A DNA stretch of 64,000 bases from Bolinopsis microptera (Eukaryota > Ctenophora > Tentaculata > Lobata > Bolinopsidae). Below are positions 1 through 64,000 of the stretch, piece after piece. The DNA lies in assembly GCF_026151205.1 (NCBI RefSeq), contig NC_087082.1:15533365-15597364 (forward strand), given 5' to 3'. How positions within the stretch are numbered: position 1 is the stretch's first letter; each line of letters begins with the position of its first letter. The translations under genes and the position numbers were made by a program. Under the pieces are notes generated by a model, which saw only the letters and a list, made by a program, of their open reading frames with translations, was not told the origin of the DNA and did not search any database.

Positions 1-171
1 CATATTCAGTTTATACTTTTCTACACGAACTTCAACGTTCATTGTCACCAAACTATCAATATCCCAGCATTGCTTTTTTCAGTCCTCAAAGTATTAATTC
101 ACATCATTGTTACAATTTACACTCAGGTCTCCGCACAACCCTCCGCACCATCCCGGCCCACCTCACTAAGC

Positions 172-1206
172 ATGACGTCATCTTCATTACCAGATGAGTC
201 AATACTGGACCCTGCACTTGTCCAGTTCCAGGAGACAAATAATTCCTCACTCGCCGACAACTCACTAAGTCAATTATCACAACCATTTTCTCGTCAGAAC
301 CGTCACTACCAAACCAACTCAGCCAGCTCTCCCACAGCTGGTCCTGAACGTTATTTACGCTTTAGGACCTATATGGCACAACAGGGTCTTGATATGACGG
401 TTATAGAGGCCACAACGCCTGGAGCAACAACCGGAACCCCTGGAGCGGCTGGCAACACGACCGCTCAGAGTTTGAGACAACCAGCTAACCCGAAGAACAA
501 CACTATAAACATGAGTACAGGTAATGGTCTTAACAGGATGTTCCCGAACGAGTCGAGGTTAAACCCCAGAAGCAACACCCTCAATAGAAGCACTGTCAGT
601 GCTATAAATGGAATGTTCCAGAACTCTCACAACGGTACCATGAACACAACAGCCAGTTCTCTGCACCAATCTGCACTGAGCAACAACAGTTCACTCCACC
701 AATCTGCTCTGAGCAACAACAGTTCACTCCACCAATCTGCTCTGAGCAACAACAGTTCACTCCACCAATCTGCTCTTAATGACACGACTCTGACCAACCT
801 GGACGATATCAGCTACATGGGTGACATTCCTGTTCCCCGGCAACTATCCATACAATCCTCGGTCCGAGAACTCAGGCAAGCTCTCGAGGGATCCGTTATC
901 GAGACATTTGTCCGGCTTTATCCGATCGAAAACAACAAGGACGACACTCTCCAACCAGCTCATCAAGTTGAACAATGCTGCAGGAGCTCCCAGAAGACCT
1001 GCAACTCCTCCAACGGATCTGGCATTGTTATAGAGATCAACGCAAATCCTACTTTTGTGAATAACCCCAGCTCTTCCAATGGTGATGGTGTTTTGCTGGC
1101 CCAGATTGAGTCGATGATAATGGCACGTCAGAAAGAGTTTGAGAGGCATATAGAAGCACTTTGCTTGAGCAAGCTTGACGCTGCTATAGCTGGCAGAAAC
1201 CATTGA
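172..1206 (+). CDS. Unrecognised Ser/Asn/Gln-rich protein, family member A (5' end probably outside window)
   Basis: I do not recognise this protein. From the first in-frame ATG (172) it runs about 344 codons to TGA. The frame is open further upstream, and a good 3' splice site (TTTACACTCAG) ends at 126, in phase 0 with it. The gene may therefore start in an exon left of the window, and the true start is uncertain. The protein is Ser/Thr/Asn-rich and carries about four near-identical copies of an 11-residue repeat (SSLHQSALSNN) encoded at about 655-780. Its C-terminus has the pattern I-x-A-x-P-x-F-x-N-N, then I-E-S-M and E-R-H, which also ends the next gene (1787-2437), so the two are probably paralogues. 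AATAAA follows at about 1359. Likely intrinsically disordered with a short helical C-terminus; function unknown. Confidence 0.7.
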   Translation: MTSSSLPDESILDPALVQFQETNNSSLADNSLSQLSQPFSRQNRHYQTNSASSPTAGPERYLRFRTYMAQQGLDMTVIEATTPGATTGTPGAAGNTTAQSLRQPANPKNNTINMSTGNGLNRMFPNESRLNPRSNTLNRSTVSAINGMFQNSHNGTMNTTASSLHQSALSNNSSLHQSALSNNSSLHQSALSNNSSLHQSALNDTTLTNLDDISYMGDIPVPRQLSIQSSVRELRQALEGSVIETFVRLYPIENNKDDTLQPAHQVEQCCRSSQKTCNSSNGSGIVIEINANPTFVNNPSSSNGDGVLLAQIESMIMARQKEFERHIEALCLSKLDAAIAGRNH

Positions 1207-1786
1207 GAACCCAACTGGCATGTTTTAGAAAATTTCTTTTATTTAGTAATTAGTATATTTAGTGGAGACATCGACAATTTTTAAGACACCATTTCTGACA
1301 TTTTGTAAAAAGATTTTCCCCGTTTGTAAAATACATCCAGATGTATTGTCGAGATTTTAATAAAGCTTGTAATTTATATAACATTTACATCATTATTTTG
1401 ATGAATTTTATGATTTTATTAAATGACGGAAAACATTATACCATTTGTATTGCAAACTGATAGTAATAATTTTAAAACTTAAAACTCCAACTACTTGCTC
1501 AGTATTTACCTGTAGCTGTCTTTTGTCTGCTTTGATGTTAAAGAATATCCCTTTTTGTCAACACAGCATAATACTGCATAGTTTACTAATTTTGAATTGT
1601 GACTAAAGTTTGCTTATTATATTGTCATTTTTCTGTGTCGTCAGGTTATATATCAAATGCCTAGCGTGTTTATTGTTTAACAATCTTAATCCAGGTTTTA
1701 TGTTTATATGAGCAATAAACTTGGCTGAGTGAGCTTCTGAGTAAGCTAACATACTTGTGAATCTACCTCCGCACTCGGAGAATAGA
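1207..1786. other. Intergenic, 3' UTR and upstream region
   Basis: AT-rich non-coding stretch. It holds a consensus AATAAA poly(A) signal near 1359 that fits the end of the preceding gene. I see no ORF with coding character, no repeat and no RNA gene. Confidence 0.6.
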
Positions 1787-2437
1787 ATGGATCCAGCCAG
1801 AGGAAGACCTAAGACTGAAGAAGAGAAGATGAGGGCTCAGAGGAGGCAGGAGGAGGCAGCATTCTGGGTTTCAGATAATGTTACCATGGGCATGTTGCCG
1901 AGCGAGATGATCGCAAATGAGGGCGGTGATCCAAGCTCTAATTTCATGAACGATGAAGATTTTAACAGAGACATGTTGTCCGTTTCAAGTCAGTCTGATT
2001 CTGAAATAGACAACACAAGACGTCTTGGAGAACTTTTAAGTAGACCCGAACAAGAACAAAAGCAACCAGAAGCAGCTATGAGGTCTAATTTGCCTTTGCG
2101 GGGGAGACCATTGCCGCATCAACAATATCAACAATATCAAAATCCTAACTGCAGTCAGACAGCTTTTTACGGAACACCACGGCGGTACGTGATCAATAGT
2201 AATGGAGTCGGACCCAACCGATATGTGATCAATAATCATGAGCTAGGAGGAAACCATTACAAACTCAAGTTACCTGGCTTCTCGGAGGATCTAGATGTAA
2301 AAATTGGTGCGCGTCCACATTTTGCAAATAACGCATCCCAAGTTGTTGAAAAGATCGACTCTATGCTTCGACAACAGCATGAAAATCTCGAACGCCATGT
2401 TATGGAAGTTTTCGATCGGGAGCTTAACAGGATTTAG
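1787..2437 (+). CDS. Unrecognised protein, family member B (SDN/LPSEM motif)
   Basis: A 216-residue single-exon protein starting at the ATG at 1787. The frame is open a few codons upstream, but only with a GTG. I do not recognise a named family. The N-terminus is charged and helical (KTEEEKMRAQRRQEEAA), followed at residues about 26-41 by FWVSDNVTMGMLPSEM and a downstream F-N-R-D-M-L-S-V. The same arrangement (WISDN...G.LPSEM, then F-N-D-S-I-L-S-I) occurs in the large gene at 7522-11160. The C-terminus (I-G-A-R-P-H-F-A-N-N, then I-D-S-M and E-R-H) matches the end of the gene at 172-1206. This protein therefore links two otherwise different neighbours into one local family. A Gln/Tyr/Asn-rich linker separates the motifs. 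Function unknown. Confidence 0.75.
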   Translation: MDPARGRPKTEEEKMRAQRRQEEAAFWVSDNVTMGMLPSEMIANEGGDPSSNFMNDEDFNRDMLSVSSQSDSEIDNTRRLGELLSRPEQEQKQPEAAMRSNLPLRGRPLPHQQYQQYQNPNCSQTAFYGTPRRYVINSNGVGPNRYVINNHELGGNHYKLKLPGFSEDLDVKIGARPHFANNASQVVEKIDSMLRQQHENLERHVMEVFDRELNRI

Positions 2438-3033
2438 CTTAGTTTCCACTACAGTGGCAAGGAAACGGGTTAAGTATTTCTGTAGGCATTATTAAATTTA
2501 TTAATTTGCCTTTTATTACAGTTGAAGCATTGAGATTTAAGGAGTAAATTATCATCGCGATGAACGATTCATGGCCTCGTAATTTAATCCATTTGCATAT
2601 TATATATAAGATTTTAGAGAACATCATAATTTGAGTGCCTTTCGTGTTTTAAAATCTTATCAATGTTTTTTAAATTTTATTTTTAAACAGTCAAGTCGGC
2701 AATTATCGAGTAGTTTATGACTTATGAGTATTGCTGAAAGCACAGCGTAAGGCCTACACGTGCCTCTGATACGTTGACTATGGAAATTGGCTGTTAATTG
2801 ATCTGTATACAGATCATTTAGATAAATTATAATATAATTATTTCAATTTTGACCAATTTCCTGTTGCTATTATTACATAGACATTAGATTAATTACTGTA
2901 AATGCTTAAAACTATAAAAGTGTCGATTCTATTCGTTACTTCGTAAAGATCTTTTTAAATCAACCATCTTTTCAGGTTTTAGCATGAAGGTTAAACAATG
3001 ATGAATGTTGATGAATGATGATTTTTACAGTTG
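2438..3033. other. Intergenic or intronic AT-rich stretch
   Basis: No coding signal. A 3' splice-like sequence (TTTTTACAG) ends at 3030, immediately before the next ATG, so the 3' part may be an intron in the 5' UTR of the following gene. Confidence 0.5.
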
Positions 3034-6000
3034 ATGGATCAAGATGAATTATATGCGGATGGTAGTCCGAAACAGCGGCTATCAAATGAAGAACTAGATA
3101 AGGCATCATCTAAAACCGAAGCTGTAAATGACAGTGTTGCCACAGATTCAGGTATTCCTGAATCTTTGAGTTTGAGTCCATCCAATAGCTTCTCCGAGAT
3201 TTCGTCCGAATCTCGTAAATTACTCATGGCTCAGAAAAGCCAACACTCTGCAGATTTTAATACAAGTAGTGGGAAAAATTCTTTAAAATTTTCAATATCT
3301 AATTACGATAGAATGGCCGCATCTAATTCACAAGCATCAGTAACGAAAAGTTCTAACAGTCATGACAACAATCCAAGCAATTCAGGATCTGGACAAAAAG
3401 TCAGCTATTCTTCATCTCAATCTTTAGGTGATACTCTAGATGCACTTATATCGAATGAAAAGAGTAGTCATCAATCAATTTCATCGGGTATTAGAAGTAC
3501 TCACAGTAACCATGTACAGTCAGAACTTGAACTCAATGTCAGCTCTGATAACGTACTTAATCAGTCGGAACTTGAGGTTAATCCCAGTCCTCTTTCTCGA
3601 TCTCCATCATCCCACCAGACTTCTCAAGTATCACTGTCCAGTAAAAAGAGTAGTCATCTTTCAGTTGCTAAAAGTAGTGATCATAGACGTCTTCAAGATC
3701 TCACTGAATCAAAAAGCAATAGCAGAAATCTATCTTCGCATACGTCGTTGACGACTGAGCAAATATTGGGAAAGCAATCTGAGCCAACTGTCGCTAAAGA
3801 AATCTCTTCATATCTATCAAAACAAAGTCTTCGGCAGCCCTCTCGATCATCCGTTCATGGTGGAAAATCTGTGAGTTTGGATTCGATATCTTTTTCCTCT
3901 TCTAATTCTGCTCACTCAGACTCCAGCGATGCATATACGGGTAAATTTAGAAGCGTAACAGCTCTTGAGACTCTAGACAATGACCCTACACAGAAGACCC
4001 AATCAGGAGCCTTAAAATCGTCCCTCAGTATTCCAAAGATAGTTAGTGGTCAACATGCAAGCTCTCATAACAGCCACGTTCAGTCGGAACTTGGAATCAT
4101 ACCAAGCCCTCATTATCGATCTTCATCGTCCCATCAGGCTTCACAAGGTTCATTGACAAGTAAAAATAGTAGTCATCATTCAATTGGTAAAAGTAGTGAT
4201 CATGAAAGTCAACAAGATCTCAATGAATCAAAAATCAGTTCTAACAGTCATCACAATAATCCAAGCAAATCGGGATCTGAACAAAAAGTCAGATTCATTT
4301 CTTCATATCAATCTCTAGAGGACACTCCGGGCGGAGTTATATCGAATAAAAAGAGTATTCACCAGTCAATTTCTTCGGGTATTAGAAGTACTCACAGTGG
4401 CCCTGTGCAGTCAGAACTTGAACTCTATGTCAGCTCTGATAACGTACATAATCAGTCAGAACTTGAGCTTGATCCTAGTCCTCTTTCTCGATCTCCATCA
4501 TCCCACCAGACTTCTAAAGTATCACTGTCCAGTAAAAAGAGTAGTCATCTTTCAGTTGCTAAAAGTAGTGATCATAGAAGTCATCAAGATCTAACTGAAT
4601 CCAAAAGCAATAGCAGACATTTATCGATTCAAAACTCTTCGCATACGTCGCTGTCAACTGAACAAAAATCAGAAAAGCGGTCTCATCCAAACATTGCGAC
4701 AAAAATCTCTTCATATCTATCAAAACAAAGCCTTCGGCAGCCCTCTCGATCATCCGTTCATGGTGGAAATTCTTCAAGTTTAGTTTCGAATCAGTCGGAA
4801 CTTGAACTTGATGCCAGCTCTCACAACAGCCACATTCAGTCGGAACTTGAAGTAAATGCCAGGCCTCATTCTCGATCTCCAGCACCCCAACAGAGTTCGC
4901 AAGTATCGCTGTCCGGTAAAAAGAGTAGTCATCTTTCAGTTGCCAACGGAAGTGATCATAGACGTCTTCAAGATCTCACTGAATCAAAAAGTAATAGCAG
5001 GAATCTATCTTCGCATACGTCGTTGACGACTGAGCAAATATCGGGAAAGCAATCTGAGCCAACTGTCGCTAAAGAAATCTCTTCGTATCTACCAAAACAA
5101 AGTCTTCGGCAGCCCTCTCGACCATCCGTTCATGGTGGAAAATCTGTGAGTTTGGATTCGATATCTTTTTCCTCTTCTGCTCACTCAGACTCCAGCAATG
5201 CATCTTCGGGTAAATCTGGAAGTGTAACATCTCTTAAGAATCTAGACCGCACAGAAGGCCCCATTGGGGTCCCATTGGGAGCCTTAAAATCGTCCCTCAG
5301 TATCCCAAAGATAGTTAGTGGTCAACTTGCAAGCCACATTCAGTCGGAACTTGATGTTATACCAGTTTCCCAAACATCAAACTGCAGTCTACGTGATCTT
5401 TCCGAACTTTCAAAGCAAATTTTCGTTGTACCAAATGAGCCATGTGTGCAGAAAATAAAAATAGCAAGATCAAGACATGTACATAAAAGTTTGTCTAATG
5501 CACCACCCGAAGAACACTGTATCTCTGTACAAAAATCAAAAAGTTGGAAGCTCGGAACCGTTTCCTCTTCTAAATCATCAACAAGCGTGAAAAAATCACT
5601 TTCTCAAAAGATTTCTGCCTTACTAACACGACGATCATCGAATTCAGAGTCACTTACAAAACTGCCCGCTTTATCCGAAAAGGATCAGTCATCAAAATCT
5701 AAAATATCGACCCGTCAATCGAAAGAGAATAGCTCAAAAAGTAATGAAGACTCTATTGATAGTATTGTTGATATTGTTCAGACAAGATCGTTAAATAGCA
5801 CTCTGCCACACTCGTCAGGACAAACGCCAAAATCTTCATTCATTGTCGAATATTACAAGCACACCGGCGTTCCTTTTCAACGAACTAAATCGGACCCAAA
5901 TTCACTTGTAACGACAGACTCAGAAGTATCAGACCCCATACAAAACGCTCATTTGTCGAGTTCACTGTCAAGCGTATCGAGCTGTAAATCCAAAGTCTGC

Positions 6001-6921
6001 AAACGTGTGAAAATCAGCGATGTTCCTATTGAGCATATATATATTTCTCAGCAAGAAGTGTCTGATGAGTTATCTGATGACGTATCTAATGAATTATCTG
6101 ATGAAGCATCAAAGACTGAGTACAGTAAAAATGATAATTTCATCGCAAGTAATCCTTTCCAACGACCAGATTCACATACAGAGTTATTTACGAATGCCTC
6201 AAATTTGGTCAAAGTAGGTAAATTGCTGCAGCCTGGCTCTAATGAAAGCTTTGAGCTTGATAATTTGCACCACAATGACTCTCAGGCGGGTGTCCAACAC
6301 GAAACAGATTTCTCACTGCGAAGTCAAGAACCGCAATTGAATCCGCCTATACAAGCTTCATCATCAAATTTTTATAAGTGGTATGCAAGCCGGAGTGAAG
6401 TTCTCCAAAAGATGAAGATTGCTCAACCAGACGTTCACCAGCCATCACCTAATCCTCCCCTGCGAGCTTCTGTTACAAATGTTGACCTCTGGTTAGCTGA
6501 CAGAAGAAGTCATCTTGATGAAATTTTCAAGAGAATAAACAATCTGGAAAGTGCATCGTCTGTTCACCTCCATCGTCATCAAACTAACGAAAAGAAAAAT
6601 GACGAAAAGTTTGTCCGGGTCTTAGAAATCGTGAGAGACCAAGGGATTGAGATTAAAAACCTGAAGACAAACCTCAATGATCAAAAATCAATAACTTCAC
6701 GCTTAGAGGAACAATCTCAGTACAACACTCAATCTATTCACGACATTGAATTCTTGGTTCAGGATATCTACACCCATTTGAATGATCTCGCCCAATCATG
6801 TTCAACACATGGTAATTTGAATGAGGATATTAAAGATATTGGAGGTACGGTGTGTGTGATAAAGAAGCAACTGGATAGTTTACGATCAACTGCAGTAAAT
6901 CGTACTAGTGTTACTTTGTAG
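3034..6921 (+). CDS. Large Ser-rich, internally repeated protein with C-terminal coiled coil
   Basis: A 1295-residue ORF from the ATG at 3034, just after a possible acceptor at 3030, to TAG at 6921. I do not recognise the family. Roughly residues 150-770 consist of large diverged repeats built from the blocks QSELE-x(n)-SRSPSSHQTS, KKSSHLSVAKSSDHR, LQDLTESKSNS, SSYLSKQSLRQPSRSSVHGG and SLDSISFSSS. The blocks recur about three times at DNA level. The middle is Ser/Lys-rich and probably disordered. The last 120 residues (from about 1170) lose the Ser bias and look like an amphipathic coiled coil (LEIVRDQGIEIKNLKTNLND). There is no signal peptide or membrane segment. Abundant Ser next to basic or acidic residues suggests phosphorylation, which is inference. 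A structural or cytoskeletal role is possible but unproven. Confidence 0.75.
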   Translation: MDQDELYADGSPKQRLSNEELDKASSKTEAVNDSVATDSGIPESLSLSPSNSFSEISSESRKLLMAQKSQHSADFNTSSGKNSLKFSISNYDRMAASNSQASVTKSSNSHDNNPSNSGSGQKVSYSSSQSLGDTLDALISNEKSSHQSISSGIRSTHSNHVQSELELNVSSDNVLNQSELEVNPSPLSRSPSSHQTSQVSLSSKKSSHLSVAKSSDHRRLQDLTESKSNSRNLSSHTSLTTEQILGKQSEPTVAKEISSYLSKQSLRQPSRSSVHGGKSVSLDSISFSSSNSAHSDSSDAYTGKFRSVTALETLDNDPTQKTQSGALKSSLSIPKIVSGQHASSHNSHVQSELGIIPSPHYRSSSSHQASQGSLTSKNSSHHSIGKSSDHESQQDLNESKISSNSHHNNPSKSGSEQKVRFISSYQSLEDTPGGVISNKKSIHQSISSGIRSTHSGPVQSELELYVSSDNVHNQSELELDPSPLSRSPSSHQTSKVSLSSKKSSHLSVAKSSDHRSHQDLTESKSNSRHLSIQNSSHTSLSTEQKSEKRSHPNIATKISSYLSKQSLRQPSRSSVHGGNSSSLVSNQSELELDASSHNSHIQSELEVNARPHSRSPAPQQSSQVSLSGKKSSHLSVANGSDHRRLQDLTESKSNSRNLSSHTSLTTEQISGKQSEPTVAKEISSYLPKQSLRQPSRPSVHGGKSVSLDSISFSSSAHSDSSNASSGKSGSVTSLKNLDRTEGPIGVPLGALKSSLSIPKIVSGQLASHIQSELDVIPVSQTSNCSLRDLSELSKQIFVVPNEPCVQKIKIARSRHVHKSLSNAPPEEHCISVQKSKSWKLGTVSSSKSSTSVKKSLSQKISALLTRRSSNSESLTKLPALSEKDQSSKSKISTRQSKENSSKSNEDSIDSIVDIVQTRSLNSTLPHSSGQTPKSSFIVEYYKHTGVPFQRTKSDPNSLVTTDSEVSDPIQNAHLSSSLSSVSSCKSKVCKRVKISDVPIEHIYISQQEVSDELSDDVSNELSDEASKTEYSKNDNFIASNPFQRPDSHTELFTNASNLVKVGKLLQPGSNESFELDNLHHNDSQAGVQHETDFSLRSQEPQLNPPIQASSSNFYKWYASRSEVLQKMKIAQPDVHQPSPNPPLRASVTNVDLWLADRRSHLDEIFKRINNLESASSVHLHRHQTNEKKNDEKFVRVLEIVRDQGIEIKNLKTNLNDQKSITSRLEEQSQYNTQSIHDIEFLVQDIYTHLNDLAQSCSTHGNLNEDIKDIGGTVCVIKKQLDSLRSTAVNRTSVTL
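3538..5345 (+). repeat. Intragenic segmental repeats in the Ser-rich gene
   Basis: Long direct repeats inside the ORF. Segments beginning near 3550, 4440 and 4800 share hundreds of nearly identical bases, and segments near 3395 and 4285 share another block. Copies such as the 3880-3915 and 5150-5180 stretches are almost identical, so duplication or gene conversion is recent. All copies keep the reading frame. Confidence 0.8.
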
Positions 6922-7521
6922 ATTTATTGTTTTTTATTATCGAATTTCCGTGAAGTGATTTTATTTTGACATATAGATGATGATTAATGTGTGGGCTCCC
7001 TAGATTTAAACGTTTGCGGGCCGTAACAATGAAAATATAATGATTTAAGTAATTCTACTTTCATGCCAACACTATACTTCTTAATTGATATTACTTACGC
7101 TTGTTCAATTTTCTTTGTTTATTTAGGAATTGCGAATGCAAAATTAAAAGAATTGCTTTTGAATTTAACCCGGTTATCAATGAAAATTTGTGTATACATT
7201 CTTGAAGACAAAGTTTTAACACTCGTTTATCTCCCAAAATTCTTGTTTCGTTATTGCTTTAACTAATATCCGATCCGAAGGTATTTTTTAACCTTCGTCA
7301 ACCCTGTAGACTAAATTCTCATTCTTTCAATATCGCTCAATCCTTAGTTTATGCTCTTTGTTAGATGGCAGGATAAACTGTTGTGTTTATATACTGACCG
7401 TTGATACGAACAATAATATGACTTAATTTCAGGGTGCATGACCACCTGTGTGAAGTTTTATGACAGAAAGATTTTAGCGCTTGAAGTAAACAAAGAGGTT
7501 TGACGTTTCCAATCAATCAAA
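6922..7521. other. Intergenic stretch
   Basis: AT-rich, containing only a 67-codon ORF (7063-7266) with no family resemblance and no conserved features. I see no repeat or RNA gene. It presumably holds the 3' end of the Ser-rich gene and the promoter of the next gene, whose ATG at 7522 has a good AAAATGG context. Confidence 0.5.
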
Positions 7522-10500
7522 ATGGACGAGATTAGCCATAAGTTTCTTAGAGAAATTAGACAGCATCGCAGGGCAGAGTATGTTCGAAATAAATTTAGTT
7601 CACGGAATTATGATGAGCAAGGGAACCCAGCGGGTTCGGAAATGTATGCAAAAGTCCACTACGACGTGGCTATAGACCCAGGAACCTCCATAGTTGAGGA
7701 AGTGGACGAACTTCCTGTTAACTTTTTTCGAAGACCTGGAGGCCGTGGACGAAAAGCTTCGTCTTTCATTAGCCCTAAAACGCCTACTAAGAAAGGTGCT
7801 TTGCTTAATAATTCGTGCATACCTGGCTTACATAACCCTATCAAAGAGTCTCCCTTAGAACAAAGCATGCGTCCTCATAACACGGGTGAACAACCCACTG
7901 GAATCCCTGTCCTTGCTAGTTCATTCAGAAACAATATACATCCTGACCAGTCCTTTGCTTCTGAGCCCAGTGACTCAGATGATCCCCAAGAAGATACATT
8001 TAATGAATCGTACAAGTTTGCAGATCAATTCCCCGTAGCACCTGTCGATTATAATATGGGATTGCGTGACTACAACCCGGATGCTGAAAAGGAATTCTGT
8101 GAAGCTCGTGACTGGATTTCAGATAATATGAGTAGAGGGGCACTCCCTAGTGAGATGGAAGGAGAGGAAGAAGTTGCCAGAAACATAGCCAACAACAGTT
8201 TCAACGACAGCATTCTATCCATTCACAATGTTTCAAGAGATGACTATAAAGTCAATCCAATTCCAAAAGAATGGCTTTTAGTGGACAGTCAGCCCCGAGT
8301 TACAGGCAGGACAAGTCTTCCTCTCTCAAATAAAGTGGACAAACGAGATGAAATTAACCCAGCCACCGGGCAACCGATGTGGTTCAACCCAAAAGGAGGT
8401 GAAAATTCGTTTAACACTACTGGTAACAGCACATTAAACAGCTCACTGAATAGCACAGCTGACTCACAACGTCGTTCCTCGTGGGAAAAGAATAAAGGAG
8501 AAATCATACAGCGACTGTACATGGGAGATGGAGTGGATCCTACTCTTGCCAACAGAACATTCCCAGTCCCATCAAAAAATCTAAAGGGACTGTATACACC
8601 ATTGACTAAGAAGACTCAGTCACCGACACCCAATCTCGACACATCGCAGGCCCCTGATCTGGATTTCGGAAATATTACAACTATTCCGTCTCCATATCCT
8701 TACGAAGACATTAAACCGGATCCTCGCACTAGTACTCCTTTAAAAGCTCTTTCTAACAAAAAAGATGCAGCCCGCTTATCAAATACGGCCAATATATCTT
8801 CTATTGGCGATCAGAACTCTTTCTTCGGTAAGTTCGATTCCGCTGATTACAGCCGACTAAACAAAGTTATCAGAGGAAACTTATCTAAAAATGTTGACTC
8901 TGCTTCTCAATCACCAAATGAAGACAGTAAAGTGGCCGAAAACTGTCTTGATTCGAAACTTAACGATACAACTGAAAACTCTCTGAACGAGAAGATAGAC
9001 CAGGATGATAATATTCCTGCTGTGTGTCCCACCAACAGCGACTATGATTCCTCAAACATTCATTACGAACTCAATTCTAGTGAGCTGCTCGGTAAATTGT
9101 CGGAATCTCTCTCTGCTGACAAGAAACCAGCAGCTGAAAAACTTAACAAGTCAGTCGGTGACAAGCAAGGAAAACTTTCAGAAAAAGCTGCCAAAAGGAA
9201 ACTTGATTTGAAGCCCTATGGACCACCTCAAGCTCCAACATCTGGGCAAAATAGAACTGTGACGCTTACAGACAGTGGATACGGGGTATCTGTCCACAAT
9301 AATGAATGTGACTGTAGTATCGAGGAGAAGATGAAAAACAACTGTGTAAGTTTGAAAGATTCTGGTGCAACTCTAAAGATTGTGACTGAATCCGACGTAC
9401 CTAGGCCTCCCTGCTGTAAGAATACGGAAGGAAAGCTCAAGTATGTGGCTGCCGTCAACGCGAAGAAAATCAGCAAACTGTCAAAAATTGTCAAGCGAAA
9501 GACTCAAGAATTTCAGGTCATGCTCGCAGAAAATCTGAAATTGGCTCAAAAAAATTTCCAACTTAAATCTGCTATGCAAGACTCAAACATGAAGTTCCTC
9601 CGGCAACGAAACCTTGCAAATGAAGTTGAAGCAAAGCATCAAGCTCTCCAGCAAAAGTTCGAGCTCGTTGAGTACAAGACGGAGCAACTTGAACTTGAGA
9701 CCAATGGTAAGAAACGTGAACACCAACAATCTGAACAAATGATCAATACAATGACACGTAACTACGACAAGATGGCGGACCTTCTTGCAAAACAGGGTGA
9801 AGAAGTAGATGACCTTAATGAACAAATAGAAGAAGTGGAAGAAGCGAATAAAGAAATGGCCGGAATGTTACGTGATATGGGCGTTATTATGCAAATTAAC
9901 GAACTTGAGCGGTCACAAAACGACTCTACATTTTCTTCTATGGCTGAAGACAATTCTATGTTGAGAGGGCAGTGCAACAGCTATCAGGCTCAAGTTGCTG
10001 GCCTGGAGAATTCTGTCGAAATACTGGACTCCCGGCTTCAAGACTTATCCAGTCTTAATGAAAGTCTTGCCATGAAGAACAGAGAACTTGCTTTGGAAGC
10101 ATCTCTACTAAACGGTAGTGGTGTTGCCGCTGAACAATCTGCTAATGCCTCTGTCAATATTACTGCAAACAAGAAACTTGATGATAGCGTAAGGAAGATT
10201 GTTGAATTTTACTCGAAGGTTTCCAATGATTTGCAGGCTCAGGTTGAGCAAAAAGACAAAAGAATATCAGAATTAGAGTCAAGCATGAACAATACGACAC
10301 TCGGATCTAGCATGCACAATACGACACTAGGATCTAGCATGAATGATACGACACGAGGATCTAGTATGAACAATACAACCTTTGGATCTAGCCTCAATGA
10401 CACAACTTTGTTTCAGTCATTCAACCAAAGTTTGCACCCGTCTTTAGAAAACTCTTCACTTGAAAGGACAACTAACTGTGATGAAGTCCAACAGAAATTG

Positions 10501-11160
10501 TCTTCCGCACAAAATGAAGCTCGACGGTTAAAGAGCGTTCTTCGTGACGCCAAGGACACAACTTTATTTCAGTCATTCAACCAAAGTTTAAACCCGTCTT
10601 TAGATAACTCTTCGCTTGAAAGGACAACTAACTGTGGATCTAGCCTCAATGACACAACTTTGTTTCAGTCATTCAACCAAAGTTTAAACCCGTCTTTAGA
10701 AAACTCTTCACTTGAAAGGACAACTAACTGTGATGAAGTCCAACAGAAATTGTCTTCCGCACGAAATGAAGCTCGACGGTTAAAGAGCGTTCTTCGTGAC
10801 GCCAAGACTATTATAAAGGAGGTAGCTATTAATCCTACTATGTCTTCTGACCCAACTGTCGTTAGTGCTCTAGATAATATGTTCAAAGAGGTCCAGAGAG
10901 GAGAAGTTTCTTTAGACACCTCTCAACTTGAACGAACAATTGACTTCGCCGGAATGGGACCCCAAATTGCGTCTGCTAAGAATGAAGTGGAGGAATTGAA
11001 AACTCTTCTTCATCAAGCTAAAGTGATCATGAAGGAGTTAGCTGACGATCCCACCAAGTCTTCTAATCCACTAGTGTTGAGTGCCTTTGACGCTGTTTAC
11101 AAGCAGGTCAAGAAAGTTGATAAGAAGAATGTCTCGTTTGACGCTAGCATAGTTGCATAG
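7522..11160 (+). CDS. Large coiled-coil protein, family member D (SDN/LPSEM motif)
   Basis: A 1212-residue single-exon ORF. The start is clear (AAAATGG context, nothing in frame upstream). The order of features is: a basic N-terminus; a Pro/Gly/Arg patch (FFRRPGGRGRKASS, about residues 73-86) followed by PKTPTKK, which resembles proline-directed kinase sites; the motif WISDNMSRGALPSEM (about residues 198-212), shared with the gene at 1787-2437; a long disordered Ser/Asn region; Cys-rich ECDCS and PPCCKN patches near residues 595-635; and a long coiled coil from about residue 640. The C-terminal part holds short SSMNNTTLG repeats and two copies of a 57-residue block. No membrane or enzyme signature is seen. 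The architecture resembles centrosome, spindle or cytoskeletal scaffold proteins, but I cannot assign a family. Confidence 0.8.
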   Translation: MDEISHKFLREIRQHRRAEYVRNKFSSRNYDEQGNPAGSEMYAKVHYDVAIDPGTSIVEEVDELPVNFFRRPGGRGRKASSFISPKTPTKKGALLNNSCIPGLHNPIKESPLEQSMRPHNTGEQPTGIPVLASSFRNNIHPDQSFASEPSDSDDPQEDTFNESYKFADQFPVAPVDYNMGLRDYNPDAEKEFCEARDWISDNMSRGALPSEMEGEEEVARNIANNSFNDSILSIHNVSRDDYKVNPIPKEWLLVDSQPRVTGRTSLPLSNKVDKRDEINPATGQPMWFNPKGGENSFNTTGNSTLNSSLNSTADSQRRSSWEKNKGEIIQRLYMGDGVDPTLANRTFPVPSKNLKGLYTPLTKKTQSPTPNLDTSQAPDLDFGNITTIPSPYPYEDIKPDPRTSTPLKALSNKKDAARLSNTANISSIGDQNSFFGKFDSADYSRLNKVIRGNLSKNVDSASQSPNEDSKVAENCLDSKLNDTTENSLNEKIDQDDNIPAVCPTNSDYDSSNIHYELNSSELLGKLSESLSADKKPAAEKLNKSVGDKQGKLSEKAAKRKLDLKPYGPPQAPTSGQNRTVTLTDSGYGVSVHNNECDCSIEEKMKNNCVSLKDSGATLKIVTESDVPRPPCCKNTEGKLKYVAAVNAKKISKLSKIVKRKTQEFQVMLAENLKLAQKNFQLKSAMQDSNMKFLRQRNLANEVEAKHQALQQKFELVEYKTEQLELETNGKKREHQQSEQMINTMTRNYDKMADLLAKQGEEVDDLNEQIEEVEEANKEMAGMLRDMGVIMQINELERSQNDSTFSSMAEDNSMLRGQCNSYQAQVAGLENSVEILDSRLQDLSSLNESLAMKNRELALEASLLNGSGVAAEQSANASVNITANKKLDDSVRKIVEFYSKVSNDLQAQVEQKDKRISELESSMNNTTLGSSMHNTTLGSSMNDTTRGSSMNNTTFGSSLNDTTLFQSFNQSLHPSLENSSLERTTNCDEVQQKLSSAQNEARRLKSVLRDAKDTTLFQSFNQSLNPSLDNSSLERTTNCGSSLNDTTLFQSFNQSLNPSLENSSLERTTNCDEVQQKLSSARNEARRLKSVLRDAKTIIKEVAINPTMSSDPTVVSALDNMFKEVQRGEVSLDTSQLERTIDFAGMGPQIASAKNEVEELKTLLHQAKVIMKELADDPTKSSNPLVLSAFDAVYKQVKKVDKKNVSFDASIVA
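10384..10806 (+). repeat. Direct duplication of about 171 bp inside the coiled-coil gene
   Basis: Bases about 10384-10554 and 10636-10806 are nearly identical in frame (GSSLNDTTLFQSF ... ARRLKSVLRDAK). A partial third copy lies between them at about 10556-10635. Upstream, 10285-10395 carries four short copies of a unit encoding SSMNNTTLG. These duplications lengthen the coiled-coil tail without breaking the frame. Confidence 0.85.
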
Positions 11161-11935
11161 CTCTATAAAGATATGACCGTTGTGTGTATATGTAAATATA
11201 TCTGGAAGCATCAGCTTAACTTTTTATGATTCGACAATGTATTGAGACATTTTATTTTATAACGAACTTCACTTAAATATTTGTAATTGTATTCGATTTT
11301 ATCATATTCACGATGTTATGTTTTTATTGTTAAGTTTTTAGATCAGATCATTAATTAATGTAAAATTGTTGATTCATGTTGATGATAGTTCTAAGATTTT
11401 CTTGTCGTGATTCCCTATCATTTTAAATAATTCCTATTTTCGGATTGTGTTCATGTGTTGTACTTGTATAAAGCCTATTTATTCTGTTGATCAATTCAAT
11501 ATATGTCACTTTCATTTTTAACAAAATTATTGTTTCATTCAACTTTCACAAAATTGAATTATTTGTCGACTTAAGTTTTAAGTATCATATAGCGCTTCCA
11601 GAGAGTTCGATCATGATATCCCACTAAGGTGATAGGTTCTTGCTTTTTTCCGTATTCTCACTCGTTCATTGGATCCATTTCCTAGAATTCTGCAGCATTA
11701 TTAGATCATCCAAATCCATTTAACATTACACATTAGCCATTCTTTTCCCTTTCTTGAAGTTGAAGCCGGGTTAGTTTTTAGTAGTCCTTTATCCCATCAG
11801 TCTTTTTTCCCTTCAGTCTTCACTAGCTAGGACTCAATAACTCGGTGTGATTTCCTCGGTACACTCAGGGACGGCCGTGAGAAGTTCATCAGACGTTTCC
11901 ACGCGCTCAAGCTGGCCCCAACACTCAGTTTAGGA
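11161..11935. other. Intergenic stretch
   Basis: AT-rich 3' region of the coiled-coil gene, then the 5' UTR or promoter region of the five-exon gene. No ORF or repeat can be supported. No convincing TATA box was identified. Confidence 0.5.
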
Positions 11936-14508
11936 ATGGTGGACGTAAGAAGAGTTGACAGGACCAGTAGGGTTGTGGATCAGGAAAATAACAAGAGTAG
12001 CTCCAAACAGGAATGGTAACAGTATTTCATGCATTATCGATTAGTTAGGATAAGATCTTTCCCTTTTTTATTGTTTTGATTTCAGAGCTGTTTTGACTTA
12101 ATTGAAATGTTTACTAATTTTATTGTTATTCCGATTAAACTGATGTATGAAGGGAATGGTGGATATACCAAAACTATTTTATCAGGTTCATAGAAGCCTT
12201 GGAAGATTTAGAGTTGGCTCGGTACAGTGAGGACAGCAAGATCACCTCTCTGGTCGAGCAGTTTGAGAGATACTCTCACTCTGACCTTCTAGAGGAAATT
12301 AAATCCCTTAAGGTATGCCGCTTTATTAGTCAGTCTTTCCGGTTAAACTGACTGTACACACTATACAATATATACATGCCTGATAATGAAATTAGTTTAC
12401 TGCAATTAACTTTTTCTGCTGAAGAGCTCTCAAACTTTTTCAAACTGTTAAATCGCGTTATCAGACTTCAGACCCGTCCCCGATGTGTCGTGTCTTTCAT
12501 TCTTTGTCAATTTCTTTATTTTATGTTTTTACCTTGCCTAATTACATAAAGTTTCGTCCAAAACAACTAGGGGCTAGGTGGCCTAATGGTTAGAGCATCT
12601 GCCTTCTGCACAGAAGGTCCAGGGTTCGAATCCCAGTGTCACCTAGTCTAGGGAGTAGCTAAGGATCCATTGGATCTATGCAATCTCCTTGGTCAACTCA
12701 ACCGAGTGATAGGAAACTTAATTGAGGGTTAAATTAGGAGGGGTACCTGTTAAGAGTTCAAGAAACTTCCTAGGATAACCCTTCAGTGCCATGTAAACAT
12801 AGTACTATTAACTATTAACTATTAACTAGACATCCACATCAAATTACAAGCAAATGAAACTGCTCTATGTCATATAGAATTTAACACCAACAATTCGCGT
12901 CACATCAATTAGTTTGCTTTACGAAACTAACCGATTATCAGTAACTCAATGACCGCAGGCGAAGCTGTGTTATCTGACTATGTCCATGCCGGTACCCCTA
13001 GTTCTACAACCAGACTATCAGTACGCTATCAAAGTAAGTTTGATAATTTCACAAATAAATAATAGAATTAAATAGCGATCTCAGTGTACTATACATATAT
13101 TATGACTATGAGAATTAATCGAAAATTTTATTCATAATTAATTTTATTTTCAAATAAAATAAGTTATTATTGATTATATCACTACCAAATTTATTTTAAA
13201 TTAACACCATGACTTTTATTTCAGTTCATTATTATGAAATGCCTTGCTGTTCACGAAGACGTTTTCGGAAGTTGGTTCAAAATGCGATTCAAGAAAGGTA
13301 AACTTACTGCTATGACGTGACATATCACATCCTAATTATACGCCGTACGGGCGATCGAAGGGAATATCATGTTTATTTATAATAGTACTTCAATTGTAAA
13401 ATAAGGCAACATTTACTATATTGCAATATGTAGGATAAAAACGCACCCTGTGGTCTTGAAAGTATGGATACTAGTGTATAGTGCGATGGGAAAGCGAGAA
13501 ATATCTTTTGACAGTTGACACCTACCATTGATTCTGGGTTTTGATTTGCAATTTGACGATAATGCTGATAGTAATATTGTTGTTATAGAACTTCCCATTT
13601 AAAGTTTGATGGTTTGTTGAATAATTTTGATCAATCTGTGGTGACTTTATCAAAACGCAATAAGTTTATATAATATATAAATTGTTTTACGATTTTATAG
13701 GCAACAAGAAATCGGAGTTTTATTTATTGAATATTATGGCTTTTACTAAATCGCTCGCCCAAAAATTTCACGTGACTCTGGTTTTTTTGGTTTTGCAGCC
13801 GTACAAAACGGTTTAACATAAACCCTAATCCCAACCCTAACCCTAACTATAATCCCGAAGCTATCGATATTCTTAACCACAACCCTAACCCTAACCCGAG
13901 CCCTAAATAATCGAATTCACGTTTTACTAGCCTGTCACGTGACCAAAACGGATTTTTGCCCATAACTCTCCAGGGAAGCATTTTAACCCTACGTCATGGG
14001 GGGTGATTCGGAATCAGCGTCCAAAAATACACCGATCAAGATAACTTTCATGCCTAAAGGGCCTTTTCACAAGAATTTTCTTCAAATTTGGGCGATCGAT
14101 TTAGTAGGAGCGGAATATTATAGTGAAATCCAAGTTTTACGGATAAAGCATGAACAAATTCTTGGCACATTATATTAATAATTATAATTTTAGGCTCATA
14201 ACCTACCTAGACGCGCGGGGGGGGGATGCAACGTCAATTAATGTCATTAATTGACATTAATTGACATTAATTGACATTAATTTGTCTTGAAATTTGAGAT
14301 TATCATTATTCGATAAATATTCAAGATATTCACGTCTATGTAAGTTAGACCGGTTCAAAAAAACAAAACGTCCTTGAATAATTATGAGTATGTTCTTATC
14401 CGTTGATCCTTAGGTTCAAAGACCACCAAAAAAATGTCAGCTTCCAACTCTTCCATCTTCGGTCCCTACCGGCCACGCCCATATTTTATTGGTTTCTTAT
14501 ACAGGTAA
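11936..14508 (+). CDS. Small five-exon gene, about 149 residues, unrecognised
   Basis: Exons read by eye: 11936-12015, 12186-12312, 12959-13033, 13225-13297 and 14414-14508. Each is bounded by GT/AG with matching phases, giving 450 nt including TAA. The protein begins MVDVRRVDRTSRVVDQEN. Exon 2 encodes a charged helix (ALEDLELARYSEDSK...), exon 3 AKLCYLTMSMPVPLVLQPDY, exon 4 FIIMKCLAVHEDVFGSWF, and exon 5 a basic Pro/Tyr tail (FGPYRPRPYF). I do not recognise a family. The first four exons look convincing. Exon 5 is less sure: reading through the exon-4 donor gives an alternative stop after KLTAMT (near 13320), and exon 5 sits between two inverted repeat arms. Intron 2 holds a SINE and intron 4 telomere-like repeats. 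Confidence 0.55.
12571..12823 (+). mobile_element. tRNA-derived SINE
   Basis: The head contains an A-box (TGGCCTAATGG, 12579) and a perfect B-box (GGTTCGAATCC, 12623) at tRNA-like spacing, that is, an internal Pol III promoter. It is followed by an unrelated body and a 3' tail of repeated ACTATTA units (about 12802-12823). The direct repeat AACTAG flanks it at 12565-12570 and 12824-12829. The D and anticodon arms do not fold as a functional tRNA, so this is a SINE rather than a tRNA gene. It lies in intron 2 of the five-exon gene, in the same orientation. Confidence 0.8.
13820..13910 (+). repeat. Degenerate interstitial telomere-like (CCCTAA)n repeats
   Basis: Two short clusters of CCCTAA-type hexamers (AACCCTAACCCTAA), separated by about 30 bp and interrupted by variants. 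This is the common animal telomere motif in C-strand orientation. It lies within intron 4 of the five-exon gene. It may be a repaired break or part of a transposon end. Confidence 0.7.
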
Positions 14509-14943
14509 AATATCTATAACATATAATCGGCTTTTTTAGTATGAAGGAGTAATGTTAGCTGTTTAAGATTCGTTATTCAAATATAAATGTCATGAAGGTA
14601 TTTCGTTTAATGTGGGTTTTAAGTTCTGATGATGTTGAGAACCACGTCCTTGGATGGCCATGCCCATTTAAGAAAATTAAATTTCGGAAAACCGTATTAT
14701 TTTAGTTTTATTGTTTAATGATCTGAATTTTTCACATTTCCATATGTGATAGTAGTGAATAAATTGATGATATAAACGTTCTAAACACTAAAGTGCTAAA
14801 AATATGGTAGAACTACATAATCTCTGGTCGAAAAATATCGTGTCAATTAATGCAAATGTCAGTATTCCAAAATTTTGCAAAACTGACATTGACATTAATT
14901 GACATTAATTGACATTAATTGATGCATCCCCCCGACGCGCGCC
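14210..14943. repeat. Inverted repeat arms with TTGACATTAA minisatellite
   Basis: The left arm (14210-14281) reads GACGCGCG, a G-run, ATGCA, and then repeated TTGACATTAA decamers. The right arm (about 14880-14943) is its inverse: decamers, then ATGCATCCCCCC and GACGCGCG. This looks like the two ends of a non-autonomous element of about 730 bp, or two separate insertions. No target duplication is clear. The predicted last exon of the five-exon gene lies between the arms. Confidence 0.6.
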
Positions 14944-15239
14944 ATGCCAAGATTAGATCTAACAATAAAATACGCACAACAAAACACACAAAGGTCCCCA
15001 AAAGATTCACAATTTATATTTCCCTAGTTGAAACTAACTTATTTTATGAAATTGATACATTCGAAAAGATATCGTGATTACATGGTAGCCATCCATGATC
15101 CCCATTAAGTCCTAGGCTGGGTTAAGTTAGCCGACGATATGATAGCATTGGGAAGCTCTGCCTACCTTTGGGGTGTGGCAACCCTGGGTAAGGTTGCCGG
15201 TGAAATCAGAGTGAATGGTGGATCGGAGGATGTTGTTAA

Positions 15240-15866
15240 TAGTCAGTGTAATAACTATAAGCGCCAAGCGCGAGCACAGAACTTTTTTTCTCCGATTTCG
15301 ATAAATTTGGTACCAAAATTTGTCTTAAAATGTGAATAAAATAAATCCACCGTGTAGCAATTTTCGCCAAAAATGCCACACGGCGCTTGTTCGCCGCGCG
15401 TGCTTTTTTCGCGCAAATTTTTAGTTGTTGGCCTATAACTTTCACATTTTCACTTATTATCACATAATTATTATAGCATCGTAATCAGCTCATCGAGACG
15501 AAACTTTCGGTACTAATATTTTAAGATTTAAAGGAAAATTATTTTCAAAATTTTAATTATTATAATTTTAATTATTATAATTTTGGTACCAAAAGTTGTG
15601 TCTGACTAAGCTCATTACGATACTGTAATAATTATTTCAAAATATTCAATATTTTAGGAGTTACAGGCATTTTAAGCAATGAATTACCTATTTTTTGTCC
15701 TTTGTACATTCTTGTAATGCACAGGAGGCCCACATATAGCTCGACGTTATTTTGCTACACGGTAAATTTTCATTATTCACACTTAGAGGCAACTTTTGGT
15801 ACCAAATTTATCAAAATCAGAGACCAAAATTCTGTGCCAACTCATGGCGCTTATTACATAAACTAT
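15240..15866. mobile_element. Inverted-repeat (MITE-like) element
   Basis: About 105 bp near 15255-15360 (ATAAGCGCC ... CACAGAA ... GGTACCAAA ... CGTGTAGC) recurs inverted and diverged near 15755-15866, with about 400 bp between. There is no ORF. The boundaries and target duplication are unclear because the arms are diverged. It is an old non-autonomous element. Confidence 0.55.
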
Positions 15867-16267
15867 AAAAGTGAACTGAGTCAAAATGATACGCTTAAGT
15901 GCCAACTGGATATTTTACTGGGCGGCGCTCAGCCTGTCATTCCGCTTCACCTAACCATGTGCTTTCGCGCCACTGCGGGCGCGCTTGTTTCACAAGTCAA
16001 GCCGTGAGGCAGGCGCGCGCTACTGCAAGCGCAAGGGCTCTGGATAGAGCAATCATTCCGCCGAATATCTATTTTATATGTTTATGAACATAATATTAAT
16101 AGCCTGGGGTCCCCAGGTAACTGGGTATTGAGAAGTAAAATGAGACGAGACAGCATATAACTATAAGTTAATACTCTAATAAGTCACCCCGGTCTGATCC
16201 AGCTCTTATGGCACAATTAAGTGTTTGATGCGGTTTGCGAAATTGACAATCGTGGTGATGTGTTGGT

Positions 16268-16661
16268 TTAGTTGTCGAATATGTCATTGACAGAGAGGTA
16301 GTAATCCTGGAAATATTGACCTCTTATTTGGGCAATAGCCGGACACTGTCCAAGGAAGTGTGAAACAGTTTCCTCTCCGTCGCCGCACATAGGGCAAGCA
16401 CTAGTGTTTGATTTGCAAATGCAAAATGGTGTGAAGGTGTTTGTTTAAGCCGCAGTGACCCGTGATGAGGTGAACTGCAGTTCTGTAAGTGTAATTTTGT
16501 CTGTTCATGTAGCTGAGTGTAGTGTTGGGGTTTTTGATTGTGTTGGCGTGCTTGTGGCCGAGTGTCAGTTTGGTGTGTCTGGGACCTTGGTAAAACAGCA
16601 AAGACCTAAAATTGGTATATTTTTTTGTAAATTTGTGATGGAATAACATTTTCTTACCCAT
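16268..16661 (-). pseudogene. Fragment of a non-LTR retrotransposon ORF2 C-terminus
   Basis: On the minus strand, one frame reads TAVHLITGHCGLNKHLHTI and a second frame, after a frameshift near 16410, continues CPMCGDGEETVSHFLGQCPA to a stop at 16268. This resembles the C-terminal tail after reverse transcriptase or RNase H in Jockey/CR1/I-type elements (TGH..LN.HL, then C..C....ET..H.L..CP). The 5' part is absent and the frame is broken, so this is a dead 5'-truncated copy. Confidence 0.7.
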
Positions 16662-16977
16662 CTTTGTCTCAACGTTCTTGTATTCGAAATAATAGGAAAT
16701 AAATAATATTAATGCTAATTGCTAATATAGGAAATAACGTCATGAAAATCCAGAACTCACTACATAGCTACTATACGTGAAATTTCCATAGCGCATTCTC
16801 AATTATCTTCCTAATACGAAATTTGATACAAAAACTGTAAAGTGTAGCTACTATAGGTGAGATTTTCACGCTGCACTATACAAAAGAGCAAGTTTCCTAA
16901 TATTTTTCGCAGTTCATTTCTTGATCGTATAGTTAGTTCGTTCCCTCCAAAACCTCGCAAAGTTACCCCGCAGAACA

Positions 16978-18078
16978 ATGATCTGGAAAAACAATATGAG
17001 TATCACAAACTCGCCTCCCAGTACCTCTCTAGTTTATGACGGTCATGACTTTGACTTTCAGTATATATCCCCACTCAACATCACTATAGCTATTTATATC
17101 ATAATCCAGAACGCCATGATCATATATGATTACCACAAGGACTGGAAAAGGATTTCGTACCTGTTCTTTATTATGATTGCTGCTGCGGACATTGGAAGTG
17201 CGTGTTCAGAGATAGGACGAGGCTCAATATCACTGCTGTGCTTGAAGGACCCGTCTTTGAGGATGCATCCTTGGACTTTTCTGGTCTGCCAACTGTTTGG
17301 TACACTGTGCTACGTTACTTCCACATGTTTCGTTGTTGCACTAACGGTTGTGAAGACCATCAACATAATGCGTCCATTTTACAGGCAGAATAACCGAGTT
17401 TTGAAGATATTCCTTTTCATTTACCCGTCCATTCTCCTAGTCGTGTGCATTATTGATGTTTGGGCCTTTAATGATCTCATAACTAGTATTAATGATAACC
17501 CAAAATGTGGTGTTACTTATGGTCCATGGGTCGTGATGATTGAAATAGAAACAATCGGAATCGGCACAACACTCCGTGCATTACTACTAGTGTTGATGAA
17601 GCGTTACTTTGCAGATGGTGCAGCAAACCTTATGTACCAGATCATGTGGGTAGTTATACCTTTAGTTCAGTTTGGTCTGCCTTGCTTGATCGTGCTTGTA
17701 TGCATGGTTCTTCAGATGATCTATATAAAGAAAGCCTTTGGAGGTCACGAAAACCCACAGCTGAACACTGCAAACCAAGTTAACTTAACAGTGTTTCTAA
17801 TCTCGTTACTGTACTTGATTAGCGTCTCTTTGTACTGCGTGAATACAATTATCGCTCACTGGTGGTGGTATGACGTCCAATACCCCCTCATGGTATTGTT
17901 AGAATTCACCCTTCCCTTGATAAACGCAGCAGTGTTCCCAACCATCCTGATCCTTCGTAAACCAGAACTAAGAGCACGGTACAGAAACTACATAACAAAC
18001 GTCCTCCTTCTACCACTCAACATCTATGGAAAAGTTCGTTATCTGGCTCAAATAAGACGAGGATATGCAGAGATTTGA
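16978..18078 (+). CDS. Divergent rhodopsin-like (class A) G protein-coupled receptor
   Basis: A 366-residue single-exon ORF with seven hydrophobic segments. TM2 carries the LxxAAAD-like FFIMIAAADIG. TM3 begins near the conserved Cys (FLVCQLFG) and ends ALTVVKTINIMRPF, which aligns with the usual (D/E)RY...PF region, but DRY is replaced by VKT. Extracellular loop 2 has a Cys (NPKCGVTYG) able to pair with the TM3 Cys. TM7 ends INAAVFPTILILRKPELRAR, matching a degenerate NPxxY followed by helix 8. The N-terminus has N-x-S/T sites and no signal peptide. The start at 16978 is the first ATG after a stop; a later ATG follows five codons on. Ligand unknown; expected at the plasma membrane. The lost DRY motif suggests atypical coupling, which is inference. 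Confidence 0.85.
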   Translation: MIWKNNMSITNSPPSTSLVYDGHDFDFQYISPLNITIAIYIIIQNAMIIYDYHKDWKRISYLFFIMIAAADIGSACSEIGRGSISLLCLKDPSLRMHPWTFLVCQLFGTLCYVTSTCFVVALTVVKTINIMRPFYRQNNRVLKIFLFIYPSILLVVCIIDVWAFNDLITSINDNPKCGVTYGPWVVMIEIETIGIGTTLRALLLVLMKRYFADGAANLMYQIMWVVIPLVQFGLPCLIVLVCMVLQMIYIKKAFGGHENPQLNTANQVNLTVFLISLLYLISVSLYCVNTIIAHWWWYDVQYPLMVLLEFTLPLINAAVFPTILILRKPELRARYRNYITNVLLLPLNIYGKVRYLAQIRRGYAEI

Positions 18079-18604
18079 TCAGAACTACCTACAAACTCGG
18101 CAAAGTTTGTTATTTTGCTCAAAGAATAATATGATATACAATTACAGAGATCTGATCAGAACTACCTTATACATGGTTGATCATTTATGACATAAGGAAC
18201 GGTTGGAAAATTTGATTTCTGGACCCTCTTTCCAAATTATAAAGTGATTATTTTTGTTTTAAAACTCTGATTGAGGCCAATAATTCAATTTGCTGTGATT
18301 AAGATGGTTTGTTAAAATTATTAATTTTGCTTCACGTCACACAGGCGTGACGTGAAGTCACACCTTTTTAAAAAGTGTAAAAAAAGAAAAAAATATTATT
18401 GATTAAGACGTTCAATGTGAATGATTAAAATGTAAAAAGATTGATGATCATAAAAAATGGAAAAATTTGATTGATTAATGATTAAGATGATTGACAAAAT
18501 TGAAATTCGTTCGATTGATATACGAATTCGATTCTATTTTGTGAACTATTTTACGAAAAAGACAAATATCGCCTTGATATGAAAAAAGATGTTTGTTAGG
18601 CCTA

Positions 18605-19112
18605 GGGGTCGTTCACATATTACGTAATCAGCCGAGGGTGGAGGGAGGAGGGGGGGTTTCCAAATGCTTACGGTTGATTACGGGGGGGGGGGGGGGGGGG
18701 GGTTTCGGTCGTTGATTACGTAATCAACATTTTCTTTTTTACCCTCTAGAATAATAACAATTTGACAATATTTTAATTCAAATTCCACTCAATTTCACTC
18801 TGATAGTGATAAAATTTAGAAATTGATGATCGAATATCCGGCTATAATAGTAAGTAGAAGGTGCTTGGCCGGATATCATAACAATGATTTCGGCTCATCA
18901 TGATAGCATGATCAGGGTAGCATGAAACGTAGAGAAAAGTGTTTTCTAGGAAAAAAGTCAGGGGGGGGGGGGGGGGGGGGGTCAGGCCATGATTACGTAA
19001 TATTGCTGTCAGGAGGGGGGGGGGGGTTGGGTCTTGATTACGGTTGATTACGGAAGGGGGGAGGGGGGTAAAAATTGCTAAAATATTGATTACGTAATAT
19101 GTCAACGACCCC
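18605..19112. mobile_element. MITE with 26-bp inverted termini and poly-G blocks
   Basis: Terminal inverted repeats of 26 bp with one mismatch (starting GGGGTCGTT and containing ATTACGTAATCA) bound a 508-bp element with no ORF. The flanks are CTA and TTA, so a 3-bp target duplication is possible but imperfect. GGG termini with a trinucleotide target suggest a PIF/Harbinger-like family, which is inference. Inside are G-runs of about 22 and 21 bases and repeated GATTACG motifs. Confidence 0.75.
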
Positions 19113-19253
19113 TTATATCTTTAAAATTAACTGTCTGAATATATATTTTTCCTTTATGAATATGATTTGACCATCATGATATTTTTCTATCTAATATGAA
19201 ATGTCAAAAATGTCTCTAATCATTTTATCACAATTTTGCTTAATTTTAATTAA

Positions 19254-19729
19254 CGGGTGATACTCTTAAATATTTGTTCCAATTATTATCAGGACCGTCG
19301 ACGAGTCCAACTCGGCGCGCGTCCTGGTAGGTTGTAAACTTACAAAATTTTAACAGATTCCGATCTTTATGTCAGAGCAGATAAATACATAATTGTAGCG
19401 CGATGCGTTACTCTCAACTGAGCCGCGCCGAGCTGCCATGAATTGACATCGTCAATTAAAATACATAACTACCGTTACCAATTACGTGATTGATATATTT
19501 ATCGTGTGTTTGAATTGTGTACTCCTCATGATTTTTATTTATTTATTTTTCTAAAAAATAAATTGCGGAGTCATTGGGTGAATGAAATTTTCTAATTTTG
19601 AACAAATTTAAAAAGTATAATAATTTAATAACGCCCATCATCGACTTGTATGTAGGTTAAAAACTTACAACTTAACCAAGACGTGCGTAAAGACTTAAGT
19701 TGGAACAAATATTTTAAGAGTATCACCCG
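19254..19729. mobile_element. piggyBac-like MITE with TTAA target site
   Basis: Inverted termini of about 28 bp (CGGGTGATACTCTTAAA...), one with a single-base indel, bound 476 bp flanked on both sides by TTAA (19250-19253 and 19730-19733). A TTAA duplication is the hallmark of piggyBac transposition. No transposase is present, so it must be mobilised in trans. Confidence 0.75.
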
Positions 19730-20608
19730 TTAACGAAACAATCAAACAACAGTGCCACAGTGGAGACCGAGAAGCATTATAAAAATATTCTATCATGCGC
19801 GGCCCAGTAGTATTAGTAATACTAATAGTATAGCGTGTCACGTTACCAAAACATAAAACGATTTTTTTGTCTATCATACATGCTATACTATTCAAGTATA
19901 TTATTTCTTTTGCCCCAATACAAGCTGTGACGCTATCAGCTATGGGCCTCCCGCGGCCAATTAATTCGTTGGCATGCCCATGTGCATGGTACATGGCCCG
20001 AGCCGTGAAGGGGCGACACGCCGCGCGCGAACTCAACGAGCTTAAGTCCGTTTTGGCTCATATGTTTACACAAAATGGATCATTTGCTCTTATGTCTTAC
20101 TGCTGACACAGCATGAATACAATTATTTAATTGGCTTCAAGGTGTTAGGGGTTCTGGGCTGCCGAAGTTTAAAATGCGCATTTGTACAGCACGTGACTGG
20201 TAAGTCCTCATTTGTACTTCGAAGCGAATTCTGGACCCTTGTACATTATACTATTGTGTCCAATGATTTGCCAAACGTAAACCTGGAGCAGAAAACTCGA
20301 CTTTTTGTCCGTAAGAGCCCTAATTAATATAATATGGATATAATATTAATATAATATGGATATAATATGGATATAATATTAGGGGTGGGGGTGATAAAGT
20401 AAAAATTATTTCGTCGACCAAATTAAAATAATTCTTATAAATGTAAACATTAATGCTATTGTTAACATTGCAAAACACATTTCTACAAAGGACAATCTGG
20501 GTACGTCAGAATTTCAAGTCAGAACATAAAACATGAATTAGGGCACAGGTAAAAGAATAATCCAATCTCGCTTCAAGAGTAACCGATCAAGTCTGCCGGA
20601 TCATATGA
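19730..20608. other. Intergenic stretch with repeat remnants
   Basis: Contains ATGCGCGGCCCAGTAG near 19796, also found in the element at 48471-49051, a GC-rich segment around 19940-20035, and an AT-rich tract of TATAATATGGA repeats near 20325-20385. No gene can be supported. Confidence 0.5.
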
Positions 20609-23600
20609 TCAAGTTTCGACTTGTTTGGGTCGTTCAACTCGTTTCCTTCTCCTAGTCGGGTCCTCGCCCCTGCAAATGATTAATTTTAGCAGTTGATGGT
20701 AGTAATTTAATGTACTGTGATCTGGTTCCAATTCCAGACACCAGGACAAAATCGCAGCGATATATAATTGAGATTCGCGGCAAACAATCGCAATTACCGA
20801 TAACATCTCCACTACAAAACCTTTACCTGATGTAAGTGTTCATGATGAACTGGAAGGTAGCCAACTGTTGTCTGGAAGGGGCCCGGATATAAGGCGGTGC
20901 TGGCAAGGGCCCAGGCAGATGTATTTCTTCTTCCAGCTCAAATGTGTCCGGCATGTTGACGGGAGACGTTGGGGGCGCTCCAAACTCACCTCCTAGGGTT
21001 TCGTGCACCTAAACATTTTTTAAATTGTGTGACTATATTCTTACTGAGTAATTCTTACTTAGTAGTATTGAATAATCAAAATTAAGTAGACACTACAACG
21101 ACAATGTAGTGTAGTGATGAAAAATACACAGACAGAAACGGCAACCAACTCCACCTTACCAAGTGATGGTGAGACAGGTCAAGGTTTGAAGCTTTAAGAA
21201 GCTCCTCTTCGTTCATAAGATGGTGAGTAGTCGTAGTAGCGGAAGAAACTGCCTGTATGATAGGGAAAATGTTAGCTAGAACTGAATAAAAGCTATGGTA
21301 AAGGGGTTGTGGTGAATTTAGTACAGAATTTAATACAGACAGACCTTAGTATTTTTTGACGAGAACCCTAAAAGTGCCAGAAATGTAAAATCACAGTTTA
21401 ATATAATAAAATTAATATATATTGTTTAAAAACGAACTCTATCAACCTTAGATCTACGGTACCTGATGTTGTTGAGCGCAGTTCAGAATATTGGTGACAT
21501 GTTGAGAGGTGTTGTGCATGCAACTACTCTGTTTGTGCTGCTTTGAGCTGTGGTGCTCGTGTTTGTGATGTCGAGAATACTGTTGCTGCTGCGGTTGCTG
21601 AGCGGTCGATTGTGGTTGCTGAGTTGCTGTTGGTGGTAGCTGACCAACTTGTTGCTGTGGGGCAGCTGGGGTCGGGGTATGTTGACCTTGAGACGTAGTC
21701 ACCTGCTGTTATTAACAGTTAGGGATTATTATAGCGAATACACAAAAGAGAATTGTACTAATCCAGTTCACCCCCCCCCCCCATCCCCTTCTTACACCCC
21801 TCCCTTCCTCCAACCGACAGAAAGCTAACCTGGTGATGTTGCACGTGCTGCTGAATAATCAGAAAGCTAACCTGGTGATGTTGCACGTGCTGCTGAATAA
21901 TCAGAAAGCTAACCTGGTGATGTTGCACGTGCTGCTTAATAATCATAAAGCTAACCTGGTGATGTTGCACGTGCTGCTGAATAATCAGAAAGCTAACCTG
22001 GTGATGTTGCACGTGCTGCTGAATAATCAGAAAGCTTACCTGGTGATGTTGCACGTGCTGCTGAATAATCAGAAAGCTTACCTGGTGATGTTGCACGTGC
22101 TGCTGAATAATCAGAAAGCTTACCTGGTGATGTTGCACGTGCTGCTGAATAATCAGAAAGCTTACCTGGTGATGTTGCACGTGCTGCTTAATAATCAGAA
22201 AGCTAACCTGGTGATGTTGCACGTGCTGCTTAATAATCAGAAAGCTAACCTGGTGATGTTGCACGTGCTGCTGAATAATCAGAAAGCTAACCTGGTGATG
22301 TTGCACGTGCTGCTTAATAATCAGAAAGCTAACCTGGTGATGTTGCACGTGCTGCTTAATAATCATAAAGCTAACCTGGTGATGTTGCACGTGCTGCTGA
22401 ATAATCAGAAAGCTAACCTGGTGATGTTGCACGTGCTGCTGAATAATCAGAAAGCTTACCTGGTGATGTTGCACGTGCTGCTGAATAATCAGAAAGCTTA
22501 CCTGGTGATGTTGCACGTGCTGCTGAATAATCAGAAAGCTTACCTGGTGATGTTGCACGTGCTGCTGAATAATCAGAAAGCTTACCTGGTGATGTTGCAC
22601 GTGCTGCTTAATAATCAGAAAGCTAACCTGGTGATGTTGCACGTGCTGCTGAATAATCAGAAAGCTTACCTGGTGATGTTGCACGTGCTGCTGAATAATC
22701 AGAAAGCTTACCTGGTGATGTTGCACCGTGCACGTGCTGCTTAATAATCAGAAGGCTAACATGGTGATGTTGCACGTGCTGCTGAATAATCAGAAAGCTA
22801 ACCTGGTGATGTTGCACGTGCTGCTGAATAATCAGAAAGCTTACCTGGTGATGTTGCACGTGCTGCTTAATAATCATGTTGTAATATGGTATTTAGAGAT
22901 ATCTTTTAGGATATCTTAGTTTTAGTATAACGTTTAAGGGACGTAGAATTTAGTATGTATTTCCGGGTATATAATAACCAATGTTTTTATATGTTCGTAT
23001 TTGGGAGTTACACATTTTGAGTGTAAGTCGGTTGGCTGGCAGAACTACTGTCAGACTAACTGTCTGAAACGAGCCGTCCGCTCACTTTGCACCTGACTTA
23101 CAGCCAGGCCTGTGGTTGGTCCTCGCGACCACAGCGTGACTGCTAGTGGAGTGCTCATTGGCGAGACGGCGTGTCACGTGGTACAAGCAGATGCGTTGTG
23201 CCGTCACGCAGTGTGGCGTGACGAAGTTTTGAGAGTATACCCGGAGAGCCGGATGTGGAGAGCTCACTTCTTAGTTGCCCCTTAATCATTTTAAGGGATT
23301 CGAATTGACGGTAGCCAGTCTTACTGAGCACTACCATTTGTGATTAGACACGTCGTGTGATCTATTAGTCACGTCAATCGCTTGGAGCGAACACTTGGAA
23401 GTTTTATCTGTTGACGTTCACTTTGTATTACTTTTCCTTTTAATTAATTATTCATTTTAATATACTCGTTTCATTTCTACCTTACGGTACGCCCTGCCGT
23501 TCGTGCTTCGTGACTAGAGCTTGACTAGCATACACTAAATACCAAGAGAACTCCGTTTTCTATATCTGGAGGCCACTTTTAGTGTTGCTATTTTTGCTCG

Positions 23601-26600
23601 TAATCCTTCTAGTATCACCTATATTCAGTATAGTTTCGTTTAAGATCCTAACGTTTCTCATTTGATAAGCTAAGTTCGGTGTACATCGCAGTGCAGAAGA
23701 ATTACGTGGAGATTGTTCGAGATCTTCAGTACTTCCTACTAGACTTGGTAAGTGTTGCTACACATTTTGTAGTACCTGTATATTCCAGTTGAGTGCGATC
23801 GTTTTGACGAGCACCTAGTTTACAGCCGCTTGTAGACTTCAGTACGTTATTACCTAGTTTGTCAGTGAGATTTGCGTAGTTTTAGCAACCTTACTTTTCG
23901 TACATCTACTCAGGAGTGATAGACGTAGAAGTTACAGTTCCAGTAAAGCAAAGTAAAGTCTTGACTAGAAGATTTTCCAGCAACGTGAAGAGTACGCCTG
24001 TTCCTGTACTTATCTACTCTATTTGTAAGTGTACTTTTACATTTAGATTCACTTTTTAGCATGTGTGATAGTTATACAGCTGAAATGGAGTGGGCGACGT
24101 TGATTTTAGAAAGGGGTAAGATTCAGTCTAGCATTGATGAAATAATGAAGGAGATAGATGGTTTAGATCCTGGTGCAGATAGCAATAGCATTTCCGAATT
24201 AGAAGATAAGTTGAAGGACCTACATTCAGCTTTAGAATGCCTGCAGGATAAGATTGATAATGCACGGCCTAAGCCAGTTAGCACAGTTACTAACGCCCCT
24301 CCAGCTAGTTCTAGCAGTAGATTTCAAGAGAACGTGCACGTTATGAATCCTGTTATTAAATCCGAGCAGGTTCAGTTTAGAAACGCGAACACCGAGGATG
24401 ATTTTGGTAACAGTATTATAACCCCATTGAATAGTTCAGTAGCTGGTCCACATTTGACAGGTGCCAGGCCTCCCAAGCCTCCTTATTTTGAAACTGGATC
24501 TAATTTCATCAAATTTGCCAGGCGATTCAAGGAGCATTTGATTCTATGTGGGCATAGTGGTGGTTCGGATGTTAGTACGTACATGTTGTCATACATTCGT
24601 TGTGAATCCACTTGGGAAACACTGCAGAAAGTCTCTCTCAGGCCGGAAGAGAAATGCAATATCGATCTTCTCGTTAAGCGATACTCAGAGGAGATGTTTC
24701 CTTCTACTCAATCTTGGGCCTTTAGAACTGAGCTCATGTCGTTGCGTCAGTTACCTAGTGAGAACCTCCAGCAGTTCATTGCACGTATAGAGGAGCTTGC
24801 TTTGAAAGCTGGGTATGACTGCGAGTCTAAAAGGGACGAGAGTTGTATGCATGTTCTGGTTGTAGGAGCTCGTGACATAGCTGTAAGGACTAAGCTTTAT
24901 GAGTCCCAGTTACATTCCTATAGTGAGGCGGTTAAACTAGCAATCCACACTGAGCGTATAGCGTTAGCTGTTGGTGGTGAACCAGGTGGTTTCACTCAGG
25001 CCCCGGATACGATTTTCGCTGTAAATAATTCTGAATTAAATGGCCAGAGAACTAGAGTTGCAGCACCTGGGCAAAATCGGGACCGTGTTATGACGGACAC
25101 TAGGCAGGAGATTTATCGTCCTGAATGTCCTCCTTCCCAGTCGGGAGTTAACCAGCACACTGGCCATTCATGGACTCCTAATCTAGTTAGCAATAGTTTT
25201 AGGGGTGGTATGAGGAATGATGATCGTAGAAACCCGCCTGGTCAATCACGTTATCAGCCAGCTCGAAATTACGTGGGTAGTTCGAGTAATCGGGGATCAC
25301 GTAATGTCCGCCCCCAGTTAGAAGGTTGTTGGGAGTGTGGTGATAGTGAGCATTTTCAGAGAAACTGTCCGAGCAGATTTGCTGGGAATAGAGTTAGATA
25401 TCAGGACAGAGGGTCTGCATATCAGAATGGTCATGGCCAGCATCGTGGGAACAGAGCATATAGACCTCGAAATCAGGGGCCTTTAAACTTCTAAAGGGTG
25501 GCCCTAGATTTAAAAGGAGGTCACCCGCGGTCAAAAACACACGTTACTATGAAGATTGTAACGAGATTGGTGGCAGTAAGGGAAACTGCATTTTGGTTGG
25601 AGGAAATTGTGCGGGTAGATCAGCAAATTTCTTCGTGGATACGGGATCATCCATTTCTATAGTTGCTGAATCATTTGTCAGATTTATAGATAAGTTTGAA
25701 AAGGTTGTATCGTGTAATCTCAAGCTTAAGTCTTTTTCGGGTAATGACATAAAAACTTTCGGTCAGATTAAGCTTCCAGTGGTTATTGCCGGAAAATCTT
25801 TTGAACACACGTTAGTTGTTTCTGAATTTCATGAGGCAGAGGTTCTGATAGGCATGGATTTGATGTTTGATCAGGGGATCAATATTAATGCCAGGGATAG
25901 ATTACTGTATACTAACAAGGGTTCATCGTGTTTTAGAACACCCCCTAAACCCACTAAGCGCTGCATGAAGGTAGTATGCAATGAAACAGTAATTATACCA
26001 CCTCTCTCGGGCACTCATATACAAGGCAAATTGCTGCGACCTAGAAGTCAACGTGATGATGTTTATGGACAGTTAGAACCTCATATTAACACGGTTGTAG
26101 GCACTGGCATATTCACAGCGCACTCTCTCATACGGTCTGAGGACAACATGGTCCCTGTTAGAGTCATGAATCCTACAGATAAGCCTGTGAAGATAAGTAA
26201 GAGAACCTGGCTGGGCAAGATGAAGCCAGTAGAGTTTGGTGAGCGAGTGATGAGAGTAACCTGTGAAACGGTTAATGCGATATCATCTGATTGTTCAGTG
26301 CCAGAGGTGAGCAAGCTAGCTGACGAGGAGCCGCTAGTTAAGGAATGGGATAGAGAGAGTCTTTTCAAGCAGTTAAAGTTAGACGAGTTGAAGATTAGCG
26401 AGGAAGACAAGAATGATCTTCGAGAGACTGTGTGGGAGTATAGAACCGTTTTCTCGAGTGGAGAGCATGATTTAGGTTGTTGTAATTTCTTTGAGGCACA
26501 TCTCCAGCTCAAGGATAACTATAAGCCTAGATGGGTTCCATCGAGAAGGATTCCGTTTAAGCAGCAGCCGGAAATGGATAGACAGATTAGAGGTTTGCTT

Positions 26601-29600
26601 AGATCGGGTGTAGTTGAGGAATGCCCTGACCACTCTAATTTTAATTCTCCCCTTTTCCTGGTGCCATCAGGAGATCGCTCTAGATTAGTTGCGGATCTGA
26701 GAATGGTAAATTTAGAGCTTCAGGATGATTTGATGGAGCTGCCTAACTTGAACCACATTTTAGACAAAGTGGGCGATAAGAATCTGTATTCGACAGTGGA
26801 TTTGAGTAAATCTTTTCACCAGGTTCCGTATACCAAGGAATCCAGGCATGTCACGGCGTTCATGCACAATCAGAAACGGTATCAGTTTGCTAGAATGGTC
26901 ATGGGCCTGAAATCTAGTTCAGCTACGTTTACTAGAATGGTCATGCGGTTGATAAACGGTCTGGGTATATCAGATGCGTTAGCATTCTTCATAGATGATT
27001 TACTGATATTCACGCGTGATGTAAAATCTCACATTCAGATACTGTCAGTACTCTTTGCTCGTCTTAAGTTGGGTAATCTGAAACTAACACCTCGTAAGTG
27101 CAGATTTTTACGTGAGGAGGTTGAATATGTCGGTATTACTCTAACTAAGGAAGGAGTCAGGATGAACGACTCTCGTATAGAGCATATTAAGAGTCTAGAA
27201 CCTCGCAGTAATAGAGCTGAATTGCAATCAGTTTTAGGCATGTTGAATTATTCCAAGAAGTTCTGCAAGGGATATTCCGAGATAGCACGTCCTCTCTATG
27301 CGTTACTTCGTAAGAACAAGGTATTCGAGTGGACCGAGGATTGCCAGATTGCATTTCAGAAGTTACGTGACATGTTGATATCTAGTCCTGTCCTAGCATT
27401 TCCGGAGGTTAGTGATCCGGAAAATAGTTATGAGGTAACTTTGGATGGTTCTAAACACGCATTTGGTGGTACTTTGACTCAGTGGATCAAGGGTAAGAGG
27501 AGGGTAATTGCGTACTTTTCTCGTAAGGTTCCGGACCACAAGCGGATATGGCCGCAAACTCAGATTGAATTTGAGACTTTATATCAGACTCTGAAACATT
27601 TCTCGGTTTACTTACGTGGCGTTAAAAACTTCACGGTTATCACAGATTGTCTGCCACTCTTGAATATCACGACAATATTTTCTAAAATGTCGTCTTCGGT
27701 CATCAGGAAGCTTCAAGAGCTTGCTAACTATACTTTTACCATGAAGCATATCTCGGGGAAGAGTAACCAGATGTGTGATGGACTTAGTCGTTATAAGTAT
27801 CAGGTTTATGGTAAATCTCGAGAAAATGTTGCGAGCATTGGTCATAGTTCCACTTTTAGTCTTGATGCTGCGTTAGAGGGAGTAAACCGGGTGAGACGTG
27901 AACATTATAGATGTAAACACCCGATACTGTTTAAGAGGATGCAGGTACCAGTTAGCAGCGAGACTGTGGTTGATGATGATTGCAGTAATCTGATTGAGGA
28001 ATCTTGCAATGAGATGAGTGTTGAGGACAGTATGATTCCGGGGTTCTTGTTTGATGAAAATAGTGAAGACCCTAGTATTGTAAGCATTGTTCAGATTACG
28101 CCTGAGGTTGATAGCCGTCATTGCAATTGTAGTCTTACCCAGGCTGATCCTATTCCTACAGAGGAAGCATCAGTAGTGGAAATGGTTTCAGCGGTTACTA
28201 GTGATGTAAGCTCACTAGAGAGAGGGGTCAAATTTCTTAATCCTACCAATGAGCAGCTTAAACAGGCTCAGAAGGATGATGATATTTTAAACCAGGTCTA
28301 CAGTTGGGTTACCAAGGGTGAGAAACCTGTTGCCATTCAGACTAGTAAAATACCTCAGGAACTGTTGAGTTATTGGAAACAGTTTGATCTTATAAGTATC
28401 AAGGACGGGATACTTAAGAGACGTTGGACTGAAGTGAGGGATCCGGAGGGAAGTAGAGAGTTGATCATAGTCCCCGAATCCTTGCATGAATCTGTCCTGG
28501 ACATGGTGCACAACCAGGAGACCGCACATGCTGGAGTAGAAAATTGTCTTGAGGTCTGTAAACGACATTTCTACTGGCCGAAAATGGGTGAATGTTTCAA
28601 ATTGTGGATCGCAGCATGTTGCAAGTGTGCAGCTAGTAAGCCACCTCAGGCGTACAATAAGGCACCCCTCAAGCACATATTATTCCACTCCTTTAACTCA
28701 GCAATTTGTTTCGATCATATAGTTCCTGAGAAGGTTGGTGCTACACCTAGAGGTTATAAATATATTTTGACTATAACTGATTGTTGGTCAAATTATGTGG
28801 TAGCTATTCCTACTAAGACCCAGACAGCTAAGGAGAGCGTGTCCTTGATTCGTAGGTTTTGGATTGATCGTTTTGGCCAGCCTAGGTTCATGATGGCTGA
28901 TAATCATCCGGGGTTTAGAGCTAAGTATTTCGAGACCATAGCTCAAGCATTAGATTGCAAGTACATTCATGGCCAACCGTACGTTTCTCGTAGTACAGGT
29001 AGAGTTGAGAGAGCTAACCGTCGGTTGAATACTGCACTGAGAACCAGCTTACCACCGGGACGCTACCAGGATTGGGATCTTTGGTTATCTAGAGTAGTCT
29101 TTGTACTCAACTCATTGCGGAATCGGCACACAGGTTATTCTAGCAACAGGTTGGTGTTTGGTCGTGAGTTAAACACACCGTTAAGCCTGCTAGCTGAGAA
29201 TCGTAAGGATTTCGAGCTAGAGCCTATGAAGGAGAATGAGTTTGATGTTGAAGCATACGAGCTGTACAAGAATCTCAAGTTTATCACCAGGAAGGTGAGG
29301 GTCCAAGCTGAGCGTGATTTTTGCTATGCACAGAGATATCACGATAAACACGTTAAGGGACCATTCTTTGAGGAAGGTGAGGAAGCTTTTGTTTTGATAA
29401 ATTGTCCTAAGCACAAGTTCGGTCCCCGTTGGGTTGGCCCGTATAAGATCTCTAGGAAGATAAACGATCACTTGTACTGTCTAGATTTGCCTGATGGAGA
29501 GAAGAAGGTGTTTAACATTGGTAAGTTAAAACGATATGTCAGGAACAGATTTTCTAAGAAACTAGAGACTAGTCCTACAGTGCCGAAAACTGTGAGCAAG

Positions 29601-32600
29601 GAAGCTGAGTTGAAAATGGAATCATCGGACCGATTTGTAGATTATTCCGATAGTGACAGTGAAGAGGAGATAGATTTTCAACTGAGAAGAGCACCAGTTG
29701 TAGCAGGGAGAAGAGAGGTTCATCCGAAGAGGTTTCGTCCGGAGAGGGATGGTGCAGTTAGCATTCATAAACAACCTAGTTTAAGTTCCACTCCTAGGGT
29801 TGTAAATAGTCCTGCACAACTAGATATGAATTCTACTAATCCTAGTTTTAGTACTGTAACACCTCTCACACATAACATTCCCTCAGGCGATAGTGTAGAA
29901 ACAGTTGATAATTCTGCAGAGTTCTTCACTCCAGCTAGAGAGAGATCGGCCGCTAGAAGATCATCGAGTCCGATTGTTAGTGAAGGAACGATAGGTGCTA
30001 ACAGTTTTAGGTCACATGATGCTGAGGAGCACGACATTGACACAACAGGATCGCTTTCTCCTATAGATCTAGGGAGACAGAGCCCTCCGAGGGAGGAGCG
30101 CAGATATAACACTAGGAGACCTGAGGAACGGAGACAACCTGATCGTCTAGGAATCGATAAAGTTAGACTTGTTACGGATGTTCTTATGAAGCTCTTGAAC
30201 CAGTAGAAGTCGGGGAGATGACCTGATAGGGAAGTAACTAATACCTTGGAATCTAGTTTTAGTACAGTAATATCTTACGTATTTAGCTAGGCTTTCCATT
30301 TAGTACTTAGCGGTGATATTAATACCTTACTTAGGCTTAACACGTGTATCTTTCAGAACAGTACTGATAGGGATATTAGGATCTTTACTCGCAACACGAA
30401 CCGTTCAGGGCTGCTTTAGTGGCGGAAACGTAGAAACTTTCGAATTTATTTTGACTTCTTTGTTTGCTCGTCCAGGACGATTTAGAGATCCGATACATCT
30501 CTATCTAATGATGAAGACTCTACACCAAAGACTCTACAACTTGGTGCAAAGAGAAGTATTTGAAGTTTTGGAAAGTTTTGAAAGATTTGTGGAAGTCAAT
30601 TTCAGTTTTAACTTTAGGATTTTGAGGATTTAAATTTAATGCACAGGGTTAGGGCCGTGTATTTTATTTTGAGACTTGACTTATTTTAAGTTTTGGACTT
30701 TTGATGCGTGGGAGCATTGAAATTTAAATTTTGAATAGGGCGATTATTTTATTGTTTTAAAATATTCGAAAAAAATTTTTGGGTAGAGATGTTGTAATAT
30801 GGTATTTAGAGATATCTTTTAGGATATCTTAGTTTTAGTATAACGTTTAAGGGACGTAGAATTTAGTATGTGTTTCCGGGTATTATAATAACCAATGTTT
30901 TTATATGTTCGTATTTGGGAGTTACACATTTTGAGTGTAAGTCGGTTGGCTGGCAGAACTACTGTCAGACTAACTGTCTGAAACGAGCCGTCCGCTCACT
31001 TTGCACCTGACTTACAGCCAGGCCTGTGGTTGGTCCTCGCGACCACAGCGTGACTGCTAGTGGAGTGCTCATTGGCGAGACGGCGTGTCACGTGGTACAA
31101 GCAGATGCGTTGTGCCGTCACGCAGTGTAGCGTGACGAGTTTTGAGAGTATACCCGGAGAGCCGGATGTGGAGAGCTCACTTCTTAGTTGCCCCTTAATC
31201 ATTTTAAGGGATTCGAATTGACGGTAGCCAGTCTTACTGAGCACTACCATTTGTGATTAGACACGTCGTGTGATCTATAGTCACGTCAATCGCTTGGAGC
31301 GAACACTTGGAAGTTTTATCTGTTGACGTTCACTTTGTATTACTTTTCCTTTTAATTAATTATTCATTTTAATATACTCGTTTCATTTCTACCTTACGGT
31401 ACGCCCTGCCGTTCGTGCTTCGTGACTAGAGCTTGACTAGCATACACTAAATACCAAGAGAACTCCGTTTTCTATATCAGAAAGCTAACCTGGTGATGTT
31501 GCACGTGCTGCTGAATAATCAGAAAGCTAACCTGGTGATGTTGCAAGTGCTGCTGAATAATCAGAAAGCTAACCTGGTGATGTTGCACGGGGGGGGGGGG
31601 GGGGGGGGGGGGCCAATGGCATAAAATGGCATAAAATGGCATAAAATGGCATAAAATGGAGACTTTTTCTATGGAGAAAATGGAAAAACCCATGAGTAAT
31701 TCTCCATTTTCTCCATTTTATGCCATGAATTTTGTCAGCTCATAGTAGGCTACTAGATGCTTATACTAGGTTAGTAGAGGCACACTTCAGGCAAACTCAT
31801 AATTACTCAAGCCTAGTGTAAAGTTATTTCTACAGGCTACAGTAGGAGTGAGTAATAGGGGAGAGTAATAGGCACTGAGAAGTGAGACCTACATCCTCGA
31901 AAGTCGAAACAAGCTCGCACTGCAAAGAGGAGGCCTGCCTTCCGAGATCGCATTACCAGGGGGAAGCCTCGAGTCCAAATTTGTGTATCGGGGGTAGGTG
32001 TAGACTTCGATAAACCGAAAAACCAAAAAAATATTTTCGGCTAATAATGAAGAGGGTAGCATGAAACGTGGAGAAAAGTGGTTTTTAGAAAAACTTTGAA
32101 AAATTTAGACTTAGAAAATTTTCGGCCCGAGTCATTTTCGATACGTACCTCTCGTATCGAGAGCTCCCGATTCCGAGCTCGTGTTGCAAAGGGGAGGCCT
32201 GCCTTCCGAGATCGCATTACCAGGGGGAAGCCTCGAGTCCAAAATTGTGTACCGAGGGGTAATTTTCTAAGTCAAAATTTTTCAAAGTTTTTCTGAAAAA
32301 CACTTTTCTCCACGTTTCATGCTACCTTGTTCATTATAAGCCGAAAATATTTTGTCGGTCAAAATTTTTCAAATTTTATCTGAAAACCGCTTTTCTCCAC
32401 GTTTCATGCTACCCTGTTCATTATTTGCCGAAAATATTTTTTCGGTTTTTCGAAGTCCACACCTTCCCCTCGATACACAATTTTGGACACGAGGTAATGC
32501 GATCTCGGAAGGCAGGCCTCCCCTTTGCAACACGAGCTCGGAATCGGGAGCTCTCGATACGGGAGGTACGTATCGAAAATGACTCGGACCGAACATTTTC

Positions 32601-35600
32601 TAAGTCAACATTTTTTCAAATTTTTTCTAAAAACCACTTTTCTCCATGTTTCATGATACCCTGTTCATTATTGGCCGAAAATATCTTTTTTTAAAATAAT
32701 TTTTCTCGAAATTCTAAATTTTTCAGGTTTTCAATGGCATAAAATGGCATAAAATGGAGACTATTTCTATGGAGAAAATGGAAAAACCTATGAGTAATTC
32801 TCCATTTTCTCCATTTTTGCCATTGGCCCCCCCCCCCCCCCCTGTTGCACGTGCTGCTGAATAATCATAAAGCTAACCTGGTGATGTTGCACGTGCTGCT
32901 GAATAATCAGAAAGCTTACCTGGTGATGTTGCACGTGCTGCTTAATAATCAGAAAGCTAACCTGGTGATGTTGCACGTGCTGCTGAATAATCAGAAAGCT
33001 AACCTGGTGATGTTGCACGTGCTGCTGAATAATCAGAAAGCTTACCTGGTGATGTTGCACGTGCTGCTGAATAATCAGAAAGCTTACCTGGTGATGTTGC
33101 ACCGTGCACGTGCTGCTTAATAATCAGAAAGCTAACATGGTGATGTTGCACGTGCTGCTGAATAATCAGAAAGCTAACCTGGTGATGTTGCACGTGCTGC
33201 TGAATAATCAGAAAGCTAACCTGGTGATGTTGCACGTGCTGCTGAATAATCAGAAAGCTAACCTGGTGATGTTGCACGTGCTGCTGAATAATCATAAAGC
33301 TAACCTGGTGATGTTGCACGTGCTGCTGAATAATCAGAAAGCTTACCTGGTGATGTTGCACGTGCTGCTGAATAATCAGACAGCTAACCTGGTGATGTTG
33401 CACGTGCTGCTGAATAATCAGAAAGCTAACCTGGTGATGTTGCACGTGCTGCTGAATAATCAGAAAGCTAACCTGGTGAATGGTGATGTTGCACGTGCTG
33501 CTGAATAATCAGAAAGCTAACCTGGTGATGTTGCACGTGCTGCTGAATAATCTGCTGCTGGGATTGTTGCTGCTGAGTTATGACCGCTGCTACGGACGCC
33601 GGATCACTGCAATTGTGGACTAGAGTTAGTAATTTATTAATTAGAGGCACTATTTTATTTATTATTCAATTTACCGTTGTACTAAGTCGAACCTTAATGT
33701 TTCAACAAACAAACACCGAGACAAGGACAAAAAGAGTGCCACTCCTGAAAATACCCACATATTTTGTTGAGCTATAGTAGTAGTGGTGGTGGTTACTTGA
33801 GTGGTACTGATAACATGCTGAGTAGTTGCAGTTAACTGTTGCTGCACCGTGCTGTTCAGTTGTTGGTGGTCCAGCAAAGATAAGTTGGCTAACTGCTGTT
33901 GGCTCAGCAGGAGCTGGTGGTTGGCCAGGAGTTGGGAGGTATTTGGCATGATGCCAGCCCCTGTTGTCGGTGTGTTGAACATGGCGCTACAAGACGCGGC
34001 AGCAGCAGTTTGGGCGCTGAACAACTGCTGAGTTGCAGCGAGTTGTTGGGCCGCTGTGAACTGCTGGTTGGATAAAAGTTGGGCGTTGTTCAGAATCTGT
34101 TGGCTGTTTAAAAGTTGCTGGTTGTTGAGAAGCTGCTGTTGGGTGGCAAGCAGCTGTTGAGAGTCCATCCTCTCTTTCAGCTTTATCCTGGCTGCTTCAC
34201 TCTCTTCTGTCTTCACTAAATTGTAATCATCCAGAGCATTTTGATACATCCCGAGCTTTTCGTAGGCTGATGCCCGCATCTGAAATGTGTGAATACTTGT
34301 TAGATTAAAGATACAGACTGAAAACGTACTTGTTATTTGAAATTATTAACCGTAGGAGAAAATTCTTAAGTACATCTAATAATAGTTAAATTTAGAAACT
34401 CACCTGTAAAAACTTAGGATGTTTAGGATGTATTGCCAATCCACGGATACAATCCTGGATAACATCAGGCCACATTGATAGCTTCATATTACAGCCTGTT
34501 CTATTTAAGAGAACTGTCAGAGTAAGCTGCTCAAAACTCTCACTGTCTAAACTCTCAATCAGCTGCAGTGCCTCGCTGTATCTTTTAGCTGCTTCTTGGT
34601 ACCGACCTGGTGGGAATTGTCAATTTGAGTTTGCTGTAGCAATCGAGTCAGGTATCGTAGCAACGTATCGAAAACAAAATATTCTATTTTTTAAGATTTG
34701 GCTAACCTGAGAAGAAAGCGTTGTCTCCGGTGTACTTGACAGATAGAGCCTCTTTAACAGTACAGAGAAGAATACCAGTAACCAGCTCAGCATCCTCGGC
34801 TCGGAGACCAACCATGAAGCAGCGAAGTGGACATGACAATGCAAACTGAGCAACCTAAAAAGGTACACTGGGTTTAAAGTAAATTGAAATATATCCGAAT
34901 AATTTATAGCAATTGTGCAGATTTTATGGAAATGAAGCCTTAAATCTCATTGAACACAGTTTAAAGAAGTTATCAAGTTTACCTCTTTCCACTCGCTCTG
35001 GAAGACTTTTCTCCGACACAGTCTTTTGAGGGTTGGAACGTAGCAGCCCTCGGGTGAGCTGTACGTGAACAGACTGGCAACTCGAGCAGCTTGGTGTGCT
35101 GACTCGTTGGCTATTGGTCCTATTTCGGTTGAAGACTCACTTCCGCTACCAATGCCATCCCTGCAAACCTGAAATAAAATTAATCGTACAAGGACTGCTC
35201 TAAAATCAATAATTAGTTCCACGATTGTCACAAATAAAAGGGGAGAAGGACATTGATAAAAAATCATTACAGCAATAACCGAATACAGAATATTTGACAT
35301 ACACCGCCATAGTTTAGAGTTCTATTTGATTGGTGAAAAGAGAAAACAAAAAAGTATAGATTATAACAGGACGATACCATCATCAGTAGATTAATAATCG
35401 GAACCAATAATTTAACATTGAAGCAGCCTAGGTGACACACCAAATCAATCAATTAAATGTCAATTAAATTACCGATCTACACACCCTGTCGAGCGCGGCG
35501 ACAGCGATTATTTCTGGTACTCCCGTATCTTCAAGAAATTCTCTGTAATCGTTCACTCCATCGCCTCGCTCCTGAATCATCAAGAGTTAAAGTAAGACCT

Positions 35601-38600
35601 GGAGAGCGGTAAGTACTTTAAACCATTCTTAAACAATCAATGTTAGAAATGTGAACTTCATTGAATTTTCAAACCTCTGCGTCTTTTGCTCCAGCTGCAA
35701 CTAAAAGTTCTATAAACTGAAGAGCCACATCAAAACAGAGGTGTATTGAAGCCTGGTTCCGAACTATTTCCACTAGAGAGTCCACAATGGCGGTCACAGC
35801 GCCTAGTCCCACTAAATACCTGTAAGTTAACGATACAGCAATATGTAATAACGTGGCTTTGTGAATTGCATAGCATTTGTTACTTTCATAACAACTGAAC
35901 AAAGAAAACTAGCAATAGCTGCGCCGCGCAAATTTCTGCCCGCGCAAGGAGCACTGTTATGGTTGTGGTGACGAATAATGGAGAAGTACCATATATTACC
36001 ATCTATTTGGTCTAGACGTCTCACCAGAAGGCTACATTATAGGGCTCGCCCGATAACTAAACTTAGAAAAGAAAAAAGAGCAACCGGTTTAAAAGACTGA
36101 GGATGTGAAAAACTCACTTTATTATCTGACGGTTAAACATAGATGTAGTTAGAGTATTTGACAGCGTTTTGACAGCCTCCTTCCAAGTCAGCCAACTGCC
36201 TCTGGAATGCGATTGCCTCATACACAGATGAACCAAACAGGGGTATACTTGTGCATCGTGTAAGCCCTGAAGATAGGGGTACAATTTAAGTTAATTTTTA
36301 TTGGCAGTTGCAGTCTGTACCTTAGTTCCATAAAGTATCATATTATTCTTCTCTGAAATTAAGCAATTTGCATTATCAAGCCCAAAATACCCAGTTATTA
36401 ACCTGAACGAGCTCTACAGAACCAATGGCGATGTGAGAAAGGGCCTGACATGCTATCTCTCTCGTTCTTTCTCTTTTGTTGTGGAGCAGAAACCGTAGTC
36501 TCGGCAAAGCCCTACAGGTAATGGCTGCGTACTGCGATAGTAAAATGTGAGTATAACAGTAGTACAATATAAGTATAATATTAGTACAATATAAGTAAAA
36601 TATTAGTACAATATCAGTACAATTTAGTTGCAATGATCAAGTGCACTTAAAACATTTCAAATGATAGAGTTTACATTGTGTATTGTTTAGTCGTTATAAT
36701 TTGGCAGACCTTTTTCTGCTCTAAGTTTCCGTTGGTGAAAATAGCGAGCAGTGCTTCAAGAGCCACACACGTGACATCGTCCGAACTGTGCATCAGTAAC
36801 TTTACCAGAGTGTCACCTGAGAAATTTAGCGGCATTTGAGGACAAAACATCATAAAATTTATAGTATAGTAACATTTTAGTGAGTATTAACTAAAATAAA
36901 TTCTTGCGCCCTCAGTAATAATACTTGTAAAATTCATCAGAAAACAAAACTAAAGATGAAACTCACAAGCACCAGAGTCCAGGACCTCCTGGATACTAAG
37001 TTTGCACATGTACATTACACCCCAGCACGCGTCCCGCAACACTGCCTCATTGTTTGACTTGATCAGCTTGGCGAGTCTTGGCAGACATTCCTTCACCTGG
37101 AGATTTAAAACATGTAATATTGGTAGATAACAAAAGTTAAATAAGTAGAAGAACAAATGGGAGTAAAATTCTAAGAGCATTTAGCAGTTCTAACGAGCTC
37201 TTCTCAAACACAAGGATATAACTTGTGAACTCGGCTAGTATATATGAAACATTTGTCATGGAGTTGTAGAGGGAGTTATGTGCCTCGCCGGGCTAAAGTA
37301 GTGGATGACCTTGCTGTACGGCAAGTTAAACAAGGATCTGAAACTACTAGGTTCCGTACAGACTCAACTCTGCACCCGTGTCAATATGTTCATTATATGC
37401 AAGCCTCTTGATTTATAATGTGATTTTATGTTTTGGGATAGAAACATAAGGTATTTTCGAGAGGTTGAAAACCCCATCTTGTTGGTTACTATTTGTCTAG
37501 TATAAGTAATACTGACATACTTACAATTTCGAATGAGTCAGTGTACTGACAAAGGTTTGACAGTAACCAAGTAGCTGTTTTTATCAAGGACTGTTCTGAT
37601 GTGTTGTTTGACTTGGTGCTCTCACACAGCGAATCTGTGGAAAGTTAATTACATAAAAGTTTAAATTTTAAAATGTTAAATTGACTAGATACATATTATT
37701 GCAGCTACCAAATTGAATGGTAGGACAATTATTTATTAATCACATAGAATACGTCGATTGGAAGGAATAATATACGTCGATGTGGCTCCTATTTGTAAAA
37801 TTATAGCGTTGTGATAATTTTAATCATAAAAAAGTCAGAATCCAAATACCGAGTAATCTGAGAAGTGGAGCGAGCGCGCCCGCGTGGAGTACACAAGAGC
37901 AGTTCTCACAAGCAATATTAGCTAACAACCAGGCGGCCTGTAAGTGTAAGTGTAAGTGTAAGTGTAAGTGTAAGTGTAAGTGTAAACTGTAAGTGTAAGT
38001 GTAAGTGTAAGTGTAAGTGTAAGTGTAAGTGTAAGTGTAAGTGTAAGTGTAAGTGTAAGTGTGTGTATTGTAGAAACAAAAAGTATTATACACGGCTACA
38101 TAATTATATCAATTATACCGAATACTTAATTAATTGATTAGTAAAGGATAATTACATGATCCTGAAGGTCGATGCTGGGAGACTCAAGCAGCAAGGTAGC
38201 AATAGGAACCACTCCAGCATCAATCACAGCACGTGTGTTATCTGCTGACCCGGCGCTGATGTTAGCGAGCGCATTTGCAGCCTCGCTTTGCAACTTCTGG
38301 TCCTCGATGTGGGTCAGGAAACTTGCAAGTAGTGGGACGGCTCCTGCCTGCGGATATTCATTAATGAATACAAGACCGCGAGTAAGGATAAATAACTTGT
38401 AAACCCAGGCCGAAAATACGCTAATTTAATAATTGATTGGGTACCCACCTTGACCACAGCATCGATAACCTGATCACTATCCCATTCGAGCTCCTTAGCA
38501 GGAGCACGTAGTATCTTGCTCACTTTGGACGTGCCACGAAACAGTCTTCTAGGGTCCTTCGACCTGGGACAAATTAATTAAAAGAATGAATCAATTAATC

Positions 38601-38808
38601 ATAATCTTGATCATAGTCCTGCGCCAGCGAATATTTTTCTTCAATTTTATACCAGCTACAATAGGTCAATATATTTTCTTGGAACACCATTAAAATGGGG
38701 ATGTTCATCAAGTAATTGATTGGATAATATTTCATTCCTAATTTCTTACCTAAGATCCTCCATAATCTGGTTGATTCTCTTTCTCAGAGCACGGCTTTTG
38801 GTAGGCAT
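20609..38808 (-). CDS. Importin-alpha-like ARM repeats fused to TPRs and a Gln/His-rich tail (20 exons)
   Basis: Exons, 5' to 3' on the minus strand: 38808-38750, 38563-38449, 38347-38156, 37937-37850, 37634-37525, 37096-36967, 36816-36710, 36531-36403, 36266-36118, 35819-35675, 35571-35485, 35168-34983, 34854-34707, 34606-34404, 34279-33759, 33606-33522, 21702-21463, 21252-21160, 21008-20827, 20669-20609. All phases agree, giving 1009 codons. Residues about 38-437 are ARM repeats most like importin-alpha (AGAVPLL, EAANALANIS, AAWLLANIAC), with WxxxN kept in only some repeats. The N-terminus is short and basic, without a clear importin-beta-binding domain. About residues 545-650 form TPRs (YQEAAKRYSEALQLI, MRASAYEKLGMYQNALDDY). 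Then comes a Gln/His-rich tail ending in RRRKRVERPK. A nuclear transport or chaperone adaptor role is possible. The fusion is unverified; two adjacent genes remain the alternative. Confidence 0.72.
21818..22876 (-). repeat. 42-bp splice-site minisatellite, block 1 (about 25 units)
   Basis: Tandem 42-bp units. On the host gene's minus strand each unit has a 21-nt half encoding QHVQHHQ and ending CACCAG, then a 21-nt half starting GTTAGC or GTAAGC, containing CTGAT and ending ATTATTCAG or ATTATTAAG. About 11 units carry the strong donor GTAAGC. Unit order shows a 10-unit (420-bp) higher-order period, with the rare ATAAAGC variant at units 3 and 13. The block is cut on its right by the LTR retrotransposon at 22877. 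Confidence 0.92.
22877..23563 (+). repeat. 5' LTR
   Basis: Begins TGTTGTAATATGG and ends near TTTTCTAT. It matches 30790-31475 apart from a few substitutions and single-base indels (for example near 22950, 22970 and 23225). The end does not show the usual CA, so the boundary may be off by a few bases. Confidence 0.9.
23567..23584 (+). other. Putative tRNA primer-binding site
   Basis: TGGAGGCCACTTTTAGTG lies about 3 bp after the 5' LTR. It starts TGG, complementary to a tRNA CCA end. I cannot name the tRNA without a search. Confidence 0.6.
24061..25494 (+). CDS. gag: Gag polyprotein of the LTR retrotransposon
   Basis: A 477-residue ORF from ATG 24061. The N-terminal 80 residues look coiled-coil. 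The middle (about 140-300) is a helical, Trp- and Leu-containing region consistent with a retrotransposon capsid domain. The C-terminal third is Arg/Gly/Asn-rich and contains one CCHC zinc knuckle (CWECGDSEHFQRNC, about residues 423-436), which binds genomic RNA in this class. The frame ends TAA at 25492, only four bases after a slippery heptamer. Pol would therefore be made as a -1 fusion with Gag. No stops or frameshifts interrupt the gene. Confidence 0.92.
   Translation: MCDSYTAEMEWATLILERGKIQSSIDEIMKEIDGLDPGADSNSISELEDKLKDLHSALECLQDKIDNARPKPVSTVTNAPPASSSSRFQENVHVMNPVIKSEQVQFRNANTEDDFGNSIITPLNSSVAGPHLTGARPPKPPYFETGSNFIKFARRFKEHLILCGHSGGSDVSTYMLSYIRCESTWETLQKVSLRPEEKCNIDLLVKRYSEEMFPSTQSWAFRTELMSLRQLPSENLQQFIARIEELALKAGYDCESKRDESCMHVLVVGARDIAVRTKLYESQLHSYSEAVKLAIHTERIALAVGGEPGGFTQAPDTIFAVNNSELNGQRTRVAAPGQNRDRVMTDTRQEIYRPECPPSQSGVNQHTGHSWTPNLVSNSFRGGMRNDDRRNPPGQSRYQPARNYVGSSSNRGSRNVRPQLEGCWECGDSEHFQRNCPSRFAGNRVRYQDRGSAYQNGHGQHRGNRAYRPRNQGPLNF
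25482..25526 (+). promoter_or_regulatory. -1 programmed ribosomal frameshift signal (gag/pol)
   Basis: The heptamer TTTAAAC (25482-25488) sits in the Gag frame as T TTA AAC, the classic X XXY YYZ slippery site. A 7-nt spacer follows, then an 8-bp stem: GGGTGGCC (25496-25503) can pair with GGTCACCC (25519-25526), with one G-U pair and a 15-nt loop. The pol frame is -1 relative to gag and is open through this point. Heptamer, spacer and stem all match known -1 signals. Confidence 0.88.
25489..30206 (+). CDS. pol: Pol polyprotein of the LTR retrotransposon
   Basis: An open frame of about 1570 codons in the -1 frame relative to gag, with no ATG needed at its start. Order: aspartic protease (FVDTGSS at 25638), reverse transcriptase with FIDDL in place of YxDD near 26988, RNase H (LDGSKHAFGG near 27440), integrase HHCC zinc domain (about 28505-28635) and the D, D, E catalytic residues near 28770 (ITDC), 28900 (ADNH) and 29005 (GRVERA). 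A GPY/F-like module (GPYKISRKI) follows near 29435. The C-terminal 200 residues are Ser/Arg-rich and unassigned. No inactivating change is visible. The protein would drive reverse transcription and integration. Confidence 0.92.
30207..30789 (+). other. Retrotransposon 3' non-coding region with polypurine tract
   Basis: Between the pol stop and the 3' LTR. It ends in a purine-rich TGGGTAGAGA directly before 30790, the expected plus-strand primer. A 106-codon ORF here (30313-30633) lacks an ATG start and any family signature, so I do not call an envelope gene. Confidence 0.7.
30790..31475 (+). repeat. 3' LTR
   Basis: Direct copy of the 5' LTR, 686 bp, about 99% identical by eye, followed by ATCA and then minisatellite sequence. 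Confidence 0.9.
31479..31588 (-). repeat. 42-bp splice-site minisatellite, block 2 (short remnant)
   Basis: About 2.6 units of the 42-bp repeat stranded between the LTR retrotransposon (left) and the hairpin-ended element (right). One unit has CAAGTG in place of CACGTG. All donors here are of the GTTAGC type. Confidence 0.9.
31589..32842. mobile_element. Non-autonomous hairpin-ended DNA element with 8-bp target duplication
   Basis: A 1254-bp element flanked by TGTTGCAC (31581-31588 and 32843-32850), an exact 8-bp duplication of minisatellite sequence. It starts with about 22 G's and ends with about 16 C's, followed inward by CCAATGGCA and TAAAATGGCA repeats in inverted orientation. Each end can also fold on itself (CTCCATTTTCTCC against GGAGAAAATGG). 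The interior holds inverted copies of a block with GAGGCCTGCCTTCCGAGATC. An 8-bp duplication suggests hAT or a similar superfamily. No transposase ORF. Confidence 0.8.
32843..33552 (-). repeat. 42-bp splice-site minisatellite, block 3 (about 17 units)
   Basis: Continuation of the array up to host exon 16 (33606-33522), whose 3' end is itself a unit (QHVQHHQ, then GTTAGC). It carries the same odd 6-bp insertion (CGTGCA duplicated) and adjacent ACATGG variant seen in block 1 near 22724-22760, so the blocks share a duplicated multi-unit segment. One unit has a GTGAATGGTG junction defect near 33478. Confidence 0.9.
37939..38062 (+). repeat. (GTAAGT)n hexamer microsatellite next to a splice acceptor
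   Basis: About 20 GTAAGT/GTGTAA units with one interruption near 37985. On the host minus strand it reads as (CTTACA)n running straight into the acceptor of exon 4 (start 37937), so the pyrimidine tract and AG of that acceptor are made of satellite. On the plus strand each unit is a consensus 5' splice site. Confidence 0.85.
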
Positions 38809-39620
38809 GGTATCACTTTGTTGAGTTCAACTTAAAACTTGTTTAGAAAACGGAGTAATGTTCACTGAGTCAATGTTGTATCTTGTCGTGTTTTACCTGT
38901 TTCAGGTTATTTCCATGTAACTTGCTACTGTAGATTTAGTAGAGATTAGAAAACATTTCAACCTCCCAATGATTAATTGGAGAAAATGAGATACAATGCG
39001 TCAACTTTAGAGACTGAATATTAAATTTCAGGTAAATTTTTATAAAGTTTGGTCAAACTAAAAGTAAAACCAGAGATGTGGGACTGAAAATGCATTAAAT
39101 CCCTATCAGCAACCATCAAGTATCAATACCACAAGACAGTGAAACGTTTTCGAAAATTTGTCGAATAAAAGAAAACCTTTCCTAACATTCTCATCTTTGC
39201 AAAGTTAAAGATTAAATCTTTAAATGATTGTCAATTTGCAAGTTAATAAATCTAGGCAGATAAATATAGTGTAAATATAATAATGATAACATCTGCAATC
39301 TGCATCAGTGGGACAATTCTCTCAATACAATGCTTTAGCACAAAAACAAGATGTGAGTTTTTACAATAACAATACTGGAATACTCTATCCAGTGTTCACT
39401 ATTCATACATTTTATAAAGCATGCTCACATTGCTAATCAAGCATGAATTAAGCAATAGGCATTGATTCATAAATAAACATCGCTCGATTACTAATATCAT
39501 AGGTTCACGGCAAAAAGCTTGTCAGTTGGATCACACTCATGACACAGCAATCGAGCCTTAAAGACTATTGAATTTGCGACCCAACTGCCAATCTTTCAGG
39601 CCGGTCCTGTAACTGTTAGT
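38809..39620. other. Intergenic stretch
   Basis: AT-rich upstream region of the ARM-TPR gene, probably its promoter and 5' UTR. No ORF, repeat family or RNA gene seen. Confidence 0.5.
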
Positions 39621-39911
39621 TCAACTTCCCCTGGCTCTCTGTGCCTCTCTATCGGCCCTCAACTTGGCTCTTCTCTCGTTTTGCCTCACTCTATTCTGCT
39701 GCCTGGCCATCTCTTTCTCATAATCTGTCATACTCTGCCTGAATTGTCTCATTCTTTCCTTGTTGATCTCGCGCCGCACCGCACGCTCTACTTCTGTTTC
39801 CTGTTTGCGCCGCTCTCGCTGACGTACCTTATTGCGCTCGCGGGCTCGTAAAGCTGCTTCTGAAAGTTGTCTTTGCTGTTGTCCTCCTGTGCGGTTATTT
39901 GAAGCTGTCAT
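39621..39911 (-). CDS. Small highly charged protein, possibly STPR-like repeats
   Basis: A 96-residue ORF from ATG 39911 to TGA 39621. After a Gln/Asn-rich start (NNRTGGQQQRQ) it is almost entirely Arg/Glu/Gln/Lys and falls into three blocks of 23-24 residues starting LRARERNKVRQR, AVRREINKERMRQF and MARQQNRVRQNERR. The length and spacing recall the 23-residue STPR DNA-binding repeat of FMBP-1-type proteins, usually repeated four times. The resemblance is by eye only and may reflect composition. No intron, signal peptide or membrane segment. The strand matches its neighbours. If real, it is likely nuclear and helical. Confidence 0.5.
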   Translation of the reverse strand: MTASNNRTGGQQQRQLSEAALRARERNKVRQRERRKQETEVERAVRREINKERMRQFRQSMTDYEKEMARQQNRVRQNERRAKLRADREAQRARGS

Positions 39912-40712
39912 TGTTAGCCATCCTACCTTCTTACTGAGATATTAACGTTATATTTTATTATTATTATTATTTTATTAATTATTATATTTTAATGTATTAC
40001 GTCCTCATTCCTCAAATCAAGTCAAATTATCTAGCAGATTCAGCTAGGGTACGTTAATAATAAATGCTTATAAAATAAAAATTGTACTGATTAATATTAT
40101 ATATAATTCTACTTAGACGCCCACTGATATGTAGCAACAGTGTTCACGATCGCACAAGCATTTTCAACCCAAGTTTGTTGTTACTTCATAAATTGAGTTA
40201 ACTCAAAGGCATATCATAACGTAATAAAGATGTACGAAAATATTTCGATAAAAACACTGGTTATCATCAATAATGGGTGAACAATAAAAATTCCTAAAAA
40301 ACGACCGATTCTGGGCGAAGTTATTTAATTTATTTATTTCGCTCAGAGCATTTCTAACACTGTCTATTATATGTTATCATGAATAAAATATGTGGTCTAC
40401 AAGAAGTTTTCACCTTACAGACAACATTCCATTGAACAACATTCCATTAAACAACATTCTTTAGTCAAAGTATGCATAAAACTTATCCATTCTTTACAAT
40501 AAAATATGTCAATTAAAATTAAACAGTCCACAAAATATTTAAATCTAGTACCTACCCTAAAATTTAAAAAGTGAAATTAGCTTACACATTTATTGCCTGG
40601 ATTCAAAATTTAAAAAACTTAAAACTGAAATTGAAACATGAGAAAGTTACATTCTCATTACAATTACCATCTCGCTACATTACAAAACCATCAAAAACCA
40701 TCAAAATCTATC
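39912..40712. other. Intergenic stretch
   Basis: AT-rich with no coding signal. It contains a short direct repeat (AACAACATTCCATT, about 40420-40455). It separates the small charged ORF from the sepiapterin reductase stop. Confidence 0.5.
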
Positions 40713-41689
40713 CTAACAATCGTAGAAATCAATCTGTTCACCAGAGGTAAACTTATTATCTTTAACAATTTCCAGCATTTTCTTTGCAGACTCATCAGTG
40801 TCAACCCAGCAGTTTTCCTCCTTCATTTTCTTGAATTTCCCTCTAGTTTCCTCGTTCTTCATCTTGTCGGTGTGGTATGCCTCTGTCATAGTGGTTAACA
40901 TTGGCCCGGGCGAATAGTTTAACACTTTTACATCTGAGTTATCTGCTGCCAGACACTGTGGAGACAAGAGAATGTTTAATACTAATTTATAATTTACTCA
41001 TTTGAAAAGCTTACATCTTATAATTTATAAGTAATCATTTCCTATATACGAGTTTGTAAAGTAATACGTAGTTTTAGATTTCACCGTTATTGCCAGTCAA
41101 CAAGCTGGAAATAACCATATCCGACCATTAATAACATATATCATTATTCATGGCTAGCTGAATAATGGACACAAACCTTGTACATCATGAGTCTTGCAGC
41201 TTTACCAGTGCAATAAAGAGACATTGAAGGAAAAGCAACAATAGCACATAGTGAAGAGATGTTGACACAAGTGTGCGGAATTCCGGGGAAATTCTTTAAA
41301 AACACAGAAGTTAGCACTTGGAATGAAGTTAAGTTCAGGAAAAAGTAATCGTCAATTTCAGTGCTATCATCAAAGTCCTGTGCAAGTTTGCTCACATCTC
41401 CACCAAACCCATGGTTATTGTACAAATAAACCGACTGAAAACCATCACCAGCACACAAATCAAATATAGCCTGACACCGCTCTTTTATCCCTTCACGTTC
41501 TCCAAATTCCACAGAGATATGTTTCACTTGGGCAGAAAAACCAGTGATCACCTCGTCTAACTTAGATTTGTTCCTCGCACAAGCAATTATAACGGCCCGG
41601 TCACCAAACAGTGCGTTTATCTGTCGGAGGATAGCAGAACCAAAACCTCCACTCGCACCAGTTACAACGAATAGCTGTCTACCTGCCAT
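40713..41689 (-). CDS. SPR: Sepiapterin reductase
   Basis: Two exons on the minus strand (41689-41177 and 40955-40713), joined in phase 0, give 251 residues, near the usual length of about 260. This is a short-chain dehydrogenase/reductase: NADPH-binding TGASGGFG at about residues 10-17, NNHG in place of the common NNAG, a catalytic Ser in NISSL, and YCTGK as YxxxK. The NYSPGPMLTTM stretch matches the substrate-side signature of sepiapterin reductases, which separates them from other SDRs. The enzyme makes the last reduction(s) in tetrahydrobiopterin synthesis in the cytosol. ATG 41689 begins right before the nucleotide-binding strand (MAGRQLFVVTGAS), so the start is convincing. Confidence 0.9.
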
Positions 41690-42090
41690 TACTATTTAAT
41701 TAATTAATTAATTAACTAGTACTATTGATCAGTTATTTGAGCTGGCAAAGGATAACCTTACTTAATTATGGAGAATGTAAAACGTAAAATAATGTAGGTA
41801 TTTGGTTTCGTCGAAAAAGCAAACTAACTAGTAACAAGCTATATGAATGATGAACGTAGGTTATGAAAAAGGTAAATATTAAATTAGAATAAATGTAAAA
41901 TGACCAAATTAAAAACGAGGTATAAAACGAACCCTCTGATGAAATCCCTAAAATATCGTCCAATAAAGTCCAAATTGATCAAAAAAAGTAAACAATAAAT
42001 AAAAGATAATTGAAATATTAAAACAACAACTGTCGGTCTTGTTAGTTCTGCACATTAAAAAAAAACAACGATGGACACTAAAAGCCTTGT
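41690..42090. other. Intergenic stretch
   Basis: Short AT-rich spacer between the NSMCE2 3' end and the sepiapterin reductase start. It includes a (TTAA)n tract near 41697-41715. No gene seen. Confidence 0.5.
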
Positions 42091-43872
42091 TCAGCTACCA
42101 CTGTCCTGTGCCAAAAGTTCCGCTATTTTCTTGTTAGGTCTAAGATTGGCCTGGTTAACAAAACCAACACACCCTGCCACAGGACACTTGACAGTAAGTG
42201 AGCGACATCGTCTGATGTGCTCGTTAACCGCTGTCCTGTCGTAGGTGTGACCGCACTGCGCGTTAACCATGGGGTGGACCATGCGTGTCTGAGATATGGG
42301 ACAAGCGAGGGACACTTTAGCGCTTGCAACCACAACTCCTTCCGATTCAAGCTCGTCTTGTAGCTGTCGCTCGTGCGCTGATTCGTCCTCTGCGCTGGCA
42401 GCTTGTCGTGGTGCGGGTAGTGCTACTCCCTGAATATGTTTTTTGTGTGAGAATAAACCGTAACAAACACCGTAATAAACACCGTAACATTACATTTTGC
42501 GGAAAAGAAGTAAACCGTTCTGATATTATAAGTAAAGTTTATGTTTACCTTACAAGACATATTTATGGCGGCCTAATTTGCGACGACCGAAATTTTGGCG
42601 GTCCGAAAATATGGCGAAATTGAACAAAAACCGTCAAATTTCGGACGTCACAGAAAATAAGGGTATTTTTCATCATTTTTTGTGACAGTAAGCAGTAAGG
42701 CAATTTCTGAAATTCGGTAAAATCATGTTCAAACTTAGTCTGTATTAAGACTGTAAGACTTTCATGTTAGCACATACATGTATTTTAATGCAAATTTAAA
42801 CTGTATTGCTTGACATTCAATTCGTCATTGGTGTGGTGATAATTTGTCCCAAGATGCCAGAATTTATTTATTTATTTTACTTGATATTACTTTTTAGAAA
42901 CAAAATAAAGCAGTGAAGGCACAGTCATTGAAATAAGCTAAAAGATAATGCGACGGATTTTATTACGACGACCGAAATTTTGGCGGTCCGAAAATATGGC
43001 GAAATTTTCGGAAAACCGCCACATTTCGTACGTTATAAATATGTCTTGTAAGGTAGTGATTAAAATTTTTGATCTTTCTGTAAATACAACTGAGAAAAAC
43101 CGGAATTCTCAGGTAAAGTTCTCCCTTGGCCTTGGTCGTATGAATCATCAGAAATTTTAAACACAAATACAACAATGCGACAAACATATAAAGGGTATAA
43201 AGGAGAAGAAGACGATTTACAAATGTATTGTGAAAGCTCCTGCTAAAACAAACTTCTCGTATCTCTTATATGTTTTAAAACGAATCCCCCTCCAAACATA
43301 TAATGTTCCTATCCTGATATTACAAGTGAAGTTTAATCACAAGTTTAACGTAAAGTTTATCTAGTTTAAAACTTTAAATATATCTGACCTGATGCTGAGG
43401 TTCATTCTCCAGAGCGTTTCTGTAGAGCATCTTGTAGTGTTTACCCAGGTTCTGTATAGCAGTTTTAGGGGACGCCTCCTGGAGTGCCTGTGATTTAGCA
43501 CGTCCTATCCCTTCTTTCTGCCCTTCTAACCGGTACTGCACTCCTGGACAAGACGTGTCCTTTATTTTATGAGAATGTTTCAATTGATAAGGAAAATGTG
43601 ATGAGGAAAATAAAATACAAAGAGTAAATTGTATTGCAAAACAATGAGAATAAATTTTCAACAATGCGTGCAAACCACACTAGAGAGTATCGAACAATAC
43701 CTTGGAAATCTTTGTAGAGTTGTTCCATCTCGGACAAATCAAGATTATTATTTCTCAGTTCCTTCATTAGATTACTCAGATTGGCTAGATTTGTGTTGAG
43801 TTTACTGATGCCCACGTCTTGGTGAGAACTGTCCAGCAGACGCAGCTGGGTTACAATGTAGTTGTGGGGCAT
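42091..43872 (-). CDS. NSMCE2: NSMCE2/MMS21-type SUMO E3 ligase of the SMC5/6 complex
   Basis: Three minus-strand exons (43872-43701, 43543-43389, 42429-42091) with agreeing phases give 221 residues; human NSMCE2 is about 247. The N-terminal half is helical (NLSNLMKELRNNNLDLSEM), as expected for the arm that packs on SMC5. The C-terminus is an SP-RING: CPISQTRM...HPM, CGHTYDRTAV, then VKCPVAGC, with the single-zinc Cys-His-Cys-Cys pattern of this family. It would transfer SUMO during DNA repair and chromosome maintenance in the nucleus. Intron 2 contains a MITE. A 59-bp tandem duplication at the 5' end copies the start codon upstream. Confidence 0.9.
42548..43053. mobile_element. TA-flanked MITE in NSMCE2 intron 2
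   Basis: Inverted termini (CCTTACAAGACATATTTAT) bound 506 bp and are flanked by TA on both sides, as in Tc1/mariner-type insertions. Two direct internal copies of a block with ACGACCGAAATTTTGGCGGT (near 42582 and 42964) lie just inside each end. No ORF. Confidence 0.72.
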
Positions 43873-43998
43873 TTCTCCTATGTTATAGTGATAGTTTGTG
43901 AGTTGTAGTCAGGACAATAATTGTGGGGCATTTCTCCTATGTTATAGTGATAATTTGTTATAGTGGTAATTTGTGAGTTGTAGTCAGGACAATAATTT
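43870..43998 (-). repeat. 59-bp tandem duplication over the NSMCE2 start codon
   Basis: The segment holding GGGGCATTTCTCC and GTTGTAGTCAGGACAATAATT is present twice, with a further 16-bp internal repeat (GTTATAGTG) in the upstream copy. Each copy carries an ATGCCCCACAA start context on the minus strand. Confidence 0.85.
43878..43931 (-). promoter_or_regulatory. Upstream ORF (17 codons) ahead of NSMCE2
   Basis: The upstream copy of the duplicated start begins MPHNYCPDYNSQ and stops at TAG five bases before the main ATG (43872). Its initiation context is the same as that of the main start, because it arose by duplication. If the transcript includes this region, it should lower NSMCE2 translation. 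The transcript start is unknown. Confidence 0.5.
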
Positions 43999-44667
43999 AC
44001 CACTAAGATAAAATGTGATGAAATCAGTACGTCTTGGCTTTTTAGATCAATGATTGAAACGTTATTTACTCAAAAATCTGTGGAAGAGTTGGTTGTTTGA
44101 AAATTTCGATAAAGCTGATATGAAAAGTTAAGTGAATATCACAGATGAACGTATGAAAACACAGAATAATACGCAATTGCAATATCAAGGATTTTGAGTA
44201 TGGCAAACAATAATCTGAAACAAAAATCTCAATATAGTATGTATGGAAAGTCAAAAGGAATCAACTTAAATAAAATTAATGATTAGTGATGAAAAATTTT
44301 ATAAGCAACTGATATAAAGCGAGGAGATCTGCCACCAAAAATTTTTTTGTTTGATGTTACTGTATCAAACAACAAATCTGACGCTTGCAGTTGTACTTTT
44401 TCTCTTTCATGTCGATGCTTAATTTAATATTTTAATAATGTAATATAAATATTTGAAATGCATTAAATTTCCACACTTGTACAACAAACAATTCTTAATT
44501 TTACCTAGGTCAGGTTAGTAAATTTACATACAAATCTTAGTAAATAGCAATTATATCACTAACAAAATCGCTATTGATATAACAAAATCGAAATCATTAT
44601 CAGCCTAATGAAACTAATTAATTCAAAGCTGACTATAGACTCCAAGATCTGATGAATAGCTGATGAA
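43999..44667. other. Intergenic stretch
   Basis: AT-rich. No ORF of coding character and no repeat. It contains the short direct repeat ATATAACAAAATCG near 44577. Confidence 0.5.
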
Positions 44668-46712
44668 TCAGGTATCATTGCCAGTATCTTGCAGCACTTT
44701 GATGTAGCCTTCAATAACAGAGTCTACTACATCACCATGTGACTCAGCACTGCCACCAGCAGATCCGCCACCTGTCTCTTGTAAAGGTAAGGGAGGTGAG
44801 GTGTCAGTATCATCTCTCACTAGCGGTGTCTCCATAGGAATATCCTCTGTTAGATTACACAGAGCCTCCCAAGGTATATCCTCATTCAACACTTTTGGTT
44901 GAAATTCTGTTTTTTCATCATTGTCCCGGGAAGTTTTGGTTTTCCTCCGTTTTTTCTTTCCAGACTCATCATTATTGCTCATAGTTTTACAGGCTGCCAC
45001 GTGCAACGGAAATGACTCGTTTGACAGGTTGATCACGACACCACAAAACTTACACTTCCTAGACTGTGTCTTTGCGTTTACTGTGTGAAGGGATATGATG
45101 TGCTGCTTAATAATGGAGGCACACCATGAACCGTGCCCGCAAATAGAACACTCGTACCTCGCTCTATTGAAATGGGCGTTAGCAGCATGCTTCTTCAAAT
45201 CATTGTAAGAGATTGCCTGATAATTGCAATGCTTGCAACAAAACTCTCTGATGTTTTGGTGAACTGAAGTCACGTGGCGTGTTAAAGAGCCCTTTTGTGT
45301 GAATGTTTTACCACATTGTTCACACTGGTATTTGTTAGCTTTCTCGTGTACAGACTTAATGTGTTGTGTCAAATAGTCTTGACGAGAGTACGTTTTGTGA
45401 CAGTATTGACAAAACTTTATTTCACTGGTTCCTGATTTGTCTTCCATGTGAATATTTAAGATATGGCGCTTTAAATTACCAGATGTTGTGAAACCCTTCC
45501 CGCATCTGTTACATTTGTATTGATGTACTGATTTGTTGATATTTGTTAATGGTATCATTATTTCATGGTCTTTTAAATCCACGTAGGTCTTGCGTCTGAT
45601 AAGCTTTTGTAAATTTGGATTCTCTGTTATGCAGTTTGTTTTTTCTTGAACCTGAGATTGATAAAGATAAGGCTAACAGGGCCCCGATTACTTTAAACCT
45701 TGATACATAAGACTGGCTTTTCTGGAAGTCGATTATGGATTTCAACCATTCTACGAAAAACTTATGTTTTCAATTATCCCAACTTATTGAATAATGTTTA
45801 TTAGAGCATTTTAGGGTACTAATAATATAACTGTTTTAACTTAAAATATTAACTTACCTTTTTTATTTGTTTAAAAACAATTGATTTTATTTTCTGACCA
45901 CAATCCTTTGTTAAATCTTGCAGCTCTGGCTGAGACATTTGCAGAACTGGAGTTATTTTTGATTCTCCATCTGGAATCATTGAGCTTGTACTTTCAGGAA
46001 TCTGAATGTGAAACATTAAAAAGAAGTACAAGGCGCAGTAGTCAATAATTCAGTGTGCAATTGTCTGGGCTTGTAACATAGCCATATTTAATGCACAAGA
46101 CTTGTGACTTTACAAATAGCAACTACATTCAACAGTTGCAGAACCAATAAAATTGTCTTGATAATCATCTAGTTTGGGATCATAAGTATAACACTTACAG
46201 AATTTCCATTAGATTTACTCTGATCTTGATTGCCAGTGGATTGAAAAACTTGATCCTCTGGTACAATTTGGAGTTGAACTGGATTAACTGCTCCATCCTC
46301 ATTTTGAAAGTGGAGAGTGACAATGCCTCCATCAGTCTTATTAGCGAGTATGGACATAAGTTGTTCATGTGATAGAGAAATATTCCCCAAAGACTCATTG
46401 TGTTGACCAATGATTTTCATTTGATTTGGTTGTTCTGTAGTAACCTCTACCTCTGATACCCATTGGGTACCCTGGCATTTCTCAACAATTGACTGAAATA
46501 TGTAATGGTAAGAATTAAGTACTTCTAAAAGTACATAAGAGATCCTAAAACATATACTACAGTGAATCAGAATTGTATTAATGATATAATTAATTCAATT
46601 TCTTATCAAATTGGTAACTCACTTGTTGTTGAGATGTTTCTAGTACCAGAATTTGATCAACCCCAGGTGCAGACCCATTAGAATTAACAGAAGATATTTC
46701 TTCTGTCTCCAT
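44668..46712 (-). CDS. C2H2 zinc-finger protein, probable transcription factor
   Basis: Four minus-strand exons (46712-46623, 46492-46199, 46001-45858, 45651-44668), all phase 0, encode about 503 residues. The N-terminal 175 residues are acidic and Gln-rich (METEEISSVNSNG; LSHEQLMSILANKT), with no KRAB, BTB or SCAN signature. The last exon has six Cys-His modules: CNRCGKGFTTSGNLKRHI..H, CQYCHKTYSRQDYLTQHI..H, CEQCGKTFTQKGSLTRHV..H, CKHCNYQAISYNDLKKHA..H, CSICGHGSWCASIIKQHI..H and an incomplete CKFCG...H...C. A basic patch (KKKRRKTK) follows, probably a nuclear localisation signal, then an acidic tail. The organisation recalls general ZNF activators, but I cannot name an orthologue. Confidence 0.82.
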
Positions 46713-48470
46713 GATTTACCTTTTTATAGTATGTCATGGACTCAATTTAATCCATCCTGGAATTATATCTTATAAACATGCGATGATGATCATTGAAAGA
46801 ATTAACGGTTGTAACAATTAGTAAAAGAACAGTATATGTAACATATACAATGAATTAAGTCAATTGGCAGAGCACAATACAGGGGTAACAGAAATTGTCC
46901 ACTGCTACCGAAGAACTCAATATTAATAATAAAAATTTTTCAATATTTAGGATGAATGAAATGTAAAACGCTATTAGCTAACAAGGACAAAACTGCAGAA
47001 AGACAAAACTGCAGGAAAAACACCCTTCAGCAACTCAGTGTGATGATTCACAACCGATATCCACAATATTATATACTAGTGTAACCCGGCCTACGGCCGG
47101 GATTTCACTGCCGCAGTTAAAAAGGGTAGGAGTAATTACCCGCTGAGTCAAAACCCGGATTAGGCGAGCAATTCTATTCGGAGTGCCCTCACGTATCCAA
47201 TAGTATGCTTAAAAGATAGTAATTCTTAATCAATAATCAATAGAAATTAACCCTTAACACCATGCACCACACCAGCCTATCATATTTGTGAACATGCATT
47301 ACATTGTCGTATGAAAGTATGAACTCTCTCTACAGTCCAAACAGACCGTTTGAGCACTCCCTCCCCTAATAAGTTTATAGTATTATATGACCATGTAATA
47401 TATACGCCATGTAATATATACGCTACATATGCAGAGAGAGAGAGAGCTAGCCCCGTAACTCTTGCCGTTCTTCTCAAGCCATTTTATGTAACATATTTTG
47501 TGGTACAAAACCATCAATTAAACCACTTACCACCGGCCGATTTTTATAAAATTTGCTTATTGGCTTCGTCAGAGTTTTGTCGGCACTATACCGAAAAAAC
47601 CAGTCCCGTAACTATTACCGTTTTTTTTGTATAACCGTTCGGAAATTACACACAGACACACACACAGACACACACACAGACACACACACATTCTGGTGTT
47701 ATTAAGTTGATTGCTTGGAGACATATGCAGGAAAGCTATCAAAGCTGCTACCAAGAACACCCATGGATCAGGGGCCCTATCCTGATTAGAACTTGATGCT
47801 GATGGCTGGCAACAAAATCTTTGCTGAAAGAGTAATTAACAAATCTCAAAAGCATGTTCAGCAAAACTAAAAAAGAGATATTCAGCCAAAGCCCCTATTT
47901 GTGAGCAGAAAATGAAACAACAACGACGATGAAACTAGTTTACAAAAACGTAAGATATACACAATAATTCGATTTTTAAAAACAAAACCCAAGTAGCTGA
48001 GACACCTCACAGCAAGTAGACCAAAGTGGCTCTTACTTGTGATCGGTGCATCGAAACTACCCGCCAAAGCGGTGGGTTGGGAGTCCCCCCGCCCCTGGGA
48101 TCATTTCGTCCGTAAAATTGTATACAATATAAAATAGTACAGTAAAATATCTACAAAATTTACATAAACAAATCTAGGAGACCTCAAAGCTCGTCTTCTG
48201 GGGGATGAGGTTGAAGGATACGTCTTGCAGTTCAAGATGCTGGGCTGTTGACCTTCCTTTGATTCCCCTCCGTGCAATGAGTGTACTTCTTAGCAGATCG
48301 AATCTGCATCGTGTTCTGATATGATTTTTGACTTGGCTCTTGGCTTCTTTTTGTAGTCAGCTATCATCTTCGTAGCACGTGCCATCGGGCTATTTCGTAA
48401 CTTCATAACATTTCGAGAAGAAGAAACTTTACTATTCGCAGCTCGGCAAAGCCCAGTGGTGTATCTTGCC
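46713..48470. other. Gene-free stretch with repeats and an old ORF remnant
   Basis: Contains a GC hairpin (CCCGGCCTACGGCCGGG, near 47086) of a type often found at transposon ends, paired CCCGTAACT(C/A)TTxCCGTT motifs near 47453 and 47603, and a CACACACAGA microsatellite (about 47648-47690). On the minus strand at about 48180-48310 one frame reads CRFDLLRSTLIARRGIKG ... DVSFNLIPQ, which looks like decayed mobile-element coding sequence. No intact gene. Confidence 0.5.
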
Positions 48471-49051
48471 GATCTACCGAAGAGAATAATTATTTAATGC
48501 GCGGCCCAGTAGTGCATTGCACTACAATATATTATATTAAAAACAGTTACCTTACTGCTTACGGCAGGAGTGATTCAGAATCAGTTTCACAAAATAAAAT
48601 TGAAGAAACTACGAAAGGAATTTACAAAATTTAGGCGGGCAATTCGGCTAAACCAGTGCATTAACGGACAAAATGAAACTCGTTTACATTTTTTCAAAGC
48701 TAAACTATAAGCGCCGTTTTATTTTCTAGATATTATTAAGCGCAGTTTATATCTTTCTATATGTTGTTTTGTCTTCTTTTTACAGTTAGCTTGATTGACG
48801 AGGTCAACCCATCGAGATCGTTACTTTGCGAAGCAAAGCAACGATCAACAATCGACGATGGGTCATGCAGCGAAGCAAAAATGCTTTGTCATACGTTGCA
48901 TGACCCGCCGCACACGTGCGCGGCTTCCCCTTCAACGTTGCTCTATCCAGAGCCCTTACAGTAGCGCGCGCCCGGCTTGTTGCTTGTATGTTGTAGCACG
49001 ATGCACTACTGGGTCGCGCGCGCATAAAATAATGCTTCTCTTCGGTAGATC
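48471..49051. mobile_element. Inverted-repeat element with GATCTACCGAAG ends
   Basis: Ends GATCTACCGAAGAGAA and its inverse enclose 581 bp. The arms extend inward through ATGCGCG and CCAGTAGTGCAT. No transposase ORF and no clear target duplication beyond the symmetric GATC. Internal segments match the GC-rich repeat near 15925-16045 (inverted) and share CGCGGCCCAGTAG with 19796. Confidence 0.7.
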
Positions 49052-52000
49052 ACTGCATCAAGGGAACAGGATAACCGATTGGACTGGGGAGTTGCAGACC
49101 AGTGGCAGCACACTACCGTCCAATCGGTAAGTATTTATAATGTTTAGTTATTAGGTATTTATTTGGAATTGGTTTAATTTGGTTGCGGTTGTAAAGTTAT
49201 TCTATTACATATTATGTAATAAAGTATTATGTTTTACAGGTTTTGTACATACGACAAATAAGGGTTTTATTGGTCAACTAAAAGTCATCTAACAGAAACG
49301 ACCGTGGGGGTCACGACGTGATACAAAGAATGATAGCTTCTTTGAAGCGGCGAAGTCCTCGCCTTCAAACATCAAAGCTCTAGCTTGCAGCTTGCTAGTG
49401 TATTGCTGATCACTGATCCACTCACAAGAAGCTTGAAAAGAGCGCCGCGCATTAAAACTTGCGTGTACCAGGTAAGTAATTTTAATACTTTTGAAAAAGA
49501 ATAACAAATTAAAAACCGCTATACTGTCTTACTTTTCCGTAAAACTTTACCTAGACTATGTGTTGATACATGTTTCGTATCCTTCGGCGGCACGCGCTTC
49601 GCGCGCAAAAAGTGGCATGCAACGTATGTCAAACTATGTGCTTTTGCGACACCGTGGGCGCACGACAGTCTAGTCGACACTGCACATTAATGCTAAGGGC
49701 TTTAGTTATATTAGAGCAAGCATGCAACGTAAAAACCACAATTATAGCGTGAATAGCGTAATTGTTTTGTGCTCTAACCAGAACCCTTACAAGCGTGTCA
49801 TATCAGGTAGTAACTAGTAGTAGTACTGAGTACGCTTTAAAACTAAAAGCACATGCAACATGGCCAGGACCTGTACTGGGTGAAGCGATGCACTATGGGC
49901 TGATACGAGCTGCCTAGCCGAGCTGGGAAGGGTTGCAATTCGACAACCAGCTGTATTATTAATGATTAATAAAAGTCTTTGATGATGTTGGTAAGTATTA
50001 TTGAAAATCAGTTTGCAGTTGTTGAGAACACTGAACAAATATAAATTAAACAATTCATATAATAAAATTTAAGCCGTTCCAAAAGTTAAACGGAAGAGAA
50101 CATTTAAATGTCAGGCTGATTTAATTTTAAACAGTTGGTCAACAGACTTAAGTTCACCGCGCCGAAGTACTAATAACTAATATTATTATTAAAGAAATCA
50201 TATTATTAGCGTAGTTTTATTATCAATAAAATTGGTTTGAAACAACAATTTTTGCCAAAATTCGTCAGCATTTCCAAACCCCCTCCACTTGGCTGCCGAC
50301 GTAATATGTGAACCATGAACGCTCCCAGCCAAACTACCTTAAGCTTTCACAGCACAGTCTGTTTTAAGCATTTATGATTTACAGATTAAAAATATAAGGC
50401 GCCCGCGGCCCGCCTCAAAGTCAAAAGAAACATTTGAAAAGGACAACAAGTAATAATTTAAAGTAAGGCATCCGGCCCAAATTCTATAGTACAGTCCGAT
50501 CGAAAACATATCACCCGGAACAGAAAAATGGTCAAGCTCGGGCTTCTGACCTCTCAGATGCCCGAATTACACCACTTCCCCGTCCGGGAGATATGGAAGC
50601 GTCTAAGTGGCGTTACGTCTGCTGTGGTACTCAATGATGCAGCTGTTATACCGTGACTTGTTCCGTGGGGCATGTTTTGATACACGTTGCATTTCTTTTT
50701 TCGCCCGCTGGCCTCTCCAAAAGGGCCGGCCGGTGTGCACGGAAGAGATATGCAACGTGTAGCGAAGAATGTTTCCCGCCGAACCACGAACGCGAACGTC
50801 CGTGTCATCGTACTGAAATGGATGATAATTAATCATATTGCGCTCCAGTTCCACAGTAATGTGTTTTCCGGCGCTAAATGCACCTTTGATTCCATGGAAT
50901 CAAAGGTGCAGTTAGCGCCGGAAAAATCAAAAATACATGATAACATTTAGTGAAGAATAATCAGTGTAATAGATTAGTATTGCCACAATTTGGGGACGTC
51001 CACAAATTACGTCCACCAGAAAGGGGATTTGCCCACAAGTAAAATTCTTGGATATGCTGGCGCTGAAGAGGGATACAAAACTGCCCAGCAGTCAGGAGAT
51101 CCAGACAGTATTGCTTGACCGACAAGTGTGGAGGGGGTACATAGTTGCTCGGACTTTGGAGCCGACCTAAATCAGTCAAATAGTGTGATTCCGCACCTCA
51201 CCCAAACCTTTTTTATGTGCGGTAAATATAGAGACAAAAAGTAAAACACCGCAATTAAGCTGAACAATTCTCCAAATTTACAGCCTTTAAGTACTCTCAG
51301 GTTGTGTATTTAACGTTGCCTTACACGATTGTTGTGTTTAAAATGATAATTAAGTTACAAGGTGTCTTACGTAATGTTTTAATCTTACACTGAGTTTCCT
51401 GACAATTCAAGATGTGTATTGTATAAACCTAGAATTATACTCACAGAAGGTTTTACAATAAGATTTACAGGATGGCTGGGGCTCAGGGGGCTAGTTGCGT
51501 CATAACTTTTGAACTTATATAAGATTCCAATACAGTGTGTGCAGTGTGTAATTGTATAGACTAATAACTTAATAACAACGTGAGTGAAGTGACTCAATTT
51601 TAATCTGATGAGGGATTGCGATCCAGCTTGAAAAGTTGTTCATTTGCCAAGATTCATCTTCTTTTGTTGTTTATCAAGTATCGATAGTATTAAAATTCAA
51701 TGCATTATCAATAATGTTTTTACTTTTAGGAAGAAAAATTGTTCTATATATGATTTTCCTGATATTTTCAATGTTACGTAATGAAAAACGTTTAACGACA
51801 CCACGTTGAACTTGAACTACACAACTCTGATAGAATTAGAAAAATTAACAGCCGATGGTGCAAAAAAGTGCGGCATTAATTAAGTCAATAGTGTGATTCC
51901 GCACCCAACGCATATTTTGCCTCTGCTGGTTAGTATTGCATTCCTTTGCTTAGTTTGTTTTGTACTGTCTCCTACGATCTGCAATTTTACCTGGCAAGAT

Positions 52001-52634
52001 ATTTAATTAAATCTTGACCACGATACATATCAATATCGTATGGTTATTATTATTCCTTATTTACAACGCAATATATTATAGCATTATATTTCTAATGATC
52101 TGTTACAAATCGCGCACGCGTATGGAAACTAATATTTTTACTTTTAAAGTAGTAATATTATTAGATTATGAACCAACTCGCCAAAAATGTGTATTAGATT
52201 ACATTTTCACAACAAGGGATTTTATATTTTAATATCGATTAGTCAATGGCGAATAGCATGGTTTAAATGAACATTGACTAAATTGTGGAATGGAGCGGCT
52301 TAATTATCAGTTTTCGTTTTTTGGGAGTGGGTAGATCGTAATTTGATAAGATTGAGGAATGTGATTATCATTTGTCTGATTTTGTTATATAATTGTATTT
52401 GTAGTACAATATTGTTCATTGAGATAACTTGAATTCTGAGCCTCTTTATTAACAAGTTAGTAGGCACATACGAGAAACAATACCTGATAGGTAGGCTCAA
52501 AGTGTTGGCGGCTCACCATCTAATAGCAAGTCCGAACGCCCTGTCCTCAACCAATCTCAAAGTTGTTCCTATCATAACATAGGTAGCGTCGAGTATCATT
52601 TCGGCTGTGTATACTTTCTACGGCCCTTAGTATC
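49052..52634. other. Gene-free stretch with palindromes and dispersed repeats
   Basis: Holds an inverted repeat (CCGATTGGAC, about 49076-49128), GC-rich repeat-family sequence near 49585-49690, a long perfect-type palindrome at 50864-50925, and a direct repeat AATAGTGTGATTCCGCACC near 51178 and 51891. No ORF shows coding character on either strand. Confidence 0.5.
50864..50925. repeat. 62-bp near-perfect palindrome
   Basis: Arms of 31 bp (TTTTCCGGCGCTAA...) with one mismatch and no loop, centred on TCCATGGA. It could extrude as a cruciform or fold into a hairpin RNA. It may be a minimal foldback element. Confidence 0.85.
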
Positions 52635-52645
52635 TATATATAAAT
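52635..52645 (+). promoter_or_regulatory. TATA box upstream of the PLAT-domain gene
   Basis: TATATATAAAT lies about 115 bp before the ATG at 52758, leaving room for a start site about 30 bp downstream and a short 5' UTR. Confidence 0.5.
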
Positions 52646-52757
52646 ATAAGTCATGTCACTTATCATCTCACCTTACTATCAGCCGTCTTGTTGTTTTATC
52701 TTTGTTGTTATTTTTGTTAGTAAACATAATATAATCTCTTATTAAAACCCCCGAAGA

Positions 52758-53597
52758 ATGGAGGACGTAGAAGAGCCTGAACACTACACCAAACGTGATC
52801 TGTTGCTAGAGATTAACCCCTGCAGAGGCACAGTACGGATAGATCTGTTGGACGAGGAAGAAGAGGATTTTTTCCACGTGACTCAGGATACAGTAGACGT
52901 AGAGACACTGGTTGATGTGGAGAGGTACCAGTGTTTCACTTTCCCCGAGGAATCCTGGACTGATCTGACGGTGGATAAGATCTCCATGACAAAGACACCG
53001 AGAGACAGTGTTTCAGAGAGAAGGAGGTTTGATTGGTCCGAAGAGGCTTGCGAGCTGGGACCACAGATTTACACTCTGAAAATCACAACAGGCAACGAGG
53101 AATGGGGAGATAATGTACAGGCGACTATTGTGTTTAGTGGCAACACTAATGGTCATAAAACAGACGTGTCTCATGATCTGGGCGATTCAGATTCATATCA
53201 AGGAGACGATACAGCTCCAGCAGAAGCTTCAGATCCAGGAGAAGCTTCAGCTCCAGGAGAAGCTTCATCTCCAGGAGAAGCTTCAGTTTCAGAAGACGAT
53301 TCAGTTCCGATCGATAAACAAGCTCAAGAATACTATTCAGCTCCAGAAGACGACTATGATGCGACAAAAGAAGAACCAGCTTCGGATGATTTCGTGGTCG
53401 AAGAAGCGGACGAGTTTTTGTTGCACAACCTAAAGCACATCGGTAAAGTAGAGTGTATGTTTGTAACCAAGGCAACAGACGAGGTCTGGCAGTTCCACGA
53501 GATACGAGTCACCAGGGTTAAACCTAAGAATAAAGTAGTGGCCAGTACGGAGGATGTACACTTCAAACCAGTTTCCAGGATTAGATCATTTAAGTGA
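52758..53597 (+). CDS. Acidic protein with a PLAT/LH2-like domain split by a repeat insert
   Basis: A 279-residue single-exon ORF from ATG 52758 to TGA. Residues about 98-140 (YTLKITTGNEEWGDNVQATI, then VFSGNTNGHKTDV) resemble the first strands of a PLAT/LH2 beta-sandwich (Y.V.V.TG....A.V.I.L.G). Residues about 216-257 (ADEFLLHNLKHIGKVECMFV, then VWQFHEIRVTRV) resemble its second half (F.L..LG.L..I.I......W.L..I.V). Between them lies an acidic insert of about 75 residues with four copies of a six-residue PGEAS-type repeat encoded by an 18-bp tandem. There is no signal peptide. PLAT domains bind lipids or proteins at membranes. The assignment is by eye. The N-terminal 95 residues are acidic and unassigned. 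Confidence 0.65.
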   Translation: MEDVEEPEHYTKRDLLLEINPCRGTVRIDLLDEEEEDFFHVTQDTVDVETLVDVERYQCFTFPEESWTDLTVDKISMTKTPRDSVSERRRFDWSEEACELGPQIYTLKITTGNEEWGDNVQATIVFSGNTNGHKTDVSHDLGDSDSYQGDDTAPAEASDPGEASAPGEASSPGEASVSEDDSVPIDKQAQEYYSAPEDDYDATKEEPASDDFVVEEADEFLLHNLKHIGKVECMFVTKATDEVWQFHEIRVTRVKPKNKVVASTEDVHFKPVSRIRSFK

Positions 53598-56512
53598 AAA
53601 ACTGGCCGTTAACTGATTATTTGCACATACAATGCTCGTGCTATCCAACACTGTAATGAGTGTAACTACTTAACTACAGAAACATAACATACGGAGCAGT
53701 ACAGACTGTTAACAGTGTTAACTTTTTAGACTTTGATTTGCATGGTGATTATTATAGTTCGGGGAAGTCATGCCTCATGGACGTCATATGGTGACCCTGA
53801 TCTGCTTTGATTTTAGTACCGATCATCTGACATTACCTAAATTGTAGATATATAATTTTGTAAAACTTGCAAAACTTGGTGTCCGAACTGAACAAAAGCT
53901 TCAGGATAGATTTTTGGAATGTGAAGCTATTTTCTTTATATTAATATTTGTTGTTTTATTACATTGATTAGAGGTTCCTTGGTACGCATGAACATTAAAA
54001 AATTGGACTCTATCAGAATTTGATGTTAAATTTCTCAATTTATATATCTATATACATAGATCGTTTCATTGCCGCAGAGTAGGAAAATAAATTCAAACAG
54101 TCCAAATTAAAGTAACAGATCGGTGTATCATTTGTCTGTTTTATTCAGGATTTGTTATGCTAGGACAATAATTGTTCTGTGTAAAGTGTAGTCTACTATC
54201 TAGTGTCTAGTGAACTGAGTACTGACCCCCGGCCCCCCGTTGATCATTGTTAGTATTATCAGTTATCTTTGAGATCAACGGACCATCACGTAATGTATGT
54301 TTTAAATCAAGGAAGCAATTTACGAGGAAATTTTCAATCGAAAACTATGTTTTATGTTCGCAGGATTCCCGCACTATATAGTGAAAGGACTATATAGTGA
54401 CAATCACTTTATAGTGACATGTCACTATATAGTCCTGTCACTATAAAGTGCGTTTTGCAGAAAATTGTCCTCAGGAGTTTTAATCAACTATTGTGCTGAT
54501 TTGACCCTAAACTCAGATATTTGAAATGTGTTATCACTCATCATGGTCGATATTAAATGAAAGTTAATATAAAATAAACAAATTCGCGACAACGCAAATT
54601 CAGTTTCTGTCACAGTAAACGCTAAAAAAATGTCCTTTTAATACAATTTGGTGAGCGCGCGCGACAAATCCGCATATAAAATTGGCTTCCCGCCAGAAGG
54701 ACTTCCGCTGTAAAATGTAAATCAAGCGTTTTTAGGCAATAACATGGAAGAATTTTTTCAAGATCCTACTATACGATTTCCTTCGATTTCCTAGATATAA
54801 GTATAAGACTGATCATATTTTCACTTTTGGGCGACTTCGTATGTGCCAAATTTAAGATATCACTACAAAAACAAGAAAATAACTCCTAAATCTATTGAAA
54901 AGTTTAGAAGTCTGAAGTAGGAATCTTCACCTTCAAGATCGAAGAAAATATTTTCTTCAAACTTTCCAGATAGTAAGATGGGTGTTTAGCTGTCACTATG
55001 TGCAAGTTTAAACTATTTACTACGAGAAAAATTTGAAATATCACTTCAAATTTGATTCGGAGATATATTCCTGTGTTTGGAGTGATATCTAAAATTTGAC
55101 CCATAGAAATTCGCCCGAACTTGCAAAGATTATCAGTCTTATAGCCATTTTAATATCCGGAAAGTTATTAAAAAATCGTTTAGCAGGATTTTGAGATAAT
55201 CGACTTTCGTCAAATATTGTTCAGCAGATAAAATGGAACGGAAAGCTCAAGTGTCCAAATCTCGTTGACAATTAGAAGTTTTTATCTAGTCAATATGTGA
55301 CATACAGTATGTGGACATGTTACTTGTATAACAAGTTCAGTGATTATTTTGAGGCCCACTTTTAGTCTTTACTCAGTCTATGTAACACTCGTGAACTTTT
55401 GACGAACTGTTACCAACACAAGATACTATGTATTCAGTCAATCTCTAGAGCGCGTAGAGTTAAATAAGGACACCTAGTCCCACCCAGCAGGTTTGTTTGT
55501 AAAGTATGCTTTCTAAATAGTGTTGACGAAATATTGCGAAAGAAGGTTGAGAATTTTAGAAAACGAGAGTTGAGTAGAAACAGCGTTCCTTGTGAGTTGT
55601 GACGTACATTGTACACGGGATAGGATACTGATCTCATGAGTTACATAACGTAGCACACACCGCGTAGTCAATAGCCACTTGTCAGGTTTATCAAGAATAT
55701 GATATTGAGTATTATTGTTGTCATTGCGGGGGGGGGGGGGGGGGGGGGGGACGGTTATTGTTGTCTTGTTGTTGTATTACGATCTCATGATTGTAAGTAT
55801 GGTAATAGTTGGAATTGTAACGTCTCACTGTACTATTATTCCGTTTAACACTTCTCAATAGAATGACAATTATGTTATAATCTAAATACCACTTCAGGTA
55901 TACAAAGTAGTTGCAGGAATTGAATACATTGTTCATTATCCACTGTTCAATGTTCACAGTAATGTCATTCGGAAAAATTTGATCAAGAACTGTTTACTAA
56001 CCCAGCAGCGTTTCTTTGCTATGTATTTTTCAAGATGTACTGTTTATTCATCACGGAGACTTGATCTCGTCCTGGAAAGATAGCATTAGCAAACAGTTGT
56101 CATTTATCTCAACATCAAAACCCCATCAAAACGGTAGAACACATTGTCAAGTTAGGCCTCATAGGAAACCTTCTGTAACTGTAATGTAGCTTATTTTGTA
56201 GCCCGCATATGAAATTCACAGCTTTGTTTTTCAATAGATTTCTACAGGTTGAACACATTATATTACTGTCTCATCTTTGTCCTCCTTTATTCTCTGGAAT
56301 GTTTTTTGACGGTCCTGTGTTTCTAGTAGCCTAATAACGTTTAGAATGCTCCAATGGACGTTATATTTCTGTTTCGTTACATAGCTGTGTTTTATTCATC
56401 TATTTTATCGGTCTTAAATCATTTGCAACATAAAAGCGTTGAAAAGATTTCGGTTGTCAGATTCAGTTGAAACAGGCGATTTTTTGGAATTAATTACTTC
56501 ACATTCTTAGAC
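53598..56512. other. Gene-free stretch with hairpins and a poly-G run
   Basis: Contains the hairpin cluster at 54371-54452 (listed separately), a 22-base G-run at about 55729-55750 and AT-rich DNA. No coding ORF is supported on either strand. Confidence 0.5.
54371..54452. repeat. Nested inverted repeats of CACTATATAGTG type
   Basis: A 17-bp arm (AGGACTATATAGTGACA, 54386-54402) pairs with its inverse at 54420-54436. Further CACTATA(T/A)AGTG palindromes lie on both sides (54371 and 54439), so several alternative hairpins are possible. Confidence 0.8.
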
Positions 56513-59500
56513 ATGAGAAGAAATCATATGTTTGGTGTTTTTCTACTGCTCATGCTGATGAGCATTGTGTCAACATCTGTGCCAGCAGTTCCAAGTAAGT
56601 TACGAAACAAATCTACAAGTTCTTTAACTGTACCCTTTATATTATTTTACACTGATATGAAATCCAACATGTAGCAGTTACACACTCACAAGTGATCGAT
56701 TCGAACAACAAAACACCCTTCAATAATCACCAATGACCAATCATCACTCGCCTCCATTTCATATATTTCGAGCTGTTTTTGAAAATCCTGCGTTATATTT
56801 CAATATTCAGCAGATACCCAGTACAGTAATTGGCTCCCATTTACTGAGGAGAGGAGCAACTATGTAATCGAGCTGGTGGAGGGCGAAAGGTTCCAGATCA
56901 AGACTGACAAGAAGATAGATGATGATAACGATATCCGATGGATGATGAGAGGACCAGGTTGGTTTACATTCACTGCACGCGCAATAAATTGTGGACGCTG
57001 CAACAATGGCTACGAATTAAAAGGAACAGAAGGATTTCTCCAACGAGCTGGTGTTCTGACATTCCTGAAGACTGCCACTCAGCTGCAAGTCTGGTTCGAT
57101 GGTGTTTTGGAGGTCACCTGGGTGTATGAAGATAACGACTTGAATGCAAAATGTTTAATGAGGACGATGCTGAGAGGAATAAAATTTGTCGGACATAACC
57201 CAAACCGAAAGGATAAAGTATCAGTGCAATACAGATATCAAACAGGTAACTTTTGGGACAGTATAGTTTCTGAGTTGTGACAACACAGATTGTATCTTAT
57301 CGTCCAATAACTGTTGAGTAATGATTCTTAGTCACAGTGGCGGCAAGCACGACTGTCGGCCATTATACCCCTTTAATATTATACCCCTTTACTATTTCTT
57401 TCCTTTTGTTTGGAAAAATCAAACACTGGCGACGGTCCACTCTACCCAATTTTGGTTTTTAATTAAAAAATAAAACTAGTACATTTGCATTCGCCTTTAC
57501 CAGTTGCAGTGTTTACACTGCAGTGCATATTTATAATTACACATCACTACGGCTCTTTTATAAAGAACGTATTGATGATACAGATAAGTAAGACAAAATT
57601 GCTTGATATACTGACATGCTTTTCTTTCAGAAACAACCGCTAACGAAGTCATCGGCGACAAATCCTCGAAATCAGACGATGCACAGTCTGTAGCCATCTG
57701 TCCGACAGGTTACGTTGTAACGCACTGTGAAGCCCAATCCGGTAAAGTACATGATGAGTGTGACGGGGTATTTGTGAAGCCTGATGACGGTAGAGTGTGT
57801 GTTGCAGTTAATGGTGATAGAGGTTCTGGTGCGGTCGCTAGAGCGGTGTGTTCACAGTTGGAACAGATTGCCGACCCCTGCAACGGTCCTAACCTACCCA
57901 AATACCGGAACCTCCACTCCAGAGGACACAGTCCAAGTCTTCAGTGTCCCGCTGGTTACGGACAGATTCTGTGCAATGCACATAGCCCATGGAGGGGAAG
58001 GTTAAGTGGTCAGAATGTTGATGATAAGGGAGTGATTCCAAACGACGAAGATTGTGCTCTTCCGGACTGTGGAGGTGACCAATGGTGTGAGGTCACTTCC
58101 GTCTGTCAGCTCATCGAGGATTCAGAAGCGTACGCTTCAGCAGTGTGTAGTACCTGTGATGGATACCACTGTGGAGAGGGTGAGGAGTGTGTCATGATGG
58201 ACATGTCTCCGACGTGTGTGGAGAAGCAAACTGGTTGCGATGATACTGACAGGTGGGTAATACATTCCATTCCCTTCAAACACCGATATAAAACTACCTC
58301 CAGGCACAGGGTATATGTTATAATATGTAAATAGGTTTTAAACTACAAGTGTTGAATATCCTGAATCCTCTCCAGAGCGAAGATTGCTCTAAAAATTGCT
58401 CTCTTATATCAGGTGTGGAGATAAGGGTGTGTGTGTACCAATTGGTAATGATGATTATGAGTGCAAATGCGGGAAGGGCTACTTTTTCAGCTCCGGCTCT
58501 TGTATCCTTGTCCGTGAGTCTGTTTATGTAATTCAGTGGTTTCATGATAGTTCACCTGACGATGTCACGAACGTTAAAACGTATGTTACATACGTTTTAA
58601 CGTTCGTGACGACATACGGTATGTACTATGTAGTGCATTTTGATTTATAAATCAACTACTACTTAAAGTACTTACTATCATACTTTAGACCGTTACACAG
58701 ATACCAAATTATAGTTCAATATTATAATAATTCTAATTACTAATTACTATTGTAACGCCAATCAAATGAGGTTAAAGTATTAAAACATATTTCTAACGAA
58801 ACTAATCTATATTCTAGAGATGAGAGCTCACAGTGCTGAAGTAAAATCCGGTACAGCCACCACTATCTCCTGTGTGATAACAGGAATTACAAGTCCAATA
58901 ACTGTGGAATGGCTGGAATCAGGTACTGTTATTTCAGCTGACTCTAACTACACTCAAAACCCTGGAACAATAGAAAACAACAGTCAGACGGCTACGCTAG
59001 AAGTAAAGGGAGCTGATGTTATCGAAGATAAAACTTTCATTTGTCGAGTTCTCTTCCCTGGATCTTTACAGTACGAGAATAGAAAGGTCCAACTCAATAT
59101 TTACGGTGGGTTTTCAAGCTGGTACAACAGTCGAGGTTTTAAAATTATTTTATATATCTTCTTTTATTAATTATCACGCTATATGATAATAAATCGTGAA
59201 GATCAACTCCATCAAGGATCTATCATTAATCATTATTCTTACAGCTAGTTTACTTGAATGATAATTTTACAGGCAAAAACATTTTCTAATTAAATATTTC
59301 TTCTTTTCATTCAGATGTTGCGGTAAACGACGCTGAAGTAAAATCCGGTACAGACGCAACTATTTCCTGTGTGATGAAAGGTATAACAAGCTTAGTAAAA
59401 GTGGAATGGGTGGGGGCTCATGGAGAAGATAACAGCTACACTCCAAAATCTGGGACATTGGATGGCGACAGTCAGACAGCTACCCTTGAGGTTACGGGAG

Positions 59501-60794
59501 CTGCTGTTACAGAAGATAGAACTTTCACTTGCAGAGTCACATCTGGACAGTTTCCCGATTCTCCATATTCTGACACATATGTAATGATGACTGTATACGG
59601 TAAGGATCAAGTCCAAATTAGGTAAAAAATAATTTAGCATGGTTTTATTTCCTAATAATCTCTGCGGACTGAGCTATCTAATCATGAGCCAGAAAGTAAA
59701 CATAGCAGTCAAGACATCATTTGCAGATGTAACTTAAATCTCCAGCTAGTAGCTAACTGTACCAATTTCAGCATGTCAAAAGGACCAGTACTCTCAATTC
59801 AATTTTGAAACCACTGGTCACACTATGAAAGAAGGAGGGACTGTGACGGTCACCTGTGCTGCTGGTTACATCCCATCTTCTGACACAACTACTAGTACTA
59901 CTGCAACTTGTGGTGCAAGTGGTCATATGGAATTCAACGATATGTCGTTTGAATGTTTTGATGAAAATAGTGAGTTATCACAGAAAACACAACTACAACA
60001 GCTGATTAGCAAATTTTTGTCACAATCTCAACAACTATTTGATTAATTTCCACTTCTTCAGTTGCACTAGTCAAGTAGAAAATCGTTATCGTGATAACAA
60101 AACCACCCGATAAATATAAACGACGAAGAGTGCTAGTAAATCAATATGTGTCCCTTCAGGTTGCAAAGTAAGAGAACAATTGCCACAAGACTTGGAGTTT
60201 AATGTAACTAAAGGTGAGAATAGAACTTCGAAAAAGATTATGTCGGTTGAATTTTTTTCTTTGATGAAAATACACAATAAATACAAATAAAACAATCACT
60301 GCTGTTCATAGCAAATTAAATTACCCTAGATATGTGGTCTGACGGAGAAACTGGTGTAATCAGTTACAAGTGTGAAACAGGTTTTATAAAGACACAAGCA
60401 GCAAGATGTACCGAATGGAAGGTACGTCACCTCTTGTATCTTGAGTTTACTTAAACTCTTTAAGATCAGAGCAATCATGATCATCATGTCAATAAATCAA
60501 TGCACTCTGCAGAGGATCGAAATTGCGTCACTTTAATATCCGCTGCTTTTTCTTAGATATTTTAAACATTTGGATGAATAATTGGCTGTTACCCCCTTAT
60601 TCCTTAAATTCCCCATTAGTGCGAAGGTGGAAATGTTAAGTGTACAGAACCGGAAGATGAATATGACAATATCATCACAGAAGTAGAATTCTGTAAGATC
60701 TGTCCACCAAAGACATATCATGACTCAGACAACAATATTTGTGAAAATTGTCCAGTGGGCCACAAGTCTGGTTACGGGTTTGAAAATTGCTTCA
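56513..60794 (+). CDS. Secreted mosaic protein: Cys-rich, EGF, two Ig-like, CCP and GCC-type modules
   Basis: Ten exons by eye: 56513-56594, 56811-57245, 57631-58252, 58413-58513, 58818-59105, 59315-59599, 59772-59969, 60160-60213, 60330-60421, 60620-60794, with consistent phases. The last ends in a donor, so 3' exons are missing. Order: signal peptide (MFGVFLLLMLMSIVSTSVPA); an unassigned beta-rich domain with WFTFTARAINCGRC; a Cys-rich domain with CPTGYVVTHC and CPAGYGQILC repeats; an EGF-like module spanning exons 3-4 (CDDTDRCGDKGVC...YECKC); two related Ig-like domains (TISCV...W...SQTATLEV...F.CRV); one full and one split CCP/sushi-like module; and a C-terminal Cys-rich repeat (CKICPPKTYH...CENCPVGH). 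Probably extracellular, in adhesion, recognition or immunity. No membrane anchor is seen within the window. Confidence 0.78.
58564..58610. repeat. Perfect 23-bp-arm palindrome in an intron
   Basis: GTCACGAACGTTAAAACGTA... and its exact inverse, separated by one base, in intron 4 of the secreted mosaic gene. The pre-mRNA would form a strong hairpin. Confidence 0.9.
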
Positions 60795-61860
60795 GTAAGT
60801 ATTTCTAATTTATCTATCCTTTACTAAGGTAAAGCATATTTAAAGTAAAAAGTGGATTGATTTTTCCAAATATTATAATATCAGACAGTCATATTACCCT
60901 CAAATACTGACCATGTTTGTATCTAGGGGACTACACAATATGTGCCAGTTATTTGAGGGTATAAAGACTAAATAAATAATTATTTATTAGTTTAATAAAT
61001 TATCTGGAAATCGGTGGGACGATTACCAGTATTATTTCAACTAACCAGCTGACAGAAGCAGTGAAGAGATATCATCCCTCCACTGCTTGTGGCAGTAGTG
61101 TCAGGTACTGTGTAACAGACGTTTGGTAGCAGTTGAAGACGGTATAAAAGCTGTTGGAAAACGTGGCAACAGGAATAAATTCATTAACATAAAAAAGGTT
61201 CAATATTAATGACAGAATAGAAAATGATACTGATTTAACATTTATTATATGATCAACATTCCTCTCGGAAAAACCCATGGTATAACGATCGTACAACTTT
61301 TTAGATAAAGAATCGGGAAGATGGAGGAACTCAAGATCAGATGACACTGGCACCGAATAAACTATAAAGAAAAGCTGATGAACTTTTTTGATGATCAGAC
61401 CTTTTTAGTAGGACTCTAGCGCATTTGAATGTATAGAGTTCAAGAAGTAAACTTATATGTAGTCTTATTTTACTTTTCATTTTTGAGAATAGTTTTAAAT
61501 TATTTATTATATCGTAGAAATGTTAACATTAATTATGCATCATAAAAACTTGAATATTGAATGTGTACAGCATTCTAGTATGAATGTGTGGTCTATAATC
61601 ATTATCTTGATGTCACTGAGTGACTACTAGCTATTAGCTCACCAACAGCTAGTACAGTTATGATGTCTTATCAGCATATTTACAGTAATTCTATAAATTT
61701 ATTGATATGTAATTATTTTTAGATCTTTTGTTCGTTATTCTACTAGATGATATCTAGATTCTTAAACAGTGTTTTCATTTGCCATATTCAGATAAGACAT
61801 GAGAAAGTTTAGCGATGCAAATTATTCAATGTAACAAAGATAATGAAATGGTCATATATA
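60795..61860. other. Stretch after the last recognised exon
   Basis: Intron or 3' region of the mosaic gene. A possible short final exon after an acceptor at about 61048 would end within 17 codons, but it has no recognisable sequence. Otherwise AT-rich with no feature. Confidence 0.4.
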
Positions 61861-62656
61861 CAGGGTGGGCCATAAAACACTACCCATCTTTATCTCTTAA
61901 AATTGTTACAGCTCGCTGAGATCTTGATAATTATTTTAAAAACAAAAAGTGGCATAACTTTTGTTCTGATAAATATTTTTGCTTCTAAATTTCACAGAAT
62001 GTTAATAACAAGTAGCTAAACCTTTGTGGCAAGTTTTGTGTGATTGCGAGCTTCGCTGAGCTTATTTGACCAATTTAGCCCCTGAGCGAGCTAGCTTGAA
62101 TTTCTCACCCAGAACTGTTTACATTGGTTAAAAGAAACCACCAAAAAAAATCCTGGGTAAAATAATCAAAAAACCAGCGATTTATTCACGTTTTATCAAT
62201 TCTATTCACCACGATCCATCGCACATTCCATTCTCTCTATATTTTAACTGATAAGGACTATCACAGATGATCCTTCCTGATTGTTTATATCGTTCTTCTC
62301 ACATGGAATGTGCGATGAATAGAATTGGTAAAACATAAATAAATCGGTGGTTTTTTAATTTTTTTACCCAGGATTTTTTTGGTGGTTCTTATTAACCAAT
62401 GTAAACATTTCTGGGTGAGAAATTAAAGCTAGCACGCTCAGGAGCTAACTTTGTCAGACAAGCTCAGACTCACACAAAACTTGGCACGAAGTTGTGTCTA
62501 ATTATGATTGACATTCTCTAAAAATTTGAAGCAAAATGTTAATCAGAACGTAAGTTATGGCGCTTTTCCATTCTGAAATAAAATGATTATTAAGATCTCA
62601 GCGAGCTGTAACAATTTTAAGAGATAAGGATGGGTAGTGTTTTATGGCCCACCCTG
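61861..62656. mobile_element. 796-bp foldback MITE, mariner-type TA target
   Basis: Starts CAGGGTGGGCCATAAAACAC and ends with the inverse, flanked by TA (61859-61860 and 62657-62658). The inverted arms run almost to the centre: for example CAGCTCGCTGAGATCTT, TTCTCACCCAGAA and ACATTGGTTAA each recur inverted on the other side. Nearly the whole element can fold into one long hairpin. No ORF. A TA duplication fits Tc1/mariner-like mobilisation. Confidence 0.85.
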
Positions 62657-64000
62657 TAACAGCTTCAGTTTGAGGGTGCTGTGTGCTGATTGCTGGTGGT
62701 AGTTGGATAGAGCAGAGGTTCCCTTGAGGCTGCTGAAAATCTATAATTAGATGATGCGGGTGTTAGCTGGGTAGAGCTGGAAGAAGTGGAAGGTAGATCT
62801 AAGAGCTGATTTTGCTCGCACTTAACGTTCTCCTCCCCTTCAATCCTCCAGAAACTCTCCGCAAGCTCCTTGCTGTAACGTCACTGTAGACTGCAGCTCT
62901 TTTATCGTTGTTTTGAGATAACAAAACCAAATCCTGGGGCTACAAGAGACGTGGTAGCCTGTGAGCGTGTAGACAACTCGTCTACGGTTGTTTTTAGTGT
63001 CCAATCCAAAATCAAATCCTGGGGTTACACGAGACGTGGGAGCCTGTGAGCGTGTTAGTTTCCTGTGGAAGGTGTTATGTGCCAGTGGGTAGAGCGATTA
63101 TGTTGCGGTTCTAAGGTTAGTAGAGGCTATTAGAGCTTTTCCTTTGTTGTAGAGATGACTAGTCCATTCCTTAACATAGGTTAGAAGCAGACGTGATAGC
63201 ATGTGAGCGTGTTAGAGTCCTGACGTTACACGAGACGTGGTAACCTGTAAGCGTGTAAACTGTAAACCGCTCCTCTATCGTTGTTTTTAGCGTGTATATC
63301 GATCCGCTATGAAACAATAGTTTTAAAGGTAAAAGCGATCGATTAAATCAACCAGGACGCCAGATAGACCCACTAAAATGAGCGTTAAATATTCAGCGTG
63401 GTTGTAAGAAGTAAGAACCGTATACGAGTCACCAAATTGTTCAAAATTATCTGGTGTTCTAGGCTAATCCAAGAACTCGTGAGGCCAGGAAATGTGTGAA
63501 ACAAAAGGTTTGAAGGCAAGGAATATTGCTGACTGTCCTCTCTACGGTTTCTATTCTTTTAAGAGCCCCAGAGGATTAGCATAACAATGTCATATCCTCT
63601 CCTACCCTAGCAGCGAGATTACTCGCGTTGCAATATTGAAAACGCCAACTTGGAGCTGTTGCTTTGACAAAAACTGGCTTTTCTAGATGGCAAAATTTGC
63701 AAGCTTTTGGTCTATTAACTGCCTTATGCCTGAGCTGAGGACGGTGAAACTAGGCTTTACCCCACTCAGCCACTCGGTATGATCATTTTACTGCCCAATT
63801 TAAGCTCTTAACTCTAATGACTAATGACTGAGAACTATGTCATTATGCTCTACCTAACTCAATGTGATCATTTAAAAAATTTTAATGTCCAAGTTGAGCA
63901 TTTAGCTTTCCAAAAGCCGAGATATTCTCTTGTATTAGAAAGTGCTGTAGTTGCTATTATCACCAGAGCGCAAAATTTCTACCCAAGTCAAATTTGTTTC
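62657..64000. other. Gene-free end of window with a degenerate repeated motif
   Basis: Four loose copies of a motif with GACGTGG(T/G)AGCCTGTGAGCGTGT occur near 62948, 63033, 63188 and 63233, three of them preceded by ACACGAGACGTGG-like or ACAAGAGACGTGG-like sequence. No ORF or RNA gene can be supported. Confidence 0.5.

Follow-up and report, generated by a model that had tools for sequence, protein, structure and literature searches.

A 42-bp minisatellite in the ctenophore Bolinopsis microptera, located in a 64,000-nt stretch of contig NC_087082.1 (the window, i.e., the whole stretch analysed), is best read as an expanded donor junction that is probably spliced out within the 11.8-kb intron 16 of its host gene. 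The single array comprises 44 units and lies in three blocks, having been interrupted by an LTR retrotransposon and an inverted-repeat element (Table 1). Each unit corresponds to the final 30 nt of exon 16 together with the initial 12 nt of intron 16. With a unit that coincides with the junction, the array amounts to many copies of one real 5' splice site and not to a series in which microexons alternate with introns.

Table 1. Coordinates of the host gene, array and inserted elements in the window (the bar marks a splice junction).
Feature	Position	Strand	Remarks
Host gene coding span, 20 exons, 1009 aa	20609..38808	-	ARM repeats, TPR-like repeats and Gln/His-rich tail
Exon 16	33522..33606	-	Last 30 nt (33551-33522) form the exonic part of unit 1
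Exon 17	21463..21702	-	Entry at second AG of AACAGCAG|GTG
Intron 16, 11,819 nt	21703..33521	-
Unique remainder of intron 16, 115 nt	21703..21817	-
Exon 16-side array block	32843..33552	-	Units 1-16 and part of unit 17
Middle array block	31476..31588	-	Remainder of unit 17 and units 18-19
Exon 17-side array block	21818..22876	-	Units 20-44
Array unit 1	33510..33551	-	Carries the putative functional donor CAG|GTTAGC at 33522/33521
Array unit 2, 49 nt	33461..33509	-	7-bp insertion giving TAG in the retained frame
LTR retrotransposon	22877..31475	+	Antisense to host gene; Pfam RVT_1, RNase H and integrase domains
Inverted-repeat (foldback-like) element	31589..32842	.	Poly-G/poly-C ends; target duplication TGTTGCAC or TGTTGCACG

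The host gene model has GT-AG boundaries at 19 of 19 introns and an unbroken reading frame, and its exons 16 and 17 coincide with the coordinates proposed in an earlier note on this DNA. A preliminary 901-aa version of the model matched Pfam Arm (E=1.3e-39), with TPR matches under the Pfam cut-off. The protein is identical to Mnemiopsis P0001 at 972 of 1013 alignment columns, and the exon 16 residues are identical throughout (28/28). P0001 contains a single QHVQHHQ followed directly by VTT (QHHQ|VTTT), as the joining of exon 16 to exon 17 predicts. This annotated protein represents 14 member sequences on one contig, possibly isoforms; it shows that one-copy splicing suits the orthologue, which does not make this the sole form in Bolinopsis. 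At the exon 17 acceptor the second AG scores 7.3 vs 0.02 for the first. The remaining 18 introns of the gene span 100–428 nt. The existence of the unique remainder of intron 16 suggests that the intron preceded the array, and the ancestral intron would have measured ca. 127 nt, the sum of this remainder and the 12 nt that a unit takes from the intron.

TRF delimits the blocks at 21818-22876, 31476-31589 and 32843-33552. When rejoined across both insertions they form 1869 nt, made up of 41 units of 42 nt and three units of 49 nt, so that the three blocks of the earlier note stand while its count of about 45 units becomes 44. The 7-bp insertions responsible for the longer units sit in units 2, 11 and 23. 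The 21-nt half encoding QHVQHHQ is present in 38 of the 44 units, the copy in unit 1 being the end of exon 16 itself; three further units carry 21-nt variants (QHVQHHH twice, QHLQHHQ once) and the other three have 28-nt halves, which shift the frame. Units 36-42 repeat units 26-32 exactly, a sign of block duplication inside the array. The exact array unit (15 places) has no genome matches outside the array, and the stretch of exons 15-16 occurs once in the one assembly examined. In a comparison directed at selection, variable positions per unit amount to 3/30 in the exonic part vs 4/12 in the intronic part (Fisher p = 0.09), a difference on which no conclusion is based. The array also holds 43 CACGTG motifs (E-box), which could be regulatory but arrive with the coding sequence.

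The LTR retrotransposon is flanked by the target duplication ATCA (22873-22876 and 31476-31479) and has LTRs of 690 and 689 nt (or 3 nt less when the target duplication is taken as their limit), which differ by two substitutions and three one-base indels. It displays paired LTRs and a reverse transcriptase–RNase H–integrase order, with gag and protease matches under Pfam cut-offs. It is probably a Ty3/gypsy element, judging from the order of its domains and a match to a Tf2-1-like domain. Of 140 candidate places for its LTR, 40 were scored, two of them being the element's own. The foldback-like element belongs to a multi-copy family with 1770 candidate places, 40 of which were scored. Both target duplications (ATCA and TGTTGCAC) consist of array sequence, and the flanks rejoin exclusively into units of 42 or 49 nt. 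Both insertions are consequently later than the array.

The proposed origin begins with tandem duplication of the 42-bp segment over the exon 16/intron 16 boundary, probably by slippage or unequal exchange, which we tentatively place in the Bolinopsis line. Unit 1 would have remained joined to exon 16 and would provide the donor in use, whereas the other 43 units, each a redundant duplicate of that genuine 5' splice site, would lie within intron 16 and be removed when exon 16 is joined to exon 17. The two transposable elements were inserted afterwards and, together with the array, would have extended the ca. 127-nt intron to 11.8 kb. The array itself presumably has no function of its own.

Donor strength was assessed with a weight matrix trained on 18 introns of the host gene. 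The donor 9-mers over the 44 units are CAGGTTAGC (27 units), CAGGTAAGC (15) and CATGTTAGC (2), scoring 9.4 or 10.7 in 42 units and 7.1 in the other two. Donors of 9.4 or 10.7 outscore 17 of 18 real host-gene donors, the real ones being scored leave-one-out and the array ones not; the array score is also flattered because the training introns include intron 13, itself CAG|GTTAGC. The strong donor and the in-frame 21-nt coding half noticed earlier are both present in most units. Chance origin of this donor was rejected, as it is a copy of the donor of exon 16.

Use of the later donors would cut the protein short. In the rejoined array, splicing donors 3-44 to exon 17 with the upstream sequence retained gives a stop at residue 836, at the TAG of unit 2, while with donor 2 the shifted frame stops at residue 894. 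Among the extended forms of exon 16, one of 44 donors, that of unit 1, yields the full-length protein, so that transcripts spliced at later donors would be truncated and probably degraded. These consequences point to the exon-proximal donor as the sole tolerable one. They also disprove the earlier statement that any choice of donor and acceptor, skipping or retention keeps the frame, which is broken by the 7-bp insertions and the unit 2 stop. The same observations could be read as a poison switch, in which 44 competing donors set protein level through downstream use, premature stops and decay, with array length as the tuner. Every donor from 2 to 44 does lead to a premature stop, and GTAAGC in 15 downstream units outscores the GTTAGC of unit 1 (10.65 vs 9.37). 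However, splicing past unit 17 requires exons holding whole transposable elements, nothing here indicates conservation or regulation, and a mere side effect would look alike. Such a switch seems unlikely.

The acceptors are of a different quality. The acceptor 9-mers are ATTATTCAG in 34 units and ATTATTAAG in ten; the former attains a maximum of 4.2 bits, which exceeds 3 of the 18 real acceptors in the host gene, and the latter, the AAG form, scores -1.2 to -1.6. Counting both strands, the window holds 684 sites that match the strength of ATTATTCAG, those of the array included (5.3 per kb of strand). A repeat comparison covered 264 kb, consisting of the window and 200 kb of the same genome (period at least 20, at least 2.5 copies, overlapping rows counted separately). 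A donor of at least 9.3 with an acceptor of at least 4.1 on one strand occurred in 3 of 52 TRF rows, all three being blocks of this array, and in none of the other 49 rows in the 264 kb. Among 20,000 random 42-mers made tandem, 0.2% had both sites on one strand and 21% had an acceptor alone as good, so that chance explains the array acceptor. A short AG-free zone was considered as an argument against the array acceptors and dropped, since the upstream AG lies 16 nt away in the array and 13, 13 and 16 nt away in three real introns. The CTGAT proposed as branch point lies 8 nt (branch A to AG) from the AG of its own unit, which is too close for it to serve that AG.

These values bear on the combinatorial ladder put forward in the earlier note, in which ATTATTCAG acceptors and CAG|GT donors would include variable numbers of 21-nt QHVQHHQ microexons. 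It draws on the in-frame half described above, and introns over several units are feasible in length, one spanning three units measuring 105 nt (21 + 2 x 42), inside the range of the host gene. In addition, skipped exons of Mnemiopsis leidyi are reported to be divisible by three in 76.9% of cases vs 37.8% of others (PMC6142364). Against it, the donors are strong but the acceptors are no better than background, and a 21-nt exon lacking a strong acceptor of its own is unlikely to be defined. Frame neutrality fails in 3 of 44 units, where the pieces are 28 nt. When an invented ladder isoform was used as the query for homologues, the P0001 cluster, with one QHVQHHQ, was the sole hit. The derivation of the array from a junction, together with the weak acceptors, the frame-breaking insertions and the single Mnemiopsis copy, leaves the ladder with little probability.

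A different use of the same sites is recursive splicing, in which CACCAG|GT[T/A]AGC would act as both acceptor and donor and intron 16 would be removed stepwise from unit to unit. As each step restores the same exon end, the mature mRNA would be unchanged, and the array could be tolerated or could even aid removal of a long intron. AG|GT stands at the donor in 42 of 44 units, whose donors score 9.4 or 10.7 and whose acceptors score 5.9 in 38, 4.7 in two, 6.1 in one and 9.3 in unit 2. The 11.8-kb length of intron 16, set against its neighbours in the gene, also suits this reading, and recursive sites in Drosophila are given as (Y)nNCAG|GTAAGT (PMC5126111). Such ratchet points (PMC5126111) share with the array an acceptor directly before a donor and a long intron, but their consensus includes a pyrimidine tract, whereas the array would offer tens of tandem copies whose tracts are weak. 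Purines interrupt the tract GTGCAACATCAC before the AG; in the 42 AG|GT units unit 2 is the only high scorer, its 9.3 exceeding 14 of 18 real acceptors while 5.9 exceeds merely 5 of 18. Equally good AG|GT sites occur elsewhere: counting both strands, 200 kb of control DNA contain 11, and the donor of exon 14 is itself another. The AG ahead of the donor may be simply inherited from the exon end. We regard stepwise removal as improbable. There is likewise a slim chance that expansion of the donor minisatellite produced some forty zero-length-exon (AG|GT) recursive points, every path through which gives the same mRNA. If true, this recursive field would explain the harmless growth of the array and its uptake of two transposons, and repeat expansion could be a source of product-neutral recursive splicing in an early-branching animal.

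The unit is also open in frame. The array might be, or have been, a translated 14-residue repeat (IIQQHVQHHQVSFL), and positions 21758-22747 are open for 329 codons on the gene strand (342 on the other strand). The 7-bp insertion of unit 2, however, stops this frame at residue 836, VSFLII is absent from the Mnemiopsis P0001 protein, and openness is to be expected of 30 coding nt joined to 12 stop-free nt, which makes translation of the array very hard to credit.

The expanded junction has relatives among described systems. De Grassi and Ciccarelli (2009, PMC2812944) described variable internal tandem repeats in human duplicated genes, situated where exons meet introns; these average 30-bp units in four copies, with 27 intron modifications reported. 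Common to both is a minisatellite at an exon-intron boundary, able to alter splicing in the human genes and potentially so in Bolinopsis, where the unit includes the boundary of a real exon whose model is supported by the Mnemiopsis protein. The present case differs in its 44 units, its ctenophore host and the genuine donor inside the unit, and is known from DNA alone (PMC2812944 for the human repeats). Fission-yeast introns built from 24-nt tandem repeats (PMC3629103) likewise present splice-site sequences in a row, as does the array with AG|GT in 42 of 44 units, but here the intron probably preceded the array and its donor was then multiplied. The notion that introns arise in tandem arrays also appears in the title of a 2007 paper cited in PMC3488318. 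Tandem duplication, to which the earlier note tentatively attributed intron creation, has indeed multiplied splice signals in Bolinopsis; as the array derives from an existing junction, its donors repeat an old one and do not represent new introns. Earthworm metallothionein has intronic minisatellites, not placed at the donor in the text examined (PMC12783039).

With the expanded donor junction as the preferred reading, the array offers a homogeneous case in which a real 5' splice site has been multiplied in place, in 44 near-identical copies, in a ctenophore. RNA-seq and Iso-Seq are reported in the Bolinopsis microptera assembly paper (PMC10232365), so that the choice of the spliceosome among near-identical donors is directly testable. 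Furthermore, the array shows a route from a short to a very long intron, through growth of a repeat followed by the landing of transposons.

Exon 16 of the host gene terminates within unit 1 of the 42-bp array, whose units are numbered from this exon, and each unit consists of 30 nt of exon end, encoding IIQQHVQHHQ, followed by 12 nt of intron start (GTTAGCTTTCTG). The unit is thus a copied 5' splice junction rather than the potential microexon plus potential intron described in the earlier note. Intron 16 extends over 11,819 nt, against 100–428 nt for the 18 other introns of the gene, and with the array and its insertions subtracted would measure about 127 nt (12 + 115), a normal size for this gene. 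Judged from sequence, the likeliest mechanism, and a rather probable one, is that the unit 1 donor is in use and the rest of the array is spliced out with intron 16.

Features of the host gene, the array and its insertions (window positions)
Feature	Position	Strand	Details
Host gene	38808 to 20609	minus	20 exons, 1009 residues, 19/19 introns GT-AG
42-bp array, three blocks	21818-22876, 31476-31589, 32843-33552	minus (read from exon 16)	TRF
LTR retrotransposon	22877-31475	antisense to host gene	RT, RNase H, integrase domains
gag-like open frame	23989-25494		in retrotransposon
pol open frame	25464-30206		in retrotransposon
Inverted-repeat element	31589-32842		poly-G/poly-C ends; multi-copy family
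Exon 17 acceptor	21700-21710		AACAGCAG (NAGNAG)
Hexamer array	37939-38062		about 20 copies, CTTACA on gene strand

The host protein is identical to its Mnemiopsis leidyi orthologue (ACHWQZ_G018100, here P0001) in 972 of 1013 alignment columns, with exon 16 matching at 28 of 28 residues and the Gln-rich tail of exon 17 at 56 of 84 columns, 9 of them gapped. P0001 carries QHVQHHQ, the peptide of the 21-nt coding half of the unit, as a single copy with VTTT immediately after. In a homology search of 1906 candidates (E ≤ 0.001) with an invented extra-unit isoform, P0001, a cluster representative, was the sole match. This single copy is no proof against extra-unit isoforms, because the 14 member sequences of the P0001 cluster, all from a single contig, are perhaps splice isoforms of the orthologue. 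At the exon 17 acceptor, Mnemiopsis agrees with the second AG. Pfam matches to a preliminary 901-residue host model lie over the cut-offs for Arm and HEAT repeats and under them for TPR, the protein combining ARM repeats with TPR-like ones; after Mnemiopsis, its five next matches (EukProt, JGI, ENA) show 38–61% identity over 39–78% of the query. Elsewhere in the gene, the hexamer array adjoins the exon-4 acceptor and supplies its upstream tract, in which no further AG occurs within 49 nt, an interruption in the hexamers supplying one past that distance.

Rejoined across its two insertions, the array measures 1869 nt and comprises 44 units: units 2, 11 and 23 are 49 nt long and the other 41 are 42 nt. 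Exact copies of the consensus unit number 15 in the whole genome, and every one lies in this array. Variable positions are few, and the most frequent changes turn GTTAGC into GTAAGC (T to A, position 33) and CAG into AAG (C to A, position 7); the variant run of units 26–32 is identical to that of units 36–42, pointing to duplication of multi-unit blocks. CACGTG (E-box) hexamers number 43 in the array and 14 in the remaining window. The target duplications of both insertions are array sequence (ATCA for the retrotransposon, TGTTGCAC or TGTTGCACG for the inverted-repeat element), and the array is therefore older than the insertions and was uninterrupted beforehand. The retrotransposon is probably Ty3/gypsy, from its domain order and a Tf2-1-like domain. 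Its LTRs, 690 and 689 nt as cut, are separated by 2 substitutions and 3 indels of one base each; one as cut reaches 3 nt into the target duplication, the element end being taken as 31475. The LTR belongs to a family with 140 candidate places, of which the 40 scored, two being its own LTRs, all show 97–100% identity. The inverted-repeat element carries an internal 87-bp repeat in two copies, and another copy (C6 11386838-11389840) gives serial matches 246 bp apart, as if internal units expand.

The earlier note had further held that every splicing or retention choice keeps the reading frame. This stands for single 21-nt insertions, available from 41 of the 44 units (as isolated pieces, 38 give QHVQHHQ and 3 near variants, the other 3 giving 28 nt), but not for retention: when each of the 44 donors is joined to exon 17 with all upstream rejoined array retained, the full protein results from donor 1 only; with donor 2 translation stops at residue 894, and with donors 3–44 it stops at residue 836, within unit 2. 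Poison splicing, regulated or accidental, is to be weighed beside these stops; it is improbable and ranks behind use of the unit 1 donor. VSFLII, the peptide expected if the array were translated, is absent from the P0001 sequence, and that the array is a coding repeat is very unlikely.

Splice-site strength was scored with a weight matrix built from the 18 host introns other than intron 16, real donors being scored leave-one-out. Array donors score 9.4 in 27 units (GTTAGC), 10.7 in 15 (GTAAGC) and 7.1 in 2 (CAT before GT), within a real range of 0.4–11.3; the score of 9.4 exceeds 17 of 18 real donors, flattered by training intron 13, which has an identical donor. The 15 downstream donors that outscore that of unit 1 count against, or are neutral to, the use of the latter. 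A ladder of QHVQHHQ microexons would depend on the acceptor ATTATTCAG/C, which scores 4.2 at best, exceeding 3 of 18 real acceptors, with 684 sites as good in the window (both strands, the array's own counted; 5.3 per kb of strand), while its AAG form scores −1.2 to −1.6. Its AG-free zone of 16 nt is matched by three real host introns (13, 13 and 16), so that these acceptors are weak, not impossible; the ladder is quite unlikely. CACCAG/G is the better acceptor in most units, at 5.9 in 38 (exceeding 5 of 18 real ones) and 9.3 in unit 2, and would permit recursive splicing via the AG/GT points of the units. Such points are not unique to the array, since a 200 kb control sample holds 11 that pass the thresholds of 5.8 and 9.3. 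This route too appears improbable. In a repeat survey of 264 kb, including the 200 kb control sample, donor (≥9.3) and acceptor (≥4.1) signals coincide on one strand in 3 of 52 TRF rows (period ≥20, ≥2.5 copies), all three being blocks of this array.

Tandem repeats at exon-intron boundaries are described as changing splicing in human paralogues (PMC2812944), and introns composed of 24-nt tandem repeats in fission yeast (PMC3629103). The present case is a long array in a ctenophore host, and the element multiplied in it is probably an old, working donor.
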